This document shows, one piece after another, positions 1-64,000 of a stretch of 64,000 nucleotides of DNA. The DNA is from Nocardioides sp. L-11A (GTDB lineage: Bacteria; Actinomycetota; Actinomycetes; Propionibacteriales; Nocardioidaceae). The notes below the pieces were generated by a model. The model made no database searches, was not told where the DNA came from, and saw only the letters and a list, made by a program, of their open reading frames with translations. Location: NCBI GenBank assembly GCA_029961745.1, contig CP124680.1, forward strand, positions 620,001 through 684,000. The letters are read 5' to 3'. A program made the position numbers and the translations under genes. Within the stretch, counting starts at the first letter, position 1; each line of letters opens with the position of its first letter.

Positions 1-1
1 G

Positions 2-1282
2 ACGGTGCGCGACGCGTTCGCGGCCACCCTGGTCAAGAAGCAGGCGCAGCGCACGACCTTCGACGCGCTCTTCGACGTCTACTTCCCCGCGATGATGGGC
101 GACGGGGCGGCTGCCGAGGCCGGGGACGGCGACGCGGCCGGGTCCGGCGAGGGCGCCGAGACCGGGGTCCGGGACAACGCCGCCGCGCTGGCGGACTTCC
201 GCGACCGTCTCGCCGAGGCGCTGGAGGCGGCGCAGCCCGACGAGGCCGAGCTGCGCCGGATGGCTGCCGAGATGGTCGGTGTCTTCGGCGCGATGCCCGG
301 CCGGGGGCCGGGCCTGTCGTCGTGGTCGGCCTACACCGCGCTCCAGCGGGTCGCGCCCCAGGAGCTGGTCGACCGGCTGGTCGCCGGTCTGATGGGCGAG
401 GGCGCCGACGAGGAGGAGGCCCGGCGTCGGGCCCACGGCCGGATCGGCTCGTTCACGGCACTGGTGGAGCAGGACGCCCGCCGCCGGATCGCGGAGGAGA
501 AGGGCCCCGACCACGTCGCCGACGTCGCGATCCGCCCGAGCATCGACAAGCTCGCGTTCATGGCCGCCCGCCGTGCCGACCTGGACGAGATGCGCAAGGA
601 GATCTTCCCGCTCGCCCGCCGGCTCGCGACCCGGCTCGCCAAGGAGCAGCACTCCCGTCATGCGCGCACGGCCCCGCTGGACTTCCGGCGTACCGTCCGG
701 GCCTCGATCGCGACCGGCGGCGTCCCGATCACCACCCACCACCGGCCCAGGCGCCCGCACCGCACGGACCTCGTCGTGCTCTGCGACGTCAGCGGCTCGG
801 TGGCCAACTTCGCGCAGTTCACGCTGCTCTTCGTCTTCGCGTTGCGTGAGGTCTTCCAGAGCATGCGGGCGTTCACCTTCATCGACCACGTGCACGAGGT
901 CACCGGCCACTTCCGGCCCGGCGCCGACCCGGTCGACGTGCTCGGCGACCTCGCCGCGGCGACCTCACACGCCGCGCTGTGGGGCCGGACCAACTACGGT
1001 CGGGCGTTCACGAAGTTCGAGGAGGCGCACCTCGACGCGCTCACCCCGAAGACCACGCTGCTCATCCTCGGCGACGCCCGCTCCAACTACAGCGACCTGC
1101 ACGAGGACACCCTGAAGCGGTTGGCCGGCTCGGTGAAGCGGGCGTTCTGGCTCAACCCCGAGCACGAGCGCAACTGGGGCACCGGCGACTCCGCCGCTCC
1201 GGCGTACGGCGAGATCGTGCGGATGATCGAGTGCCGCAACCTCACCCAGCTCAGCGAGTTCGTGCACGACCTGGCCTGGTGA
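2..1282 (+). CDS. VWA-domain protein, CoxE-like (5' end outside window)
   Basis: The frame is open to the left edge, so the N-terminus is missing. The C-terminal half is a von Willebrand factor A domain of the CoxE type: a DxSxS metal-site motif (D261, S263, S265 counted from base 5), a Thr in the WGRTNYG loop near residue 330 and an Asp in LILGDARSN near 358. The first half is charged and helical, with an Ala/Gly/Asp low-complexity stretch near residues 37-58. CoxE-like proteins are known to pair with MoxR-type AAA ATPases in enzyme maturation; such a partner would be expected upstream, outside the window. The last 32 bp overlap the 3' end of the convergent sensor gene. Family call is firm, target unknown. 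Confidence 0.85.
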   Translation, partial: TVRDAFAATLVKKQAQRTTFDALFDVYFPAMMGDGAAAEAGDGDAAGSGEGAETGVRDNAAALADFRDRLAEALEAAQPDEAELRRMAAEMVGVFGAMPGRGPGLSSWSAYTALQRVAPQELVDRLVAGLMGEGADEEEARRRAHGRIGSFTALVEQDARRRIAEEKGPDHVADVAIRPSIDKLAFMAARRADLDEMRKEIFPLARRLATRLAKEQHSRHARTAPLDFRRTVRASIATGGVPITTHHRPRRPHRTDLVVLCDVSGSVANFAQFTLLFVFALREVFQSMRAFTFIDHVHEVTGHFRPGADPVDVLGDLAAATSHAALWGRTNYGRAFTKFEEAHLDALTPKTTLLILGDARSNYSDLHEDTLKRLAGSVKRAFWLNPEHERNWGTGDSAAPAYGEIVRMIECRNLTQLSEFVHDLAW

Positions 1283-3698
1283 GGATCAGCTCGCGGGCCC
1301 GAAGCAGGTCGATGCGCCGAGAGCTCCGCGCGAGCCGGGCAGGAGGGGCGAGGGGATCCACCGGCGCTCGGGGGAGTGCGGCGGCCGTCGTGGACGCGGG
1401 GAGGTGCAGCTCCAGCACGTCCTGGGCACCGAGGGACCGGTGGGACACCGTCCACCCCGGTGGCAGGGGAAGCGCGGCCCAGGGCGCGAGCGACCATTGC
1501 TCGGACACCAGGAAGGTCCGCAGGCCGCTGGCCGTGTGGAGGACGGTGACCTGGAGCCGGGTGCCGCGGGGAGCATTGCCGACGATCCGCAGGACGGCGG
1601 CGCCCCCGGTGGCCGCCTCCGCCTCGGAGACGGTGGCGGTGTCGTCGATCCTGACCGTGAGGATCACGGAGCGGGATCGCGCGTCGGCCATGGCTCGCGC
1701 CAACCACGGGTTCAGGTGAGGCTGCATCGCGCTGAGTGAGATGACCTGTCGTAGGTGGTGCTCCTCGCGCCCGCACCGCTCGCGGACGGCCGGATCGCCG
1801 GGGTCGTCGATCCCGGCGCCGATCCGCTTCAACACCTCCAGGGATGCATGGAGCTCCGCGGCCGTCCAGCGGCGGCGGGCCGTCGTCCGGGCCCGTACGG
1901 CCGCCGTCGCCAGGCGCAGCCGCAGGATCTCGCGCTGCTCGCGGCGCAGCTGCGCGGTCATGGTGCCGAAGAGCCGGTGCAGCTCTGCCATGCCCGCGAA
2001 GAGCCCGAGCTGCGCCAGCGCCCATGCGGGAACGACCGTCGGCGCGGCCGCGCGCTCCCCCGCGACGGTGCCGCCGACCACGACCGCGCAGCTCGCCAGG
2101 AACACCGCGGACGCCACGAGGATGCCCGGTGCTCGCCGCCACGGACCTCGGCGCGCGAGCGTCGTCGACAGCAGGGGCGTGACGCTGAGTGCCTGCCAGT
2201 AGCTGACGGGGGTCGTGGCGACGTCCGGGACCAGGGCGCCGAAGGCGAAGAGCGCGGGGATCGCGCCCACATGGGTGCAGATCAGCCACCACGGGGTCCG
2301 GCCCGTTCGCCGGGTGGCGAGGTACTCCGCTCCTCCCAGCACGACGAGCACGCCGACCATCGCCGCCATGGGCCAGCGCTGCGGCGCGGGCGTCACCGCG
2401 GTGATCACCAGGCCGACGCCGATCACCAGCCCCGTCCAGATCCGGGTCGCCGCGCGCCCCAGGGCGGGCAGGGACGCGTCCGACCCGGTCACGGTGCTGG
2501 GGTCGACGCCTTCGCTCGGGGGTGCGTCGAGCGCGCAGGTCAGCGTGACGGTCGTACCGGCGCCCGCCCGGGTGGCGATGCTGGTGGTGAAGCCGACGTC
2601 CCGGCCCCGCCCGACGACGGATTCGGCCAGGCCGCGGCCAGGTACGAGCGCGCCGTCGAAACCGCGGCCCCGGTCGGCGACGCTGCACACCAGCGAGGAG
2701 CCGGAGAGACGGACATCGACGGTGACGTGCCCGGCACCCGAGTGCCTCTCGGCGTTGCGGATCAGCTCCGCGGCGGCGCTGCGGAGCCCGAGGGCGGTCG
2801 GGCGGGGGAGAAGGGCGCTGTAGTGCTGGAACTCGCGGTCGCTGAGACCGGTGCGGTGCACGGTGATGAGCGTGGGGGCGACCAGCGGCTGGCCGATGTC
2901 GTCGCCGACCGCGTCCCGGTCGCGGAGGAGACGGGACTCGACGGTGGCCGCGTCGCGGCGGCACTGCTCGCGCAGCGCGGCGCCGTCGGAGCTCCAGGAC
3001 CGGGAGGAGGCGAGCGCCCCCAGCGTGTTGATCGCGGTGTCGTGAACCGTGCGAGCGTCCTCGGCGATCTCCGACGCGACCGCCTGCGCGACGGCGGCGT
3101 GCAGCGCCTGCTCCTCGACGAGACCGTCGGCGTCGAGCCGCGCGGCCAGCAGGAGCAGGCGGGCGCGCATCAGGGCCGCGGCGGCCGCGATGGTGATCGC
3201 CAGCGCCAGGCACACGGCGAGCGAGCCGCCGTCGATCGACGACGCGGGTGCCCCGAGCGCGAGTCCGACCAGTGCCGGTGCGGCCGTGGCGGCTGCCCTC
3301 CAGACGGGCAGCACGAGGAAGGGCGTGGCCGCGGTCAGGACCGAGGTCCAGCTGGTCACGAAGCCGAGGGCGTCCCCGGAGTCGGCGATCGCGCGGTAGT
3401 CGAGGAGCAGCAGGGCGTAGAGAGCGATCACGACAGCGACGACGCGCGGCAGCTCCCGCCCGGCCGCGAGCGCGAGCAGGCCGAGGGCGAGGTGCAGCAG
3501 AACGAGGAGCGCCGGTGGCTGCGCGGTGGCGGAGGTCAGGATCGCCCAGACCATCACCAACTGCCACAGGGCCAGCCCTCGGGACACGGCGCCACCGAGG
3601 GACTGGCGGACGGTCCAGTCCCCCCGGCGGGCGGCCGCCGGTGCCGCCGGTGCCCCGGAGTCGGCGGCTGGGTTGTCGGGGTGGCGCACGCCGGCCAT
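1251..3698 (-). CDS. Membrane sensor histidine kinase-like protein with two kinase-like halves
   Basis: 815 residues from the ATG at 3698 (a GTGAGA ribosome-site-like stretch lies just upstream); the longer open frame would run through the acyltransferase gene and is rejected. Residues about 40-180 hold several membrane segments. They are followed by a HisKA_3-like helix with a candidate His (H219 in RTVHDTAINTL), then an HATPase with an N-box (ELIRNAERHS, 311-320) and a Gly box (VADRGRGFD). A second membrane block begins near residue 415 and leads into a charged coiled coil and a C-terminal half resembling another sensor module, without a recognisable N-box or Gly box. No response regulator is adjacent. 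It may signal to a distant regulator or act as a pseudo-kinase hybrid. Confidence 0.7.
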   Translation of the reverse strand: MAGVRHPDNPAADSGAPAAPAAARRGDWTVRQSLGGAVSRGLALWQLVMVWAILTSATAQPPALLVLLHLALGLLALAAGRELPRVVAVVIALYALLLLDYRAIADSGDALGFVTSWTSVLTAATPFLVLPVWRAAATAAPALVGLALGAPASSIDGGSLAVCLALAITIAAAAALMRARLLLLAARLDADGLVEEQALHAAVAQAVASEIAEDARTVHDTAINTLGALASSRSWSSDGAALREQCRRDAATVESRLLRDRDAVGDDIGQPLVAPTLITVHRTGLSDREFQHYSALLPRPTALGLRSAAAELIRNAERHSGAGHVTVDVRLSGSSLVCSVADRGRGFDGALVPGRGLAESVVGRGRDVGFTTSIATRAGAGTTVTLTCALDAPPSEGVDPSTVTGSDASLPALGRAATRIWTGLVIGVGLVITAVTPAPQRWPMAAMVGVLVVLGGAEYLATRRTGRTPWWLICTHVGAIPALFAFGALVPDVATTPVSYWQALSVTPLLSTTLARRGPWRRAPGILVASAVFLASCAVVVGGTVAGERAAAPTVVPAWALAQLGLFAGMAELHRLFGTMTAQLRREQREILRLRLATAAVRARTTARRRWTAAELHASLEVLKRIGAGIDDPGDPAVRERCGREEHHLRQVISLSAMQPHLNPWLARAMADARSRSVILTVRIDDTATVSEAEAATGGAAVLRIVGNAPRGTRLQVTVLHTASGLRTFLVSEQWSLAPWAALPLPPGWTVSHRSLGAQDVLELHLPASTTAAALPRAPVDPLAPPARLARSSRRIDLLRARELILTRPGRARTR

Positions 3699-3733
3699 TC
3701 TCACAAGCCGGGGCCGGGCCCTGTCGGGGCGCC

Positions 3734-4381
3734 TCAGCGGCGCGCGACGTACCTGTCGAGGGGCCGTTGCCCGGTCAGCCCGCCGATCGCCGCCATCAGC
3801 GCGTCGGTCGCCCCCCGCACCTCGCCCTCGCGTACGTCGACGGGCGGGCCCACCACGACGGTGACCTGACCGCGGCGCCAGCCCCGCCGGCTCCGGCCGG
3901 GCGGGTCGACGGCCTCGGTGCCGAGCAGGCCGACCGGCAGCACGACGGCGTCCGGCACCGCCCGGGCGACCCGGACCACGCCGGTGTGGCCGCGATGCAG
4001 CCGGGCGTCGGGGGAGCGGGTGCCCTCGGGGTAGATCGCCCACACGCCGCCGCCGCGCAGCAGGCCCTCGGCCGCGCGCAGGGAGGCGGTCGCGGCGTCG
4101 CCGCCCGCGCGGTCGACAGGGATCTGGCCGGTCACCGAGCACAGCCAGCGGTCCAGGCGGCCGCGCAGCCCGGTGCCGTCGTAATACTCGGCCTTCGCCA
4201 GGAACCGCGGCCGGCGCGGCAGCACCAGGGAGAGCACGAACGAGTCGATCTCGGCGCGGTGGTTGGCCGCCACGATCACCGGCCCGGTGGCGGGGAGGTG
4301 ATCGAGGCCGGTGACCCGCGGCCGCGTGTACCAGCGGACGACCGGTCCGAGCAGGACCCGCCTCAGCACCCAGAACCACAT
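3734..4381 (-). CDS. 1-acyl-sn-glycerol-3-phosphate acyltransferase (PlsC family)
   Basis: 215 residues. It shows the acyltransferase block I HX4D motif (H41 to D46 in NHRAEID) and block III YPEGTRS near residue 118, the acyl-CoA/acyl-ACP-dependent glycerolipid acyltransferase signature; it probably acts at the inner membrane face in phosphatidate or related lipid synthesis. The start at 4381 is chosen because a strong AAGGAGGGG ribosome site lies 2-3 bases upstream. The in-frame ATG at 4414 would put the start inside the palindromic operator. It is divergent from the TetR gene, and the operator between the two start sites suggests TetR control of this enzyme. Confidence 0.88.
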   Translation of the reverse strand: MWFWVLRRVLLGPVVRWYTRPRVTGLDHLPATGPVIVAANHRAEIDSFVLSLVLPRRPRFLAKAEYYDGTGLRGRLDRWLCSVTGQIPVDRAGGDAATASLRAAEGLLRGGGVWAIYPEGTRSPDARLHRGHTGVVRVARAVPDAVVLPVGLLGTEAVDPPGRSRRGWRRGQVTVVVGPPVDVREGEVRGATDALMAAIGGLTGQRPLDRYVARR

Positions 4382-4400
4382 GTCCCCTCCTTCCGGCGCA

Positions 4401-4427
4401 CTGCCAGTAGACACTGTCTACTGGCAG
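4401..4427. promoter_or_regulatory. 27-bp perfect palindrome, probable TetR operator 1
   Basis: The bases form a perfect inverted repeat: 13-base arms around a single central C, core TAGACA-C-TGTCTA. It sits 20 bp upstream of the acyltransferase start and 30 bp upstream of the TetR start. The same TAGACA-N-TGTCTA core recurs at 4443-4455, as expected for a dimeric TetR repressor acting on both divergent genes. Confidence 0.75.
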
Positions 4428-4442
4428 TCTGCCCCAGGCCGG

Positions 4443-4455
4443 TAGACAATGTCTA
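4443..4455. promoter_or_regulatory. 13-bp palindrome, probable TetR operator 2
   Basis: TAGACA-A-TGTCTA, the same core as the palindrome at 4401-4427. It ends one base before the GTG start of the TetR gene, so a bound repressor would cover the initiation region. This fits a leaderless or very short-leader autoregulated transcript. Confidence 0.65.
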
Positions 4456-4456
4456 T

Positions 4457-4981
4457 GTGGATGCCCGCGACCGCCTCGTCACCGTCGGCACCGAGCTGCT
4501 CGAGGAGCACGGCCTGGCCGGGATCTCGCTGCGCTCGATCGCGAGCGCGGCCGGGGTGTCCCACGGTGCTCCCCGGCGCTACTTCCCGACCTACCACGGC
4601 CTGCTCGCGGCCATCGCCCGGCGCGGCCTGGAGGAGCTGGACGCCCGGATCGCGCCGGCCCTGGCCGCCGACGACCTGCGGCGCGCCGCCCACGCCTACC
4701 TGGACTTCGGCCGCCGGCGACCGGAGCTGTTCGCCCTGATCTCCCGGCACGACCTGCTCGAGGGCGCCGGCGGGGACCTGCGCGCGATCACCGGTCGCTG
4801 GTTCGCCGACCTCGGCGCTGTCCTGGCCCGGACCACGGGCCGCCGCCCCTCGCCCGAGCAGTGCCTCGCGCTCTGGTCGGGCGTGCACGGGCTGACCGCG
4901 CTCGCCAGCCGGCGCGCCACCGAGCCGACCGGCATCGACCCGGTCGCGGCGCTCGACGTCCTGCTCGCCTGGGCCACCTGA
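4457..4981 (+). CDS. TetR/AcrR family transcriptional regulator
   Basis: 174 residues from a GTG at 4457. The N-terminal helix-turn-helix (about residues 20-50, ISLRSIASAAGVSHGAPRRYF) is a standard TetR DNA-binding domain; the remaining helical domain would bind an unknown ligand. No ribosome site precedes the GTG and an operator abuts it, so I infer leaderless translation. It is divergent from the PlsC-type acyltransferase, with two operator palindromes between them, and probably represses both. Confidence 0.85.
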   Translation: MDARDRLVTVGTELLEEHGLAGISLRSIASAAGVSHGAPRRYFPTYHGLLAAIARRGLEELDARIAPALAADDLRRAAHAYLDFGRRRPELFALISRHDLLEGAGGDLRAITGRWFADLGAVLARTTGRRPSPEQCLALWSGVHGLTALASRRATEPTGIDPVAALDVLLAWAT

Positions 4982-5134
4982 GCGGAGCGCGGAGCCGGTC
5001 GATCGTCCCACCCTGCGCCCAGGACCGGCTACCGGTCGTCGAGGATCCGACGCACGTGATCAGCCTCCTCGGGCAGGCGGCTGGCGAGGGCCACCCAGAT
5101 GATCTCGTCGTCGACCGCGCCGGAAGCACTGTCG

Positions 5135-6601
5135 TCAGGCGGTGAACTCCAGGGTGTCGTCGGCGACCGGCTTGCGGAACACCAGCACGTCCTTGAAGTA
5201 GTTCATCTTCAGCCGCCAGGGGAAGGTCGCGCCCTGCTTGGGCAGCGCGTCGATGGAGCGCATGACGTAGCCGGCCTCGAAGTCGAGGAAGGGCTCCTCG
5301 GCCACCGCCGGGTCGCGGCGCGGCACGACCATCCGGGTGCCGGTGCGCTCCATGTGCCGCAGCACCTTGACGACGTACTCGCAGACCAGGTCGGCCTTGA
5401 GCGTCCAGGAGGCGTTCGTGTAGCCGATGATGAACGCGAAGTTCGGGATGTCGCTGAGCATCAGGCCCTTGTAGGCCATGGTCTCGGCGGGGGTGATCTT
5501 GGTGCCGTCGATGCCGAGGGTGGCGCCGCCGAAGATCTGCAGATTGAGGCCGGTGGCGGTGACGATGATGTCGGCCTCGAGCTCCTTGCCCGAGGTCAGC
5601 AGGATGCCCTTCGGCGTGAACCGGTCGATGTGGTCGGTGACGATGTCGACGGTGTGGTGCCGCAGCGCCTTGAAGAGGTCGCCGCCGGGGACGGCGCACA
5701 GCCGCTGGTCCCAGGGGTCGTACGGCGGCTTGAAGTGCTCCTCGAAGCTGACGTCCTTGGGCAGCTGGCGCTCGAGCAGCTTGCGCAGCAGGGCGCGCGA
5801 CTCCTTGGGCCGGGCCTGGCAGAACTCGTAGAACGCGATCCGGCTGGTGAGGTAGCGGGTGCGCACGAGCGTCTGCGCGACCTTGTCGGGCAGCCGCCGG
5901 TACATCTGCGCCGACACCTTGTCGTAGGTCGGCTGGCTGATGATGTACGTCGGCGTGCGCTGCAGCATGGTGACGTGGCCGGCGCCGGAGTCGGCCAGGG
6001 CGGGGATCAGGGTCACGGCGGTCGCGCCCGAGCCGATGACGACGACGCGCTTGCCCTGGTAGTCGAGGTCCTCGGGCCACAGCTGCGGGTGCACGATCCG
6101 GCCCTCGAAGTCCTCGGTGCCCGCGAAGTCGGGGGTGAAGCCCTCGTCGTAGCGGTAGTAGCCGGACGTCGACCACAGGAAGCTCGACGTGAGCTCGATG
6201 GTCTCGCCGGTGTCGGTGCGCTCGACCGTCACCGTCCAGCGGGCGTCCTCGGTGGAGAACTCCGCGTGGACCAGCTTGTGGTGGTAGCGGATGTGCCGGT
6301 CGATGCCGTTCTCGGCCGCCGCCTCCTCGAGGTAGGCGAGGATGTCCGGCCCGTCGACGATGGCCTTGGTGCCCTTCCACGGCTTCCAGCTGAAGCCGAG
6401 GGTGTGCATGTCGGAGTCGGAGCGGATGCCGGGGTAGCGGAACAGGTCCCAGGTGCCGCCGAGGGAGTCACGCATCTCGAGGACGGCGTAGGACCTGCCG
6501 GGGAACGCCTTGCCCACGTGGTACGCCGCGTCGATGCCGGACAGCCCGGCGCCGATGATGAGGACGTCGAGGTGCGTGGTCGCGTCAGTGGTGTCGCTCA
6601 T
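5135..6601 (-). CDS. Baeyer-Villiger-type flavin-containing monooxygenase
   Basis: 488 residues, normal for the EthA-like group. It has an N-terminal FAD Rossmann motif GAGLSG (17-22), the Baeyer-Villiger fingerprint FxGxxxHxxxWP (F165 to P176, FEGRIVHPQLWP) and a second NADPH Rossmann motif GSGATA near 190. The family inserts one oxygen atom from O2 next to a carbonyl, or oxidises S/N atoms, using NADPH. It is the last gene of an operon; its ATG directly follows the stop of the TetR gene. Substrate not determinable from sequence. Confidence 0.9.
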   Translation of the reverse strand: MSDTTDATTHLDVLIIGAGLSGIDAAYHVGKAFPGRSYAVLEMRDSLGGTWDLFRYPGIRSDSDMHTLGFSWKPWKGTKAIVDGPDILAYLEEAAAENGIDRHIRYHHKLVHAEFSTEDARWTVTVERTDTGETIELTSSFLWSTSGYYRYDEGFTPDFAGTEDFEGRIVHPQLWPEDLDYQGKRVVVIGSGATAVTLIPALADSGAGHVTMLQRTPTYIISQPTYDKVSAQMYRRLPDKVAQTLVRTRYLTSRIAFYEFCQARPKESRALLRKLLERQLPKDVSFEEHFKPPYDPWDQRLCAVPGGDLFKALRHHTVDIVTDHIDRFTPKGILLTSGKELEADIIVTATGLNLQIFGGATLGIDGTKITPAETMAYKGLMLSDIPNFAFIIGYTNASWTLKADLVCEYVVKVLRHMERTGTRMVVPRRDPAVAEEPFLDFEAGYVMRSIDALPKQGATFPWRLKMNYFKDVLVFRKPVADDTLEFTA

Positions 6602-7312
6602 TCAGGCTTCCTTGAGGTTGAGGAGCTGCTCGATCGGGAGGTCGGGCACCTCGATCCGGCGGGAGGCTGCGAGACCCTCGATCTGCAGCCAGGTCACGTC
6701 GGCGAGCAGCCGGGTGAACTGTGGGGCCGGCGGGCGCAGCTCCTCGCGGGAGCTCCAGCTGCGCACAGCGGCCATCACGCCGCCGACGAGCAGGAAGACC
6801 CACGGCGTCAGCGCGTCGCGGTCGTCCTCCTCGACGTCGGCCTCGAGGACGGCGAGGAAGCCGCCGATGACGAGCTCGATCTGCTCGGCGATCTGTCCGA
6901 TGGCGTCGTCGAGCGGCTTGGAGGCGGCGCCGGCGATGTCGCGCTCGGCGAACCTCATCAGGGCGACGTTCTCGGCACCCCAGCCGACGTAGGCGGCCAC
7001 GATCCGGCGCACGATGTCGCGGGGCGTGCCCTCCAGGGTGACCGTGGCGAGCAGCAGTTCACCGGCCCGGTTGCAGATCTCCCGCTGGATGGCGACGTCG
7101 AGGTCGGTGCGGTCCTCGAAGTAGCGGTAGAGGACGGTGCGGTGCACCGAGGCCTCGTCGGCGATCTGCTGGACGCTCAGCTCGGCGCCGGGCTCGAGGT
7201 CGCGGGCGAGCACGGTGAGGGCGGCGTCGATCACGGCCTGCCGGCGGTCGGCGTTGTGCTGCTGCCAGCGTCGCTTGCGACCGTCGGTCTGGTCCCGTTT
7301 CGCCGTCCCCAT
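6602..7312 (-). CDS. TetR family transcriptional regulator
   Basis: 236 residues from the ATG at 7312; the much longer open frame is antisense-shifted sequence through the ferredoxin reductase gene. HTH residues about 45-75 (LSVQQIADEASVHRTVLYRYFEDR) are typical TetR. It lies inside the operon between the ferredoxin reductase and the monooxygenase, so it is co-transcribed with its likely targets. The palindrome at 10115-10129 in front of the first operon gene is the best candidate for its operator. Confidence 0.88.
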   Translation of the reverse strand: MGTAKRDQTDGRKRRWQQHNADRRQAVIDAALTVLARDLEPGAELSVQQIADEASVHRTVLYRYFEDRTDLDVAIQREICNRAGELLLATVTLEGTPRDIVRRIVAAYVGWGAENVALMRFAERDIAGAASKPLDDAIGQIAEQIELVIGGFLAVLEADVEEDDRDALTPWVFLLVGGVMAAVRSWSSREELRPPAPQFTRLLADVTWLQIEGLAASRRIEVPDLPIEQLLNLKEA

Positions 7313-7332
7313 GGTCTGCGCTCCTCGCCTCG

Positions 7333-9024
7333 TCACGACATCAGCGCCACGGTACGCCGCAGCAGCCCTCGCCGGCGTACGTCGGCCGGGGGTGCGGCGA
7401 CGGCGCGCTGCTCGGCGACGTCGGTGATCTTGGCGCGCGGGCGGCCGGTCCGTGCGCCCTGCTCGCGCTCGGCGGCATCGAGCCGCTGCCAGGCGGCGAG
7501 GTCGGCGAAGCCGGGGTGGCGGGCGGCGACCAGGGTGCTGACGGCGGCCGCCGTCCCGGCCGGCGCGGGGAGCCCGGCGTCGAGGTCGTCGAGGATCGTC
7601 TCGACGGTCTCCTGGGCGTCGGTCTTGTTGGTGCCGATGAAGCCGACCGGGCCGCGCTTGATCCAGCCGACGACGTAGAGGCCGGGCTCGACCCGGCCCT
7701 CGTGGTGCGGCACGGTGGCGGTCCGCTCGTCGAACGGCAGCCCGGCGACGGGACGGCCGCGGTGGCCCACGGAGCGCACGACCAGGCCGGCCTCGATGGT
7801 GCGGACGTCGTCGGTGGCGACGGCGCGGACCGTGCCGTCGGGGTCCGCGACGAGCTCGTTGCGCGCGACCCGGACGCCGGTGACCCGGCCGTCGGTGCCG
7901 AGGACCTCCACGGGCGAGGAGGTGAAGGCGAGCACGATCCGGCGCTTCGCGGAGGCGGGGTCGACCGGCCGCTCGGCGAGTTCGCGCAGCAGGGTGCTGC
8001 GCTGGTCGTCGCCGGTGAGCAGGGCGGGGTCGGCCTCGACGACCACGTCGATGTCGTCGAGCGCGGCGAGGCCGATCAGCTCGGGCACCGTGAACGCCGC
8101 CTGAGCGGGACCGCGCCGGCCCAGGACGACGACCTCGCGGACGTCGCTGGCACGCAGCTGCTCGAGCGGCCCCGGCGCCAGGTCGGTGCGCTCGAGGACG
8201 TCGAGGGGGCGGGCCAGGATGCGGGCAACGTCGAGCGCGACATTGCCGTTGCCCACGACCACGGCGCGTTCGTGCGTCAGCGGGACGTCGAGGTCCTGCT
8301 GCTCCGGGTGGCCGTTGTACCAGCCGACCAGCGCGGTCGCCGGGAGCGAGCCGGCGAGCTCCTCGCCGGGGATGTCGAGGGTGCGGTCGGCGGACGCGCC
8401 GACGGCGTAGACGACGGCGTCGTAGTGGGCGCGCAGGTCGTCCAGGGTCACGCGGTCGGCGTCGCCGGGTGCGCCCACGTCGACGCCGAGGAAGTAGCGG
8501 AACCGGGGCTGGCGCTCGATCGCCTCGAACAGCCGGGTGACCAGCTTGGTCGAGGCATGGTCCGGGGCGACGCCGTGCCGGACCAGGCCGTACGGCGTGC
8601 GCAGCCGGTCGTAGACGTCGACGCCGTCGACCTCGGGGTGCTTGAGCAGCTCGTCGGCCGTGTAGAGGCCGGCCGGACCGGCGCCGACCACCGCGACCCG
8701 GAACGGTCCGGGGCGGGTGAGCCGCCGCTGCTGGGGCACCAGCGCGACGGGCGTGCGGTCGGCGTGCGGGAAGGCGTCGTAGTAGGACGCGTTGAGATCG
8801 AGGAAGGGCAGCTGCCGGGTCGTCAGAGCGGCGTCGGGCACCATCGCGCCGACCGGGCAGGCCGTGGCGCAGGCTCCACAGCCGACGCAGGCCGCCGCGT
8901 CGACGTACACCATCTCGGTGGTGCCGAAGCCCGGCTCTCCGGGCGCGGGGTGGATGCAGTTGACCGGGCAGGCGACGACGCACGAGGCGTCGGCGCAGCA
9001 CGACTGCGTGACGACATAGGCCAT
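7333..9024 (-). CDS. Ferredoxin / ferredoxin-NADP reductase fusion (FprB-like)
   Basis: 563 residues. The N-terminal 60 residues are a bacterial ferredoxin with two Cys clusters (C9-C23, and C46/C49/C52/C56 in a classic CxxCxxCxxxCP), so two Fe-S clusters are expected. The rest is an adrenodoxin-reductase-type flavoprotein: FAD motif GAGPAG near 117 and an NADP motif (VVVGNGNVALD) near 255. This layout matches mycobacterial FprB. The protein would move electrons from NADPH to an oxygenase, most plausibly the diiron protein encoded immediately upstream, with which it forms an operon (34-bp gap). A 20-bp gap separates it from the TetR gene. Confidence 0.9.
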   Translation of the reverse strand: MAYVVTQSCCADASCVVACPVNCIHPAPGEPGFGTTEMVYVDAAACVGCGACATACPVGAMVPDAALTTRQLPFLDLNASYYDAFPHADRTPVALVPQQRRLTRPGPFRVAVVGAGPAGLYTADELLKHPEVDGVDVYDRLRTPYGLVRHGVAPDHASTKLVTRLFEAIERQPRFRYFLGVDVGAPGDADRVTLDDLRAHYDAVVYAVGASADRTLDIPGEELAGSLPATALVGWYNGHPEQQDLDVPLTHERAVVVGNGNVALDVARILARPLDVLERTDLAPGPLEQLRASDVREVVVLGRRGPAQAAFTVPELIGLAALDDIDVVVEADPALLTGDDQRSTLLRELAERPVDPASAKRRIVLAFTSSPVEVLGTDGRVTGVRVARNELVADPDGTVRAVATDDVRTIEAGLVVRSVGHRGRPVAGLPFDERTATVPHHEGRVEPGLYVVGWIKRGPVGFIGTNKTDAQETVETILDDLDAGLPAPAGTAAAVSTLVAARHPGFADLAAWQRLDAAEREQGARTGRPRAKITDVAEQRAVAAPPADVRRRGLLRRTVALMS

Positions 9025-9058
9025 GGCGCGGGCTCTCGGGCGGGTCCGGGGCGTCCGG

Positions 9059-10063
9059 TCAGACCGCGGCGGACTTGGGCTCGCTGCGGAAGCGCGAGGC
9101 GCGGCCGTCGATGCCGAGGACGCGCCACACGCGACGCGAGACCCGGTTCATCAGGCCGAGCTCGTCGGCGAGCATCCGGACGTCGCCGAAGGTGTCGCGC
9201 AGGAGCTTCTCGGACTTCTCGGACTTCCAGTAGACCTCGCGCATCACGCTCTTGGGGATGCCGAGGTCCTTCTGCATCTTCGGCGTCGGCTTCATGATCA
9301 CGTCGCACAGGACCCGCATGATCACGGGATAGGCCAGGGACAGCCCGAACCGCTGGAGCGCGCCGTAGTCCTTGGAGCGCTCGACCAGGTAGGAGTGGGC
9401 GAAGCCGATGTGGCGGGCCTCCTCGGCCACGTGGATCTGCATGACCCGGGTGACCATCGGGTGCATCTCGTGGCCGGAGCGCAGCACCGACTTCTGCAGG
9501 TAGTCGATCGGCTCCTCGCCGGCCAGGATGCCCATGAAGAAGATGTTCGGCAGGCCGCGGCCGGCCAGCGCCAGCAGCGGGGCGACCCTCACGAACCAGC
9601 CGGGGCCGCCCTGGACGTCCATGCCGATCCGGTTCACCCCCTCCTGGAACATCTGGGTGTGGTGGCACTCCTCGGTCACCTCGTGCGTCGAGTAGCGGAA
9701 CTCCGCCTGGCCGTTGGGCATGCCGATCAGGTGGTTCATCACGCCCGAGATGAGCAGCTGCTCGAACTGGAGGCCGACCTTCATGATGTTGGCCATCCGG
9801 TACATGCCGATCTCGATCTGCCGCTCCTGAGGCAGCGACCGGTACCACTCGGTGCCGCCGAGGGAGTCGATCTCGGGGAGGATCCAGCGCGGGTCGTCCG
9901 GGATCACCTCGAACTCCGGGCTGTCCCAGGCGATGTCGAGGAAGGCGTCGAAGTGCTGGTGGACCGACGCCTCGGAGAGGACGCGCAGCGTGTCCTGGTA
10001 GCTCAGGCCGTCCAGGTCGCTCGGGGCAGGGGTGTCGATCGGGGCGTCGGCGGTCGCAGTCAT
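9059..10063 (-). CDS. AurF-like diiron oxygenase family protein
   Basis: 334 residues from the ATG at 10063; a start 30 codons further up would lie in the promoter. Two ExxH-type helices, EVTEECHHTQMF (about 128-139) and HVAEEARHIGFAH (near 220), are the iron-ligand pattern of the AurF/p-aminobenzoate N-oxygenase family of ferritin-like diiron proteins. The family activates O2 for N-oxygenation or hydroxylation and needs two electrons per turnover, which the ferredoxin-reductase encoded next could supply. First gene of the operon. Substrate unknown. Confidence 0.82.
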   Translation of the reverse strand: MTATADAPIDTPAPSDLDGLSYQDTLRVLSEASVHQHFDAFLDIAWDSPEFEVIPDDPRWILPEIDSLGGTEWYRSLPQERQIEIGMYRMANIMKVGLQFEQLLISGVMNHLIGMPNGQAEFRYSTHEVTEECHHTQMFQEGVNRIGMDVQGGPGWFVRVAPLLALAGRGLPNIFFMGILAGEEPIDYLQKSVLRSGHEMHPMVTRVMQIHVAEEARHIGFAHSYLVERSKDYGALQRFGLSLAYPVIMRVLCDVIMKPTPKMQKDLGIPKSVMREVYWKSEKSEKLLRDTFGDVRMLADELGLMNRVSRRVWRVLGIDGRASRFRSEPKSAAV

Positions 10064-10114
10064 GGTCGTCCATCCGTTCTCTTCATCGAAAGCGGGAGCG
10101 TGCGCGCTGTTAGC

Positions 10115-10129
10115 GCAACAACATGTTGC
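10115..10129. promoter_or_regulatory. Palindromic operator overlapping the diiron operon promoter
   Basis: GCAACA-ACA-TGTTGC, containing the perfect palindrome CAACATGTTG. It lies about 52 bp upstream of the diiron gene start and overlaps the likely -10 region. It matches the operon's own TetR as a likely ligand. The AACATGTT core also comes within one base of the KstR consensus TnnAACnnGTTnnA. Confidence 0.6.
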
Positions 10130-10153
10130 ATACATTGACCCCGGTTTTGTCAA
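10127..10153 (-). promoter_or_regulatory. Putative promoter of the diiron/monooxygenase operon
   Basis: On the minus strand a TTGACA hexamer (10148-10153) is followed after 15 bases by TATGCA (10127-10132). The spacing is slightly short for a housekeeping promoter, but the position fits and the operator covers the -10 side. Confidence 0.45.
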
Positions 10154-10266
10154 GGAAATCGGGCGAAGACGTGCCGATGGCCCCGGCCTGACCGCCGAGG
10201 TGTGACGGGGATCGCTCGCGACGAGGCGGTATCGTCCGGCTCCTGATCCACGGGGGAGCGGGAGGG

Positions 10267-10824
10267 GTGCGAGCGGTGCAGCTGGTCATGGGCGGGGAGC
10301 CGCGTCGGTTCGTCCAGATCTGGGTGAGCGAGGGGACGGGGGAGTGGGTCCGACGGGAGGGGATCGTCGGCCGGACCGGCCGGATCACCGAGTTCGGCCT
10401 CGCCGCGGACGCGTCGAGCGCCGCGGAGCTCGCGGCCCCCTATCTCGCCGACGGGTTCACCGAGGTCGACGACGACCTCCGCGCCTGGATCGTCGTGCAG
10501 TACCCCACCCGCGACAAGCGCTCCGACGAGCGCCTGATCGACCACGCCACCGCGTGGCTGGCGGCGGTGCTCGACGAGCGCGGGCTCGGCTACGTCGACG
10601 GCTACGACCGTGGCAAGCGCGGCGGCGACGGGAGGCTGGTGGTCAACCTGTACGCCCGCGTCGTCGACGCCGCGGCCGGCTGTGAGGCGGCGATGGCGGC
10701 CCTGCGCAAGGGTCGGGCCGACGAGCGGCGGGCCACCGTCGCGCACCGTCCCCCCGACGGCGAGGAGTGGACGGTCCGCTACGCCCGGACCTCCGGCATG
10801 CTGCCCGGGGACTTCAGCATCTGA
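10267..10824 (+). CDS. Hypothetical protein, possible WGR-like N-terminus
   Basis: 185 residues from GTG 10267 (a second GTG at 10276 is equally well placed behind the purine-rich GGGAGGGG). Residues 13-45 (RFVQIWVSEGTGEWVRREG then GRTGRITEFG) resemble the short WGR fold seen in PARP and helicase accessory proteins, but the diagnostic WGR triplet is absent, so this is only a suggestion. The rest is soluble and Asp/Arg-rich with no motif I recognise. It stands alone and ends 2 bp before a long hairpin. Confidence 0.6.
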   Translation: MRAVQLVMGGEPRRFVQIWVSEGTGEWVRREGIVGRTGRITEFGLAADASSAAELAAPYLADGFTEVDDDLRAWIVVQYPTRDKRSDERLIDHATAWLAAVLDERGLGYVDGYDRGKRGGDGRLVVNLYARVVDAAAGCEAAMAALRKGRADERRATVAHRPPDGEEWTVRYARTSGMLPGDFSI

Positions 10825-10826
10825 AC

Positions 10827-10887
10827 GGTTCACCTACCGGATTTGTCGTCCGACCGGCCTCGCGACGACGAATTCGGTAGGTGAACC
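10827..10887. terminator. Long inverted repeat at convergent junction
   Basis: Two 24-base arms (10827-10850 and 10864-10887) pair at 22 of 24 positions around a 13-base loop; the outer end reads GGTTCACCTACCG / CGGTAGGTGAACC. It begins 2 bp after a stop codon and ends 14 bp before the convergent gene's stop, so it probably terminates both. No U-tract follows, as is common in high-GC actinobacteria. Confidence 0.7.
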
Positions 10888-10901
10888 CGCGACCGGGGGC
10901 G

Positions 10902-12338
10902 TCAGGCGCCGGGGCGCAGGTAGCCCAGCGCGCGCCAGCGGGCCAGCGCCGCGACCAGATCCGGGTGGTCCGCGCGGTCGGCCGCCCGTCCGCCCGCGAC
11001 GAGAGCGGGCACGCCGGGGTCCGCCCCGGCGTCGTACACGACGGTGAGGCGGTTGGCCGCACCGGCGTTGATGAGGGAGCCGAGCAGGGCGACCGGGTCG
11101 TTGCGGTCCTCGAGCGAGAGCAGGCGCACGTCGTCGGGCAGCCGGGCCAGCTGGGTCGAGGGGGCCTCGGCCGTGACGACCTGGTCGACCACGAAGCCGG
11201 GCAGGTCGGCGCGGGTCGCCACCTCGAGGGCGACCGCCCCGCCGCTGCCGCGGCCGACGAGCATCACCCGGGGCGGGCCGTCGTCGGGTGCCTCGGGCCC
11301 GGCCGCGTCGGCGAGGGCGCGGACCACGGCGGCCGCCTCGCTCGACGGGTCGCCGGAGACCAGGCGCAGCCGACCCGGGGCGGGGGCCGGCGCGGGCGCA
11401 CCGGACAGGAAGGCCAGGAGTCGGCCGGGCGCGACCCGCAGGATCCGGACCGGATCGCCGGCGGCGCTGCCGTCGAGCAGGGTCATCAGGTCGCCGAGGC
11501 CGGCAGGCGCCTCCGCCGGGTCGTCCACCGCTGTGGTCGGCGGCGCGGGCGCGGGCTCCGTGATCCCGACCGCGACGTCGCGCAGGGCGGCGCCCCAGTC
11601 GTCGGCCAGCGGCGCGATCCCGGCCGCCCGCAGGCCGCCGACCCGGGCCGAGCGCCCCGCGCCGCCCGACAGCACCCCGGCGGTGAGCAGGCCCCGCATC
11701 TGCAGGCTGTCGAGGACGCCGCCGCCGGTGGTGACGTGCTCCATCAGCTCGGGGTTGGCCTCGGCGAGCTCGCCGAGATAGGCCGCGACGCCGTCGCGGT
11801 CGAGCGCGTCGGTCTCGATCAGACCGGCGGCGACGATGGCACCGCCCAGGTTGACCTCGGGCGCGAGATACCCGATCGCCTTGCCGGCGATCGAGCCGAG
11901 GGTCTGGTACGCCGCCGCCTGGAGCTCGTCGATCCAGCGGTAGGTCATCACCGTCGCCCGCAGCACCAGCGCGTCGGCGTCGAGCTCGATCGACCGGCTG
12001 AGCAGGCTGCCCTTGCCGGAGGTCGCGGCGCGGACCTCCTCCTCGGCCGTGGCCCAGGTGGCCGGCGAGAGCGGGGCCGCCTCGGCGACCTCGGGGTCGA
12101 CCAGCACGTCGGCGCCGAGCTGGGACCACTCCCGCATCCGGGCGCCCGCGTCGTCGAACAGGTCGGCCAGGCGCAGCATCTGGTCGTACGGCCCGTCTGG
12201 GCCGAGCGTGTCGGATATCGAGCTCGCCGCACGGTCGCTCGCTCCGCTCGGACCGCGGGCGTCGCGCGATGCGGCTTCGCCGCCGTCCGCCGCGCTGCCG
12301 GCCGCGCGGCCGAGCTCGGTCTCGTGGGCGTCGGTCAC
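10902..12338 (-). CDS. Alpha/beta-hydrolase-fold-like protein of a WXG100/EspG-like trio
   Basis: 478 residues from a GTG whose bases overlap the stop of the preceding gene by 4 bp. The long N-terminal part is helical, Ala/Glu-rich. The C-terminal part (from about 330) looks like an alpha/beta hydrolase: VMLVGRGSGGAVALEVA occupies the nucleophile-elbow position usually written GHSMGG, but aligning it this way puts Gly where the Ser nucleophile should be. It may be catalytically inactive, or the Ser one position along may serve. It is the third gene of a minus-strand trio with WXG100-like and EspG-like proteins. Function unknown. Confidence 0.72.
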   Translation of the reverse strand: MTDAHETELGRAAGSAADGGEAASRDARGPSGASDRAASSISDTLGPDGPYDQMLRLADLFDDAGARMREWSQLGADVLVDPEVAEAAPLSPATWATAEEEVRAATSGKGSLLSRSIELDADALVLRATVMTYRWIDELQAAAYQTLGSIAGKAIGYLAPEVNLGGAIVAAGLIETDALDRDGVAAYLGELAEANPELMEHVTTGGGVLDSLQMRGLLTAGVLSGGAGRSARVGGLRAAGIAPLADDWGAALRDVAVGITEPAPAPPTTAVDDPAEAPAGLGDLMTLLDGSAAGDPVRILRVAPGRLLAFLSGAPAPAPAPGRLRLVSGDPSSEAAAVVRALADAAGPEAPDDGPPRVMLVGRGSGGAVALEVATRADLPGFVVDQVVTAEAPSTQLARLPDDVRLLSLEDRNDPVALLGSLINAGAANRLTVVYDAGADPGVPALVAGGRAADRADHPDLVAALARWRALGYLRPGA

Positions 12339-13279
12339 CGGATCGCCTCCCCGAGCGCGGGGGCGACGAGGAGCGCGAGGTCCTCGGGCGCCATGGCCTG
12401 GACCTCGAGGCGGAGCACGCCCTCCTCGTGGTGCGGACGCAGCGCCCGCCAGCCGTTGGCGAGCAGGGTCCAGGAGACGACACCCACCGTGTCGACCTCG
12501 GTGCCGGACACGTCGGCGACCAGCGCCCGGAGCCGGCCCTGCGCCTCCCCCGCGAGCGCGGTCAGCACGCCCACCGTCGCCTCGTCGGACAGGACGCCGC
12601 TGCGCGTGCGCACCGCGCCGCCGTGCCGGGCCGCGAGCACCGGCAGCAGGTCGCCGCGGCCCGATCCGCTCGCCTCGGCGGCGGCGTCGGCGAGCTCGAA
12701 CGGCAGGTCGACGTACGACGGCACGGCCGACGTGCCGAGCTCGACCTCCTCGGAGACGGCGGCGACCCGGGCCAGCTCGCCCGCCCAGGCATCGGTCGCG
12801 AACCAGCCGAGCTCGAAGACGATCCCGTCGACGGTCGCGAGCGAGGCCACGGCGCCGCCCTCCTGGCGGTGCCAGACCTTCGCCTGGACCCCCGCCATGG
12901 TGAGGTCGATGTCGAGCGCGAGGCGCGGGGCGGCGAGCAGGCCGATCGCCCCGGCCAGGCCGAGGTCGAGGACGTCGCCGGCGAGCAGGCCCCGGCGTTC
13001 GAGGGACTCGGCGGGATCGTGGAGCGCGGCCACCGCTCGGCGGAAGGACTCGTCGTCGAGGGCGGCCGGACTCTGCCCGAGCCGGGCCTGCATGGCGTCG
13101 GTCTCCTGCGGAGCGGCGACCTCGAAGGGCAGCGGCGCGTCGCCGGCCAGGCGCGCGGCGTACTGGAGCTCGGCGAGGGTGAGCCCGATCCGCCGGGGCG
13201 CGGCGGCGAGGGCGCCGGCCGCCGCGCGATCGGCCGTGGCCGGGACGGGCGCGAGGCCGGTCAGGTCGATGGTCGGCAT
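12335..13279 (-). CDS. EspG-like ESX secretion-associated protein
   Basis: 314 residues from the ATG at 13279. The order of elements resembles actinobacterial EspG chaperones: an N-terminal segment beginning LTLAELQYAARLAG, an RRGLL segment near 105, a beta-rich core (ALDIDLTMAGVQAKVWHRQEGG) and an alternating alpha/beta C-terminal half. EspG proteins are cytosolic chaperones of type VII secretion substrates. The gene is 8 bp downstream of a WXG100-like gene and overlaps the next by 4 bp, so the three are one operon. Assigned from pattern only; confidence in the family is moderate. Confidence 0.6.
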   Translation of the reverse strand: MPTIDLTGLAPVPATADRAAAGALAAAPRRIGLTLAELQYAARLAGDAPLPFEVAAPQETDAMQARLGQSPAALDDESFRRAVAALHDPAESLERRGLLAGDVLDLGLAGAIGLLAAPRLALDIDLTMAGVQAKVWHRQEGGAVASLATVDGIVFELGWFATDAWAGELARVAAVSEEVELGTSAVPSYVDLPFELADAAAEASGSGRGDLLPVLAARHGGAVRTRSGVLSDEATVGVLTALAGEAQGRLRALVADVSGTEVDTVGVVSWTLLANGWRALRPHHEEGVLRLEVQAMAPEDLALLVAPALGEAIR

Positions 13280-13287
13280 GCCCGCGA

Positions 13288-13740
13288 TCAGCGCTCCAGG
13301 CCGGGGACGTCGACGGCGAGCCAGTCGCGGTGCCCGTCGGGCGGCGGGGTGAACGCCACCAGCGCCTCGTCGAGCGGGTCGGGGGAGATCAGGGGGCCGT
13401 CGCTGATCTCGTTGCGGGAGGCGATCGCGGCGATCCGGGCCTGGGCGTCGGCGACCAGCGCCGTGACCCGGGCCTGCGTGGTGGCGATCTCCTCGCGCAC
13501 CGCGTCGACGCTCTCGGCGTGGTCGGCCAGCGCGTCGGCGGCGGCGGCGTGACGGTCGGCCGCCACCCGGAGGTGGCTGGCGCGGTCGGTCACGCGCTCG
13601 CGCATCGCCTCGGCGGCGCGTCCCGTCCAGCCCAGGCCCTCGACCCGGGCGACCAGCTGGTCGGCCAGCGAGCGCACGTCGGCACCCTGGTCCCGCAGCT
13701 GGCTGGCACGACGCCGGATGACCTCGCTGTCGCCGTACAT
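13288..13740 (-). CDS. WXG100-like helical protein
   Basis: 150 residues, almost all alpha-helical, with a WTG turn (residues 39-41, LGWTGRAAEAMRERV) between two amphipathic helices, the signature geometry of WXG100/ESAT-6-like proteins. It is longer than the usual 100 residues because of a Pro/Asp-rich tail (from about 118). WXG100 proteins are substrates or carriers of type VII secretion. No EccC ATPase, EccB/D/E or mycosin is in the window, so any secretion machine would be encoded elsewhere. First gene of the trio. Confidence 0.68.
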   Translation of the reverse strand: MYGDSEVIRRRASQLRDQGADVRSLADQLVARVEGLGWTGRAAEAMRERVTDRASHLRVAADRHAAAADALADHAESVDAVREEIATTQARVTALVADAQARIAAIASRNEISDGPLISPDPLDEALVAFTPPPDGHRDWLAVDVPGLER

Positions 13741-13799
13741 GAGACGCGCCCTTCCCCTTTCCCGGTCGGGTCAAACCCGCCGATCCGCCGGCCCCCTTC

Positions 13800-14969
13800 C
13801 TACAGGTTGCCGTCGAGGCGGTCGAGCGCGGCCGTGATGTCGTCGGCGGTCCCGGCGAAGCTGAACCGCAGGAACCGGCCGCCGTCGGCGGTGTCGAAGT
13901 CGATCCCGGTCGCCACGGCGACGCCGGTGCGCGCGAGCAGGTCGCGGCAGTAGGCCATCGAGTCGGAGGTCAGGTGCCCGACGTCGGCGTAGGCGTAGAA
14001 CGCGCCGTCGGCGGAGGCGAGCCGGGTGATGCCGAGGCGCTGGAGCCCGTCGAGCAGGAGACCGCGGTTGCGGGCGTAGCGCTGCACGTGGCCGTCGAGC
14101 TCGGCGTACGCCGCATCCTCGAACGCGCCGAGCGCCGCGTACTGGGCGAGCACGGGCGGGCAGATGGAGAAGTTGCCGGTCAGCACGTCGACCGGCCGCC
14201 GTAGCCGCTCGGGTGCCAGCATCCAGCCCAGTCGCCAGCCGGTCATCGAGAAGTACTTCGAGAACGAGCCGAACACGACCGCCTCCCGCGAGGTCTCCCA
14301 GGCGCAGCCGGCGCGGGAGCCGGCGTACTGGATGCCGTGGTAGATCTCGTCGGAGACCAGCTGCACCCCGTTGTCCTCGCACCAGCGCGCGATCGCGGCG
14401 AGCTCCTCGGGCAGCAGCATGGTGCCGGTCGGGTTCGCCGGGCTGGCCACGACCAGTCCGTCGAGCGGCTCGCGCGCGTGGGCCTCGGCGAGCTGGTCGA
14501 CGGTGGGCTGGAACCGGGTCCCCGGACCGGTCGCGATCTCGACGACCGCGCAGCCCAGGGCCGCGAGCACGTTGCGGTAGCAGGGGTAGCCGGGGCGGGC
14601 GATCGCCACCCGGGCACCGGCGTCGAAGGCGGCGAGGAACGCCAGCAGGAAGCCGCCGCTCGACCCGGTGGTGACCACGACGTCGTCGGGCTCGACGGCG
14701 ACGTCGTACGTGCGGCGGTAGTGGGCTGCGATCGCCGTGCGCAGCTCGACGATGCCGGTCGCGGTGGTGTAGCCGAGCGGGTCGCCGCTGCCGAGCAGCC
14801 GGATCGCCGCGGCGTTGACGGTCGCCGGCGCGCCGGTGCTGGGCTGGCCCGCGACCAGGTTGACGAGGTCGCCGTGGCTGCGCTGCCGCTCCGCCGCGGC
14901 GGCGAGCAGGTCCATGACGTGGAACGGCGGGACGTTCGCCCGGGCGGCGGCGGCGAGGCGGTCGGTCAC
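13800..14969 (-). CDS. Pyridoxal-phosphate aminotransferase, class I/II
   Basis: 389 residues from a GTG at 14969. Fold-type I landmarks are present: ASPANPTGTML (substrate/PLP contact Asn), VSDEIYHGI (Asp for the pyridine nitrogen), the Schiff-base Lys in SFSKYFSMTGWRLGW (near residue 237) and a C-terminal Arg in FLRFSFAG. The family moves amino groups between amino acids and 2-oxo acids; aspartate/alanine-type substrates are likely but not provable. Its start region faces the HtaA gene across a divergent intergenic space with a long inverted repeat and an iron box. Confidence 0.92.
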   Translation of the reverse strand: MTDRLAAAARANVPPFHVMDLLAAAAERQRSHGDLVNLVAGQPSTGAPATVNAAAIRLLGSGDPLGYTTATGIVELRTAIAAHYRRTYDVAVEPDDVVVTTGSSGGFLLAFLAAFDAGARVAIARPGYPCYRNVLAALGCAVVEIATGPGTRFQPTVDQLAEAHAREPLDGLVVASPANPTGTMLLPEELAAIARWCEDNGVQLVSDEIYHGIQYAGSRAGCAWETSREAVVFGSFSKYFSMTGWRLGWMLAPERLRRPVDVLTGNFSICPPVLAQYAALGAFEDAAYAELDGHVQRYARNRGLLLDGLQRLGITRLASADGAFYAYADVGHLTSDSMAYCRDLLARTGVAVATGIDFDTADGGRFLRFSFAGTADDITAALDRLDGNL

Positions 14970-14998
14970 GCCCCGACCCTAGCCAGGCCCAGGGTGAG

Positions 14999-15061
14999 CG
15001 TCGTACCGGACATTCGAGTCGCCTTCGGGGCCCCAGCGCAGCCGGAACGTCCGGTACGACG
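14999..15061. repeat. Long inverted repeat at a divergent junction
   Basis: Arms 14999-15015 and 15045-15061 pair at 16 of 17 positions (CGTCGTACCGGAC outer part), with a 29-base loop containing GGGGCCCC. It lies between divergent start sites, so it is not simply a terminator of either gene. Confidence 0.6.
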
Positions 15062-15122
15062 AGCGCCGGGCGCGGCGCGCCGTCCAGATGTTGACAAGGT
15101 GTCGAGAAAGCCGGAAGAGTCA

Positions 15123-15141
15123 TTAGGGTTGCCTAACCTAA
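15123..15141. promoter_or_regulatory. DtxR/IdeR-type iron box
   Basis: TTAGGGTTGCCTAACCTAA matches the 19-bp IdeR/DtxR consensus TTAGGTTAGSCTAACCTAA at 17 of 19 positions. It lies 22 bp before the ATG of the HtaA-domain gene, where an iron-bound repressor would block transcription. This predicts expression under iron limitation. Confidence 0.85.
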
Positions 15142-15163
15142 CCGACATGAAAGGCATCCCTCC

Positions 15164-18100
15164 ATGCTGTCCGGATCCCCACGCCGGCGCGCGGCCCGTT
15201 GGGCCCTCGCACTGGTCTCCGCAACGAGCCTGGGCTCGTTCGGCCTGGTCGCCGTCACCACCGCGCCGGCACAGGCCGCCGTCACCCCGATCACCGCCGG
15301 CCCCGGCCTGGACTGGGGCGTCAAGTCCTCCTGGCGCACCTATATCGGCGAGGCGGGAACCACCCTCGCCGACGGCGCCACCCGCAACGAGGACGGCACC
15401 TTCCACTTCCCCGTGGCCGGCGGCTCCTACGACGACGCGACCCGCACCACGCTGCTCGAGCTGGACGGCTCGGTGGAGTTCCTCGGTCACTGCCACGGCG
15501 TCGGCGGCTCCCACGTGCGTCCCTGCGACCTCGACCTCACCTTCAGCGACGTGCGCGTGGAGATCTCCGAGGACCGGGCGAGCGTCTTCGTCGACGCGGT
15601 GAGCCGGCCGATCTCCGGCGGCGACGTGGTCACCTTCGACGACGTCGCGCTCGTCGACCTCGACGTGGAGGACGTCGAGCCCGTTGTGGCCGACGGCACC
15701 ACCCGCTGGCCGGAGCTGGCCGCGACGATGACCCTCGACGGCGAGCGGATCTTCAACTACGCCGCCGGCACCGTGGTCGACCCGGTCACGTTCGCGTACG
15801 ACGGGCCCGGCGGCCGACCGGCCGGCGAGAGCTGGGACGTCGCCGGTCAGGCCGTCCACGAGGCCGTCACCGCCGACCCGCAGCCCTCCGCCCTGCCGAG
15901 TCGTATCGTCGGCCGGCTGAGCGGCGGCGAGCCGGTCGGCTGGAGCAGCGCCACCTACCAGATCGCGATCCTCGACCCCGCGACGCTCGAGCCGCTCAGC
16001 GACTGGGTCGGCGGCCCCGGGGTCACCGGCAACATCCAACGCGACTCGATCGCCGTCGACCCGGCGACCGACACGATCTTCGCGTCGAATGTGACCAACA
16101 ACCGCGACGACCGGCGGCTCGCCACCTTCCGATGGGACGGCAGCACGCTCGCCATGACCGAGGTCGCCGGCGGCTATGCACCCGACCTGGTCGCCGACAG
16201 CGGCAGTGGCGCCACCTGGGACGAGGCCAACGACCGCTATGTCATCGCGCGCAGCCGGTCGGCCAGCGCCACCGACCTGTGGGAGGTCGTCGACGTCGCG
16301 GGCACCTGGACCGCCCGCATGCTCGGCCCCGTCACCCTGAGCAGTCCCGGAACGTCCACCTGGGAGAACGCGATCGTCAACCTGGTGGCGGTCCCGGACG
16401 GGGCGAACAGGTCGGCGCTCCTCGCCACGAGCCTGTTCGGCGTCCGTCCGCTCCAGCGCCTCGCGCAGGTCGGCTCCGCCTTCCGGGGGGAGCCCCTCGC
16501 CGAGGCCGGGGACATCCAGCCGGAGCGGATCCTGCGCACCCGCGACGGCGTCTATGCCGTGGTCGGCTTCGACCAGGCCGTCTTCATCCCGTTCGTCGGG
16601 TACGCCGATGCCCGCCGCCTGGGGACGGCGACCGACCCGGTCCCCTTCCGCGTGGGCACGGACTCCAATCGCAACCGCAGCATGCTCGCCGTCGACGAGG
16701 CGAGCAACACGCTGATCGGGGTCACCGACTCCAACCAGAACCTGACGCGGGTCGAGCGGGGGCAGATCGTCTCGCGCGGCGGCCTCACCACCGGTGCCTA
16801 CGGCGACCACGTCGTGCTCGGCCTGGATGCGGACGGTGACCTCCTGGGTGTCCGGAGCGGCCGGCTGGAGACCCTGCGGGTGATCGCGCAGAGCCCCGCC
16901 TTCACCCAGCAGCCCGCCCCTCCGGTGGCGGACCTGACCGGCGGGTCCGCGACGGTCGCGATCGCCGCCGAGGTCGCCGGCACGCCCGCCCCGGCGCTCA
17001 CCTGGCAGACCCGGATCCCGGGCCAGCCCTGGGCCGAGGTCGCCGAGGGGGCGGACGGCGCCACCCTGACCGCCGTCGTCACCGCCGCCGACCTGGGGCG
17101 TCAGTACCGCCTCGTCGCCGAGAACGCCGGCGGCCGGGTGGCCAGCGACCGGGTGAGCCTGTCGCTGCGGACGCCGCCGCGGATCATGGTGCAGCCCGCC
17201 GACGCCAGTGTGGCCCCGGGGGAGGACGTCGAGCTCAAGGTGATGCCGGACGGCACGCCCGCGCCCGACGTCCGCTGGCAGCAGCGGATCGGCGGCGTCT
17301 GGCACGACGTACCCGGACAGGACGCGGCCACGCTGCGCCTGGAGGACGTCGACGCCAGCCTGTCGGGCACGGCCTTCCGGGCCCGGTTGAGCAACCCCGT
17401 CGGCAGCGTCGTCAGCGACCGGGCGACGGTGACCGTCGCCGCGCCCTCGACGGATCCTCGGGAGATCATCGGCGGAACGGTCGACTGGGGCGTGAAGGCC
17501 TCCTTCCGCAGCTATATCGGCGGCCCGATCGCGCACGGCTCGGTCACCACCGAGGGTGGCGTGGTCGTCAACGACGACGGCAGCTATGCGTTCCCGGTCG
17601 TCGACGGCGCGTGGGACCCGAGCGGCACCAGCACGGTGGAGCTCGGCGGCTCGGTCCGCTTCACGGGCCACGACACCGGTACCGGTCCGCAGCTCGACCT
17701 GCGGATCACCGACCCCCGGCTGGTCATCGGCGCCGACGGCTCCACCCTGGTGGCCGACGTCGTCTCCCGCGGGCTGGCGAGTGGTGAGCTCGCGACGTAC
17801 GACGACGTGGTGCTCGCCGACCTCGCCACCACCGACCGGGTCCGCGCTTCCGGCGACACCCTGAGCGTCCGCGCGGTGCCCGCGTCGCTGACGGTGGTCG
17901 GTGCGCCGGCGTTCGCCGACTTCTACCCGGCGGGGACCGAGCTCGACCCGATCGACGGCACGATCGAGCTGGGCGCGGTCATCGGCGAGCCGGGTACCGA
18001 GCCCGAGCCGGTCGGGACGACGACCGGGCTGCTCGTGGCCGGCGCGACGCCGTACGGCCAGGAGGTCGGCGTGCGGGTGGCCGTCCACGCGGCCGACCGT

Positions 18101-18586
18101 CGGGCGGTCGACGGCACGGTCGAGCTCGCCCTGGCCGGCCGGACCTGGAGCGTGCCGGTCGTCGACGGCGTCGCCTCGACGTCGGTGCCCGCCGGCACCG
18201 CGCCCGGCGTCCACCGTCTCGAGGCCCGGTTCCGCGGCGCGGCCGGGCTGCGGGCCTCGACCGACGTCGGCTGGGTGCAGGTCGCGAAGGCGGCGCCCAG
18301 GGTGCGCGCGACGCTGCCGAAGAAGCGGGTGAGCCGCACGGCGCGGGCGAAGGTCGCCGTCATGGCGTCGTTGCCGGGCAGCTCGCTGCCGGTGACCGGT
18401 CGCGTGGTCGTCCGGGTCGACGGCAAGGTCGTCAAGCGCGGACCGCTCGCGCCGAACGTCCGGGGCCGGACCGTCCTGCGGCTGCCCCGGCTCGCCCCGG
18501 GCGGCCACCGGGTGACGGTCACCCTCGCGGCCGACCCGCGGTTCCGCTCGGCGACCAGCAGGGCGGTCGTCGTCCGGGTGCGTTGA
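15164..18586 (+). CDS. Secreted HtaA-domain haem-binding protein
   Basis: 1140 residues. A Sec-type signal peptide (about 1-39, PRRRAARW then a hydrophobic stretch ending AQA) is followed by an HtaA domain (from about 48, DWGVKSSWRTYIG), a middle region of about 330 residues, two Ig-like domains (about 575-760, each starting xxPPxxxxQPA), a second HtaA domain (from about 772, DWGVKASFRSYIG) and a C-terminal Ig-like module. Both HtaA domains keep the Tyr of the (W/F)RxYIG segment and a downstream GH His, which in corynebacterial HtaA ligate haem. Unlike those, there is no C-terminal membrane anchor or sorting signal. The iron box upstream supports haem-iron acquisition. No hmuTUV transporter follows. 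Confidence 0.9.
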   Translation: MLSGSPRRRAARWALALVSATSLGSFGLVAVTTAPAQAAVTPITAGPGLDWGVKSSWRTYIGEAGTTLADGATRNEDGTFHFPVAGGSYDDATRTTLLELDGSVEFLGHCHGVGGSHVRPCDLDLTFSDVRVEISEDRASVFVDAVSRPISGGDVVTFDDVALVDLDVEDVEPVVADGTTRWPELAATMTLDGERIFNYAAGTVVDPVTFAYDGPGGRPAGESWDVAGQAVHEAVTADPQPSALPSRIVGRLSGGEPVGWSSATYQIAILDPATLEPLSDWVGGPGVTGNIQRDSIAVDPATDTIFASNVTNNRDDRRLATFRWDGSTLAMTEVAGGYAPDLVADSGSGATWDEANDRYVIARSRSASATDLWEVVDVAGTWTARMLGPVTLSSPGTSTWENAIVNLVAVPDGANRSALLATSLFGVRPLQRLAQVGSAFRGEPLAEAGDIQPERILRTRDGVYAVVGFDQAVFIPFVGYADARRLGTATDPVPFRVGTDSNRNRSMLAVDEASNTLIGVTDSNQNLTRVERGQIVSRGGLTTGAYGDHVVLGLDADGDLLGVRSGRLETLRVIAQSPAFTQQPAPPVADLTGGSATVAIAAEVAGTPAPALTWQTRIPGQPWAEVAEGADGATLTAVVTAADLGRQYRLVAENAGGRVASDRVSLSLRTPPRIMVQPADASVAPGEDVELKVMPDGTPAPDVRWQQRIGGVWHDVPGQDAATLRLEDVDASLSGTAFRARLSNPVGSVVSDRATVTVAAPSTDPREIIGGTVDWGVKASFRSYIGGPIAHGSVTTEGGVVVNDDGSYAFPVVDGAWDPSGTSTVELGGSVRFTGHDTGTGPQLDLRITDPRLVIGADGSTLVADVVSRGLASGELATYDDVVLADLATTDRVRASGDTLSVRAVPASLTVVGAPAFADFYPAGTELDPIDGTIELGAVIGEPGTEPEPVGTTTGLLVAGATPYGQEVGVRVAVHAADRRAVDGTVELALAGRTWSVPVVDGVASTSVPAGTAPGVHRLEARFRGAAGLRASTDVGWVQVAKAAPRVRATLPKKRVSRTARAKVAVMASLPGSSLPVTGRVVVRVDGKVVKRGPLAPNVRGRTVLRLPRLAPGGHRVTVTLAADPRFRSATSRAVVVRVR

Positions 18587-18636
18587 GACCGGACCGGGCG
18601 CGACGTGCGTCGTCGCGCCCGGTCCGGCCGGAGCAG

Positions 18637-20136
18637 CTAGCGAACTCCGCTGTGCTCGCGGGCCCCGGCCGCGGCGTGCCGGCCCGCCCGGCGCCCGAAG
18701 AAGGACCCCTCGCCGAGCTGGGTGCCTGAGCAGTAGCCGGCGCCGTCCTGGGCGATATTGGCGGCGCAGGCCCCGGCGGCGTACAGGCCCCGGATCACCG
18801 AGCCGTCGGCGCGCCGGACCTCGCCGTCGACGGTCGTGGCCATGCCGCCGATGGTGAAGCCGGCGTAGAGCGCGACGCCCAGGGACAGGTCCAGCACCGC
18901 CCACGGGCCCGCGGTCTGCGGGGCGATCCAGTCGGGGTGCTTGTGGAAGTCCGGGTCCTCGCCCCGGGCGGCGTTCTCGTTGTAGGTCGCGACCGTCTCG
19001 ACGAGCGAGCCCGCGGGCATGCCGAGGCCGGCCTCCATCTCCTCGAGCGTCTCGAAGCCGTCCTTCAGCGGCACCAGCGGCATGTGGTCCTCACCGAGGT
19101 GCTCGCTGTCCACGATGAGGTAGGCGACCTGGTCCGGCTGCTGCATCACCTGGTACGACGTCCGCGCGTGGTAGCTGTCCTCGGCCACGAACCGCCGCCC
19201 GTCGCGGTTGACGATGATCCCCTTGCAGCGCGAGGACGGCGGGTAGAACGGCGCCGTGATGAACGGCTCCTCCATGTTCTCGAGGGCGGCCCCGACGGAC
19301 TCGCCGAGCCGGATGCCCAGCCCGTCGTCGTACGTCGAGCCCAGGGTGAACAGCCTGGAGCCGAGTGCGGGGGTGTAGCGGGCGACCATGTCGGCGTTCA
19401 TCACGAACCCGCCGGCCGCGATGACCACGCCGCCGGCGCCGACCACGCCGTGCCGGTCGAAGGAGCGCCAGCCCACGCCGACGACGGCGTCCCCGTCGAC
19501 GACGAGGTTGCTCGCCCCGGTCTCGTAGCGGACCTCGACGCCCTCCTTCTCGACGGCGTCACGCAGCAGGTCCATCACGATCCGGGTGCCCTCGGTGTCG
19601 CCGGGCACGGGCACCTTGTGTCCGCGGGGCGCGGGCGCGACCTGGTCGCGGAACGGCCAGACCTTCTCGTTGCCGGTGAACATCAGGCCCTCGGTGCCGG
19701 GCTGGATGACGGCCTTGCCGGGGAAGTAGGAGCGCTCGAACGCGAAGCCGAGCGACTCCAGCCAGTCGAAGTGGGCCACCGACCCCTCGCAATAGGCGCG
19801 GATCTTCTCCTCGTCGGGATCCTTGGTGCTCGCCATGAGGTAGCCGACCATCGCCTCGACCGAGTCGTCGTGGCCGGTGGCCCGCTGCACCGCCGTACCG
19901 CCGCCGAGGTAGAAGTGGCCGCCGGACATCGACGACGTCCCGCCGTGCACGGCGGCCCTCTCGAGCAGCAGCACCCGGGCGCCGGCGCGGGCGGCCTCGA
20001 GGGCCGCGCAGCCGCCGGCGATGCCGAAGCCGACCACCACGACGTCGTACCGCTCGGTGTGGCCCGGGTTGCCGGACAGGACGCTGGCCGGGAGGACGTC
20101 GGGGAGGGCGAGCCCGGCGGGCGTGGCAGTGGTCAT
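18637..20136 (-). CDS. FAD-dependent dehydrogenase (fumarate reductase/3-ketosteroid dehydrogenase superfamily)
   Basis: 499 residues. N-terminal FAD Rossmann motif VVVVGFGIAGGCAALEAARAG (about 32-52), a Ser/Gly-rich flavin loop GGTSSMSGG and a C-terminal GLYAAGACAAN FAD contact place it in the fumarate reductase/KstD superfamily. These enzymes desaturate or reduce ketones and enones; KstD introduces the delta-1 double bond in steroids. A perfect KstR-type operator 11 bp upstream points to sterol catabolism. I do not assign KstD itself because the catalytic Tyr pattern cannot be aligned by eye. Divergent from the antiporter gene. Confidence 0.85.
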   Translation of the reverse strand: MTTATPAGLALPDVLPASVLSGNPGHTERYDVVVVGFGIAGGCAALEAARAGARVLLLERAAVHGGTSSMSGGHFYLGGGTAVQRATGHDDSVEAMVGYLMASTKDPDEEKIRAYCEGSVAHFDWLESLGFAFERSYFPGKAVIQPGTEGLMFTGNEKVWPFRDQVAPAPRGHKVPVPGDTEGTRIVMDLLRDAVEKEGVEVRYETGASNLVVDGDAVVGVGWRSFDRHGVVGAGGVVIAAGGFVMNADMVARYTPALGSRLFTLGSTYDDGLGIRLGESVGAALENMEEPFITAPFYPPSSRCKGIIVNRDGRRFVAEDSYHARTSYQVMQQPDQVAYLIVDSEHLGEDHMPLVPLKDGFETLEEMEAGLGMPAGSLVETVATYNENAARGEDPDFHKHPDWIAPQTAGPWAVLDLSLGVALYAGFTIGGMATTVDGEVRRADGSVIRGLYAAGACAANIAQDGAGYCSGTQLGEGSFFGRRAGRHAAAGAREHSGVR

Positions 20137-20146
20137 GCGGTAAATC

Positions 20147-20160
20147 TAGAACATGTTCTA
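20147..20160. promoter_or_regulatory. KstR-type operator
   Basis: TAGAACATGTTCTA is a perfect 14-bp palindrome and fits the KstR consensus TnnAACnnGTTnnA at every fixed position. KstR is the TetR repressor of cholesterol catabolism in mycobacteria and rhodococci. It is 11 bp upstream of the flavoprotein ATG and 47 bp upstream of the antiporter start. Confidence 0.8.
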
Positions 20161-20206
20161 CCGATAGACTACTGACCCTGCCACTCGACTGGAAGCCGAA
20201 CAGCTC

Positions 20207-21700
20207 TTGTCCTTCGACGTCCACCAGCTCGACACGTTCCTGCTGATCGGCGCCGGGGTCACGTTCCTGGCCGTGTTGGCCGTGCGGATGTCGTCCGGGG
20301 TCGGCCTGCCCAGTCTTCTCGTCTACCTGCTCATGGGCGTCGCCCTCGGCGAGTCCGGTCTGGGCATCGGCTTCGAGGACGCCCAGCTCGCCCACGCGAT
20401 CGGCTTCGGCGCCCTCGCGGTGATCCTCGCCGAGGGTGGTCTGACGACGAGCTGGCGTGACGCCCGGCCCGCGATGCGCATGGGCGTGTCCCTCGCCACC
20501 GTCGGCGTGCTGATCTCGATCGCGGTGGTCGCGGTGGGGGCCCACTTCCTGCTGGGGCTGTCCTGGCAGCTGGCCATCCTGCTCGGTGCCGTCTGCTCCC
20601 CGACCGACGCCGCGGCGGTCTTCTCGGTGCTGCGCGTGGTCCCGCTCCCCAAGCGGATCACCGGCACGCTGGAGGCCGAGTCCGGCCTCAACGACGCGCC
20701 GACGGTCGTGCTCGTGACCCTGGTGTCGTCCGGTGCCGTCGGCGAGTACGGCCTGCTCGGCACCACGGGCATCGTCGTCTACGAGCTCGTCGCCGGCGTC
20801 GCGTTCGGCCTCGCCGCCGGCTTCGGGGGTGCCTGGGTGATGCGGCGCGTGGCGCTGCCGTCGTCCGGCCTCTACCCGATCGCGGTGCTCTGCCTGACCC
20901 TGATCGGCTACGGCACCGCGGCGGCGGTGCATGCCAGCGGCTTCGCCGCGGTGTACGTCGCCGCGCTCGTGCTCGGCAACGCCGACCTGCCGCACCGCGC
21001 CGCCACGCGGTCCTTCGTGGAGGGTCTGGCCTGGCTGGCCCAGATCGGGCTGTTCGTGATGCTCGGCCTGCTGCTCTCGCCCGGGCGCCTCTCGTGGGAG
21101 ACCATCGGCATGGCGGTCGTCGCCGGCACCGTCCTCACCTTCGTGGCCCGGCCGCTGTCGGTCCTGGCGAGTGCCGTCGTCCGGCCGATGAAGCTGCCGG
21201 AGCTCGCCTTCCTCTCGTGGGCCGGACTGCGGGGCGCGGTGCCCATCGTGCTCGCCACCATCCCGCTCGCGGAGGGCGTCGACGGAGCCGATCGGCTGTT
21301 CGACATCGTCTTCGTCCTCGTCGTCCTCGACACCCTGATCACCGCGCCCTCGCTGCCCCTCACCGCCCGGCTGCTGCGCGTCGCGCGCCGCTCGGAGCCG
21401 CGCGGCATCGAGGTCGAGGCGGCTCCCCTCGAACGGGTCGCCGCCGACCTGCTCCAGATCACGATCAGCCCGGCGTCGCGGCTGCACGGCGTCGAGGTGG
21501 GTGAGCTGCGGCTGCCGGTCGGCGCCAATGTGTCGATGGTGGTGCGGGAGGGGCACACGATGGTGCCCGAGCGGCGTACCGTGCTGCGCCACGGCGACGA
21601 CCTCATCGTCGTCACCCCCCGCAAGCTGCGGGAGGCCACCGAGCGGCGGCTGCGCCAGGTCAGCGACGGCGGCCGGCTCGCGCAGTGGCTCGAGGACTGA
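20207..21700 (+). CDS. Potassium/proton antiporter, CPA1 family with TrkA-C domain
   Basis: 497 residues from a TTG at 20207 (GGAAG about 12 bases upstream). About 12-13 membrane segments fill residues 8-385, with the family's ion-site signatures SPTDAAAVFS and ESGLNDAP near 130-170. The cytosolic tail (about 410-480) is a TrkA-C/RCK-C-type domain (LHGVEVGELRLPVGANVSMVVREG). This layout matches NhaP2/CvrA-type K+/H+ antiporters that export K+ and respond to a nucleotide or ligand through the tail. It ends next to a tandem-repeat terminator region. Confidence 0.9.
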   Translation: MSFDVHQLDTFLLIGAGVTFLAVLAVRMSSGVGLPSLLVYLLMGVALGESGLGIGFEDAQLAHAIGFGALAVILAEGGLTTSWRDARPAMRMGVSLATVGVLISIAVVAVGAHFLLGLSWQLAILLGAVCSPTDAAAVFSVLRVVPLPKRITGTLEAESGLNDAPTVVLVTLVSSGAVGEYGLLGTTGIVVYELVAGVAFGLAAGFGGAWVMRRVALPSSGLYPIAVLCLTLIGYGTAAAVHASGFAAVYVAALVLGNADLPHRAATRSFVEGLAWLAQIGLFVMLGLLLSPGRLSWETIGMAVVAGTVLTFVARPLSVLASAVVRPMKLPELAFLSWAGLRGAVPIVLATIPLAEGVDGADRLFDIVFVLVVLDTLITAPSLPLTARLLRVARRSEPRGIEVEAAPLERVAADLLQITISPASRLHGVEVGELRLPVGANVSMVVREGHTMVPERRTVLRHGDDLIVVTPRKLREATERRLRQVSDGGRLAQWLED

Positions 21701-21794
21701 CCCGGCGCATCTGAACGTGCTGGGACCGCCGACCCGGCGCATCTGAACCTACTGGGACCGCCGACCCGGCGCATCTGAACGTGCTGGGACCGCC
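21699..21794. repeat. Three tandem copies of a 32-bp unit
   Basis: The unit GACCCGGCGCATCTGAAC plus 14 further bases is repeated at 21699, 21731 and 21763; the middle copy differs by two to three bases. The first copy starts in the antiporter stop codon. The 5' part of the unit recurs in inverted orientation at 29513-29532, beside another convergent gene pair. Confidence 0.85.
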
Positions 21795-21822
21795 GACCCG
21801 GCGCGTTCAAACGCGCCGGGTC
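21795..21822. terminator. GACCCGGCGCGTT hairpin, convergent terminator
   Basis: Perfect 13-bp arms around a 2-base loop (CA), directly after the third 32-bp repeat and 14 bp before the convergent gene's stop. The same hairpin, with loop TG, is present at 29473-29500. Confidence 0.8.
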
Positions 21823-21835
21823 GATGCGCACCGGG

Positions 21836-22381
21836 TCAGGACACGTCGTCGTCGGGGCCACTGCTGAGCGGCGGCGTGCACACGTAGGCATCGCTGCGCG
21901 CCGTCACCGTCGGGTGGCCCTCGACGACGCCCTTGAACCGCTTGCCGACCACGATCGTCACGCCGGGGTAGCCGGACGGCTGGTCGACGACATCGACGTC
22001 GGGCCCGAGGTACGACGCCAGCAGCAGGGTCGCCGGGTCCTCGGGGTCGTCGGACCACACCTGGGCCGTCACCGGCCCGTCGGGATCGACATTGCCGAGC
22101 TTGCCCTGGACGAACCCGAACGTGGCCAGCTTGTCCATGGTCTCGCCGGCGAGGCCGTTGGCGCCGCCGCCGTTGAGCACGGTCACCATCACCTGCGGCG
22201 GCGCGAGGTCGTCGCCCTTCGGGATGAGCGTGTCGGTGCACGGTGCCGCCTCGGCCTTCTCGGGGAACGGCTCGGTGACCCGGGACCAGCCCCAGGCGGT
22301 CCCGGCGACGAACACCACCGCCAGCGCGGCCATGGTGACGGCCGAACGGCTGCCCGCCTTGACGTCCAGGCCCTCGGCCAC
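21836..22381 (-). CDS. Membrane-anchored LytR C-terminal domain protein
   Basis: 181 residues from a GTG at 22381, with GGAGGG about 8 bases upstream inside the end of the preceding gene. One membrane helix (about 14-32) is followed by an extracytoplasmic LytR_C domain (VMVTVLNGGGANGLAGETMDKL, then an LLLASYLGPDVDV segment). LytR_C modules accompany LytR-CpsA-Psr enzymes that attach glycopolymers to the wall; here the module stands alone without the LCP catalytic domain. It follows the small gene at 22384 with a 2-bp gap, a pair that is likely co-transcribed. Confidence 0.8.
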   Translation of the reverse strand: MAEGLDVKAGSRSAVTMAALAVVFVAGTAWGWSRVTEPFPEKAEAAPCTDTLIPKGDDLAPPQVMVTVLNGGGANGLAGETMDKLATFGFVQGKLGNVDPDGPVTAQVWSDDPEDPATLLLASYLGPDVDVVDQPSGYPGVTIVVGKRFKGVVEGHPTVTARSDAYVCTPPLSSGPDDDVS

Positions 22382-22383
22382 CT

Positions 22384-22680
22384 CTAGCCCTCCATCCGGA
22401 TCACGCGTGCATGCAGGACGTGCCGCTGCTGCAGCGCGGCGCGCAGGGCGCGGTGCAGCCCGTCCTCGAGGTAGTAGTCGCCGCGCCAGAGCACGACGTG
22501 CGCGAAGAGGTCGCCGAAGAAGGTCGAGTCCTCGTCGAGCAGGGACGACAGCTGCAGGGTGTCCTTGGTCGTGACCAGCTGGTCCAGCCGGACCTGGCGC
22601 GGCGGCACCGCGGCCCACCCCTTGGAGGTGAGGCCGTGGTCGGGGTAGGGACGCCCGTCGCCCACGCGCTTGAAGATCAC
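22384..22680 (-). CDS. Small conserved protein, VapB-like in name only
   Basis: 98 residues from a GTG at 22680 (MIFKRVGDGRPYPDHGL). From memory, this family is often labelled as a VapB-type antitoxin in actinobacterial annotations, but no VapC PIN-domain gene is adjacent. The sequence (PPRQVRLDQLVTTKDTLQL, then YYLEDGLHRALRAALQQR) has no clear ribbon-helix-helix. It is consistently compact, basic and soluble, and its partner here is a LytR_C membrane protein. I regard a toxin-antitoxin role as unsupported. Confidence 0.72.
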   Translation of the reverse strand: MIFKRVGDGRPYPDHGLTSKGWAAVPPRQVRLDQLVTTKDTLQLSSLLDEDSTFFGDLFAHVVLWRGDYYLEDGLHRALRAALQQRHVLHARVIRMEG

Positions 22681-22711
22681 GGCTTCGGAGTCTACGGGGC
22701 GTGCCGCACAC

Positions 22712-22801
22712 GGATTCATCACGGGATGTAGGTGAATTGCCGCTTCCCTGGTCGAACTCCGCTACAGATGCTCCTTTTCGTCTACATCCCGTGATGAATC
22801 C
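22712..22801. repeat. Long inverted repeat with 20-bp perfect arms (family member 1)
   Basis: Arms 22712-22731 and 22782-22801 (GGATTCATCACGGGATGTAG and its complement) flank 50 bases. The same arm sequence recurs at 34655-34674. The interior shares CGCTTCCC and GAACTCCGC with that copy. It lies between divergent starts (22680 and 22830), so it is not an ordinary terminator. Confidence 0.85.
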
Positions 22802-22829
22802 GCCGCCAACGGCGCCTAGAGTGCCCCGC

Positions 22830-24422
22830 ATGACGCAGGAGCAGAAAGCCGCCGCAGAGGGCCCGGTCGCCAAGAGCCCCATCGAGCAGGCGATCGCCCC
22901 CGGGTACGCCTTCGAGGGCCCGGCGCTCGAGTTGGGCGGACTGATGACCGGCCCCGACGAGCTGTCGGCGAGCACGATCCGGATCCCGCTCGCGATGCTG
23001 AACCGCCACGGCCTGGTGGCGGGCGCGACCGGCACCGGCAAGACGAAGACGCTGCAGCTGATGGCCGAGCAGCTCAGCGCCGCCGGCGTCCCCGTCTTCG
23101 CCGCGGACATCAAGGGCGACCTGTCCGGCCTCGCCACCACCGGTGAGGCCAACGACAAGCTGCTGGCGCGCACGGAGTCGGTCGGGCAGGACTGGACGGC
23201 GACCGCCTTCCCGGTGGAGTACTACGCGCTGGGCGGGCAGGGCATCGGCATCCCGATCCGGGTGACCGTGTCGTCGTTCGGGCCGATCCTGCTCAGTCGG
23301 GTGCTCGGGCTCAACGACACCCAGGAGTCCAGCCTCGGCCTGGTGTTCCACTACGCCGACAAGCAGGGCCTGCCGCTGCTCGACCTGCAGGACCTGCGGG
23401 CCGTGGTCCAGCACCTGACCAGCGCTGAGGGCAAGGGCGATCTCAAGGAGCTCGGCGGCCTCTCCTCGGCCACGGCAGGCGTGATCCTGCGGGAGCTGAT
23501 CGCGTTCGCCGACCAGGGCGCGGAGGCGTTCTTCGGCGAGCCGGAGTTCGACTCGGCCGATCTGCTGCAGCATGCCGCCGACGGGCGCGGCCTGGTCAAC
23601 CTGGTCGAGCTGCCCAACCTGCAGGACCGCCCGGCGATCTTCTCGACCTTCCTCATGTGGCTGCTCGCCGACCTCTTCCACGACCTCCCCGAGGTCGGCG
23701 ACATCGACCAGCCCAAGCTGGTGTTCTTCTTCGACGAGGCCCACCTGCTGTTCAAGGACGCGTCCAAGCCGTTCCTCGAGCAGATCGCCCAGACGGTGCG
23801 GCTGATCCGGTCGAAGGGCGTCGGCGTCTTCTTCGTGACGCAGAGCCCCACCGACGTACCCGACGACGTGCTCGCCCAGCTCGGCTCCCGGATCCAGCAC
23901 CAGCTGCGGGCGCACACCCCCAACGACGCCAAGGCGCTCAAGGCGACCGTCAACACCTACCCCAAGAGCGCGTACGACGACCTGGGCGAGGTGATCACGA
24001 CGCTCGGGATCGGCGAGGCGATCGTCACGGTCATGGGCGAGAAGGGCGCCCCGACGCCGGTCGCCTGGACCCGGCTGCGTGCGCCCGAGTCGCTGATGGC
24101 GCCGAGCAGCGCAGAGTCGATGGAGGCGACGGTCGCGGCCAGTCCGCGGCAGGCGAAGTACGCCGAGGTCGTCGACCGCGAGTCGGCCCGGGAGATCCTC
24201 GCGAAGAAGCTCGAGGAGGGTGCGCAGGCCGAGGCCGCCGAGAAGGCTGAGAAGCCCGCCGCCAAGGGCAAGGCGGCGCCCAAGGCCAGGAAGGACGACG
24301 GCGGCGGCGCGGGCGAGATCGTCAAGGACGTCGTGAAGTCCTCGGCGTTCAAGCAGTTCATGCGTACCGCGGCGGCCGAGATCGCCCGCGGCATGTTCGG
24401 GACGGCGCGCCGCCGCCGCTGA
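22830..24422 (+). CDS. DUF853 / HerA-like ATPase
   Basis: 530 residues from the ATG at 22830. Walker A GATGTGKT (65-72), Walker B LVFFFDEAHLLF (near 302) and a sensor-like FFVTQSPTDVPDDVLAQLGSRIQHQLRAHT place it in the DUF853 family of HerA/FtsK-type NTPases. The C-terminal 110 residues are an Ala/Lys-rich, probably disordered linker followed by a short basic helix (ASP-free FKQFMRTAAAEIARGMFG). A DNA or protein translocation or remodelling role is inferred from the superfamily. It stands alone and ends at a clean hairpin. Confidence 0.9.
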   Translation: MTQEQKAAAEGPVAKSPIEQAIAPGYAFEGPALELGGLMTGPDELSASTIRIPLAMLNRHGLVAGATGTGKTKTLQLMAEQLSAAGVPVFAADIKGDLSGLATTGEANDKLLARTESVGQDWTATAFPVEYYALGGQGIGIPIRVTVSSFGPILLSRVLGLNDTQESSLGLVFHYADKQGLPLLDLQDLRAVVQHLTSAEGKGDLKELGGLSSATAGVILRELIAFADQGAEAFFGEPEFDSADLLQHAADGRGLVNLVELPNLQDRPAIFSTFLMWLLADLFHDLPEVGDIDQPKLVFFFDEAHLLFKDASKPFLEQIAQTVRLIRSKGVGVFFVTQSPTDVPDDVLAQLGSRIQHQLRAHTPNDAKALKATVNTYPKSAYDDLGEVITTLGIGEAIVTVMGEKGAPTPVAWTRLRAPESLMAPSSAESMEATVAASPRQAKYAEVVDRESAREILAKKLEEGAQAEAAEKAEKPAAKGKAAPKARKDDGGGAGEIVKDVVKSSAFKQFMRTAAAEIARGMFGTARRRR

Positions 24423-24445
24423 GCCTGGATCCACGGATCCAGGCT
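24422..24445. terminator. Hairpin terminator between convergent genes
   Basis: AGCCTGGATCC-AC-GGATCCAGGCT, a perfect 11-bp stem with a 2-base loop, starting in the stop codon of the DUF853 gene and ending 21 bp before the convergent small gene. Confidence 0.8.
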
Positions 24446-24466
24446 GAGCCCACGGGCCCGAGCGGA

Positions 24467-24700
24467 TCAGGCCGTCCAGCGGATGGCGTCGTCGACGAAG
24501 TCGGCGAGCTGGTTCACACCGCGCAGGTCGGTGCGCTGGTCCATCAAGCGCGAGAGCCCCTGGGCGTGCCGGTGGCGCAGGGCGGAGCGGCGGGCGAGCG
24601 AGCGGTCCACGGCGTCGAGGGCGTCCACGGCGTCGAGGTCGTCGACCGGCTCGAGGTGACGTCCTGCGGTCCGGGTCTCAGCGGAGGTCGTCTGGTTCAT
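24467..24700 (-). CDS. Small hypothetical protein
   Basis: 77 residues, charged, with a repeated DAVDALDAVD stretch (about 22-31) and an Arg-rich middle. GGAGG lies immediately before the ATG, closer than usual. No domain recognised; coding potential is plausible because the terminator lies at its 3' end and no stronger frame competes. Confidence 0.5.
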   Translation of the reverse strand: MNQTTSAETRTAGRHLEPVDDLDAVDALDAVDRSLARRSALRHRHAQGLSRLMDQRTDLRGVNQLADFVDDAIRWTA

Positions 24701-24777
24701 GCCTCCAGCCTGCGCCGGACAGGTTTCCGACGCTCGGCGCTGCGGTTACGACTCGGTGACCCGGCCTGTGAGCCCGG

Positions 24778-24917
24778 CGACACCACCGTCCGGACACCAC
24801 CGTCCGGACACCACCGTCCGGACACCACCGTCCGGACACCGCCGTCCGGACACCGCCGTCCGGGCTCAGGCGTCCGGGCTCAGGCGTCCGGGCTCAGGCG
24901 TCCGGGCTCAGGCGCCG
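24778..24917. repeat. Ten 14-bp tandem repeats of two alternating types
   Basis: Units of exactly 14 bp: one cgacaccaccgtcc, three ggacaccaccgtcc, two ggacaccgccgtcc, then three gggctcaggcgtcc and one gggctcaggcgccg. All keep the pattern ggnnnnnnncgtcc. The last units run into the 3' end of the gene at 24908 and supply its stop codon. The rest of 24701-24777 shows nothing further. Confidence 0.85.
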
Positions 24918-25189
24918 TCGAACCCGTTGAGCAGCAGGAAGAAGACGGCGACGCCGACCAGCGCGCCGGCCACGCCGAGCCCGGCGCCGAGGAGGAGGCG
25001 GCGGCGCGCGGGCCGCTCCGGAGCGAGGACGGCGCGGCCGAGGACCGCGCCCACGGCAGCGGTGAGCAGCAGCTGGACGGGGATGATGAGGTTCTCGCCC
25101 GTGGCGGAGCCGTCGAGGACGGCAGCGCTCAGCGGCAGCAGGACGCAGCCGACGACGACCAGGGCGACGAACAGGGCCAGGATTCGCAC
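24908..25189 (-). CDS. Small membrane protein
   Basis: 93 residues from GTG 25189. Three hydrophobic segments (about 4-22, 35-52, 66-86) separated by short basic loops (APERPARRR). No family recognised. It begins 4 bp downstream of the metal-receptor-like gene's stop, so the two are probably co-transcribed. Its last codons lie in the 14-bp tandem repeat array. Confidence 0.6.
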   Translation of the reverse strand: MRILALFVALVVVGCVLLPLSAAVLDGSATGENLIIPVQLLLTAAVGAVLGRAVLAPERPARRRLLLGAGLGVAGALVGVAVFFLLLNGFDGA

Positions 25190-25193
25190 GGCG

Positions 25194-25937
25194 TCAGGAT
25201 GACAGCAGGTCGTACGCCTCGACCATCGCCGGTCCGTACCAGGTCAGCAGCCGGCCCGACACCAGCCGGGTCGGCACCCGGGTGAAGGCCTCCGGGCCGT
25301 CGTCGGCGGTGAACACGTACGGCTCGTCCGGCAGCAGCACCAGGTCGAGGTCCGCGGTGTCCAGCGCGGCCAGGTCGACGTGCGGGTACCTGTCCTCGCC
25401 CTCGTCGTAGGCGTGGGTCCAGCCGAGTCGCCGCAACAGGTCGCCGGTGTAGGTGCGTGGGCCGACGACCATCCACGGGTCGCGCCACACGGGTACGGCG
25501 ACCCGGCCGCGCGCTGCCGGTGGCGGACCCGCCCAGCAGGACCGTGCCCGGACCAGCCACGGGGGCGCGGCGAGACCGAGCGCCTCGTCGTACAGACGGG
25601 CGAGGGAGGCGAGCGCCTGCGGCACCGTCTCGATCGCCGTCACCCACACGGGCACACCGGCGTCGCGCAGGCGGCGTACGTCGAGCTCGCGGTTCTCCTC
25701 CTGGTTGGCGACGACCAGGTCGGGGGCGAGGAAGCGGATCGCGGCGAGGTCGGGGTTCTTCGTGCCCCGGACCCGGGTGACGGCCAGCCCGGCCGGGTGG
25801 GTGCACCAGTCGGTGGCGCCGACCAGCCGGTCCGGCACGTCGGTGGCGAGCGCCTCGGTGATCGACGGGACGAGGGACACGATCCGGCGCGCGGGCGCGG
25901 ACAGGGGCAGGTCGTACCCGAGATCGTCGGTGGTCAC
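25194..25937 (-). CDS. Helical-backbone metal receptor-like protein without signal peptide
   Basis: 247 residues from GTG 25937. Sequence pattern of BtuF/helical-backbone periplasmic receptors: RIVSLVPSITEALA, GATDWCTHP, KNPDLAAIRFLAPDLVVANQEENR, and RRLGWTHAY near 160. Receptors of this family bind cobalamin, haem or siderophores for ABC importers. Here no signal peptide or lipobox precedes the domain and no permease or ATPase genes are adjacent, so a cytosolic role or binding without transport is possible. Confidence 0.8.
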   Translation of the reverse strand: MTTDDLGYDLPLSAPARRIVSLVPSITEALATDVPDRLVGATDWCTHPAGLAVTRVRGTKNPDLAAIRFLAPDLVVANQEENRELDVRRLRDAGVPVWVTAIETVPQALASLARLYDEALGLAAPPWLVRARSCWAGPPPAARGRVAVPVWRDPWMVVGPRTYTGDLLRRLGWTHAYDEGEDRYPHVDLAALDTADLDLVLLPDEPYVFTADDGPEAFTRVPTRLVSGRLLTWYGPAMVEAYDLLSS

Positions 25938-25954
25938 CGGCCTATCATCCCCTC

Positions 25955-26302
25955 GTGAACGCGATCTTCGGGTGGTCGGTCCTCGCCCTGGTGTTCGTCG
26001 ACGAGCTGCTGGCCGTGGCCGCCTTCGGCGTCTGGGGCTGGGACCACGACCCCCGCTGGCTGCTGGTCTGGCTGCTCCCTGTCGCGGCGATGGCGGCCTG
26101 GTTCTGCTTCGCCTCCCCGAAGGCGCCGTACGGCGGTGGGCTGGTGCGCCCACTCGTGAAGATCGTCGTCTTCGGCCTGGCCTGCCTGGCGCTGTGGGAC
26201 GCCGGCCACGAGGTCGGGGCGGTCGCGCTGCTCGTCTTCTCGGTGGTCGTCAACGGGCTCGCGCTGCTGCCGAGCATCCGGGTGCTCGTCGACGAGCAGT
26301 AA
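25955..26302 (+). CDS. YrdB/DUF2568 family membrane protein
   Basis: 115 residues from GTG 25955. Four membrane segments, with the family-typical FCFASPKAPYGG between helices 2 and 3. Function of the family is unknown. Divergent from the metal-receptor-like gene (17-bp gap) and 4 bp from the convergent DUF480 gene. Confidence 0.82.
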   Translation: MNAIFGWSVLALVFVDELLAVAAFGVWGWDHDPRWLLVWLLPVAAMAAWFCFASPKAPYGGGLVRPLVKIVVFGLACLALWDAGHEVGAVALLVFSVVVNGLALLPSIRVLVDEQ

Positions 26303-26306
26303 GGCG

Positions 26307-27524
26307 TCAGCGCGGCGTGCGGGCCACGACGTACAGCCGCTCGGTGGTCTCGCCGCGGGCGATGATCGGCCCGCGCCGGTACCACTCGACGTCGACGAGC
26401 CCCGCCCGCTCGACGAGCGCGACGACGTCGGCCGGCTCGTGGAGGACCAGGTCGAGGTCGACCTCGTGGTCGAGCCAGGTGTCGTGGTGGCGCACCTCGG
26501 AGCCGGCGTGGAGGGCGAGGACCAGGAGCCCGCCGGGTCGCATCGGCCGGCTCAGCGCCTCGACCGCCGCGGGCAGCTCGGACGCCGCGAGGTGGATCAG
26601 GGAGTACCAGCCCAGGACGGCCGCCCATCCCGAGCCGTTGACCGGGCGCATGAGGGAGCGCAGGTCGCCGACCTCGTAGACGCCGTCCGGGTAGCGCTCC
26701 CGTGCCAGCGCGACCATCTCGGGCGTGAGATCGAGACCGGTCGCGTCGACGCCCGCGTCGGCGAGGTAGGCGGTGACGTGGCCGGGCCCGCAGCCGACCT
26801 CGACGACGGGGTCGGTGCCGGCGTGCGCGGCGACCCGGTCGAGCAGCCACCGCTCGAAGGGCAGGGCGGCGAGCTCGCCGGTCAGGGCCTCGGCGTACGC
26901 CGTCGCGACAGCGGCGTAGGACGCGCGCACCTTCGCATCCCGGGCCTCGGCACCGCCGGCGAGCACCGCGTCGCGGTCGACGGCCGGGGCCGCCGAGCCG
27001 GACGGGACGGCCGGCAGATCGACGGGCCCGAGGAGGTGGACCCAGCGGGCGTCCTGCTCGCGGGGCTGCTTGGGCAGTTCCTGGACGAGCGGCTGCGCGC
27101 GCTCGGCCAGCCGGCGCAGGCAGGCCTCGACGGCACCACGGTCGGGGAAGGCGTGCAGTCGTTCGGTGCGGGTGCGGAGGGCACCCGGCGGCTGCGGTCC
27201 GCGCAGCAGCAGCACGGTGATCAGGGCCCGCTCGTCGTCGGCGAGGTCGAAGCGCACCGCGAGCTTCTGGAGGTACTTCAGCGTGCGCCGCCCGTGGTCC
27301 TCCCAGGTGACCGCGACGAGGTCGCGCTGCTTGAGGTCGCGCAGCGTGTGGTGCACGAGGTCGTCGTCGTAGTCCACGACCGGCTCACGGCTGCTCTGCT
27401 GGTTGCAGGCGGTGCGCACGGCGGTGACCGTCATCGGGTACGACGCCGGCACGGTCACCTCCTTCTCCAGGAGGCTCCCCAGGACACGCTGCTCCTCGGC
27501 CGTCAGGACGGGCAGGTCGCTCAC
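26307..27524 (-). CDS. DUF480 (YceH-like) domain fused to a SAM methyltransferase
   Basis: 405 residues from GTG 27524. Residues 1-180 are a YceH/DUF480 tandem winged-helix region (LTAEEQRVLGSLLEKEVTVPASYPMT, then ACNQQSSREPVVDYDD). After a linker, a class I methyltransferase domain begins near 235: VVEVGCGPGHVTAYL is the SAM-binding motif I. DUF480 proteins are usually about 200 residues on their own; here the enzyme domain is fused. A DNA-bound methyltransferase or a SAM-responsive regulator are both possible readings. Confidence 0.85.
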   Translation of the reverse strand: MSDLPVLTAEEQRVLGSLLEKEVTVPASYPMTVTAVRTACNQQSSREPVVDYDDDLVHHTLRDLKQRDLVAVTWEDHGRRTLKYLQKLAVRFDLADDERALITVLLLRGPQPPGALRTRTERLHAFPDRGAVEACLRRLAERAQPLVQELPKQPREQDARWVHLLGPVDLPAVPSGSAAPAVDRDAVLAGGAEARDAKVRASYAAVATAYAEALTGELAALPFERWLLDRVAAHAGTDPVVEVGCGPGHVTAYLADAGVDATGLDLTPEMVALARERYPDGVYEVGDLRSLMRPVNGSGWAAVLGWYSLIHLAASELPAAVEALSRPMRPGGLLVLALHAGSEVRHHDTWLDHEVDLDLVLHEPADVVALVERAGLVDVEWYRRGPIIARGETTERLYVVARTPR

Positions 27525-27550
27525 GGTGCCGAACCCTACCGAGTCACGGC

Positions 27551-28048
27551 TCAGCGCAGGGCGAGGCAGCCCGAGGTGGTGGGCTCCCAGGGGATCGAGG
27601 CGTGCTCGGCGACCCGCTCGTCGAGCCCGGCGGCGACGTCGCCGGGCCAGGGCGCGGTCTTCCGGTCGGCCAGCTCGACGCACAGGAAGATCTCCTCGAA
27701 CACGCAGGCCACCCGCTGGTTGGTGTCGTCGAGGATGAAGACGAGCGCGTGGGCGGCGCGCTCGGAGCGGCCCAGCAGCCGGACCCGTACCGACATCTGG
27801 TCGCCGGTCCTGAGCTCGTGCAGATAGGTCAGGTGGTGCTCGGCCGACAGGCACGCGAAGCCGCTGAGCATCGGCCAGTTGAACGGGATGCCGATGTCGT
27901 AGAGCGACTCGTCCAGGCCCTCGCTGCCGATGCCGAGGTAGTGCCGGACGTTGAGGAAGCCGTTGCTGTCCTCGAAGGCGCTGGGGACCGGCTGGACGGC
28001 GAAGGCCGGCAGGGTGACGAGCTGGTCGTACGTCGGCTGGGTGCTCAT
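27551..28048 (-). CDS. Hotdog-fold thioesterase
   Basis: 165 residues. The order (DSNGFLNVRHYLG near 28, then FACLSAEHHLTYLHELRTGDQMSVRVRLLG) fits the 4HBT/acyl-CoA thioesterase group with an Asn/Asp in the first loop. It would hydrolyse an acyl-CoA or acyl-ACP. It sits 26 bp upstream of the DUF480-methyltransferase gene in the same direction, so co-transcription is likely. Confidence 0.82.
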   Translation of the reverse strand: MSTQPTYDQLVTLPAFAVQPVPSAFEDSNGFLNVRHYLGIGSEGLDESLYDIGIPFNWPMLSGFACLSAEHHLTYLHELRTGDQMSVRVRLLGRSERAAHALVFILDDTNQRVACVFEEIFLCVELADRKTAPWPGDVAAGLDERVAEHASIPWEPTTSGCLALR

Positions 28049-28190
28049 GCCGGGACCCTACTGAATCGGGCTCCGGATTGGTCGCGGCCCGGCCCGCGGC
28101 GTACCATCGAAGGACCGATCCACCGCGTGTATCACCTCGCGCCGGCCCACCGGCGGTCCAAGGCGGCACCTGAGCCCCTGGACGAGGGAC

Positions 28191-29468
28191 ATGCCTGATC
28201 ACTCTCCGACGCTGGTCCGCGCCGCCGGCCCGTCGTACTTCCCGATCGCGCTCGTCGCGCGGCTGCCCTACGCGATGATGGTCGTCGGGGTGCTGACGCT
28301 GGTCGTCGCCGGGCGGGACTCGCTCGCCTTCGGCGGCTTGAACTCCGCCGTCGTCGGCCTCGGCGCGGCGTGTGTCGGGCCCTTGCTCGGCGCCGCCGCG
28401 GACCGGTTCGGCCAGCGCCGGGTGCTGCTGGCCAGCGGCGTCGCGTCGACGACGGCGCTCGGCCTGATGGCGTGGGTCGTCTACAGCCCGCTGCCGGGTA
28501 CCGCGGTGCTCGCCGTCGCCTTCCTGGTGGGTGCCAGCGCCCCGCAGATCGCGCCGATGTCGCGCAGCCGGCTGGTCCAGATCATCGGCGCCCGGATCGC
28601 CCCCGACCGCCGCTCGCGGACCTTCGACGCCACGATGGCCTACGAGTCGGCGGCGGACGAGCTCGTCTTCATCGTCGGCCCGTTCGTGGTCGGTCTCCTC
28701 GGCACGACCCTCGACCCCTGGGCACCGGTCGCCGGCGCCGCGGTGCTCACCCTGGTCTTCGTGACCGCGTTCGCCCTGCACCCGTCGGCCCGCGCCGCGG
28801 CGGGCCGCGACGAGCGTGCGGCGCTGCCGGCCCCTGCACGGGAGATCGCCCGCCCGGCGCTGCTGGCCGTGGTCGCCGGCATCTTCGGTGTCGGGCTCTT
28901 CTTCGGCTCGATGCTCACCTCGCTCACGTCGTTCATGTCCGACCACGGCAGCACCGAGTCCGCCGGCCTGGTGTACGGCGTGATGGGCGTCGGCTCCGCA
29001 GCCTTGGCCCTCGGCGTGGCGCTGTTCCCGGCCTCCTTCTCGCTGCGTGCGCGCTGGCTGGTGTTCGGCACCACGATGCTCGTCGGCGCCGCCCTGCTGC
29101 CGTTCGCGTCGTCGGTCGCGTCGATGTGTGCCGTCCTGCTGGTCATCGGCTGCGGCATCGGGCCGACGATGGTCACCCAGTACAGCCTCGGCGCGCTGCG
29201 CAGCCCGGTCGGCCGCTCCGCGACCGTGATGACGATCCTCGGCTCGGCCGTGATCGTCGGGCAGTCGCTCTCGTCCGCGGTGACCGGCAACCTGGCCGAC
29301 CGCTTCGGTACGGACGCCGCGCTGGTGATGCCGATCGTCGCGGCCGCGGTCGTCGTCCTGGCGGGCGTCGTCAACGGGGTGCTGTCACGCCCGGCTCCGG
29401 CGTCCCCCGGGCCGGCTCCGTCGGAACTCGAGATCGCGCCGACCCGGCCCGTGCTCACGTCGAACTGA
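28191..29468 (+). CDS. Major facilitator superfamily transporter
   Basis: 425 residues, 12 predicted membrane helices in two six-helix halves. The loop 2-3 motif appears as GAAADRFGQRRVLL near 66, and a degenerate copy GNLADRFG near 364 in the second half, as in drug and sugar-efflux MFS proteins. Start ATG 28191 has GAGGG 3-7 bases upstream. Substrate unknown. It ends at a terminator shared with the convergent hydroxylase operon. Confidence 0.85.
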   Translation: MPDHSPTLVRAAGPSYFPIALVARLPYAMMVVGVLTLVVAGRDSLAFGGLNSAVVGLGAACVGPLLGAAADRFGQRRVLLASGVASTTALGLMAWVVYSPLPGTAVLAVAFLVGASAPQIAPMSRSRLVQIIGARIAPDRRSRTFDATMAYESAADELVFIVGPFVVGLLGTTLDPWAPVAGAAVLTLVFVTAFALHPSARAAAGRDERAALPAPAREIARPALLAVVAGIFGVGLFFGSMLTSLTSFMSDHGSTESAGLVYGVMGVGSAALALGVALFPASFSLRARWLVFGTTMLVGAALLPFASSVASMCAVLLVIGCGIGPTMVTQYSLGALRSPVGRSATVMTILGSAVIVGQSLSSAVTGNLADRFGTDAALVMPIVAAAVVVLAGVVNGVLSRPAPASPGPAPSELEIAPTRPVLTSN

Positions 29469-29472
29469 CACC

Positions 29473-29500
29473 GACCCGGCGCGTTTGAACGCGCCGGGTC
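29473..29500. terminator. GACCCGGCGCGTT hairpin, convergent terminator (second copy)
   Basis: Perfect 13-bp arms and 2-base loop TG, the same stem as 21795-21822. Followed at 29513-29532 by an inverted copy of the first 20 bases of the 32-bp unit found at 21699. Confidence 0.8.
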
Positions 29501-29534
29501 GACGTCTCTCAGACGTTCAGATGCGCCGGGTCGA

Positions 29535-31127
29535 TCAGAACAGGTCGGGAACGGTCCAGCCGTCGAGGTCGTACTCGCCGAGGAACTCGTCGGCGAAGCC
29601 CTTCATCTGGTCGACGATGCCCCGGTTCTGGGCGGCGAAGAGCAGCTCGGCCTTCACGTTCTCGTGGTTGCCGGAGTAGTTGCGCTCGTACAGCTCGTGC
29701 CGGCCGCCGAACTCGGAGCCGATCGAGTCCCACAGCGCCTTCATCACCTTGACCCGGTCCACGGCGGTGATGCCGTTGGAGCCGCGGACGTACTTGTCGA
29801 GGTAGGGGCGGACCTCGGCGGACTTGAAGTCGGCGGCACCGGAGGGCAGGTAGATCAGGCCGGAGGCGACGTCCTGCTCGATGATCTCCTTGACCCGCGG
29901 ATAGCCGTGGATCATGAACATCCGGTAGGTCAGGCCGTACTCGAGCTTCGGGATGACGGCGTCGCCGACCCACGGCTCGGGGTCGCGGGCCATCGACTCG
30001 GTGAGCGACCAGAACAGGTTGCGCCAGCCGATCACCTCGCCGACCCGGGTCTGCACGCCGCGGAAGTCGCCGGAGCCGGTGGTCTCCAGCGCCTTCATCA
30101 GCAGGCCGGCGATGAAGTCGAGCTTGACCGCGAGCCGCGTGCAGCCCTGGAAGGTGAACCGGGGCAGGAAGCCGGACTGCGGGAAGAAGGCGTTGATCCG
30201 GTCGACGTCGCCGTACATGAAGACGTTCTCCCAGGGCACGAGCACCTTGTCGAAGACGAAGATGGTGTCGTTCTCGTCCATCCGGCTCGACAGCGGGTAG
30301 TCGAAGGGCGTGCCGTTCTTCGCGGCCTGCTCGGTGTACGACGAGCGGCAGATCAGCTTGATGCCGGGGGCGTCCATCGGCACGGTGCAGATCAGGGCGA
30401 ACTGCTTCTTGCGGATCGGCAGGCCGTAGTGGGCGATGAAGTTGTAGTTGGTGATCGCCGACCCGGTCGCGACCACCTTGGCGCCGGAGACGACCAGGCC
30501 GGCGTCGGTCTCCTTCTCGACCTTCATGTAGACGTCGCCGACCTCGTCCGGCGGCAGGTTGCGGTCGACCGGCGGGTTGATGATCGCGTGGTTCCAGTAG
30601 AGGACCTTCTCCTGCGACTCGCGGTACCACCGCTCGGCGTTGTCCTGGAACGGCGCGTAGAGCTCCTTGTTGGCGTGCAGCGTGCCGAGGAAGCTGGCCT
30701 TGTAGTCGGGGCTGCGGCCCATCCAGCCCCACGTCATCTTCGCCCAGCGGGCGATCGCGTCGCGCTCCTTGAGCAGGTCGGCCGACGAGGTCGGGGTCTT
30801 GAAGAAGGGCATCGTCACGCCGCCGTTGCCGGTGTCGGTGGGCACGGTGAGCTCGTCGACGTGCGGGCCGGTGTGCAGGGCGTCGTACAGTCGGGCGGTC
30901 ATCCGGATCGGGTTGCGGAACGCCGGGTGCGTGGTGACGTCCTTCACCCGCTCGCCGTGGAGGTAGATCTCCCGGCCGTCGCGGAGGCTCTCGATGTACT
31001 CGTCGCCGGTCATCGGCCGCGACGCGAAGTTGGTCTGCTGGTTGGCCGGCGCTCCGGCGGCCGGGTTGACGGTGGGCGGGCCGTCGTCCGGTACGGCGGC
31101 GGTCTCGGGGGCGAGGGTGTCGGTCAT
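29535..31127 (-). CDS. 4-hydroxyphenylacetate 3-hydroxylase-type flavin monooxygenase (HpaB family)
   Basis: 530 residues. The acyl-CoA-dehydrogenase-like fold of HpaB shows in [26 protein letters not shown] (about 36-61) and in [25 protein letters not shown] mid-protein, close to the flavin site. The family ortho-hydroxylates phenols using FADH2 delivered by a separate reductase. The reductase gene is 10 bp upstream in the same operon. Length is typical. Substrate is a phenol or related aromatic, not resolved. Divergent AraC regulator upstream. Confidence 0.9.
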
Positions 31128-31137
31128 CGGGATCTCC

Positions 31138-31719
31138 TCAGTAGTGGGTGTCGGCCGGGACGAGCGCCCGTCCGTGGTGGGTGGGTGCGAACTCGGTGGT
31201 CGCGTCGAACCAGCCGGTGTGGGGGTCGTCCTGGCAGCCGAGCCACACGACGTCGGACGAGCGGCTGCCGATCTGGTGGAAGGCGCTGTCGTGGAACAGC
31301 AGGGGCGGGCGGCCGGTCGTGAGCACGTCGACGACCTCGCCGAGGAACAGCAGGTGGTCGCCGCCGTCGTCGACCCGCCACGGGCGGCAGGTGAGGGTGG
31401 CCGCCGTGCCCCGCAGGGTCGGCGCCGTCGTACCGTCGCACCAGGGGAGCGGGTCGGGGCTCGGCCGCCCCGCGAAGTGCATGGCGACGTCGACCTGGTC
31501 GCTGGCCAGGACGTTGACCGCGAAGGCGGCGCCGTCGAGGTACTGCGCCGCCTTCGAGGTGCGGGTCAGCGCCACCTGGACCAGGGGCGGGTCCAATGAG
31601 ATCGGTGTGAACGCGGTGACGGTCGCACCGTGATGGGCGCCGTCCGGTGTCCGGCAGGTGATCACGGTGACGCCGGTCGCGAAGCGGCCGAAGGTCGACC
31701 GCAGGGTGCGCGGGTCCAT
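31138..31719 (-). CDS. Flavin reductase (HpaC-like)
   Basis: 193 residues. N-terminal split-barrel flavin reductase motif [13 protein letters not shown], then [26 protein letters not shown] with the flavin-binding Ser/Thr loop, as in HpaC and related FMN/FAD reductases. It reduces free flavin with NAD(P)H for the HpaB-type oxygenase encoded next. It starts 210 bp from the divergent AraC gene. Confidence 0.9.
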
Positions 31720-31825
31720 GGTGGCTCCTCCGTCGGGCTCGGGAACCGCCGGTGATGGCGGTCACGGTGAGCCGGGACGCTAGGCCGGTACGACGGTCCC
31801 GGCGATCCACTCGGCGAAGGCCCTG

Positions 31826-31866
31826 TCCGGATTGCGCACCGGGTTGGATCGGGTGCGTTTTCCGGA
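31826..31866. promoter_or_regulatory. Composite inverted repeat between the flavin-hydroxylase operon and AraC gene
   Basis: Outer TCCGGA (31826-31831 and 31861-31866) and inner CGCACC / GGTGCG (31835-31840 and 31852-31857) form a 41-bp symmetric element about 107 bp upstream of the reductase start and 63 bp before the AraC start. Likely operator of the AraC regulator for both directions. Confidence 0.55.
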
Positions 31867-31928
31867 TCACGGAGTTCGCCTACTGTGAGGGTCATCACGT
31901 CATGCGCCGCGGCGGAAGGGGGTCGGCC

Positions 31929-32864
31929 ATGAGCGCCATCGGGACCGTCTCCGCGTCCTCCGACGAGCTCGGCGACTTCTCCGACGCCGTCGCCCGCGCG
32001 TACTTCCCCCATCGGCTGCTGGTGAAGGGACGCGCGACCGGGCCCGCCGACCTGCGGGCCGTCGATCTCGGCCCGGTGCGGCTGGCCCGGATCGGCTGGG
32101 GCTCGGAGGTCTCCGTCGAGTCCGACCACCCCGAGGCCTGGGCGGTCAACGTGCCGCGCAGCGGCGTGCTGGAGGCGCAGATCGGGGCGCACCACGTGCT
32201 CTCCCTCGACGGGCAGGCGACGGTCTGCCCGCCCGACGAGGAGACCCGGATGACCCGCTGGTCGGCCGACTGCTCGATCGTCGGGATGCGCGTGGACCGG
32301 GCCTATCTCGTCGAGGAGGTGGCGGCCCTCGTCGGCCTCCACACCGACCGGCTGCCCGCCCAGCTCGACCTGCGCACCGACAGCGGCCGGGCCTGGATCG
32401 GGCTGCTCGCCTCGATCGGCACCGAGGCCCTGCGCAACCCCGCCCTGGCCCGCGACGACCGGGTCGCCCGCCGGCTCGCGGCCACCCTCACCGCGGCCTT
32501 CGTCGCCGCCTCCTTCCCCGAGGAGCCCGGCTGTGGCTCGATCCGGCCGCGGATCGTCTCCCGGGTCGTCGAGGCGATCGAGGCCGACCCCGCCCGCGAC
32601 TGGACCGCCGCCGAGCTCGCCCGTGAGTCCGGCGTCGGCATCCGCCGGCTCCAGCAGGGCTTCCAGCGCTACCTCGGCCACACCCCGACCCAGCACCTGC
32701 TCGGCGTCCGCCTCGCACGGGTGCACGCCGACCTGCTCGCCACGACCGAGGGCAGCGTCGCCGACATCGCCAGCCGGTGGGGCTTCGCCCACCTCGGCCG
32801 CTTCGCGGCGTCCTACCGCGAGCGGTACGGCGTGGCGCCGTCGGTCACCCTGCGCGGGCGCTAG
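31929..32864 (+). CDS. AraC family transcriptional regulator
   Basis: 311 residues. N-terminal AraC_binding_2-like sensor region (about 1-180) and a C-terminal double helix-turn-helix (about 215-305; WTAAELARESGVGIRRLQQGFQRYLG, then IASRWGFAHLGRFAASYRERYG). The ATG at 31929 is preferred over the one at 31902 because GGAAGGGGG lies just upstream. Divergent from the hydroxylase/reductase operon, which it probably activates in response to the aromatic substrate. Its 3' end overlaps the convergent sigma factor gene by 20 bp. Confidence 0.9.
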   Translation: MSAIGTVSASSDELGDFSDAVARAYFPHRLLVKGRATGPADLRAVDLGPVRLARIGWGSEVSVESDHPEAWAVNVPRSGVLEAQIGAHHVLSLDGQATVCPPDEETRMTRWSADCSIVGMRVDRAYLVEEVAALVGLHTDRLPAQLDLRTDSGRAWIGLLASIGTEALRNPALARDDRVARRLAATLTAAFVAASFPEEPGCGSIRPRIVSRVVEAIEADPARDWTAAELARESGVGIRRLQQGFQRYLGHTPTQHLLGVRLARVHADLLATTEGSVADIASRWGFAHLGRFAASYRERYGVAPSVTLRGR

Positions 32865-34137
32865 CGGTCGCCGCCCGCCGTTCCAGCAGGGCGCGCTCGT
32901 CCGCGTTGCGCGTCCGCGCCGCCGCCTCGGTGAACGCCGCTGCCGCCTCGGCGTGCCGACCGGCCCGCTCGAGCAGGTCGCCGCGGACGCCGGGAAGCAG
33001 CGGCGAGTCGCGCAGCGCGTCGTCCGGCAGTCCGGCCAGCACCGCGAGCCCGGCGTCGGGACCGGCGGCGCGGCCGTGCGCCACCGCGCGGTTGACCTCC
33101 ACGACCGGTCCCGGCGCGGCCTCCGCGAGGACGTCGTAGAGCCGGGCGATCCGGGACCAGTCGGTGGCTGCCGGCGTGGCTGCCCGAGCGTGCTCGGCGG
33201 CGATCGCCGCCTGGAGGTAGTACCGCCCGACCGGTACGCCGCGCGCGGCGATCTCCTCGGCGCGCGCGAGCGCGACCAGTCCGCGGCGGATGAGCAGCTC
33301 GTCCCAGCGGCCGCGGTCCTGGTCGTCGAGCAGCACCGGCGCTCCGGCGGCGTCGGTGCGGGCGGGCAGCCGGGAGCCCTGGAGCTCGAGCAGGGCCTGC
33401 AGGCCGTGCACCTCGGGCTCGTCGGGTGCGAGCCCGGCCAGCAGCCGGGCCAGCCGGATCGCCTCCGCCACGAGGTCGGGCCGGGTCCAGTCGTCACCGG
33501 CCGTGGCGACGTACCCCTCGGTGAAGACGAGGTAGACGACGGCCATCACATCGTCGAGCCGCTCGGTGCGCTCGGCGCCGGTCGGTAGCTCCAGCTGGGC
33601 GCCGGCGTCGGCGAGGGTGCGCTTGGCGCGCGAGATCCGCTGACCCATCGTGGCGTCGGGCACCAGGAAGCCGCGCGCGATCTCGGTGGTGGTCAGGCCG
33701 CCGACCAGGCGCAGCGTCAGCGCCGCGCGCGACTCGGGCGTGAGCGCGGGGTGGCAGCACAGGAAGATCAGCCGCAGGACGTCGTCCTCGATGTGGTCCA
33801 CCTGGGCGTCCAGGTCGGGCATCGCGCTCACCTCCCCGGCCGCCTGGGCGGCGTGGCCGAGCTCCTCGGTCTTGCGACGCAGCGTCTCGGCACGCCGGAT
33901 GTGGTCGATCCCGCGGCGCTTGGCGGTGGTCATCAGCCAGGCCGCCGGATTGTCGGGAACGCCCGTGCCGGGCCACTGCTCGAGGGCGGCGACCAGAGCG
34001 TCCTGCGCCAGGTCCTCGGCGAGCTCGACGTCCCGGGTCATCCGCGCCAGCGCGCCGACCAGACGCGCCGACTCGAGCCGCCAGGTGGCGGTGATCGCGT
34101 CGGTGGTGATCGCGTCGGCGGTGGTGGCGTCGGCCAT
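32845..34137 (-). CDS. ECF42-type RNA polymerase sigma factor with C-terminal extension
   Basis: 430 residues, more than twice a normal ECF sigma factor. Sigma2 (about 20-90, RMTRDVELAEDLAQDALVAALEQW) and sigma4 (about 130-180, LRLVGGLTTTEIARGFLVPDATMGQRISRAK) are followed by the DUF6596/TPR-like extension of the ECF42 group (LVFTEGYVATAGDDWTRPDL onwards). ECF42 factors have no anti-sigma factor; the extension is thought to regulate them. They are typically encoded beside DGPF/YCII proteins, and one lies 53 bp upstream here. Confidence 0.9.
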   Translation of the reverse strand: MADATTADAITTDAITATWRLESARLVGALARMTRDVELAEDLAQDALVAALEQWPGTGVPDNPAAWLMTTAKRRGIDHIRRAETLRRKTEELGHAAQAAGEVSAMPDLDAQVDHIEDDVLRLIFLCCHPALTPESRAALTLRLVGGLTTTEIARGFLVPDATMGQRISRAKRTLADAGAQLELPTGAERTERLDDVMAVVYLVFTEGYVATAGDDWTRPDLVAEAIRLARLLAGLAPDEPEVHGLQALLELQGSRLPARTDAAGAPVLLDDQDRGRWDELLIRRGLVALARAEEIAARGVPVGRYYLQAAIAAEHARAATPAATDWSRIARLYDVLAEAAPGPVVEVNRAVAHGRAAGPDAGLAVLAGLPDDALRDSPLLPGVRGDLLERAGRHAEAAAAFTEAAARTRNADERALLERRAATASARAG

Positions 34138-34190
34138 GCGGCCAGCCTAGGGAGTCACTCCCCGGCCGGCCGCATGGCGCAGCGCCGGGG

Positions 34191-34574
34191 TCAGGCGTCG
34201 TCCAGGGTCGGCCCCTCGTCCGCGACCTGGCGCAGGCTGGCGACCATCGAGCACTCGGGCCAGTGCTTCGCGTGCAGGTCGGCGAACTCCTGCTGATTGG
34301 CGATCGCCTCGTCGAGGGTGTCGAACTGCAGCAGCGCCCAACCCCCCACGGCCTCGCGGGCCTCGGCGTAGGGCCCGTCGACCCGGGTGACCTCGCCCTT
34401 GCGGACCACGAAGTTCACGGCGTCCTCGAGGCCGAACAGCCCGCCGCCGTCGAGGAAGTGGCCCTGCTGGGCCTGCTCGCCGATGTAGCTCTCCATCGCG
34501 TCGAACAGCGCCTTCGGCGGGTTGCCCTGGCCCTCTTCCATCCGCACGAATCCCATGAAACGCGGCATCGTCAT
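34191..34574 (-). CDS. DGPF/YCII-related protein
   Basis: 127 residues. The DGPF-type motif is DGPY (66-69, VDGPYAEAREAVGGW), with the YCII-like ferredoxin-fold flanks (MPRFMGFV; ALLQFDTLDEAI). The biochemical role of DGPF proteins is not established; they co-occur with ECF42 sigma factors, which is the case here (the sigma gene starts 53 bp downstream, same strand). Confidence 0.85.
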   Translation of the reverse strand: MTMPRFMGFVRMEEGQGNPPKALFDAMESYIGEQAQQGHFLDGGGLFGLEDAVNFVVRKGEVTRVDGPYAEAREAVGGWALLQFDTLDEAIANQQEFADLHAKHWPECSMVASLRQVADEGPTLDDA

Positions 34575-34655
34575 CAGTCCTTCGGTTCGTTGGTGGGTGA
34601 CTTACGAACCTACGTCGAACGGCTGTTGCGGGTTTCGACATCGCGCCGGGAACTG

Positions 34656-34740
34656 ATTCATCACGGGATGTAGGCGAGCGGTCGCTTCCCATGCGGAACT
34701 CCGCCCGGGAAGCGCGGATTCGCCTACATCCCGTGATGAA
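34656..34740. repeat. Long nested inverted repeat (family member 2)
   Basis: Arms 34657-34676 and 34721-34740 pair perfectly over 20 bases (TTCATCACGGGATGTAGGCG and its complement); a second stem inside pairs CGCTTCCC (34683-34690) with GGGAAGCG (34707-34714). The arm GATTCATCACGGGATGTAGG is identical to that at 22713-22732. It separates two same-strand genes. Confidence 0.85.
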
Positions 34741-34758
34741 GCCGCAGCCGGAACGCCG

Positions 34759-37700
34759 TCAGACGTTGCGCCGGTACTGCCCGCCCACCTCGAAGAACGC
34801 CTCGGTGACCTGGCCGAGTGAGCAGACCCTCGCCGCGTCCATGAGGACGGCGAAGATGTTCTCGCCGGTGGTGGCCGCCTCCTTGAGCCGCGCGATGGCG
34901 GCGGTGGCGTCGTCGGCGTGGCGGGACTGGAAGTCGCGCAGGCGCACCAGCTGCGACTCCTTCTCCTCGGTCGTGGCGCGGGCCAGCTCGATCTCGTCGG
35001 GCGTGCCGTCGCCGCTCTCCGGGGCGCGGAAGGTGTTGACGCCGATGATCGGCAGGGTGCCGTCGTGCTTGCGGTGCTCGTAGAGCATCGACTCGTCCTG
35101 GATCCGGCCGCGCTGGTAGCCGGTCTCCATGGCGCCGAGGACGCCGCCGCGCTCCGAGATGCGGTCGAACTCCGTCAGCACCGCGGCCTCGACGAGGTCC
35201 GTGAGCTCGTCGACGACGTACGAGCCCTGGAGTGGGTTCTCGTTGGAGGCCAGACCCCACTCGCGGTTGATGATCAGCTGGATCGCGAGCGCGCGCCGCA
35301 CCGACTCCGCCGACGGGGTGGTGACCGCCTCGTCGTAGGCATTGGTGTGCAGCGAGTTCGCGTTGTCGTAGATCGCGATGAGTGCCTGCAGCGTGGTGCG
35401 GATGTCGTTGAAGTCCATCTCCTGCGCGTGCAGCGAGCGGCCGGACGTCTGGACGTGGTACTTCAGCTTCTGGGAGCGCTCGTTGGCGCCGTACCGGTCA
35501 CGCATGGCGACCGCCCAGATCCGGCGCGCGACCCGGCCGATCACGGTGTACTCCGGGTCCATGCCGTTGGAGAAGAAGAACGACAGGTTGGGCGCGAAGT
35601 CGTCGATGTCCATGCCGCGGGCGAGGTACGACTCGACGTAGGTGAAGCCGTTGGCGAGGGTGAACGCGAGCTGGCTGATCGGGTTCGCCCCGGCCTCGGC
35701 GATGTGGTAGCCGGAGATGGAGACGGAGTAGAAGTTGCGGACCTGCTGCTGGATGAACCACTCCTGGATGTCGGCCATGCAGCGCAGCGAGAACTCCGTG
35801 GAGAACAGGCAGGTGTTCTGCCCCTGGTCCTCCTTGAGGATGTCGGCCTGGACGGTGCCGCGGATCGACCTGAGCGCCTCGTACGGGTCGAGGCCGCGCT
35901 CGCGGGCCTGGTCCATCGCGGTGTTGAGGTAGAACGCCAGCACCGTCGGGGCGGGGCCGTTGATGGTCATCGACACCGAGGTGGTGGGGGAGAGCAGGTC
36001 GAAGCCGTCGTACAGCGCCTTCATGTCCTCGAGCGTCGCGACGGACACGCCGGAGGTGCCGACCTTGCCGTAGATGTCGGGGCGCTCGTCGGGGTCGCGG
36101 CCGTAGAGGGTGACCGAGTCGAAGGCCGTCGAGAGGCGGGTCGCCGGCTGGCCCTCCGACAGCATCCGGAACCGCTTGTTGGTGCGGAACGGGTCGCCCT
36201 CGCCGGCGAACATGCGGGCCGGGTCCTCGTCGGCGCGCTTGAACGGGAAGACGCCGGCGGTGAAGGGGAAGTGGCCGGGCAGGTTCTCGCGGCGCCAGTA
36301 GCGGACCAGCTCGCCGTGGTCCTCGAACCGGGGTACGGCGACCCGCGGGACCCGGTTGCCCGAGAGCGACTCCCGGCCCCGGGTCGCGGTGTCCTCGTCG
36401 TACTGCGCGACGACGCCGGGCCATCCCGCCAGCTGGTCGCGGACGTCGAGCGGCAGGTCGTCGTTGGCCCGGGCCGCAGCGGCCGCGAGGTCCTCGATCT
36501 CGGCGAGCTCCTCGGCCACGGCGGAGAAGCGCTGCGCGCGGCGGGCCTTCTCGACGAGCATCTCGGTCTCGGCGTGGTAGTCGCGCACGGTCCCGGCGAT
36601 CTCGGCGAGGTAGCGCACCCGGTCGGCGGGCAGCACGGTCTTGATCCGGGTCGACTTCTTGCCGTCGACCGGGGCGAGCATGCCCTCGCCGGCGGCGAGG
36701 CCCTTGCCGACGAGCAGGCCGCGCAGGTGCTGGTAGAGCGCGGTGACGCCGTCGTCGTCGAAGGTGGCGGCGGAGGTGCCGAAGACCGGCATGTCGGCGG
36801 GCTGCTTGCCGAAGGCCTCGCGGTTGCGGACCATCTGGCGCCCGACGTCGCGCAGGGCGTCCTCGGCGCCGCGGCGCTCGAACTTGTTGATCGCGACCGC
36901 GTCGGCGAAGTCGAGCATGTCGATCTTCTCCAGCTGCGACGCCGCGCCGAACTCGGGCGTCATCACGTAGAGCGAGGTGTCGACGAACGGCACGATCGCG
37001 GCGTCGCCCTGGCCGATCCCGGGGGTCTCCACGACGACGAGGTCGAAGCCGGCCGCCTTGATCACGGTGAGCACGTCGGTGAGGTGCTCGGGCACCTCGT
37101 GGGCCCCGCGGGTGGCGAGGCTGCGGAAGTAGACCTGGTTGCGGTCGAGCCCGTGGCCGGTGAGGTCGAGGCTGTTCATCCGGATCCGGTCGCCGAGCAG
37201 CGCGCCGCCGCCCTTGCGCCGGGTCGGGTCGACGGCGAGCACGGCGACCCGGACCTTGTCCTGCTGGTCGACGCGCAGGCGGCGGACCAGCTCGTCGGTG
37301 AGACTGGACTTGCCGGAGCCGCCGGTGCCGGTGATGCCGAGGACGGGTACGGCGTGGGCGGCCGCGGCCTCCGAGAGCCGGTCGAGCAGGCCCTGGTCGA
37401 GCCGGCCCAGCTCGGCGCCGGTGATGGCGCGGGCGAGCGCCGCGCGGTCGCCGCTGAGGACCTGCTCGGCGGTGACGCCGCCGGTCTCCCACAGGTCGGT
37501 GTCGCACGCCTCGACGACCGTGTTGACCATGCCCGGGAGGCCGAGCCGCTGGCCGTCCTCGGGGGAGAAGATCGTGACGCCCGAGCTGCGCAGCCGGTCG
37601 ATCTCGTCGTGGACGATGACGCCGCCGCCGCCGCCGACGACCTTGATGTGGCCGGCGCCGCGCTCGCGGAGCAGCTGGGTGAGGTACTCGAAGTACTCCA

Positions 37701-37929
37701 CGTGCCCGCCCTGGTACGACGACACGGCGATGCCCTGCACGTCCTCCTCGATCGCGGCCTCGACCACCTCGGCCACCGAGCGGTTGTGCCCGAGGTGGAT
37801 CACCTCGCAGCCCTGGCTCTGGAAGATCCGCCGCATGATGTTGATCGAGGCGTCGTGGCCGTCGAACAGGCTGGACGCCGTCACCAGGCGGACGGGGTGC
37901 TGCGGGACGTGCAGGGCGTGCTCGGGCAT
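34759..37929 (-). CDS. icmF: Fused isobutyryl-CoA mutase IcmF
   Basis: 1056 residues, near the usual IcmF length. Domain order: cobalamin-binding domain with the lower-ligand motif DGHDAS (23-28), G-protein chaperone with P-loop [12 protein letters not shown] (198-209), linker, and the (beta/alpha)8 mutase domain carrying substrate-site segments such as [12 protein letters not shown] and [14 protein letters not shown]. It interconverts isobutyryl-CoA and butyryl-CoA (some members act on isovaleryl-CoA) with adenosylcobalamin, the built-in GTPase guarding cofactor loading. Start ATG 37929 has GGAGG 5 bases upstream. Divergent from a MarR gene; a TAGGACGTCC element lies in its promoter. Confidence 0.95.
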
Positions 37930-37946
37930 CGATCCTCCAAACTCCT

Positions 37947-37976
37947 TGGATCTCCGATAGTAGGACGTCCAAGTAA
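37947..37976. promoter_or_regulatory. icmF/marR divergent operator region with TAGGACGTCC element
   Basis: TAGGACGTCC (37961-37970) lies 31 bp upstream of icmF and is shared with the 3-hydroxyacyl-CoA dehydrogenase promoter at 52700-52713. A wider CTTGGA...TCCAAG inverted repeat also encloses this stretch. Either could bind the MarR protein encoded divergently or a distant regulator. Confidence 0.6.
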
Positions 37977-38022
37977 TCTGGAAAAGTCCTGAGCCGCCAT
38001 TCACCCGGATAAGGTCTGCCGC

Positions 38023-38526
38023 ATGCCCGACCCCCGCCTGCCGTTCGACCCGATCGACCGTGCCGGCGACCTGTGGGAGAAGCACTTCGGCGACGCGACC
38101 GCGATGCGCCTGGCGACCTCGGTCATGCGGGTCCAGCAGTTGATGATCGGCGCGCTGGACGCCGCCCTGAAGCCCTTCGGGCTGACCTTCTCCCGCTACG
38201 AGGTGCTGGTGCTGCTGCTGTTCAGCCAGCACGGCTCGCTGCCGCTCAGCAAGATCGGGGAGCGGCTGATGGTGCACCCCACCTCGGTCACGAGTGCGAT
38301 CGACCGGCTCGAGGCGCAGGGCTTCGTGGTCCGCGTGCCCGACGAGGCCGACCGCCGGCGTACCCTCGCCCGGCTGACGCCCGAGGGTCGCGCCACCGTG
38401 CGCCGGGCGACCACGGCGGTGACCGCGATCGACTTCGCCGTGACCGGGCTGAGCGGGGACCAGCAGGCCGACGCCTACGGCCTGCTGCGGCAGGTGCGGC
38501 AGGCGTCGGGCGACTTCGCGGGCTGA
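38023..38526 (+). CDS. MarR family transcriptional regulator
   Basis: 167 residues. The winged helix (about 65-130) contains [48 protein letters not shown], the recognition helix, wing and salt-bridged DRR of MarR proteins. It is divergent from icmF with operator-like repeats between, so it likely senses a CoA thioester, acid or aromatic and controls icmF and itself. Confidence 0.9.
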
Positions 38527-38561
38527 GCGCCACCCGGGTCGCGTCCGGTTCCCGGTCGGCC

Positions 38562-38577
38562 GGAGCCCCCGGGCTCC
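38562..38577 (+). terminator. Hairpin after the MarR gene
   Basis: GGAGCCC-CC-GGGCTCC, a perfect 7-bp stem 36 bp after the marR stop. A further palindrome, ACCCACC-TT-GGTGGGT, follows at 38595-38610 and could be a second terminator stem or an operator. Confidence 0.55.
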
Positions 38578-38640
38578 TGCGGCGTTGTCCTGTTACCCAC
38601 CTTGGTGGGTGGCATCGTGGCGTCCGGGTGCCGACAATCA

Positions 38641-38673
38641 CGGAGCGACGGCCGCAGGAAGGCCGTCGCTCCG
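38641..38673 (+). promoter_or_regulatory. 13-bp stem-loop in the leader of the AraC gene
   Basis: Arms 38641-38653 and 38661-38673 (CGGAGCGACGGCC / GGCCGTCGCTCCG) pair perfectly around GCAGGAA. The hairpin ends 29 bp before the ATG. It could be a terminator for upstream reading-through or a leader structure controlling the AraC gene. Confidence 0.5.
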
Positions 38674-38702
38674 GGTCAGGACCACATGGGGGTGGAATCG
38701 AC

Positions 38703-39701
38703 ATGACGCTGGAGAACGCGCTGCTGGTCGACGGCGACGGCTCGCCGACCGACCGGCACCTGGTGCTCGAGTCGCGCAGCTGGGACGAGATCCGGGTGAA
38801 CACCGACCAGGTGTACATGCCCTTCCGGGCGCGTCCGTCCGGCGCGGGTATCCCGCACTCGACCAACTATACGGCGGGGGTGGGCCCCTTCACGCTGAGT
38901 CGCTTCCGCTACGGCACCGGCGTCGACATCGAGGACTTCGAACCCGCGGCCGGCCGGGGGATCGTGCTGACCTCGGTCGCCGGACGGGTGCGCCACCGCG
39001 GCGACGTCGTGACGGCGGCCGGCGAGACGTACGCCGTCGACGTCAGCCACTGCCGCTACTGGCTCAGTGCCGACCCGGAGCACGACCAACTCAACCTCAC
39101 CTTCCGGCACCAGGACCTCGCCGACCTCCATCTGCGCTGGTTCGGCACCGCCGCCAGCCCCCGGCTGTGGGAGCTGGCCTTCGGGTTGGGCGGTCCCGGC
39201 TCGAGCTGGCTGGCGCTGCTCGACTACGCGGCACGCGGGGTCGCCGAGCTGCCCGAGGAGATGGCCGACGGAGCCCTCGGCCGACGGGTCGCGGAGCTGA
39301 TGGGGGTGCACCTGCTCACCGAGTGGAGCCGCCGGTTCGGCGAGGTCCCGGACGTGGCGACCCCCGCACCGCGGTACGTCGGCGCCGCGGAGGCCTATCT
39401 GCGCGAACATGCCAGCGCCGCCCCCACCCTCGGTGAGGTCGCCGCCGCCGTGGGGGTGAGCGTGCGGGCGCTCACCCTCGGATTCCGGCGCTACCGCGAC
39501 CGGTCGCCGATCGCCTTCCTGCGCGACCTCCGGATGGACGGTGTGCGGGCGGACCTGCTCGACGCCGGGCCCGACGCCACGGTCTCGTCGGTGATCGCGG
39601 GCTGGGGCTACGTCAACCACGGCGTGTTCGCGCGCTCCTACGAGCAGCGCTTCGGCGAGCTCCCGTCGGTCACCCTCGGCAGGGCCTCGACCCGACGCTG
39701 A
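38703..39701 (+). CDS. AraC family transcriptional regulator
   Basis: 332 residues. Sensor region of AraC_binding_2 type (about 1-215) and a C-terminal HTH_18 domain (about 230-325; PTLGEVAAAVGVSVRALTLGFRRYRDRSPIAFLRDLRM, then VSSVIAGWGYVNHGVFARSYEQRFG). It precedes the transporter/hydrolase genes in the same direction, separated by 153 bp that hold a two-turn direct repeat, so it most likely activates them. Confidence 0.9.
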   Translation: MTLENALLVDGDGSPTDRHLVLESRSWDEIRVNTDQVYMPFRARPSGAGIPHSTNYTAGVGPFTLSRFRYGTGVDIEDFEPAAGRGIVLTSVAGRVRHRGDVVTAAGETYAVDVSHCRYWLSADPEHDQLNLTFRHQDLADLHLRWFGTAASPRLWELAFGLGGPGSSWLALLDYAARGVAELPEEMADGALGRRVAELMGVHLLTEWSRRFGEVPDVATPAPRYVGAAEAYLREHASAAPTLGEVAAAVGVSVRALTLGFRRYRDRSPIAFLRDLRMDGVRADLLDAGPDATVSSVIAGWGYVNHGVFARSYEQRFGELPSVTLGRASTRR

Positions 39702-39749
39702 GGGCCGGTCCCGGCCGGACACCCGCAGCCGGGCACGGCCGGGACAGGA

Positions 39750-39782
39750 GTGCCCGTGGGAGACGGAACCGTGCCCGCGGGA
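39750..39782. promoter_or_regulatory. AraC-type direct repeat upstream of the transporter operon
   Basis: GTGCCCGTGGGA (39750-39761) and GTGCCCGCGGGA (39771-39782) are 11/12 identical and exactly 21 bp apart, two helical turns, the usual spacing of AraC half-sites. They sit 73-105 bp upstream of the transporter GTG. Confidence 0.6.
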
Positions 39783-39854
39783 AGTGGTGGGCGTCACATC
39801 GGCATTCCTAGCGTGGGCGGGCGTCGTCATCGCCGTGTCCAAGGAGGAACGCCC

Positions 39855-41222
39855 GTGAGCACCGAGCTCGCTCCCACGCTCGAAGCCCCGCCCGACCCGT
39901 CGCCGGAGGGCGCCGCCGTCGCCTCCGGCCCGAAGCTGCGCCGGGTCGCGCTCGCCAGCTGTGCCGGCACCACCATCGAGTTCTACGACTTCTTCATCTA
40001 CGGCACCGCCGCTGCCCTGGTCTTCCCGACCGTGTTCTTCCCCGCCCTCGGAGCATCGGCAGGCGCGGTGGCGTCGTTCGCGACCTTCGCCGTGGCCTTC
40101 GGCGCCCGACCTCTCGGCGCCGTGCTGTTCGGGCACTACGGCGACCGGCTGGGTCGCAAGCGGACCCTGATCAGCACGCTTCTGCTGATGGGTGCCGCGA
40201 CCTTCCTCATCGGCTGCCTGCCCTCGTCCGACAGCATCGGCGTGGCCGCTCCCGTGATCCTGGTCGTGCTCCGCGTCGCGCAGGGGCTCGCCGTCGGCGG
40301 AGAGTGGGCCGGCGCGACGCTGCTGGCCGCCGAGTACGCCCCGCCCAGCCGCCGCGGCCTCTTCGCGACCTTCCCCCAGCTCGGTCCGGCGCTGGCCTTC
40401 GCGCTCTCCAGCGGCACCTTCCTGGTCGTGAACCAGCTCGTCGGTGAGACCTCCGGCGCCTTCCTCGACTGGGGCTGGCGGCTGCCCTTCCTCGGCAGCG
40501 CCCTCCTGGTGCTGGTAGGGCTCTACGTGCGTCTCGCGGTCGAGGAGACGCCGGTGTTCCAGGACGTCGACGACCGGCGTCGCACCACCACCGCGAAGCG
40601 GACCGCGCCGATCGTGGACACCTTCCGGCGCCAGTGGCGCGAGGTCCTCGTCGCCGCCGGCTCCCTGGCGATGCTGTTCGCCTTCTTCTACGTCGGCACC
40701 GCCTTCCTGACGTCGTACGGCGCCACGGCGATGGGCCTCAGCCGGGGCACGCTGCTGACCGTCGGCGTCGCGGCGAGCGCGGTGTTCGGCGCGTCCATCG
40801 TGCTCTCCGGCGTCTACAGCGACCGGATCGGACGGGTGAAGGTGGTGCGTGGTGCCTGCTATGCGGCGGTGCCGTGGGGCCTGGTGCTGTTCACCGTCCT
40901 CGACGGCGGGTCCACGGTCGCCTTCGCGATCGGCCTGGTCGGGACCCTGGTGATCTTCGGGGCGGCCTACGGCCCGGCCGGCGCGCTGCTGCCCGAGATG
41001 TTCGACGCGGAGTACCGGTACACGGGCGCCGGCATCGCGTACAACCTCGCGGGTGTCATCGGCGGGGGCACGGCCCCCATCCTCGCTGCCGAGCTCGCGC
41101 CGACCTACGGCGGCGACGCGGTGGGCCTGATGCTCGCGGCGTTCGGGGCCCTCTCGCTCGCCTGCAGCCTCCTGCTGCCCGAGACCAATCGGCGGTCCCT
41201 GGCCGCTGACGCCCCCTCCTGA
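39855..41222 (+). CDS. MHS-family MFS transporter (metabolite:H+ symporter)
   Basis: 455 residues from GTG 39855 behind a strong AAGGAGGAA (39841-39849). TIEFYDFFIYGTAAALVFPTVFFP is the MHS helix-1 signature; GHYGDRLGRKRTL is the MFS loop 2-3 motif; RVAQGLAVGGEWAGATLLAAEY is the helix-4/5 region of MHS proteins (shikimate, citrate, proline/betaine type). Twelve helices. Imports an organic acid or zwitterion with protons. First gene of an apparent operon with a secreted hydrolase and a secreted proline-rich protein. Confidence 0.92.
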   Translation: MSTELAPTLEAPPDPSPEGAAVASGPKLRRVALASCAGTTIEFYDFFIYGTAAALVFPTVFFPALGASAGAVASFATFAVAFGARPLGAVLFGHYGDRLGRKRTLISTLLLMGAATFLIGCLPSSDSIGVAAPVILVVLRVAQGLAVGGEWAGATLLAAEYAPPSRRGLFATFPQLGPALAFALSSGTFLVVNQLVGETSGAFLDWGWRLPFLGSALLVLVGLYVRLAVEETPVFQDVDDRRRTTTAKRTAPIVDTFRRQWREVLVAAGSLAMLFAFFYVGTAFLTSYGATAMGLSRGTLLTVGVAASAVFGASIVLSGVYSDRIGRVKVVRGACYAAVPWGLVLFTVLDGGSTVAFAIGLVGTLVIFGAAYGPAGALLPEMFDAEYRYTGAGIAYNLAGVIGGGTAPILAAELAPTYGGDAVGLMLAAFGALSLACSLLLPETNRRSLAADAPS

Positions 41223-41287
41223 GGCCTTCGGGTCTTGAGCCCTCCCGGCGGACCGCGCCCGGCCGCCCCGCTCCCGAGAGAAGTGAG

Positions 41288-42781
41288 ATGAAGCAGATGA
41301 ACCGAACCCGCTCGATCCTGGCAGCTGCGCTCCTGGTCGGCACGGCCGGCCTCGCCGTCGTGCAGCCCCTGAGCAGTGGCGCGAGCAGCGCCGCGGAACC
41401 GACCGTGCCCCCGAAGGTCTGCGAGATGACCCGGACCGGGGAATACCCGCGGGCCCGCCCCGAGGAGGTCGGGCTCGACCCGGCGCTGGTCGCCAAGGCG
41501 GCGGCGTACTGGACCTCGACCGGCTCGGAGACGGTCAAGATCTTCAAGAACGGCTGCCTCGTGAAGGAGGGCGGCCTGGACAAGGTCTTCGACCGGATCC
41601 CACGGTTGAACTGGAGCCAGACCAAGACGATCACCGCTCTCGTGGCGGGCGTCGCGCAGTACCACGGGCTGATCGAGGTGGACGACCCGATCGGCAGGTA
41701 CCTGCCCGACGACCTGGGGGACGAGGTGCACCGGTCGGTCAAGATCCGGCACGTCCTCAACATGACGACCGGGTACCGGATGAACTGGGTCCGCGGACTC
41801 AATCTGGTCGCCGACCACTCCCGGGTCCGGGGCATCCTGGCCGCCGACCAGGTCCACCCGCCCGGCACCTACTACCACTACGACCAGGACACCCCGTCCC
41901 TCGTGAACTACGTCGTCCAGCGGGCGATCTGGGAGAAGGTCGATCCCGATCTCGACCTCCAGGACTGGCTGCAGCGAGAGCTGTTCGACAAGCTGGGGAT
42001 CCCGAAGTCGGCGTACTTCTGGCAGCGTGACCGGTCGGGCACCACCCTCGGCTACTCCCAGCTCTTCCTGCGTCCGCTCGAGTTCGGTCGGTTCGGGGAG
42101 CTGATGCGCACCGGCGGCACCTACCAGGGCGTGCGGCTGATCGGGGAGGAGTTCATGCGCGGGCTCACCCGGGGCGCGGTGAACGACGCCGGCGAGAGCG
42201 TCAACTGCGGGTACGGGTACCTGGTATGGCGCAACGGCTGCCGACCCGACGAGCACCAGGTCAACATCTCCCTGTTCGGCCGGAGCGAGATCACGCCCAC
42301 CGGCCCGTGGATCGCGTCGGCACCCCGCGACATGTACTACTCGTGGGGGCTGCACGGCCAGCACATCTTCGTGATCCCCAGCCTCGACATGGTGGTGACC
42401 CGCAGCGGCGAGGTGCCGCCGGACGCCCTGCCCGGCGTCGTCCGGCTCGACCCCGACGCGGTGGTCAGCGGTGCCCAGAAGGGCGGGTACTTCAGGTTCT
42501 TCCGGATCCTGATGAACTCCGTCGAGGCGATGCCCGCGGACGTCGACATCGCGCAGCCGACGGGACCGTACCGGTGGACGCCGTCGCTGGACGTCGACCT
42601 GAAGGACTTCGTCCACCCGGACGCCATCCTCGGCTCCTACCTGGGCCTCGGCAAGGAGGCGCCCATCGGCTGCACCGTGCTGGCGTGCAAGGACGAGCCG
42701 AACGACGGTCTGAAGTGGGTGCTCGACGTGCCCCGCGTCGTACCGGGGATCGTCGGACTCGACCGCCGGCCGAACGGCTGA
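41288..42781 (+). CDS. Secreted beta-lactamase-fold serine hydrolase
   Basis: 497 residues with a signal peptide (about 1-36, ending SSAAE). Catalytic SxxK is S110-Q-T-K113 (NWSQTKTITAL) and a Tyr follows in TYYHYDQDTPS near 198, the class C/EstB/6-aminohexanoate-dimer hydrolase pattern. These act as esterases, amidases or D-amino peptidases outside the cytoplasm. Its place after an MHS transporter suggests that its product may be the imported compound. ATG 41288 follows GAGAGAAGTGAG; an alternative ATG is 3 codons down. Confidence 0.88.
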   Translation: MKQMNRTRSILAAALLVGTAGLAVVQPLSSGASSAAEPTVPPKVCEMTRTGEYPRARPEEVGLDPALVAKAAAYWTSTGSETVKIFKNGCLVKEGGLDKVFDRIPRLNWSQTKTITALVAGVAQYHGLIEVDDPIGRYLPDDLGDEVHRSVKIRHVLNMTTGYRMNWVRGLNLVADHSRVRGILAADQVHPPGTYYHYDQDTPSLVNYVVQRAIWEKVDPDLDLQDWLQRELFDKLGIPKSAYFWQRDRSGTTLGYSQLFLRPLEFGRFGELMRTGGTYQGVRLIGEEFMRGLTRGAVNDAGESVNCGYGYLVWRNGCRPDEHQVNISLFGRSEITPTGPWIASAPRDMYYSWGLHGQHIFVIPSLDMVVTRSGEVPPDALPGVVRLDPDAVVSGAQKGGYFRFFRILMNSVEAMPADVDIAQPTGPYRWTPSLDVDLKDFVHPDAILGSYLGLGKEAPIGCTVLACKDEPNDGLKWVLDVPRVVPGIVGLDRRPNG

Positions 42782-42786
42782 TCCCG

Positions 42787-43431
42787 ATGACCCTGCATCG
42801 TGACCCCGGCCCGGGCGCCGGCCCCGTCGCGCTCCGGGCGCCGTCGCGCCACGCCCTGCTGCTGACGGCCTGGCTGGTCGCCTGCGCCGTCGGCGTGTCC
42901 GCGGCGATCGACGGCGCCCGCGCGTTCGACCCGCCCGGTCCGCCGCCCGCGGCCGCCGAGCGTCCGGGCGCCGGGGACCCGGCCGTCGAGGATCCGGGCG
43001 CCGGTGAGCCGGAGCCCACCGCGCGGCCTGAGGGGCCCACGGCACCGGCCGACGTGCTCGCGGACGCCGAGCGGCGCTGGCGGGCGGCCTGGGCGGCGTA
43101 CGTCGCGACGCTCCGTGGCCCGGGTGCCCGGACGCCGCCCCCGGTCGCGATCCCCGGGCCGGGGACGCGCGGCGGACCCGGGGGCGGACGGGCGCCGGAG
43201 CCGGGCCCGGCCACCGGGCCGACGGGGGCCTCCGGGGCCGAGACGCCCGCGGTCTCGGCGCTGACCGGCCAGCCGGCGGCACCGCCCCCGGTCGTGCCCG
43301 AGCCGGTCCGGCCGGAACCGGTCGCGCCGGTCCCGCCGGGGCCCGGAGCCGAGCCGCCGGGTCCGCCGTCGGGTGGTCTCCTGACGCTGGTCTCCGGCCT
43401 GATCGAGGACGTGCTGGGCCTCCTGCGCTGA
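42787..43431 (+). CDS. Proline-rich secreted or membrane-anchored protein
   Basis: 214 residues from ATG 42787, 5 bp after the hydrolase stop. One hydrophobic segment (about 24-42) acts as signal anchor; the rest is Pro/Gly/Glu/Ala-rich and low complexity except two helical patches (near 92-110 and the last 20 residues, LLTLVSGLIEDVLGLLR). No domain recognised. Likely a surface or periplasmic partner of the preceding hydrolase. Confidence 0.65.
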   Translation: MTLHRDPGPGAGPVALRAPSRHALLLTAWLVACAVGVSAAIDGARAFDPPGPPPAAAERPGAGDPAVEDPGAGEPEPTARPEGPTAPADVLADAERRWRAAWAAYVATLRGPGARTPPPVAIPGPGTRGGPGGGRAPEPGPATGPTGASGAETPAVSALTGQPAAPPPVVPEPVRPEPVAPVPPGPGAEPPGPPSGGLLTLVSGLIEDVLGLLR

Positions 43432-43461
43432 TCCGCGGCGGACCGGCGCTCGGGACCGGCC

Positions 43462-45072
43462 TCAGTAGACCGTGATCCGCAGCGCCCGCATCTTCGCGTA
43501 GAGCGTGGTCCGCGAGATGCCGAGCGCCTGGGCCGCCTTGACCTTGTTGCCGTCGTGCTCGCGCAGCGCCTCCACGATGACGGTGCGCTCGGCCCGGTCG
43601 ATGGGTGCCAGGCGGCGGGCGGGCTCCTGGGTCCGGTAGGCCTCGGGGAGCACGTCGAGGACGACGGCGCCGGTGCGCTGACGGCGTACGACGTGCTCGA
43701 CGACGGCGCGCAGCTCGCGGAGGTTGCCGGGCCAGGGCTGGGAGGACAGCGCCCCGAGGGCGCCGGGCGTGAAGTGGAGGGAGGGGTCGGCGCCGAGCTC
43801 GACGAGCATCGCGCGGACCAGCTCGGGGATCTCGTGGGGCCGGCCGGACAGCGGCGTGAGCAGCCGCCGTTCGGTGCACTCGCCGGCCAGGGCGGCGGCG
43901 CGGCCGGAGAGGGAGTCGACCGGGCCGCCGACCAGCACCAGGCGTGGCGCCCGGCGCTCGGCCAGATGGGCGGCAACCAGGTCGAGGAGGTCGTCAGGGA
44001 GCAGGTCGAACCCGTCGACACACACCGAGCCCTGGCCGGCCCGGACGAGGGCGGCGAAGTTGCGGGCCCAGGCGTCGGTGCCGTCGAGCAGTGCGGACGC
44101 GGCGCTGAGGACGGCGACCGGCTGGAGGTCGGCGAGGCGGCGCGCCTCGGTCGAGCGGCCGGAGCCGGGCGGGCCGGAGACCAGCAGGGGAGCGTGGGCG
44201 GCGGTGGTCGCCGCCGCCGGGTGGGTGCGGCGGGGCTCGCGGTGCGGCTCGACGTGGAGGAGCGCGCCCCCGCGGGCGCCGCCGACGCGCGCGGCCTCGA
44301 CCCGGACCTCCAGCCCGGACTCGAGGGTGAGGTCGATCGACGCCTCGCCGCGCACGTCCGAGGCCAGCATCCGCAGCAGCGCCACATCGGTCGACCCGAG
44401 CAGGTCCGCGGCGGCCTGGTTGGACATCAGCAGGTCGTGGCCGATCGCGACCACCGCCCGCCGCCGGCTGGCGGCGGCCTGGAAGGCGGCGAGCAGCTGC
44501 TTCTCCGAGACCCGGCTGCCGTCGAGCAGCCGCTGCTCGATGTCGGCCACCGCGCGGGCCACCAGCGGCGGCAGCAGCGGGCTGGCCTCCTCCATCAGTG
44601 CCGTGATGTCGAGGACGCCCTCGATCCGGCGGGTGGTGGGATGGAAGATCGGATGGCCGTAGCAGCTGAACCGCCGCAGGGCCACGGCGAAGTGCTCCCG
44701 GCCGTTGACCGAGATGCTGGTGCGCGTCTCCAGCACGGTGCCGAGCGCGTTGGTGCCGACCGCCTCCTCCAGGAGGGACGCCCCGACGTCCACGCCGAGG
44801 TTGTCGAACGCGCGCCGCGCGCCCGTGTCGCCGCACCAGCGCTGGGCGATCCGGCCGTCGCGGTCGACCAGGAGAGTGCCGAACATGGTGCCCTCGAGCT
44901 GCTCGTTGAGCTCGTCGAGCACGGGCGAGGCGGCCATCTGCAGCGGCGTGGTGTGGTCGACGTCGCCGTACGTCAGGTGATCCAGGGCCGAGCCGGGGGT
45001 CAGCCCGGCGAGCTCGGCGCGCCGCCAGGACTCCGCGATCGGGTCGCGCAGGTCGTGCGTCTGTGTCGTCAC
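43462..45072 (-). CDS. MimR/AcoR-type Fis-family activator
   Basis: 536 residues from GTG 45072 (GGGAGAG 5 bases before). N-terminal GAF-type sensor (about 50-200), central AAA-like domain with Walker A GPPGSGRST and Walker B-like VCVDGFDLL, and a C-terminal Fis helix-turn-helix (VEALREHDGNKVKAAQALGISRTTLYAKMRAL). The sigma-54 contact motif GAFTGA is absent, in line with sigma-54-free actinobacterial MimR-type activators. It is divergent from the alcohol dehydrogenase gene and likely activates the whole cluster through TGTCCAG-N3-CTGAACA sites. Confidence 0.88.
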   Translation of the reverse strand: MTTQTHDLRDPIAESWRRAELAGLTPGSALDHLTYGDVDHTTPLQMAASPVLDELNEQLEGTMFGTLLVDRDGRIAQRWCGDTGARRAFDNLGVDVGASLLEEAVGTNALGTVLETRTSISVNGREHFAVALRRFSCYGHPIFHPTTRRIEGVLDITALMEEASPLLPPLVARAVADIEQRLLDGSRVSEKQLLAAFQAAASRRRAVVAIGHDLLMSNQAAADLLGSTDVALLRMLASDVRGEASIDLTLESGLEVRVEAARVGGARGGALLHVEPHREPRRTHPAAATTAAHAPLLVSGPPGSGRSTEARRLADLQPVAVLSAASALLDGTDAWARNFAALVRAGQGSVCVDGFDLLPDDLLDLVAAHLAERRAPRLVLVGGPVDSLSGRAAALAGECTERRLLTPLSGRPHEIPELVRAMLVELGADPSLHFTPGALGALSSQPWPGNLRELRAVVEHVVRRQRTGAVVLDVLPEAYRTQEPARRLAPIDRAERTVIVEALREHDGNKVKAAQALGISRTTLYAKMRALRITVY

Positions 45073-45139
45073 GCGTCTCTCCCTGCCTCGGCTCCTCGTG
45101 GCGGCCGTCACAGTATGCGGACCAGGGTTGGGAGGCGGT

Positions 45140-45156
45140 TGTCCAGTTTCTGAACA
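45140..45156. promoter_or_regulatory. TGTCCAG-N3-CTGAACA inverted repeat, probable MimR site 1
   Basis: TGTCCAG TTT CTGAACA; the arms match at 6 of 7 pairs. It is 87 bp upstream of the alcohol dehydrogenase start and 68 bp from the activator start. The same motif at 48219-48235 precedes the aldehyde dehydrogenase. Confidence 0.75.
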
Positions 45157-45242
45157 CTCGCCCGCGGCCGGTCTTGCGAGTGTGGCGGGCGTCACCCAGC
45201 CCCGTCGCTCCAGCCTTCCGGCGCGAGATCAGGAGAACCCTC

Positions 45243-46355
45243 ATGAAGACCAAGGCCGCAGTCGTCTACGAGACCGGCAAGCCGATCGTGATCGAGGAGC
45301 TCACCCTCGACAAGCCCCGCGAGGGCGAGGTGCTGATCCGCTACACCCACGCCGGACTGTGCCACTCCGACGTCCACATCGCGCACGGCGACCTGGAGGC
45401 TCGGCTGCCGATGGTCCTGGGCCACGAGGGCGCCGGGATCATCGAGGAGGTCGGCCCCGGCGTCACCCGGGTCAAGGTCGGCGACCACGTCGTGTGCTCG
45501 TTCATCCCCAACTGCGGCACCTGCCGCTACTGCGCCAACGGCCAGCAGTCGATCTGCGACATGGGCGCGACCATCCTCGACGGCTACCTGCCCGGGGAGC
45601 GGTTCCCGATCACCGGTCCCGCCGGCGAGTACGGCGCGATGTGCATGCTCGGCACGTTCAGCCAGTACGGCGTCATCCACCAGAACTCCTGCGTCAAGGT
45701 GGACGACGAGCTGCCGCTGGAGAAGGCCGTCCTGGTCGGCTGCGGCGTCCCGACGGGCTGGGGCGCGGCGGTCAACACCGCCGAGGTCAAGGCCGGTGAG
45801 ACCGTCGTGGTCATGGGCATCGGCGGCATCGGCATCAACGCCGTCCAGGGGGCCGCGCTGGCCGGGGCGAAGAACGTCATCGCGATCGACCCGCTCGCCA
45901 ACAAGCGCGAGAAGGCGATGGAGCTCGGCGCCACGCACGCGTTCGAGTCGGCCGAGCTCGCGATGGAGACCATCACCAACCTGACCCGCGGCCAGATGGC
46001 CGACGCGGCGATCCTCACGCCCGGGCTGATGACCGCGGAGATCGTCTCCGACGGCTTCAACGCGGTCGGCAAGGGCGGCAAGGTCGTGCTGACCGGCCTC
46101 AACAAGCTGGAGGAGACCAACATCCAGCTGCCCGGCTCGGTGCTCACGCTCTACCGCAAGGAGCTGCGCGGCAGCCTCTTCGGCGACTGCAACCCGACCG
46201 TCGACATCCCGCGGATCCTGGGGCTCTACCAGTCGGGCGACCTCAAGCTCGACGAGATCCTCACCCGCACGTACACGCTCGAGCAGGTCAACGAGGGCTA
46301 CGACGACCTCCTCAACGGCAAGAACGTGCGCGGCGTCGTCATCCACGAGCACTGA
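45243..46355 (+). CDS. NDMA-type zinc alcohol dehydrogenase
   Basis: 370 residues; ATG 45243 behind AGGAG. Medium-chain zinc ADH with catalytic-zinc ligands in LCHSDVH and GHEGAG, the structural-zinc Cys set CGTCRYCANGQQSIC, and the NAD Rossmann motif GIGGIGINAVQGA. Sequence style matches actinobacterial NDMA-dependent alcohol dehydrogenases, in which NAD stays bound and an external acceptor is used. It oxidises alcohols to aldehydes, the first step of the cluster, followed by an aldehyde dehydrogenase and an acyl-CoA ligase. Confidence 0.92.
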   Translation: MKTKAAVVYETGKPIVIEELTLDKPREGEVLIRYTHAGLCHSDVHIAHGDLEARLPMVLGHEGAGIIEEVGPGVTRVKVGDHVVCSFIPNCGTCRYCANGQQSICDMGATILDGYLPGERFPITGPAGEYGAMCMLGTFSQYGVIHQNSCVKVDDELPLEKAVLVGCGVPTGWGAAVNTAEVKAGETVVVMGIGGIGINAVQGAALAGAKNVIAIDPLANKREKAMELGATHAFESAELAMETITNLTRGQMADAAILTPGLMTAEIVSDGFNAVGKGGKVVLTGLNKLEETNIQLPGSVLTLYRKELRGSLFGDCNPTVDIPRILGLYQSGDLKLDEILTRTYTLEQVNEGYDDLLNGKNVRGVVIHEH

Positions 46356-46361
46356 GGACCG

Positions 46362-47264
46362 ATGACTGCTGTGCTCACGGCGCTGTCGGTCGTCGACCGG
46401 GCGCGGGAGACCGAGCTTCTCGAGGCGGCGTTGGCCAGTGGCGCCCACGTCGTCCTCGAGGGGCCTCCCGGCACCGGCAAGACCACCCTGCTGCGCCGGG
46501 TCGCCGCCGCCCGGGACCGCTCGTTCGCCCTCGTCGAGGGCAATGCCGAGCTGACCCCGGCCCGGCTGGTCGGCCACTTCGACCCTGCTTTGGTGCTGAG
46601 CCGGGGCTACCAGCCGGACGTCTTCGTCGACGGACCGCTCCTCACCGCCATGCGCGAGGGCGGCCTGCTCTACGTCGAGGAGCTCAACCGGGTGCCCGAG
46701 GAGACCCTCAACACCCTGCTCACCGTCATGTCCGAGCGGGAGATCGTCGTCCCGCGGCTCGGCATGGTCCGCGCGGCGCCGGGCTTCGCGGTCGTCGCCG
46801 CGATGAACCCCTACGACGCCGTCGGCACCGCCCGGGTGTCCTCGGCCGTCTACGACCGGACCTGCCGGATCGCGATGGGCTACCAGTCGGCCGAGGCGGA
46901 GCAGGAGATCCTCGCCCAGCGTGCGCCGGTGCCGTCCGAGGCGTGGCGCGACCGTGCGGTGGCCCTGGTCCGGGCCACCCGCGAGCATCCCGAGCTCCGG
47001 GTGGGCTCGTCGGTGCGCGGCACGATCGACCTGGCCGGGATCAACCACCAGCTGGCCCGGGCCCGCGGGGTCACCGAGGACGACTGGCACACCGGCCTGG
47101 ACGCCGCGCTGGTCGCGCTGAGCGGGCGGGTCCGGGTGGACGAGGCATCGACCCGGCGGCCCGAGGAGGTCATCACCGAGCTCTACGTCGCGCACTTCGG
47201 CGCCGACCCCGAACAGGCCACCGACCCCGAGTCCGGCGAGGAGCCGCGCTCGGGGGAAGCCTGA
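46362..47264 (+). CDS. MoxR-family AAA ATPase
   Basis: 300 residues. Walker A GPPGTGKTTL (about 36-45), Walker B LLYVEELNRVPEE, sensor-like VVAAMNPYDAVGTARVS and the C-terminal lid match MoxR. MoxR ATPases act with VWA proteins as chaperones that assemble or activate metalloenzymes. It follows the alcohol dehydrogenase by 6 bp and is followed by a VWA gene, so the pair probably matures an enzyme of this pathway, perhaps the dehydrogenase itself or an oxygenase elsewhere. Confidence 0.92.
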   Translation: MTAVLTALSVVDRARETELLEAALASGAHVVLEGPPGTGKTTLLRRVAAARDRSFALVEGNAELTPARLVGHFDPALVLSRGYQPDVFVDGPLLTAMREGGLLYVEELNRVPEETLNTLLTVMSEREIVVPRLGMVRAAPGFAVVAAMNPYDAVGTARVSSAVYDRTCRIAMGYQSAEAEQEILAQRAPVPSEAWRDRAVALVRATREHPELRVGSSVRGTIDLAGINHQLARARGVTEDDWHTGLDAALVALSGRVRVDEASTRRPEEVITELYVAHFGADPEQATDPESGEEPRSGEA

Positions 47265-48217
47265 GCCCGCCCCCTGCGGGGGCGGGCGGCACCCCACTCA
47301 CGCCTCCACCCGCCTCGCGGCGCGGCCGCCCGGACCGGACCCACGGCCGCTCGGAGCTGGCGCGCAACCCGCGCTTCGAGGAGCTCTCGCCGGAGGTCGG
47401 CGAGCTCGACGTCGAGGCCGTCGAGTCGGCCGTCGCCGAGGACCCGGACGACGTCCTGCCGCTGCTCGCGCTGATGAGCCGGGCGACGGATCCCGCGTTG
47501 CGGGCCCGGGTGCAGGCCCTCGTGCCGCGGCTCGTGCTGGAGCGGGCGCGCAGCGGTCCGCACGGCCGGATCGGGGCGGGTCGGCTGCGGCCGACCCGGG
47601 CCGATCGCGGGGGCGACCTCGACCTGGACGCGTCCCTGGAGGCGGTCGCCGTCGCCCGCGGCGAGGGCCGGCCGCCGGCCCTCGACGAGCTGACCGCGTC
47701 GGTGTGGGAGCGGCCCGCGAGCGCGCTGTGCCTGCTCGTCGACCGCTCCGGGTCGATGGACGGACGACGGCTCGCGACCGCGGCGATGGCCGCCGCTGCC
47801 TGTGCGCTGCGGTCGGCCGAGTCCGGTGGCGAGCTCGCGGTGGTCGCCTTCGACCGCCGCGCCGAGACGGTCGTCGGTCTCGGGACGGCGAGCCCGGCCC
47901 GTCGTACCGTCGAACGCGTGCTCGGCCTGCGCGGCCACGGGATGACGTCCCTCGACGCGGCCCTGCGGGCGGCGCGCGAGCAGCTCGCCGGGGCGCGGGC
48001 CCGGCGCCGGATCACGGTGCTGCTCTCCGACTGCCGGGTGACCGACGACGTCGACCCGCTGCCGGCCGCGCGCGGGCTCGACGAGCTGCTGGTCGTCGCA
48101 CCGGCGTCGGATGACGACGAGGCCCGCCGCTTCGCCCGCGAGGCCGGCGCCCGGGTCGCCTCGCTCGACGCGCTCGCCGAGCTGCCCGTCGTCCTCGACC
48201 GGCTGCTCGCACCGTGA
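47261..48217 (+). CDS. VWA-domain protein, MoxR partner, with apparent CTG start
   Basis: 318 residues if translation begins at CTG 47261. VWA domain from about 155: LLVDRSGSMDGR carries the DxSxS metal site, with a Thr in GHGMTSLDAAL and an Asp in LLSDCRVTDD. A helical region with RSELARNPRFEELSPEVGELD precedes it. No ATG, GTG or TTG occurs in frame between the MoxR stop and this conserved region; the only canonical start is deep inside MoxR at 46943. The CTG overlaps the MoxR TGA (CTGA), which would allow translational coupling. A frameshift upstream is the alternative. Confidence 0.78.
   Translation: MSPPPAGAGGTPLTPPPASRRGRPDRTHGRSELARNPRFEELSPEVGELDVEAVESAVAEDPDDVLPLLALMSRATDPALRARVQALVPRLVLERARSGPHGRIGAGRLRPTRADRGGDLDLDASLEAVAVARGEGRPPALDELTASVWERPASALCLLVDRSGSMDGRRLATAAMAAAACALRSAESGGELAVVAFDRRAETVVGLGTASPARRTVERVLGLRGHGMTSLDAALRAAREQLAGARARRRITVLLSDCRVTDDVDPLPAARGLDELLVVAPASDDDEARRFAREAGARVASLDALAELPVVLDRLLAP
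47265..47287. promoter_or_regulatory. Strong GC hairpin at the MoxR/VWA junction
   Basis: GCCCGCCCCC-TGC-GGGGGCGGGC, a perfect 10-bp stem with 3-base loop just after the MoxR stop. It could attenuate transcription, or control VWA translation if the CTG start is real. Confidence 0.6.
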
Positions 48218-48218
48218 A

Positions 48219-48235
48219 TGTCCAGAAGCTGAACA
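48219..48235. promoter_or_regulatory. TGTCCAG-N3-CTGAACA inverted repeat, probable MimR site 2
   Basis: TGTCCAG AAG CTGAACA, arms identical to site 1 at 45140-45156. It begins 2 bp after the VWA stop and lies 62 bp upstream of the aldehyde dehydrogenase ATG, giving this gene its own activator-dependent promoter. Confidence 0.75.
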
Positions 48236-48296
48236 CCCCCCGAGCGCGCGGGCCACGACGCTCGGCGCTACCGATCGACTTCCCTACGGAGGAACC

Positions 48297-49805
48297 ATGA
48301 CCGACCTGCTCGTCCCCACCGACCACGCCGCGCTCCCCGCCGTGCGTGACTGGCTCGCCCGCCCCAAGGGCCTGTTCATCGGCGGCTCCTGGGTGGACGC
48401 CGCCTCGGGCCGCACCTTCGAGACCCGCGACCCGGCGACGGGGCAGGTCCTCACCCGGGTCGCCCACGGCGAGGCGGAGGACGTCGACCGCGCGGTGCGC
48501 GCCGCCCGGACCGCGTTCGAGGGCGAGTGGGCGCTGTGGACGCCTGCCCAGCGCCAGCGCCTGCTGTTCAAGATCGGCGAGGCGATCTACGACCACGCCG
48601 AGGAGCTGGCCCAGCTCGAGTCGCTCGACAACGGCAAGTCGGCGGGCGTCGCGCAGGCCGTCGACATCACCTGGGTCGCCGAGCTGTTCCAGTACTACGC
48701 GGGCTGGGCCACCAAGATCGAGGGCCGGACCATCCCGGTGTCCGTCCCGTGGGCGCCCGGCACCCAGTGGCATGCCTACACCCTGCGCGAGCCGGTCGGT
48801 GTGTGCGGCGCGATCGTGCCGTGGAACTTCCCGCTGCTGATGGCCGCCTTCAAGATCCCGGTCGCACTCACCTGTGGCAACACGGTGGTGCTCAAGCCGG
48901 CCGAGGACACCCCGCTCACCGCGCTCCGGCTCGCCGAGATCATGGCCGAGTGCGGCCTGCCGGACGGTGTCTTCAACGTCGTGACCGGCTACGGCGACGC
49001 GGGGGCCGCGCTGGCCGGCCACGACGACGTCGACAAGATCGCCTTCACCGGCTCGACCGAGGTCGGCAGGCTCATCGTCGATGCCGCCAAGGGCAACCTG
49101 AAGAAGGTCTCCCTGGAGCTGGGCGGCAAGAGCCCCCAGGTCGTGTACGCCGACGCCGACCTCGACCTCGCCATCCCCGGCACCGCCTCGGGCTTCCTGT
49201 TCAACCACGGCCAGACCTGCACCAGCGGCACCCGTCTGCTCGTGGAGGACCGGATCTTCGACGAGTTCACCCAAGGTGTCGCCGAGGTCGCCGCCGCCAG
49301 CAAGCTCGGCCCCGGCCTCGACCCGACCTCCACGGTCGGGCCGCTGGTGTCGCAGACCCAGCTCGACCGGGTCCTCGGGTACGTCGACCAGGGCCTGCGC
49401 GACGGCGCCCGCGCCCTCACCGGCGGCGCGCGCCACGGGGACACCGGCTACTACGTCGAGCCGACCGTGCTCGTCGACGTCGACTCCTCGTTCAGCGTCT
49501 ACCGCGAGGAGATCTTCGGGCCGGTCGTGGTCGCCACCCCGTTCAGCGCGGAGCGCGGCGTCGCGGCGGCGGCCAACGACACGCCGTACGGGCTCGCCGC
49601 CTCGGTGTGGACCAAGGACGTCACGAAGGCGCACCGCACCGCGCGTCAGATCAAGGCGGGCACGGTGTGGATCAACTGCCACAACGCCTTCGACGCCGCG
49701 ATGCCCTTCGGCGGGTACAAGCAGTCCGGCTGGGGCCGCGAACTCGGCGCGTCGGCGATCGACGCCTACACCGAGCAGAAGTCGGTCAACGCGCTGCTGG
49801 CCTGA
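48297..49805 (+). CDS. NAD(P)-dependent aldehyde dehydrogenase
   Basis: 502 residues; ATG 48297 behind ACGGAGGAA. Family motifs in order: VPWNFPLLMA (oxyanion Asn), FTGSTEVGRLI (cofactor), LELGGKSPQ (general-base Glu), NHGQTCTSGTRL (nucleophile Cys) and EEIFGPVV. Oxidises the aldehyde made by the alcohol dehydrogenase to a carboxylic acid. Probably expressed from its own MimR-type promoter. Confidence 0.95.
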   Translation: MTDLLVPTDHAALPAVRDWLARPKGLFIGGSWVDAASGRTFETRDPATGQVLTRVAHGEAEDVDRAVRAARTAFEGEWALWTPAQRQRLLFKIGEAIYDHAEELAQLESLDNGKSAGVAQAVDITWVAELFQYYAGWATKIEGRTIPVSVPWAPGTQWHAYTLREPVGVCGAIVPWNFPLLMAAFKIPVALTCGNTVVLKPAEDTPLTALRLAEIMAECGLPDGVFNVVTGYGDAGAALAGHDDVDKIAFTGSTEVGRLIVDAAKGNLKKVSLELGGKSPQVVYADADLDLAIPGTASGFLFNHGQTCTSGTRLLVEDRIFDEFTQGVAEVAAASKLGPGLDPTSTVGPLVSQTQLDRVLGYVDQGLRDGARALTGGARHGDTGYYVEPTVLVDVDSSFSVYREEIFGPVVVATPFSAERGVAAAANDTPYGLAASVWTKDVTKAHRTARQIKAGTVWINCHNAFDAAMPFGGYKQSGWGRELGASAIDAYTEQKSVNALLA

Positions 49806-49832
49806 CCGGCCGGGCCCTCCGCGCCGGCCACT

Positions 49833-49868
49833 CCGGCGCGGTGCCCTCGATCGAGGGTGCCGCGCCGG
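49833..49868 (+). promoter_or_regulatory. 36-base hairpin between aldehyde dehydrogenase and acyl-CoA ligase
   Basis: Arms 49833-49850 and 49851-49868 are complementary except for two T-G/G-T positions that would be wobble pairs in RNA; the centre CCCTCGATCGAGGG is a perfect palindrome. It would reduce read-through into, or set the ratio with, the ligase gene. Confidence 0.6.
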
Positions 49869-49893
49869 CCGCCTTCCGACGAGAGTGAGCACC

Positions 49894-51621
49894 ATGAGCA
49901 CGACGACCGCCCTCACGACCACCGCGTTGCGCGCCGCCCGCGACGGCCTGCTGGAGCGGCGCACGTCGTACGACGCGGCGGTGGCGGGCTTCGAGTGGCC
50001 GGAGGTCGGGCCCACGTTCAACTTCGTGCACGACTGGTTCGACGGCTATGCGCGCGGCAGCGACCGGCCGGGCCTGGTCATCGTCGAGGAGGACGGCAGT
50101 CGGGCGGCGTACTCGTTCGGCGAGCTGGTCAGCCGCTCCGAGCAGGTCGCCGCGCATCTGGCCGCCCAGGGGATCGGCCGCGGCGACAGCGTCGTGGTGA
50201 TGCTCGGCAACCAGGTCGAGCTGTGGGAGTCGATGCTGGCGCTGATCCGGCTCGGCGCGGTGATCATGCCGACCACGACCGCGGTGGGGCCCGCCGAGCT
50301 CGTGGACCGGCTCGGCCGCGGCGCCGCGCGTGCGGTCGTGTGCAATGCCGCCGACGCCGCGAAGTTCGACGAGGTGCCCGGCGACTACGCGCGCCTCGCC
50401 GTGGGCGAGGCCCCGTCGGGCTGGCTGTCCTACGCCGCGGCGTACGACGTCCCGGCCGCGCCGCTGCCCCACCCGGGCAACGCCAGCACCGACCGGCTGC
50501 TCCTCTACTTCACCTCCGGGACCACCTCGCGGCCCAAGCTCGTCGAGCACACCCACGTGTCCTACCCGGTCGGCCACCTGTCGACGATGTACTGGCTCGG
50601 CCTGCAGCCGGGCGACGTGCACCTCAACATCTCCAGCCCGGGCTGGGCGAAGCACGCCTGGTCGAACTTCTTCGCGCCCTGGCTCGCGGAGGCCACGGTC
50701 TTCGTCTACAACTACGCGCGCTTCGACGCGGCCGCGCTGCTCGGCCAGCTCCGGACCGAGGGCGTGACCACCTTCTGCGCGCCGCCGACCGTGTGGCGGA
50801 TGCTCATCAACGCCGACCTGTCCGGTGGCCCGGGCAAGCTCCGCGAGGCCATCGCCGCCGGCGAGCCGCTCAACCCCGAGGTGATCAGCCAGGTCGAGCG
50901 GCACTGGGGGCTGACCATCCGCGACGGCTTCGGCCAGACCGAGATGACCGCGGCGATCGCGAACACGCCCGGCCAGCCGGTGAGGTCCGGCTCGATGGGG
51001 CGCCCACTGCCCGGCGTACCGGTGGTGCTGGTCGATCCGCTCACCGGCACCGTCGTCGACGGCGTGGGGGAGGGCGAGATCTGCCTGGACCTGCACGACA
51101 GCCCGGCCGGCGCGCCGCTGACGCTGATGACCGGCTACCAGGGCGACCCGGAGAAGAACGCCGACGCGATGGCCGGCGGTCACTACCACACCGGCGACGT
51201 CGCGGCCCGGGACGAGGACGGCTACATCACCTATGTCGGCCGCACCGACGACGTCTTCAAGGCCTCCGACTACAAGATCAGCCCGTTCGAGCTGGAGTCG
51301 GTGCTGATCGAGCACCCCGCGGTCGCCGAGGCGGCGGTGGTCCCGGCGCCCGACCCGGTGCGCCTCGCCGTCCCGAAGGCGTACGTCGCCCTCGTGGCCG
51401 GACACGAGCCGACGGAGGAGACGGCGGAGTCGATCCTGCGCTACGCCCGCGAGCACCTCGCGCCCTTCCTGCGGGTGCGTCGACTGGAGTTCTACGAGCT
51501 CCCCAAGACCATCTCCGGCAAGATCCGCCGGGTCGAGCTGCGCCAGCGCGAGGCCGAGGTCGAGGGGCAGCGGCCCGTCGGGGAGTTCCGCGACGAGGAC
51601 TTCCCGGGGCTGCGGGGCTGA
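49894..51621 (+). CDS. AMP-forming acyl-CoA synthetase (medium-chain type)
   Basis: 575 residues. ANL-family motifs: YFTSGTTSRPK (P-loop, A3), GFGQTEMT (A5), HTGDVA (A7), GRTDDVFKASDYKISPFELE (A8) and a catalytic Lys in KTISGKIRR (A10). Overall style is ACSM/medium-chain. Converts the acid from the aldehyde dehydrogenase, ATP and CoA into acyl-CoA for beta-oxidation. Last gene of the MimR cluster, followed by a long inverted repeat. Confidence 0.92.
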   Translation: MSTTTALTTTALRAARDGLLERRTSYDAAVAGFEWPEVGPTFNFVHDWFDGYARGSDRPGLVIVEEDGSRAAYSFGELVSRSEQVAAHLAAQGIGRGDSVVVMLGNQVELWESMLALIRLGAVIMPTTTAVGPAELVDRLGRGAARAVVCNAADAAKFDEVPGDYARLAVGEAPSGWLSYAAAYDVPAAPLPHPGNASTDRLLLYFTSGTTSRPKLVEHTHVSYPVGHLSTMYWLGLQPGDVHLNISSPGWAKHAWSNFFAPWLAEATVFVYNYARFDAAALLGQLRTEGVTTFCAPPTVWRMLINADLSGGPGKLREAIAAGEPLNPEVISQVERHWGLTIRDGFGQTEMTAAIANTPGQPVRSGSMGRPLPGVPVVLVDPLTGTVVDGVGEGEICLDLHDSPAGAPLTLMTGYQGDPEKNADAMAGGHYHTGDVAARDEDGYITYVGRTDDVFKASDYKISPFELESVLIEHPAVAEAAVVPAPDPVRLAVPKAYVALVAGHEPTEETAESILRYAREHLAPFLRVRRLEFYELPKTISGKIRRVELRQREAEVEGQRPVGEFRDEDFPGLRG

Positions 51622-51657
51622 TCCGGCTGGCGGGCGGCCGCCGGGTCCGGGTTGGCG

Positions 51658-51766
51658 TGTAACACGCTGTCCACTCGACTGGTCGCCGGTTCTCCGCGGA
51701 AATCGCCCGGAATCAGCCGGATTTCTGCTGACAATCGCCAGGTAGTCAGGTGGACAGCGTGTTACA
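51658..51766. terminator. Long inverted repeat at convergent junction
   Basis: TGTAACACGCTGTCCAC (51658-51674) pairs perfectly with 51750-51766 across a 75-base interior that holds smaller stems. It fills the space between convergent stops and probably terminates both transcripts. Confidence 0.75.
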
Positions 51767-51798
51767 GCACCTGCCCGCCCGACCGTCCCGCGAGCGGA

Positions 51799-52653
51799 TC
51801 AGCCGTAGGTGTAGAACCCGCGGCCGGTCTTGCGACCGAGCAGCCCGGCCTCGACCATGCGGGCCAGCAGCGGCGGGGCGGCGTAGAGGGGCTCCTTGAA
51901 CTCCTCGTAGAGCGACTCGGCGACGGCCTTGACGGTGTCGAGGCCGATCAGGTCGGCCAGCGCGAGCGGGCCCTGCGGGTGCGCGGCGCCGAGGACCAGG
52001 CCGTGGTCGATGTCCTCCGCGGAGGCGAAGCCGGACTCGAACATCCGGATCGCGGAGAGGATGAACGGGATCAGCAGGGCGTTGACGACGAAGCCGGCGC
52101 GGTCCTGGCAGTCGATGGCGGTCTTGCCCAGGTCGTCCTGCACGAAGGCCCGGGCCCGCTCGGTGGTGGCCTCGTCGGTCATCAGGGACGGGACCAGCTC
52201 GACCAGCTTGAGCACGGGCACCGGGTTGAAGAAGTGCACGCCCAGCACGTGCGTCGGCCGCTTCGTGGCGACGGCGAGCTTCATGATCGGGATCGACGAG
52301 GTGTTCGAGGCGAGGATCGCGTCGGGGCTGGTCACGATCTCGTCGAGCCGGCGGAACAGGTCGGTCTTGGCCTGCTCGTCCTCGACGATGGCCTCGATCA
52401 CGATGTCGCGGTCGGCGAGGGCGGTGAGCTCCTCGACGACGCGGATGTGGGCGAGGACGGCGTCCGCGGACTCGATCTTGCCGCGGCTCTCGGCGCGCTT
52501 GAGGGAGCTCTCGAGGCGCTGGCGGGCGGCCTCGACGGCGGCGGGGGAGGACTCCACGACGATCACGTCCTTGCCGGCGCGGGCGTTGACCTCCGCGATG
52601 CCCGATCCCATCAGGCCGCCGCCGACCACTCCCACACGCGCGATGCTCGTCAT
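51799..52653 (-). CDS. 3-hydroxyacyl-CoA dehydrogenase (3-hydroxybutyryl-CoA type)
   Basis: 284 residues, the normal single-function length. N-terminal NAD motif GVVGGGLMGSGIAEVNARAG, then LASNTSSIPI and the catalytic His-containing GVHFFNPVPVLKLVELV, and C-terminal GRKTGRGFYTYG. It oxidises 3-hydroxybutyryl-CoA or longer homologues. It stands alone. Its promoter carries CTAGGACGTCCTAG, related to the icmF promoter element, linking it to short-chain acyl-CoA metabolism. Confidence 0.93.
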   Translation of the reverse strand: MTSIARVGVVGGGLMGSGIAEVNARAGKDVIVVESSPAAVEAARQRLESSLKRAESRGKIESADAVLAHIRVVEELTALADRDIVIEAIVEDEQAKTDLFRRLDEIVTSPDAILASNTSSIPIMKLAVATKRPTHVLGVHFFNPVPVLKLVELVPSLMTDEATTERARAFVQDDLGKTAIDCQDRAGFVVNALLIPFILSAIRMFESGFASAEDIDHGLVLGAAHPQGPLALADLIGLDTVKAVAESLYEEFKEPLYAAPPLLARMVEAGLLGRKTGRGFYTYG

Positions 52654-52699
52654 CAGGTTCCCCTCGTTCGTCGGCCGCGTGCCGGTCGCCGGGCCGTTG

Positions 52700-52713
52700 C
52701 TAGGACGTCCTAG
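52700..52713. promoter_or_regulatory. CTAGGACGTCCTAG perfect palindrome
   Basis: 14-bp perfect palindrome 47 bp upstream of the 3-hydroxyacyl-CoA dehydrogenase ATG. Its core TAGGACGTCC also occurs at 37961-37970 upstream of icmF, suggesting one regulator of both acyl-CoA genes. Confidence 0.7.
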
Positions 52714-52777
52714 TAAACGTACGGGTGACCGGCGAGTAGGGCCAGCCGGGGTCTCGCGGCGGCGGGACTCCGTCCGG

Positions 52778-53281
52778 TCAGTCGAGGGCGGCGGTCACGG
52801 CGGTGACGAGCGCCTCGGAGGTCCGCTCGACCATGGCGAGCACGGTGCGGAACCCGGCGTCGCCGCCGTAGTAGGGGTCCGGGACCTCGCCGCCGGGCTC
52901 CTCCGGGTCGAAGTCGCGGAACAGCCGGACCCGGGCCGGGTCCGCCTCGCCGAGGGCGCGCAGGTCGCGCAGGTTGTCGCGGTCCATCGCGAGGACGAGG
53001 TCCTGCTCGTCCAGCCAGGACACGAGCACCTGCTGCGCGCGGTGCCGGCTGGCGTCGTAGCCCTCGGCGGTCAGCAGCGCCGCCGCGCGGCGGTCCATGG
53101 GGTCGCCGGCATGCCAGTCACCGGTGCCCGCGCTGACCACCGCGACCCGGTCGTCGACCCCGGCCTCGGCGACCCGGGCGGCCAGGACGACGTCGGCCAT
53201 CGGCGAGCGGCAGATGTTGCCGAGGCAGACGAGCGCGATCCGGTACTGCCCCGGCGAGCGGGGCGGGGGAGCGGCGACCAT
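52778..53281 (-). CDS. Low-molecular-weight protein tyrosine phosphatase
   Basis: 167 residues from the ATG at 53281. The CX5R signature is C19 to R25 in CLGNICRS, and the general-acid Asp lies in VPDPYYGG near 128. Removes phosphate from tyrosine or arginine side chains, often in envelope regulation. It shares a short gap (11 bp) with the holin-like membrane protein gene upstream, so the two are co-transcribed. Confidence 0.92.
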   Translation of the reverse strand: MVAAPPPRSPGQYRIALVCLGNICRSPMADVVLAARVAEAGVDDRVAVVSAGTGDWHAGDPMDRRAAALLTAEGYDASRHRAQQVLVSWLDEQDLVLAMDRDNLRDLRALGEADPARVRLFRDFDPEEPGGEVPDPYYGGDAGFRTVLAMVERTSEALVTAVTAALD

Positions 53282-53292
53282 CGGCGCTGCGC

Positions 53293-53685
53293 TCAGTCGT
53301 CGACACCGACGACGGCGTCGAGGAACCAGGTCGTGATGCTGATGATGATCGAGCCCCAGACCGCGGGCCAGAAGCCGTCGACGTGGAAGCCGATGTCGAC
53401 CGCGTCGGCCAGCCATGCGGTGAGGAGCAGCAGCAGTGCGTTGAGCACGATGAGGAACAGGCCCAGCGTCACCAGGATGAACGGGATCGAGAGCAGCGTC
53501 AGCAGCGGCTTGACGAAGGCCGTCACCACGCACGAGATGAGCGCGACCCCGACCAGGGGCAGCCACTTGTCGTCGAACTCGGCGCGGCCCGACGTCGCGC
53601 CCTCGAACCAGATGCCGCCGATCAGCTGCGCGGCGACGGCGAGCGCCGCTGCGGTGATCGCCCAGCGGGACAGGAAGGCCAGCAT
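53293..53685 (-). CDS. Phage_holin_4_2 family membrane protein
   Basis: 130 residues from the ATG at 53685. Four hydrophobic helices with the family pattern FVKPLLTLLSIPFILVTLGLFLIVLNALLLLLTAWL, seen in small chromosomal membrane proteins named after phage holins. No lysis gene is nearby, so a phage origin is not implied. Role unknown. Confidence 0.85.
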   Translation of the reverse strand: MLAFLSRWAITAAALAVAAQLIGGIWFEGATSGRAEFDDKWLPLVGVALISCVVTAFVKPLLTLLSIPFILVTLGLFLIVLNALLLLLTAWLADAVDIGFHVDGFWPAVWGSIIISITTWFLDAVVGVDD

Positions 53686-53737
53686 GCGGCCAGTCTTGCA
53701 GAGGCCCCACCGGGCGCGCGACGACGCGGCCGCGCCG

Positions 53738-54421
53738 CTACTCCAGCCCGAGCGCCTCGATGATCTCGATCTCGGCGTCGGCGATGTGCGCGCGCAGGAA
53801 GGCGTGGGCACCGCCGGGGCCGTCGATCCGGCCCGCCTCCAGCAGCTCGACCAGCCCCTCGTGGGACCCCGCCTCGTCGTGGGCGTTGCGGTGCATCCGC
53901 TCCACCTGCGCCAGCGCGAGCCTGAGCTCGGCCATCAGCGCCTCGGCCATCTGCACCAGCCGGGTGCTGCCGGTCAGCTCGACCAGGGAGACGTGGAAGG
54001 CGAGATGGCGCTCGTTGAGCTCCTCGTAGGACGCCTCCCCGCCGCGGACGGCGGCGGTGTAGGCGTCGAGCGTGGTGCGCACCCGGGCCCGTCGTACGGC
54101 GTCCGCGGCGGGCCAGGCCTGGACGCCGGCGCCCTCGAGCACCCAGCGCGCGCGGCACACGTCGCGCACCGAGTCGGCCCGCGGCGTGGCGACCATGACC
54201 CCGCGGTGCGGCTCCCTGGTCGCCAGGCCCTCGGCGACCAGGACGGTCAGCGCCTCGCGGACCGTGGGCCGCGAGACGCCGAGGGACTCGGCCAGGGCGA
54301 CCTCGCGCAGCGGCGTGCCGCTCTCGAGCTCGCCCTCGAACACCGCACGCCGCACCTCCGCGGCGACGCGCGTCACCGTCGAGGCGTGCTCCACGCTCAG
54401 CGGGGTGAAGACTCCGGCCAT
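53738..54421 (-). CDS. GntR family regulator with FCD domain
   Basis: 227 residues from the ATG at 54421. Winged helix at about 12-75 (LREVALAESLGVSRPTVREALTVLVAEGLATREPHRGVMV) and a helical FCD ligand domain with metal-ligand-type His residues (NERHLAFHVSLVEL; AHIADAEIEI). FadR-type members sense organic acids or acyl-CoA. Divergent from the envelope gene at 54472; target not evident. Confidence 0.9.
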   Translation of the reverse strand: MAGVFTPLSVEHASTVTRVAAEVRRAVFEGELESGTPLREVALAESLGVSRPTVREALTVLVAEGLATREPHRGVMVATPRADSVRDVCRARWVLEGAGVQAWPAADAVRRARVRTTLDAYTAAVRGGEASYEELNERHLAFHVSLVELTGSTRLVQMAEALMAELRLALAQVERMHRNAHDEAGSHEGLVELLEAGRIDGPGGAHAFLRAHIADAEIEIIEALGLE

Positions 54422-54471
54422 GACCCCATTGTGCAAGCACCGGGCTCCACCCACGCCTTAGGCTGACCCCC

Positions 54472-54918
54472 GTGCCTCCCGAGCTCCCGACCGACGGCCC
54501 GTCCCTCGAGGTGGGCGGAGGACGCGGCCTCCGCGCCGTGGTCGCCGTGCTCGGGGTGCTGCTGGTCGTGGCGATCGTGGCCGTGGCGGCGTTCCTGATG
54601 GCCGGGCGCGACGGCGACGACGACGGCGGCCGGGTCGTCGAGGACGCCAGCAGCACGGTGCCCGAGGCCCCGGCATCGGGCACGACCCTCGACCTGCCGA
54701 CGATCGACCCCTCGGACTTCCCGAGCGACCTGCCGACCACCGTGCCCACGATGCCGGCCAGCAGGATGCCGAGCCTGCCGGCGGTTCCGAACGAGAAGCC
54801 CACCAAGGTTCCGACCGGCTTCCCGTCGGGTATGCCCACCCAGATCCCGGACTTCCCCACCGACCCCGCTGACATGGAGTCCTGGTTCTCCGAATACGTC
54901 GAGCAGATGGGTCCCTGA
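54472..54918 (+). CDS. Single-pass membrane protein with proline-rich exterior
   Basis: 148 residues from GTG 54472. A short cytosolic head, one membrane helix (about 23-45) and a Thr/Pro/Asp-rich extracytoplasmic tail (LPTIDPSDFPSDLPTTVPTMP). No enzymatic motif. Its stop shares one base with the start of the next gene (TGATG), so the two are translationally coupled. Confidence 0.75.
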   Translation: MPPELPTDGPSLEVGGGRGLRAVVAVLGVLLVVAIVAVAAFLMAGRDGDDDGGRVVEDASSTVPEAPASGTTLDLPTIDPSDFPSDLPTTVPTMPASRMPSLPAVPNEKPTKVPTGFPSGMPTQIPDFPTDPADMESWFSEYVEQMGP

Positions 54919-55970
54919 TGAGCCAGCCCCCACCGCCGTACGGCGCCCCGCCGCCCCCGCCTCCCGCCGGCCCGCCCGGCGGATCGAGCGGGCCGAGTGG
55001 GCCGCCCCCGAGCGGCCCTCCCCCGAGCGGGCCGCCGCCCTTCCCCCCGCCGGGCACCCCGGGCGGTCCCGGCGGCCCGTGGGGCCCCGGCGGACCCGGT
55101 ACGCCGGAGCGCGGCTCGGGCAAGGGCCGGTGGATCGTGCTCGGCATCGTCGGCGCGGTCCTGCTCGTCGGCGTGATCATCGGCCTCGTCGTCGCTCTGT
55201 CGGGTGACGACGACGGCGACGGGCGGGGCGACGACAGCTCCGCCGGTGGGCCCGAGGACGTCGTCGAGGACCTGGTCGACGCGGCCGAGGACGGCGATTG
55301 TGCGGCGGCGGAGCGGCTGCTCACCGAGCAGGCCAAGGCGGCCGATCCGTGCGATTCCGAGGCTTTCGCGCTGCTCGCGAGCGAGGACGTCGAGTCCGAG
55401 GTCCACGAGGCCAGCATCGACGGCTCGACCGCGAGCGTGCAGGCCGACTTCAGCAGCTCGGCGGGCCGGGCGACGTACACCTTCCTCCTCGAGAAGGTCG
55501 ACGGGACCTGGCTGGTGTCGTCCTACGCGCCCTCGCGCACGACCGGCTCCGAGGATCCGGACGCCGGCTCCGACGACGGTCCCGGTGAGGAGCCGACCGG
55601 CGTGCTCACCGCCCCGCCCACGTCGGGCGGGAGCCCGTCCGCCGGCGGCTCCAGCACCGCCGACGCCGTCCCCAACGAGCCCGGCGCGGTCGTCGAGGCG
55701 TTCTTCGACGCCGCCTTCGCCGGGGACTGCGCGACGGCCGAGGACCTGGTCACCTCGGCGTACCTCAGCAAGGGCGGCCGGTGCAGCGCCGACCAGATCC
55801 CGACGGGTCTGGGCGACCTCGTCACCTACGAGGTCGGTGCGGCCCAGGTCGACGAGGACGCGGGCACGGCGACGGTGCAGGTCGAGGTCTCCGTCCAGGG
55901 CACCGCTCAGGAGTTCCAGATCGACCTGGCCCTCGAGGGCGGTCGCTGGAAGATCGACAAGGCCGGCTGA
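54918..55970 (+). CDS. Membrane protein with two DUF4878/NTF2-like domains
   Basis: 350 residues. Residues 1-70 are Pro/Gly-rich, one membrane helix follows (about 74-95), then two related alpha+beta domains (about 112-210 and 255-350), each beginning with a helix (EDVVEDLVDAAEDGDC; GAVVEAFFDAAFAGDC) and ending in a strand pair with a Trp (DGTWLVSSY; GGRWKIDKAG). The repeat implies internal duplication of an extracytoplasmic NTF2-like module. Actinobacteria carry many such proteins; function unknown. Confidence 0.82.
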   Translation: MSQPPPPYGAPPPPPPAGPPGGSSGPSGPPPSGPPPSGPPPFPPPGTPGGPGGPWGPGGPGTPERGSGKGRWIVLGIVGAVLLVGVIIGLVVALSGDDDGDGRGDDSSAGGPEDVVEDLVDAAEDGDCAAAERLLTEQAKAADPCDSEAFALLASEDVESEVHEASIDGSTASVQADFSSSAGRATYTFLLEKVDGTWLVSSYAPSRTTGSEDPDAGSDDGPGEEPTGVLTAPPTSGGSPSAGGSSTADAVPNEPGAVVEAFFDAAFAGDCATAEDLVTSAYLSKGGRCSADQIPTGLGDLVTYEVGAAQVDEDAGTATVQVEVSVQGTAQEFQIDLALEGGRWKIDKAG

Positions 55971-55998
55971 CCGGCGGCCCGTCCGGCATCCTGACCGC

Positions 55999-56877
55999 GT
56001 GCGCTCCCTCACCGCCACGGTGGCCGTCCTGCTCGCCACCCTGCTCGCCCCGCTCGCCATCGCGGGCACCTGGCTGACCGCCCGCGTCGACGACCGGGAC
56101 GAGTACGTCGACACGGTGGCCGGCCTCGCGGACGACCCGACCGTGCGCCGGGTCCTGGCCGACGCCGCCGCGGCGGGCGCGATCGAGGCACTCCAGCAGT
56201 ACTCCCCGGTCGGCCTGCCCGCGGCGGCGCGCGACTGGGCGCGGGCCGCCGCGACCGTGGTCGTGGAAAGCCCCGAGTTCCCGACGTTCTGGCGCTCGGC
56301 CAACGCCGACCTGCACGACCAGGTGCTCACGATCCTCGAGGACCCCGACGCCCCGGCGGACGGATCGATCACCGTCGACGCGAGCCTGCTCGTGGCCCAG
56401 GTCCTGCTGCAGCTCCAGGACCGCGGCATCCCGGTCGGCCTGCTGCCCGACATCCCGCTGCAGGTGCCCGTGGAGCGGGAGGCCAAGGTCGCCGAGGCGG
56501 GCCCGGCGTACCGGACCCTCGACGGCGTCACTCGGGTGCTGCCCTTCGTGTGGCTGGGCCTGGTCGCGGTCGCGCTGCTGGCGGCCCGCGGCTGGCGCGG
56601 CCGGTGTCGGACGGTTGGCCTGGCCCTGCTCGGGGTGGCCCTGGCGGCGGTGGCGCTGCAGGTGGCCGCCGCGCCGCTCGCGTCCGCCGCGCTGGACCGG
56701 GTGGAGGTCGAGCGGCGCGAGCTCGCCGGCGTGCTGCTCGACACCGTCATCGGCTCGCTCGAGCCCTATGCGCGCGGCTTCCTGCTGGCGGCCCCCGCCG
56801 GCCTGGTCCTCGTGGTCCTCTCGCTGTGGTCGCGCCGTCGCGGCGAATCGTCCGCCCCGGGGGCCGACTACTACTAG
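55999..56877 (+). CDS. Conserved actinobacterial membrane protein
   Basis: 292 residues from GTG 55999. N-terminal signal-anchor helix, an exterior region of about 150 residues with DRDEYVDTVAGLADDPTVRRVLADAA, and three C-terminal membrane helices (near 185, 210 and 265). The pattern is common in actinobacterial membrane proteins of unknown role. 28 bp downstream of the previous gene, likely the same operon. Confidence 0.75.
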   Translation: MRSLTATVAVLLATLLAPLAIAGTWLTARVDDRDEYVDTVAGLADDPTVRRVLADAAAAGAIEALQQYSPVGLPAAARDWARAAATVVVESPEFPTFWRSANADLHDQVLTILEDPDAPADGSITVDASLLVAQVLLQLQDRGIPVGLLPDIPLQVPVEREAKVAEAGPAYRTLDGVTRVLPFVWLGLVAVALLAARGWRGRCRTVGLALLGVALAAVALQVAAAPLASAALDRVEVERRELAGVLLDTVIGSLEPYARGFLLAAPAGLVLVVLSLWSRRRGESSAPGADYY

Positions 56878-56887
56878 GCTCACGCGC

Positions 56888-56998
56888 GTGAGCGACCCGT
56901 TCCCCCACCTGGGCAGCCGCGACCGGACCGACCCCCATCGTCCCCGGTCCCCGGGCCCGCCTTCCGGGAGGCGCGGCGACAGCTCCGCCGAGCAGTGA
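56888..56998 (+). CDS. Possible small protein
   Basis: 36 residues from a GTG 10 bp after the preceding stop, Pro/Arg/Ser-rich (SDPFPHLGSRDRTDPHRPRS). Compatible with a small co-transcribed peptide, but too short to distinguish from chance. Confidence 0.3.
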   Translation: MSDPFPHLGSRDRTDPHRPRSPGPPSGRRGDSSAEQ

Positions 56999-57003
56999 AG
57001 CAC

Positions 57004-57039
57004 CGGTACGACGACCCGGCTCCCCGCGTCGTCGTACCG
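57004..57039 (+). terminator. Hairpin terminator of the envelope operon
   Basis: CGGTACGACGAC (57004-57015) pairs with 57028-57039, a perfect 12-bp stem with a 12-base loop, just after the last open frame of the operon. Confidence 0.65.
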
Positions 57040-57151
57040 CCCTGGGGGGACAGGGCGCCGGGAGTGGACTCCCGTGCGTCACGCGCGGCGTCGTACGCCG
57101 TTGACAGAGCAGCTGCCGTTCATGGGGACGAGTATCGTGGTGATCGCAGAC

Positions 57152-57165
57152 GTGATCCGGATCAC
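57152..57165. promoter_or_regulatory. CRP/GlxR-like palindrome upstream of the 2-oxoacid dehydrogenase operon
   Basis: GTGATCCGGATCAC is a perfect palindrome and fits the GTGA-N6-TCAC core of CRP/GlxR sites. It is 97 bp upstream of the E1-alpha ATG. A TTGACA at about 57102 lies nearby, but a matching -10 is not obvious. The rest of 57040-57261 shows no other gene. Confidence 0.6.
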
Positions 57166-57261
57166 CCGTCACGCCACCCCTGTGACGGACCCGGACCCAC
57201 GGACCAACCCCCCCCGACCCGTGCCGCGGCGATCCCGCGGGCGGCCGCAAGGAGTGGCGAC

Positions 57262-58395
57262 ATGACCGACCCCGTCTTCGGACCGGCCCCCGAGCAGACA
57301 CCCGAGCCCGAGCTCGTCCAGCTCCTGACGCCCGAGGGTGAGCGGGTCCACCACCCCGGCTTCGACGTCGACTTCACCGCCGACGAGCTGCGCGGCTTCT
57401 ACCGCGACATGACCCTCGTGCGCCGCCTCGACGTCGAGGCGACCGCGCTGCAGCGCCACGGCGAGCTCGGCCTGTGGGCCCAGCTCCTCGGCCAGGAGGC
57501 GGCCCAGATCGGTGCCGGCCGGGCGCTCGCGCCGCAGGACTTCGTCTTCCCGACCTATCGCGAGCACGGCGTCGCCTGGTGCCGCGGGGTCGACCCGGTC
57601 CGGCTGCTCGCCCTGTTCCGCGGCGTCGACCAGGGCGACTGGGACCCCGACGAGCACAACTTCGGCCTCTACACGATCGTCATCGGCGCGCAGACGCTGC
57701 ACGCCACCGGCTACGCGATGGGGATCCAGCGCGACGGCCTGGTCGGCACCGGCGACCCCGAGCGCGACACCGCGGTCGTGGCCCACTTCGGCGACGGGGC
57801 GTCGTCCCAGGGCGACGTCAACGAGGCGTTCGTGTTCGCCGCCTCCTTCAACGCGCCGGTCGTGTTCTTCTGCCAGAACAACCAGTGGGCGATCTCCGAG
57901 CCCTTCGAGCGCCAGTCCCGGATCCCTCTCTACCGCCGCTCCCAGGGCTTCGGCTTCCCCGGCATCCGCGTCGACGGCAACGACGTGCTGGCGACGTACG
58001 CCGTCACGAAGGCCGCGCTGCAGCGGGCCCGCGACGGGCAGGGACCGATCCTGATCGAGGCCTACACCTACCGGATGGGCGCCCACACCACGACCGACGA
58101 CCCCACCCGCTACCGGCTCAGCGACGATGTCGAGCACTGGAAGCTCAAGGATCCCATCGCCCGGCTCGAGGTCTACCTGCGGCGCAACGGCCTGGCCGAC
58201 GACGCCTTCCTGGCCGAGGTCGCCGCCGAGGCCGACGCCCTCGGCGAGCGGATGCGTCGCGAGTGCCATGCCCTCCCCGACCCCTCGACCCACGACCTGT
58301 GGGACGTCGTCCACGCGGAGAAGACGGCCGAGCTGGCGGCCCAGCAGGCGGAGTACGACGCCCACGCCGCCACCTTCGAGGAGGCCCGCCGATGA
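57262..58395 (+). CDS. bkdA: 2-oxoacid dehydrogenase E1 alpha subunit (branched-chain type)
   Basis: 377 residues; ATG 57262 behind AAGGAGTGG. Thiamine diphosphate motif from GDGASSQGDVNEAFVFAASFNAPVVFFCQNNQWAIS (about 175-209) and the phosphorylation-loop-like YRMGAHTTTDDPTRYR, as in E1 alpha of branched-chain oxoacid and pyruvate dehydrogenases. The split alpha/beta architecture and the QLLTPEGERVHH start resemble actinobacterial BkdA. Decarboxylates a 2-oxo acid; branched-chain substrates are favoured but not proven. Confidence 0.9.
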   Translation: MTDPVFGPAPEQTPEPELVQLLTPEGERVHHPGFDVDFTADELRGFYRDMTLVRRLDVEATALQRHGELGLWAQLLGQEAAQIGAGRALAPQDFVFPTYREHGVAWCRGVDPVRLLALFRGVDQGDWDPDEHNFGLYTIVIGAQTLHATGYAMGIQRDGLVGTGDPERDTAVVAHFGDGASSQGDVNEAFVFAASFNAPVVFFCQNNQWAISEPFERQSRIPLYRRSQGFGFPGIRVDGNDVLATYAVTKAALQRARDGQGPILIEAYTYRMGAHTTTDDPTRYRLSDDVEHWKLKDPIARLEVYLRRNGLADDAFLAEVAAEADALGERMRRECHALPDPSTHDLWDVVHAEKTAELAAQQAEYDAHAATFEEARR

Positions 58396-59369
58396 CCACC
58401 ATGACCCTCGCCAAGGCGCTCAACGCCGGGCTCCGCCAGGCCATGGAGGACGACCCCAAGGTCGTCGTCATGGGGGAGGACGTCGGCGCGCTGGGTGGCG
58501 TCTTCCGGATCACCGACGGCCTGCAGAAGGACTTCGGCGACGCCCGGGTGATCGACACCCCGCTGGCCGAGTCCGGGATCGTCGGCACCGCCGTCGGCCT
58601 CGCGATGCGCGGCTACCGTCCCGTCGTCGAGATCCAGTTCGACGGCTTCGTCTACCCGGCCTACGACCAGATCGTGTGCCAGGTCGCCAAGATCCACTTC
58701 CGCAGCCGGGGCAAGGTCCGGGTCCCGATGGTCATCCGGATCCCGTTCGGCGGCGGCATCGGCGCCGTGGAGCACCACAGCGAGTCGCCCGAGGCGCAGT
58801 TCGTGCACACGCCCGGCCTCAAGGTCGTCGCGTGCTCGAACCCCGCCGACGCGTACGCCATGATCCAGCAGGCCGTCCACAGCGACGACCCGGTCGTGTT
58901 CCTCGAGCCGAAGCGGCTCTACCACTCCACCAAGGCCGAGGTCGACGAGAGCGCACCGCCCGCGCCGCTGTGGCAGTCGCGGGTGGTCCGGCCCGGGGCC
59001 GACGCGACCCTCGTCGCCTACGGGCCGACGGTCTCGACCTGCCTGGACGCGGCCACCGTCGCCGCCGAGGAGGGCCGCTCGCTGGAGGTCATCGACCTGC
59101 GCACCCTCTCGCCGCTCGACCTGGTCCCCGTCGTCGAGTCGGTCCGTCGTACCGGACGGCTGGTGGTGGTGCACGAGGCCCACGTGACGCTCGGCGTCGG
59201 CGCCGAGATCGCCGCCCGGGTCACCGAGGAGTGCTTCCACTCGCTCGAGGCCCCGGTGCTGCGCGTCGGCGGCTTCGACACGCCCTACCCGCCTGCCCGG
59301 ATCGAGGAGGACTTCCTGCCCGACCTGGACCGGATCCTCGACGCCGTCGACCGGACCTTCGGGTTCTGA
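58392..59369 (+). CDS. bkdB: 2-oxoacid dehydrogenase E1 beta subunit
   Basis: 325 residues; ATG overlaps the E1-alpha stop by 4 bp, so the subunits are translationally coupled. VVVMGEDVGALGGVFRIT carries the ThDP-activating Glu, and AESGIVGTAVGLAMRGYRPVVEIQF and EAHVTLGVGAEIAARVTE are standard E1-beta regions. Forms the alpha2beta2 E1 with the preceding product. Confidence 0.92.
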   Translation: MTTMTLAKALNAGLRQAMEDDPKVVVMGEDVGALGGVFRITDGLQKDFGDARVIDTPLAESGIVGTAVGLAMRGYRPVVEIQFDGFVYPAYDQIVCQVAKIHFRSRGKVRVPMVIRIPFGGGIGAVEHHSESPEAQFVHTPGLKVVACSNPADAYAMIQQAVHSDDPVVFLEPKRLYHSTKAEVDESAPPAPLWQSRVVRPGADATLVAYGPTVSTCLDAATVAAEEGRSLEVIDLRTLSPLDLVPVVESVRRTGRLVVVHEAHVTLGVGAEIAARVTEECFHSLEAPVLRVGGFDTPYPPARIEEDFLPDLDRILDAVDRTFGF

Positions 59370-59378
59370 GGAGCTGCC

Positions 59379-60776
59379 ATGACCGCCCACGAGTTCAAGC
59401 TCCCCGACGTCGGCGAGGGCCTCACCGAGGCCGAGATCGTCGCCTGGCGGGTCAAGGAGGGCGACGTCGTCGCGATCAACGACGTCGTGGTCGAGATCGA
59501 GACCGCCAAGTCCATCGTCGAGCTGCCCTCGCCGTACGCCGGGCAGGTGCTGGCGCTGCTCGCCGCGGAGGGCGACACCGTCGAGGTCGGCATGCCGATC
59601 ATCCGGATCGGCGAGCCGGGCACCGCGCCGGCGGGCGGTTCCGCTCCGGCCGCGGCGGCTCCTGCGGCCGCGGCGGCTCCTGCGGCAGTGGCGGCAGCGG
59701 CGGCTCCGGCAGCGGAGGTCATCGACACGAACATCCCACCGGCGGGCAACGCCACGTTGGTCGGCTACGGCCCCAAGCAGCGGGCGCTCAAGCGTCGCGC
59801 GCGCAAGGGAGACGGGGCCGCCCCGGACGCGCCGGCGCAGGCGCCTGCGCCGGGCGCCGCCTCGGACGGCGGAGCGGACCGCCCGGTGCGGGCCCTCGCC
59901 AAGCCGTTGGTCCGGCGCCTGGCCCGCGACCTCGGGATCGACCTGACGGCGCTGGTGCCGACCGGGCCGAAGGGCACCGTCAGCAAGGAGGACGTGCTCG
60001 CCGCCGCCGGTGGCGCCGCACCCGGCTCCCGACCCACGCCCGCCTCCCCGGTCGTGGCCGTGGCGGCCGACCCGGCCGGGCGCGAGACCCGCGAGCCGGT
60101 CAAGGGCGTGCGCAAGAACATGGCCGCCGCCATGGTCGCCTCGGCCTTCACCGCCCCCCACGTGACCGAGTGGGTGACCATCGACGCGACCGCGACCGTC
60201 GAGCTCGTCGCGCGCCTCAAGGAGCGTCCCGAGTTCGCGGGGGTGAAGGTGAGCCCACTGCTCGTCGCGGCCCGGGCCTGCCTGCTCGCGATGCGGCGTA
60301 CCCCTCTGGTGAACTCCGCCTGGGACGAGGCGGCCCAGGAGGTCGTGGTCAAGCAGTACGTCAACCTCGGCATCGCCGCCGCCACCCCGCGGGGCCTGGT
60401 CGTCCCCAACGTCAAGGACGCTCACGCCCTCTCGCTCGTCGAGCTCGCCCGGGCCCTGGAGGCGCTGACCGCGACCGCCCGCGAGGGCCGCACCCAGCCC
60501 GCCGAGCTCGCCGGCGGGTCCTTCACGATCACCAACGTCGGGGTGTTCGGGGTCGACGGCGGTACGCCCATCATCAACCCCGGCGAGTCCGCGATCCTCT
60601 GCCTCGGCGCGATCAAGCCGCAGCCGTGGGTCATCGGCGACCAGGTCGTCCCGCGCCAGGTGATGACACTGTCGCTGTCCTTCGACCACCGCCACATCGA
60701 CGGCGCCACCGGCTCGCGCTTCCTGGCCGATGTCGCCGACCTGATCAGCGACCCGGCGACCGCACTGTTGTTCTAG
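59379..60776 (+). CDS. bkdC: 2-oxoacid dehydrogenase E2 (dihydrolipoyl acyltransferase)
   Basis: 465 residues. One lipoyl domain with the modified Lys at K44 (EIETAKSIVEL), an Ala/Pro-rich linker, an E3-binding domain (about 165-205, VRALAKPLVRRLARDLGIDLTAL) and the catalytic domain with H437 in HRHIDG. It accepts the acyl group from E1 and passes it to CoA. No E3 gene is adjacent, so a shared dihydrolipoamide dehydrogenase is implied. Ends at a three-tier hairpin. Confidence 0.93.
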   Translation: MTAHEFKLPDVGEGLTEAEIVAWRVKEGDVVAINDVVVEIETAKSIVELPSPYAGQVLALLAAEGDTVEVGMPIIRIGEPGTAPAGGSAPAAAAPAAAAAPAAVAAAAAPAAEVIDTNIPPAGNATLVGYGPKQRALKRRARKGDGAAPDAPAQAPAPGAASDGGADRPVRALAKPLVRRLARDLGIDLTALVPTGPKGTVSKEDVLAAAGGAAPGSRPTPASPVVAVAADPAGRETREPVKGVRKNMAAAMVASAFTAPHVTEWVTIDATATVELVARLKERPEFAGVKVSPLLVAARACLLAMRRTPLVNSAWDEAAQEVVVKQYVNLGIAAATPRGLVVPNVKDAHALSLVELARALEALTATAREGRTQPAELAGGSFTITNVGVFGVDGGTPIINPGESAILCLGAIKPQPWVIGDQVVPRQVMTLSLSFDHRHIDGATGSRFLADVADLISDPATALLF

Positions 60777-60778
60777 CC

Positions 60779-60853
60779 CGTTGAGTTGCCGCAAACTCAC
60801 CGTTCAGTTGCGCAGAGGTGGCAACTCGACGGTGAGGAAGGGGCAACTCAACG
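60779..60853. terminator. Three-tier nested inverted repeat at convergent junction
   Basis: Three concentric stems: CGTTGAGTTGCC (60779-60790 with 60842-60853), CTCACCGT (60796-60803 with 60829-60836) and AGTTGC (60806-60811 with 60821-60826). It begins 3 bp after the E2 stop and ends 41 bp before the convergent gene. Confidence 0.75.
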
Positions 60854-60893
60854 ATGACGGTGGGGTCTCGGAGGTGCTCCGACGATGAGCACC

Positions 60894-61736
60894 TCAGCCG
60901 CAGGGCTCCTCGCCCTGGGTGAGCAGCTCCCCCGCGAGGGTCGTGGTGATCCGGTAGCAGATGCCGCTCGACCGGTTGCCCGCCGAGACCACGACCGAGG
61001 CCCGGCCGTCGGCGCGCAGGATGGTCACGCCGACGACGTCGACCGGGCCGGTCGCCGAGCGCTCCGCGGTGCGCACGTGCCGGAACATCGCGTCGATGTC
61101 GACCTCGGCGAGGGCGATCGGGCCGGGCTCGAGCGGCGCACTCGGGGTCCGGACACCGTCGTCGAGGAAGATGCCGTCGCGCAGGAACCAGCGGCGGATC
61201 TTGCCGTCGGCTCGGGAGGGGCGGTAGATCACGGCCTGGTGGCCGGTGAAGCCGAAGGCCAGGGCGCGGGGCGGACGGCCGAACCTCTCCTGGTAGAGGG
61301 TGGTGAAGTCGCGCACGCCGTCCGGTGTGAAGGAGTAGGCAGGCTCGTGGACGGGCTGCTCCACGTCGGCCGGCGGCGCTGGCTCGGGCGCCCGGGGCTC
61401 CGCGACCGGCTCGTCGGCCGGGGCGGCCGGACCGGCGACCGAGGCCGGCTCGGGCTCGTCGTCGAGGGCCGCGTAGACCACGCCGCCCAGGACCAGTGCG
61501 ACCACGGCACCGGCGACGGCGAGGCGGGACCTCGTCGGACGGCCCTCCGCGGTGGGTTCGGGCCGGAGGTCGTCGGTGAGCCTGGTGAGGTCGTCCATGG
61601 TCTCCGCGCGCAGGGCGAGATCGCCCCGCCGCTCCCACTCGGTGCGGGAGAGGCGCCCCTCGCCGTACGCCGACTCCAGGAGGCTCAGTGCCGCCATCCG
61701 GTCGGCCTCGGTCGCCCAGCTGCCGCGCTCGTCCAC
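60894..61736 (-). CDS. DUF1707 domain protein with membrane helix and exterior domain
   Basis: 280 residues from GTG 61736. DUF1707 at the N-terminus (ATEADRMAALSLLESAYGEGRLSRTEWERRGDLALRAETMDDLTRLTDDL), a membrane helix near 72-90, a Pro/Ala linker and an unrecognised exterior domain with two Cys (SGICYRITTTL; EEPCG). DUF1707 is frequent in actinobacterial envelope and regulatory proteins of unclear function. Divergent from the kinase gene. Confidence 0.85.
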   Translation of the reverse strand: MDERGSWATEADRMAALSLLESAYGEGRLSRTEWERRGDLALRAETMDDLTRLTDDLRPEPTAEGRPTRSRLAVAGAVVALVLGGVVYAALDDEPEPASVAGPAAPADEPVAEPRAPEPAPPADVEQPVHEPAYSFTPDGVRDFTTLYQERFGRPPRALAFGFTGHQAVIYRPSRADGKIRRWFLRDGIFLDDGVRTPSAPLEPGPIALAEVDIDAMFRHVRTAERSATGPVDVVGVTILRADGRASVVVSAGNRSSGICYRITTTLAGELLTQGEEPCG

Positions 61737-61827
61737 GCCTCGACGCTACCGAGACGCCGGCCGCCGGCCGGGGCGGGGCTGGGGATGACCGTTCGCCCGC
61801 CGTACCAAGAGCCGGTAGAACGGAGGG

Positions 61828-62859
61828 ATGCCGACTCCGCCGTGCCCGGGTACGCCGGCACCCGGCGACCAGCTCGGGCCGTACCGCATCGTGCGGCGCC
61901 TCGGCCGGGGTGGCATGGGCGCCGTGTACGACGCCCTCGACACCGTGCTCGGCAGGCACGTCGCCCTCAAGGTGATCGTCCCGGAGCTCGCGGACGACCC
62001 GGACTTCCGGGCGCGGTTCGTGCGCGAGGCGCGGGCGCAGGCGTCGCTGGACTCGCCGCACGTGGTGCCGGTCTTCGCGCACGGCGAGATCGACGGCCGG
62101 CTCTACCTCGTCAGCCGGCTGGTGCCCGACGGCGATCTCGGCGCCGCCCTGCGCGCCCACGGGCCGCTGCCGCCCGGCGAGGCGGCGGATCTCGTCGCGC
62201 AGGTCGCCGACGGCCTCGCCGAGGCGCACCGGGTCGGCCTGGTGCACCGTGACATCAAGCCGGCCAATGTGCTGCTGCGTCGCCGCGGCACCCACACCGT
62301 CGCCTATCTCGCCGACTTCGGGATCGCGGGTCGGGCCGGCGAGGCGGACCACGGTGTGGCGGGCGATCTCGAGGCGCTGGGCCGCCTGCTCGGGGCCTGC
62401 CTGACCGGCCGCGCGCCGTACGACGGCGGGTCGGTGGGTCCTCTCCCTCGTCGGCTCGCCCGGGTCCTCCGCGCCGCGCTCGCCGGCGACTGTCCCTCGG
62501 CCGCCGCACTGCGCGACGAGCTGCGCAGGAGCGTCCCGGGTCCGGCCGGACGCCGGAAGGCCCGGAGAGCCCGGGCGGCACGGGCGACCGCGGTGGTCGC
62601 CGCCCTCGCCGCCGCCCTCGCCGGCTCGGTCACGGCGCTGGGCAGGGACGCCACCCGTGCCCCCGATCCCGACGCCGCGGCCCGGATCCTCGCCCGCGCC
62701 CTGGAGCGCGACGCCGACCTCGACCCCGCGGCGGCCGGCTGCACCGCTCGCGCGCTCGCCACCGCCCACGGCCCGCGCCGCCTCGACGAGCTGCCGCGCG
62801 ACGCGGTCCTGGCCGCCGCCGCCCGCTGTCTGTGGCCCGGCGCGCCGCCCGCCCGCTGA
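61828..62859 (+). CDS. Ser/Thr protein kinase-like protein lacking the activation loop
   Basis: 343 residues. Gly loop GRGGMG (26-31), ATP Lys K48 (VALKV), alphaC Glu E67, HRDIKPANV (H140 to V148) and DFG (163-165) are all intact, so nucleotide binding looks sound. However only about 15 residues separate DFG from the subdomain IX Asp (D180 in GDLEALG); the activation loop, GT...YMAPE and P+1 segment are missing. A C-terminal membrane helix lies near 253-272, with a short Ala-rich exterior. Probably a pseudokinase or a kinase activated unconventionally. Convergent with the peptidase gene (5-bp gap). Confidence 0.82.
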   Translation: MPTPPCPGTPAPGDQLGPYRIVRRLGRGGMGAVYDALDTVLGRHVALKVIVPELADDPDFRARFVREARAQASLDSPHVVPVFAHGEIDGRLYLVSRLVPDGDLGAALRAHGPLPPGEAADLVAQVADGLAEAHRVGLVHRDIKPANVLLRRRGTHTVAYLADFGIAGRAGEADHGVAGDLEALGRLLGACLTGRAPYDGGSVGPLPRRLARVLRAALAGDCPSAAALRDELRRSVPGPAGRRKARRARAARATAVVAALAAALAGSVTALGRDATRAPDPDAAARILARALERDADLDPAAAGCTARALATAHGPRRLDELPRDAVLAAAARCLWPGAPPAR

Positions 62860-62864
62860 CCCGA

Positions 62865-64000
62865 TCAGTCGCGTGGCGGCGTGGCCCGGTCCAGCAGCCA
62901 GTCGTCGAAGAAGGCGGACAGCTCCTCGCCGGTCGTGTCCTCGATCCAGTCGAGGTACTCCTCGCGGTCGGCGGTGTCGTTGGCCTGTGCGGCCGGCCAC
63001 TCCCGGAGCACCTCGAAGAACTTCTTCTCGCCGATCCGCTCGCGCAGCTCCTGCCACATCAGCGCCGGGCCGTAGTAGATGTTGCCGTCGCCGAACTGGG
63101 CCGGGTCGAACGCGCCGGGCGGGCCGGCCGCCGCCCGCAGGCCGGACTCGAAGTCGGCCCAGTCGTCCATCTTCCGGGCGATCGGGATGCCCTCCTGCTC
63201 GGCCTCCCACATGCCCTGGAGGTACATCGCCATGCCCTCGTTCATCCACACGTCCGACCAGTCGGCGGGGGTCACCGTGTCGCCGTACCAGTGGTGCGCG
63301 GCCTCGTGCACGAGGACCGCCGCCGAGAGGCTGTACGGCGAGTCGCCGAGCGTCACCATGGTCTGCGTCTCCATGCCGCTGTCGTTGTCGACGACGAGCA
63401 CGCCGAAGCTGTCGAACGGGTACGGGCCCAGGATCCGCTCGAGCCAGTCGATCGCGCCCGGTGCGAAGGAGGTGTCACCGGGCAGGGCCTCGCCGTCGGC
63501 GTCGGTCCAGACCTGGATCGGCACGCCGCTCTCCGACTCCAGCTCCGTGTGCTGGAAGTCGCCGAACGCCACCGTCACGAGGTACGCCGCCGCCGGCTCC
63601 GCGAGGTGCCAGGTGTTCACGCTCCGCCCGCCGTCGGTGGTCGAGGAGGTGAGGACGCCGTTGGCGACGCCGGCCCACGGGGCCGGGACGGTGAGCGTGA
63701 AGTCGTAGAGCGCCTTGTCGGACGGGTGGTCGTTGGCGGCGTACCAGGTGAAGGCGCCGTAGGGCTCCTGCAGGGTCCAGGTCTCGTGCTCGTCGGTGAT
63801 GCTCCAGCCCACGCCCTGTGCGAAGTCGCTGCGCGCACTCGGCGCGGGGGCACTCGCCGGGGTGCCGGCGTACTCCAGCACCAGCTCGTACTGCCGCTCG
63901 GCGGTGACCGGGTGCGCCACGGTGAGGTCGTTGCCCTCGACGGCGACCTCGGCGGGCGCACCGTCGAGCGTGGCGCCGCTGATCGCGAGCTGTTCGTTGA
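62865..64000 (-). CDS. M1-family metallopeptidase (5' end outside window)
   Basis: The frame stays open to the right edge, so the N-terminus is missing. HEXXH zinc motif in HEAAHHWYGD with the downstream Glu in MNEGMAMYLQ, and an aminopeptidase-type Glu-containing region (GMETQTMVTLGD) upstream, identify an M1 aminopeptidase. The visible part ends normally after the helical C-terminal region, without an ARM-repeat domain, so it is a short M1 form. Likely secreted, as many actinobacterial short M1 enzymes are, but the signal region is not in the window. Confidence 0.9.
   Translation of the reverse strand, partial: NEQLAISGATLDGAPAEVAVEGNDLTVAHPVTAERQYELVLEYAGTPASAPAPSARSDFAQGVGWSITDEHETWTLQEPYGAFTWYAANDHPSDKALYDFTLTVPAPWAGVANGVLTSSTTDGGRSVNTWHLAEPAAAYLVTVAFGDFQHTELESESGVPIQVWTDADGEALPGDTSFAPGAIDWLERILGPYPFDSFGVLVVDNDSGMETQTMVTLGDSPYSLSAAVLVHEAAHHWYGDTVTPADWSDVWMNEGMAMYLQGMWEAEQEGIPIARKMDDWADFESGLRAAAGPPGAFDPAQFGDGNIYYGPALMWQELRERIGEKKFFEVLREWPAAQANDTADREEYLDWIEDTTGEELSAFFDDWLLDRATPPRD

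What the first reader, a model, noticed from the sequence alone, without database searches (positions are those of the whole stretch)
22712..34740. Two long inverted repeats share the same 20-bp arm: a dispersed intergenic element
The arm GATTCATCACGGGATGTAGG occurs at 22713-22732 and 34655-34674, each paired with its complement 50-60 bp away, and the interiors share CGCTTCCC and GAACTCCGC. One copy lies between divergent starts, the other between same-strand genes, so termination alone does not explain them. They may be a small mobile or regulatory element, or encode a structured RNA.
Basis: seen in the sequence. Interest (0 to 1): 0.7.

Follow-up and report, generated by a model that had tools for sequence, protein, structure and literature searches.

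The report
Palindromic repeats paired with nuclease-like gene
The two look-alike inverted repeats belong to a family of exact-length DNA palindromes scattered between genes, and a gene for a DNA-binding, nuclease-like protein sits between two copies of it; related genes are usually bracketed by a different repeat of their own, a layout otherwise known to me from an unrelated enzyme.

Summary
The window genome, a Nocardioides, holds 27 copies, all with arm starts 67 bp apart. The element is three palindromes in a row (P-I-P, about 94 bp), intergenic and mostly just behind gene ends. Arms stay conserved at orthologous sites while flanks diverge, and arm spelling differs between genomes. The key lies outside the window: the gene at G000 C1:1722466-1723416 sits between two copies. 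Its product joins an AbiEi-like half to a predicted Vsr / homing-endonuclease-like fold. In 24 of 30 close-subfamily loci both flanks carry the element. Of 73 homologue loci, three G000 paralogues included, 60 share repeat words between their flanks (next-out flanks 0 of 73), and repeat similarity rises with protein similarity. One paralogue's repeat is dispersed too, with a copy in the window (51658-51766). The layout resembles REPIN-RAYT, but the RAYT family was found in 0 of 40 element-bearing genomes. Best reading: an unrelated repeat-nuclease system whose protein binds, and probably cuts and copies, its element. Binding, cutting and copying are inferred.

The parts
22703..22810 (.). P-I-P element, copy 1 (family 1), between divergent genes
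   Evidence: covariance-model match of 90.6 bits over positions 1-108; 17-bp arms at 22715-22731 and 22782-22798
22715..22731 (+). left arm P core TTCATCACGGGATGTAG
22741..22772 (.). central imperfect palindrome I (CGCTTC...GGA/TCC...GAAGCG type)
   Evidence: half-site consensus from 44 aligned copies; bounds inferred from it
22782..22798 (-). right arm P core
34645..34752 (.). P-I-P element, copy 2 (family 1), between two minus-strand genes
   Evidence: covariance-model match of 103.1 bits over positions 1-108
34657..34673 (+). left arm P core
34683..34714 (.). central imperfect palindrome I
   Evidence: bounds inferred from the half-site consensus
34724..34740 (-). right arm P core
51658..51766 (.). 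element of a second, independent family (arm GTAACACGCYGTCCACC, arm starts 90 bp apart) whose cognate gene is a paralogue at G000 C1:4345662-4346561; between convergent genes by my gene prediction

Best explanation
The two inverted repeats are copies of a chromosomal palindromic element (P-I-P, about 94 bp, fixed length) that belongs to a repeat-nuclease pair. The partner is one gene elsewhere in the chromosome, bracketed by two copies of the element; it encodes an AbiEi-type winged-helix protein fused to a domain predicted to have the Vsr / I-Bth0305I endonuclease fold. SHOWN: dispersal, exact length, 3'-end placement, arm conservation, pairing of repeat and gene, purifying selection on the gene, predicted fold. 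INFERRED: the AbiEi-like half binds the P arms at their rigid spacing (about 0.8); the nuclease-like half nicks or cuts DNA at the element (about 0.65); the break is repaired from another copy, which homogenises arms within a genome, preserves length and sometimes seeds a new copy, as is proposed for RAYT and REPINs (about 0.5).
Confidence: 0.7

Rival explanations
1. The elements are operators: the AbiEi-type protein is a repressor that controls its own gene and a regulon through dispersed P-I-P sites.
For: AbiEi binds inverted repeats and autoregulates (PMC3985639, passages); elements flank the gene; copy 1 in the window lies between two divergent starts.
Against: 8 of 115 oriented copies are between divergent genes, 24.3 expected from intergenic base pairs; in tandem gene pairs 47 of 52 copies are nearer the 3' end of the upstream gene. 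Elements flank the gene downstream as well as upstream. The nuclease-like half is unexplained.
Confidence: 0.12
2. The elements are bidirectional transcription terminators or mRNA 3'-end stabilisers that share a sequence for that reason.
For: Median distance 29 bp from gene 3' ends, 55 of 115 between convergent genes. At clpX-valS, G014 and G216 show by eye a hairpin of terminator type where G000 has the element-gene-element unit.
Against: Termination needs neither exact length nor conserved arm sequence; most interior columns are not paired above expectation; by eye no T tract follows the arms; direct-arm copies cannot form the long hairpin; it does not explain the cognate gene. It could be a side effect.
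Confidence: 0.08
3. Self-marking or defence: the nuclease-like protein attacks DNA lacking, or carrying, the element, and genomic copies serve as protection or decoy sites.
For: AbiEi models of PADLOC match the N-terminal part (best E 1.4e-12 and 1.1e-18 for the two proteins scanned); AbiE systems are abortive-infection loci (PMC3985639, abstract and passages).
Against: Only one gene lies between the two elements in the five two-sided units read; the scan of viral contigs confirmed no relative of the gene; dispersed 3'-end placement is unexplained.
Confidence: 0.06
4. Ordinary MITEs of an unrelated insertion sequence; the cognate gene is a passenger.
For: Patchy presence at the window site among relatives; palindromic ends; dispersed copies. 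Transposase families other than PF01797 were not searched for.
Against: The same gene family is bracketed by different repeats in many genomes, which a passenger would not be. No clean target-site duplication.
Confidence: 0.04

Closest known systems
REPIN-RAYT (REP doublets with a Y1 HUH transposase, TnpA-REP)
   Same: Invariant 16-17-mers in inverted pairs at a fixed distance (71 bp for GI REPINs in PMC3116915, passages; 67 bp here), extragenic, one cognate gene with its own repeat in its flanks, more than one repeat family in one genome, arms more alike within than between genomes.
   Different: PF01797 is in 0 of 40 element-bearing genomes. The cognate protein has a predicted AbiEi + Vsr-like fold instead. 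A third, central palindrome is present; some genomes have direct arms.
AbiEi antitoxins / AbiE type IV toxin-antitoxin
   Different: No partner gene between the two elements in the five two-sided units read; an added nuclease-like domain; repeats dispersed over the genome.
Vsr endonuclease and the Vsr-like homing endonuclease I-Bth0305I
   Different: Fused to an AbiEi-like half; free-standing chromosomal gene bracketed by palindromes; cleavage and mismatch repair not shown.
Other intergenic palindromes such as ERIC, Correia elements, RUP (recalled, no call)
   Same: Short dispersed intergenic palindromes.
   Different: I recall no dedicated cognate gene of this kind for those.

Membership tests
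REPIN-RAYT | conserved 16-17-mer in inverted pairs at a fixed spacing, extragenic | tested here: met
   27 of 27 copies at 67 bp; 118 of 119 examined copies do not overlap a predicted gene by more than 20 bp
REPIN-RAYT | repeat lies in the flanks of one cognate gene | tested here: met
   24 of 30 loci both sides, but the gene is not a RAYT
REPIN-RAYT | RAYT (Y1 HUH transposase, PF01797) in the genome | tested here: not met
   0 of 40 element-bearing genomes; the same search rings in 5 of 14 control genomes; also 0 in G000
REPIN-RAYT | excision or transposition intermediates | not testable with these tools
   needs sequencing reads
AbiE type IV toxin-antitoxin | AbiEi winged-helix protein | tested here: met
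AbiE type IV toxin-antitoxin | bicistronic with an AbiEii toxin gene | tested here: not met
   single gene between the two elements in the five two-sided units read (L009, L070, L104, L186, L230)
Vsr-like endonuclease | Vsr-like catalytic fold | tested here: met
Vsr-like endonuclease | catalytic residues in place | tested here: inconclusive
   E204, E248, D250, K254 invariant in 39 sequences, D237 nearly so; not superposed on Vsr
Vsr-like endonuclease | cuts or nicks DNA at its site | not testable with these tools
   needs biochemistry
MITE of an insertion sequence | target-site duplication on insertion | tested here: inconclusive
   two sites compared with relatives lacking the element; spacers too diverged, no clean duplication seen
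structured RNA (Rfam) | match to a described RNA family | tested here: inconclusive
   no match at gathering score in the window; absence does not exclude an RNA
structured RNA | compensatory changes in the proposed helix | tested here: inconclusive
   most interior pairs at column expectation; within a genome the two arms, the base beside them and the inner half-sites match better than shuffled (9, 2 and 17 of 2000 permutations reach the observed value), the spacer does not (1997 of 2000)

The most novel reading that the evidence does not exclude
A class of repeat-nuclease systems spread through the actinobacterial phylum and unrelated to RAYT: each AbiEi-Vsr-like protein is dedicated to its own palindromic repeat family, several orthogonal pairs share one genome, and cleavage-driven copying by the protein spreads and homogenises the repeats. 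A large part of the homologous proteins (1633 clusters at E <= 1e-10 among those scored; where a source names them, mostly 'type IV toxin-antitoxin system AbiEi family antitoxin domain-containing protein' or hypothetical) would then be repeat-maintenance nucleases, not antitoxins.
Probability: 0.5. Interest if true: 0.92.

Novelty: categorically new. Interest (0 to 1): 0.85.

Why it matters
Bacterial intergenic palindromes are common, but a dedicated trans-acting gene is, as far as I found, described for one class only (REP with RAYT). A second pairing built on an unrelated protein would show that repeat plus single-copy nuclease is a recurring way of life for chromosomal repeats. It gives a testable function to a large protein family now named after an antitoxin, and offers protein-DNA pairs whose specificity can be read off the arm dialects. 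The resemblance to REPIN-RAYT is one of organisation: the RAYT family was searched for and not found, and the cognate protein's predicted fold is another one, which is why I mark it as new in kind rather than as a variant; a reader who counts by organisation would call it a new variant. Prior art outside the open library searched is not excluded.

Tried and rejected

Literature, open PMC library only, listings unless said otherwise: the arm string (0 papers); Nocardioides palindromic repeats; REPIN/RAYT (3 papers; PMC3116915 read in passages); AbiEi/DUF559/palindromic (36 papers hold two terms, 15 listed; PMC3985639 read in passages); RAYT in actinobacteria; DUF559 with inverted repeats (333 hold two terms, 12 listed); REP/AbiEi/DUF559/Vsr (PMC12907096 read in passages); REPIN with actinomycetes; I-Bth0305I with Vsr; AbiEi with homing endonuclease. 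Nothing on a repeat-AbiEi pairing in the titles, abstract starts and passages that I saw.
Full report
WHAT IS IN THE WINDOW. Copy 1 lies between divergent genes, copy 2 between two minus-strand genes. The covariance model built later finds two family-1 elements in the window at E <= 1, 22703-22810 and 34645-34752.

COPIES IN THE GENOME. The genome (G000, one contig, 5.68 Mb) has 51 arm matches with up to 2 mismatches and 0 for the reversed-pattern control. With 3 arms of 3 mismatches they form 27 elements, and in all 27 the arm starts are exactly 67 bp apart; none of the 51 is solitary. Forty-four copies (27 from G000, 9 from G033, 7 from G014, 1 from G010) align over 108 columns without a gap. 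The half-element reads GCGGn-TTCA[T/C]CACGG[G/T]ATGTAG-GCGAA-n4-C[G/A]CTTC[T/C]nnnG[C/T]GGA, then its mirror image. Exact matches of the arm pair in the species collection are all Nocardioides (28 of 28 stretches).

ANATOMY. Across genomes the arm is itself a palindrome or near-palindrome, clearest in more distant relatives, and a third palindrome sits in the middle: P-I-P. In 44 copies most interior columns pair no better than composition predicts, with exceptions (columns 45/64: 0.70 against 0.49; 46/63: 0.59 against 0.49), and 'CTTCTG' and 'CTTCCC' halves mix within one copy. Among 92 copies of exact length (10 of other lengths and the 17 non-G000 rows of the first alignment left out), the two arms of an element match better than arms shuffled within the genome (9 of 2000 permutations reach the observed value), as do the base beside the arm (2 of 2000) and the inner half-sites (17 of 2000); the spacer does the opposite (1997 of 2000). 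So there is some left-right coupling, which pairing, a shared reader or conversion could each cause. In eight genomes (G008, G204, G200, G145, G172, G059, G214, G118) gene-flanking copies carry arms in direct orientation, 62 bp apart in 15 of 16 flanks and 124 bp in the other; these cannot fold into the long hairpin. Over all 146 flanks of 73 gene loci the arm-pair scan inverted, 17 direct, 15 both, 54 none. I read the arms as sites for a protein at rigid spacing. G033 also has extra arms in tandem, 32 to 49 bp apart, beside some elements.

PLACEMENT. Of 119 copies examined (44 of the first alignment and 75 of the higher-scoring model matches that I fetched, so biased to well-conserved copies), 1 overlaps a predicted gene by more than 20 bp, 3 have an unknown neighbour, and 115 split 55 convergent, 52 tandem, 8 divergent. 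Intergenic base pairs of the window and 78 loci predict 29.5, 61.2 and 24.3 (p 3e-8; the printout label of 108 loci is wrong, and elements in those 78 loci were not masked). In tandem pairs 47 of 52 copies are nearer the 3' end of the upstream gene. Median distance is 29 bp to a gene 3' end and 68 bp to a start. Genes were called with my own codon-usage script, not a standard caller.

CONSERVATION. In 16 pairs of copies at orthologous positions, arm positions are 94.7% identical (515 of 544), other conserved core positions 89.4% (286 of 320), variable positions 65.8% (316 of 480); gap-optimised flanks 69.5% against 59.1% for shuffled flanks. Arms differ by 1.22 of 17 bases between elements of one genome and 3.55 between genomes: each genome has a dialect. 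So the copies are held in place by selection or by homogenisation; at least those 16 pairs are not fresh insertions.

THE COGNATE GENE. Among neighbours of the 119 elements the largest recurrent protein family was an AbiEi-type one (12 sides, 7 loci, 7 genomes). In five of these loci the gene lies between two elements. In G000 it is C1:1722466-1723416, 317 aa, between clpX and valS. The model R1, run over the 30 close-subfamily loci fetched by protein similarity (the G000 gene included), finds an element on both sides in 24, nearby on one side in 5, and none at E <= 0.01 in 1 (L275); by eye L275, L271 and L268 also carry diverged elements on both sides. Over 215 Nocardioides genomes the close gene (best E < 1e-75, a cut chosen after seeing the scores) and the element co-occur: 47 both, 2 gene only (G088, G137), 38 element only, 128 neither, Fisher p 2e-21. 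At cuts from 1e-105 to 1e-60 p lies between 6.5e-14 and 2e-21, and gene-only genomes rise from 0 to 10. This is not corrected for relatedness. Of 56 genomes with 10 or more model matches 46 have the close gene; of 29 with 1-9 matches 1 has it. Matches per genome were capped at 18, both strands counted. G088 and G137 do have flanking inverted repeats, of another dialect.

IT IS GENERAL. As a test that does not know the dialect I counted 12-mers shared, on either strand, between 420 bp upstream and 420 bp downstream of a gene. Of 50 close-subfamily loci, 39 share 6 or more; of 97 control genes, 3 do, and those 3 are the G000 paralogues (38, 30 and 28% identical) that I had put among the controls. 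Each of them is bracketed by its own, different repeat; for two of the three it is a clear palindrome or inverted repeat. Of 20 further homologues of 38-46% identity, 18 pass. Of 17 homologue loci from other genera, up to other families of the phylum, 12 pass, against 0 of 11 other genes in the same loci; a homologue at E <= 1e-10 was found in 12 of 296 genomes drawn across the phylum, G000 among them. Pooled over the 73 loci in the genus, 60 pass, against 0 of 73 flanks taken further out and 0 of 48 flanks swapped between paralogues of one genome. Repeat words overlap in 30 of 36 locus pairs with protein similarity 0.7 or more, in under 1% of 1366 pairs below 0.4, and in 0 of 22 same-genome pairs, of which only 4 have protein similarity above 0.5; Mantel rho 0.38, 0 of 2000 permutations, not corrected for the species tree (71 of 73 loci usable). 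A second family is dispersed like the first: the arm flanking the 30% paralogue has 56 matches in G000, control 0. From the 20 loci fetched, the paralogue's locus and the window I read 18 arm pairs (two of them overlapping); none is inside a gene or between divergent genes, 13 have spacing 90 or 91, the rest 71 (3), 92 (1) and 51 (1); one is in the window at 51659-51765. Unlike family 1, some arms of family 2 have no partner at that threshold, e.g. in L346. Dispersal of the other two paralogues' repeats was not tested genome-wide. Elements of family 1 also occur in other genera of the order: 20 of 147 genomes, 8 of them outside Nocardioides.

HOW IT PROBABLY WORKS. AbiEi of another species binds two 23-bp inverted repeats (PMC3985639, passages), so the N-terminal half is the likely reader of the P arms; the exact spacing suggests several subunits on one element. 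The C-terminal half would nick or cut there, and repair from another copy would keep length and arms uniform and now and then place a copy elsewhere. Binding, cutting and copying are inference. Behind clpX, G000, G060, G120, G033 and G073 carry the element and the gene (in G073 the gene is in two pieces), whereas G014 and G216 show by eye a hairpin of terminator type and have elements elsewhere but no close gene.

COMPARISON. REPINs (PMC3116915, abstract and passages) are inverted pairs of an invariant 16-mer at fixed distance, extragenic, tied to RAYT genes in whose flanks the 16-mers are found. The layout here is the same; the enzyme is not: PF01797 in 0 of 40 element-bearing genomes. It works like REPIN-RAYT by organisation but is not a member. 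I found no paper describing it in the open library; a Vsr-like DUF559 protein of Caulobacter is known (PMC12907096, passages) but was not linked to repeats in what I read.

Noticed in passing
window 51658-51766: Copy of a second dispersed repeat family (arm GTAACACGCYGTCCACC) whose cognate gene is a paralogue at G000 C1:4345662-4346561.
   Followed up: yes
window 21699-21823 and 29440-29533: A third dispersed repeat: three tandem 32-bp units CGACCCGGCGCATCTGAACG... ending in a palindrome; also near 149-151 kb of G000 (L345, L037, L022). Cognate gene not looked for beyond the loci held.
   Followed up: partly
window 10827-10887 and 60779-60853: Two further strong inverted repeats (24 nt at 92%, 33 nt at 82%); a word of the first also occurs in L035.
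   Followed up: no
window 22680-22830: By eye the stretch holding copy 1 has TAGACT- and TAGAGT-like boxes close to the two starts, suggesting two divergent leaderless promoters with the element between them; the compared gap is 112 bp in G000 and 31 and 45 bp in G144 and G143, which lack the element.
   Followed up: partly
L070, L071, L072, L073, L074, L076 (G033, Nocardioides sp. Root190): Elements extended by extra arms in tandem, 32 to 49 bp apart, on one or both sides.
   Followed up: partly
   Followed up: no
L287, L288, L290 (clpX-valS of G144, G034, G149): The clpX-valS gap holds other repeat-like sequence in several species; in G034 it resembles the repeat flanking the 28% paralogue of G000. 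It may be a hotspot for such repeats.
   Followed up: no
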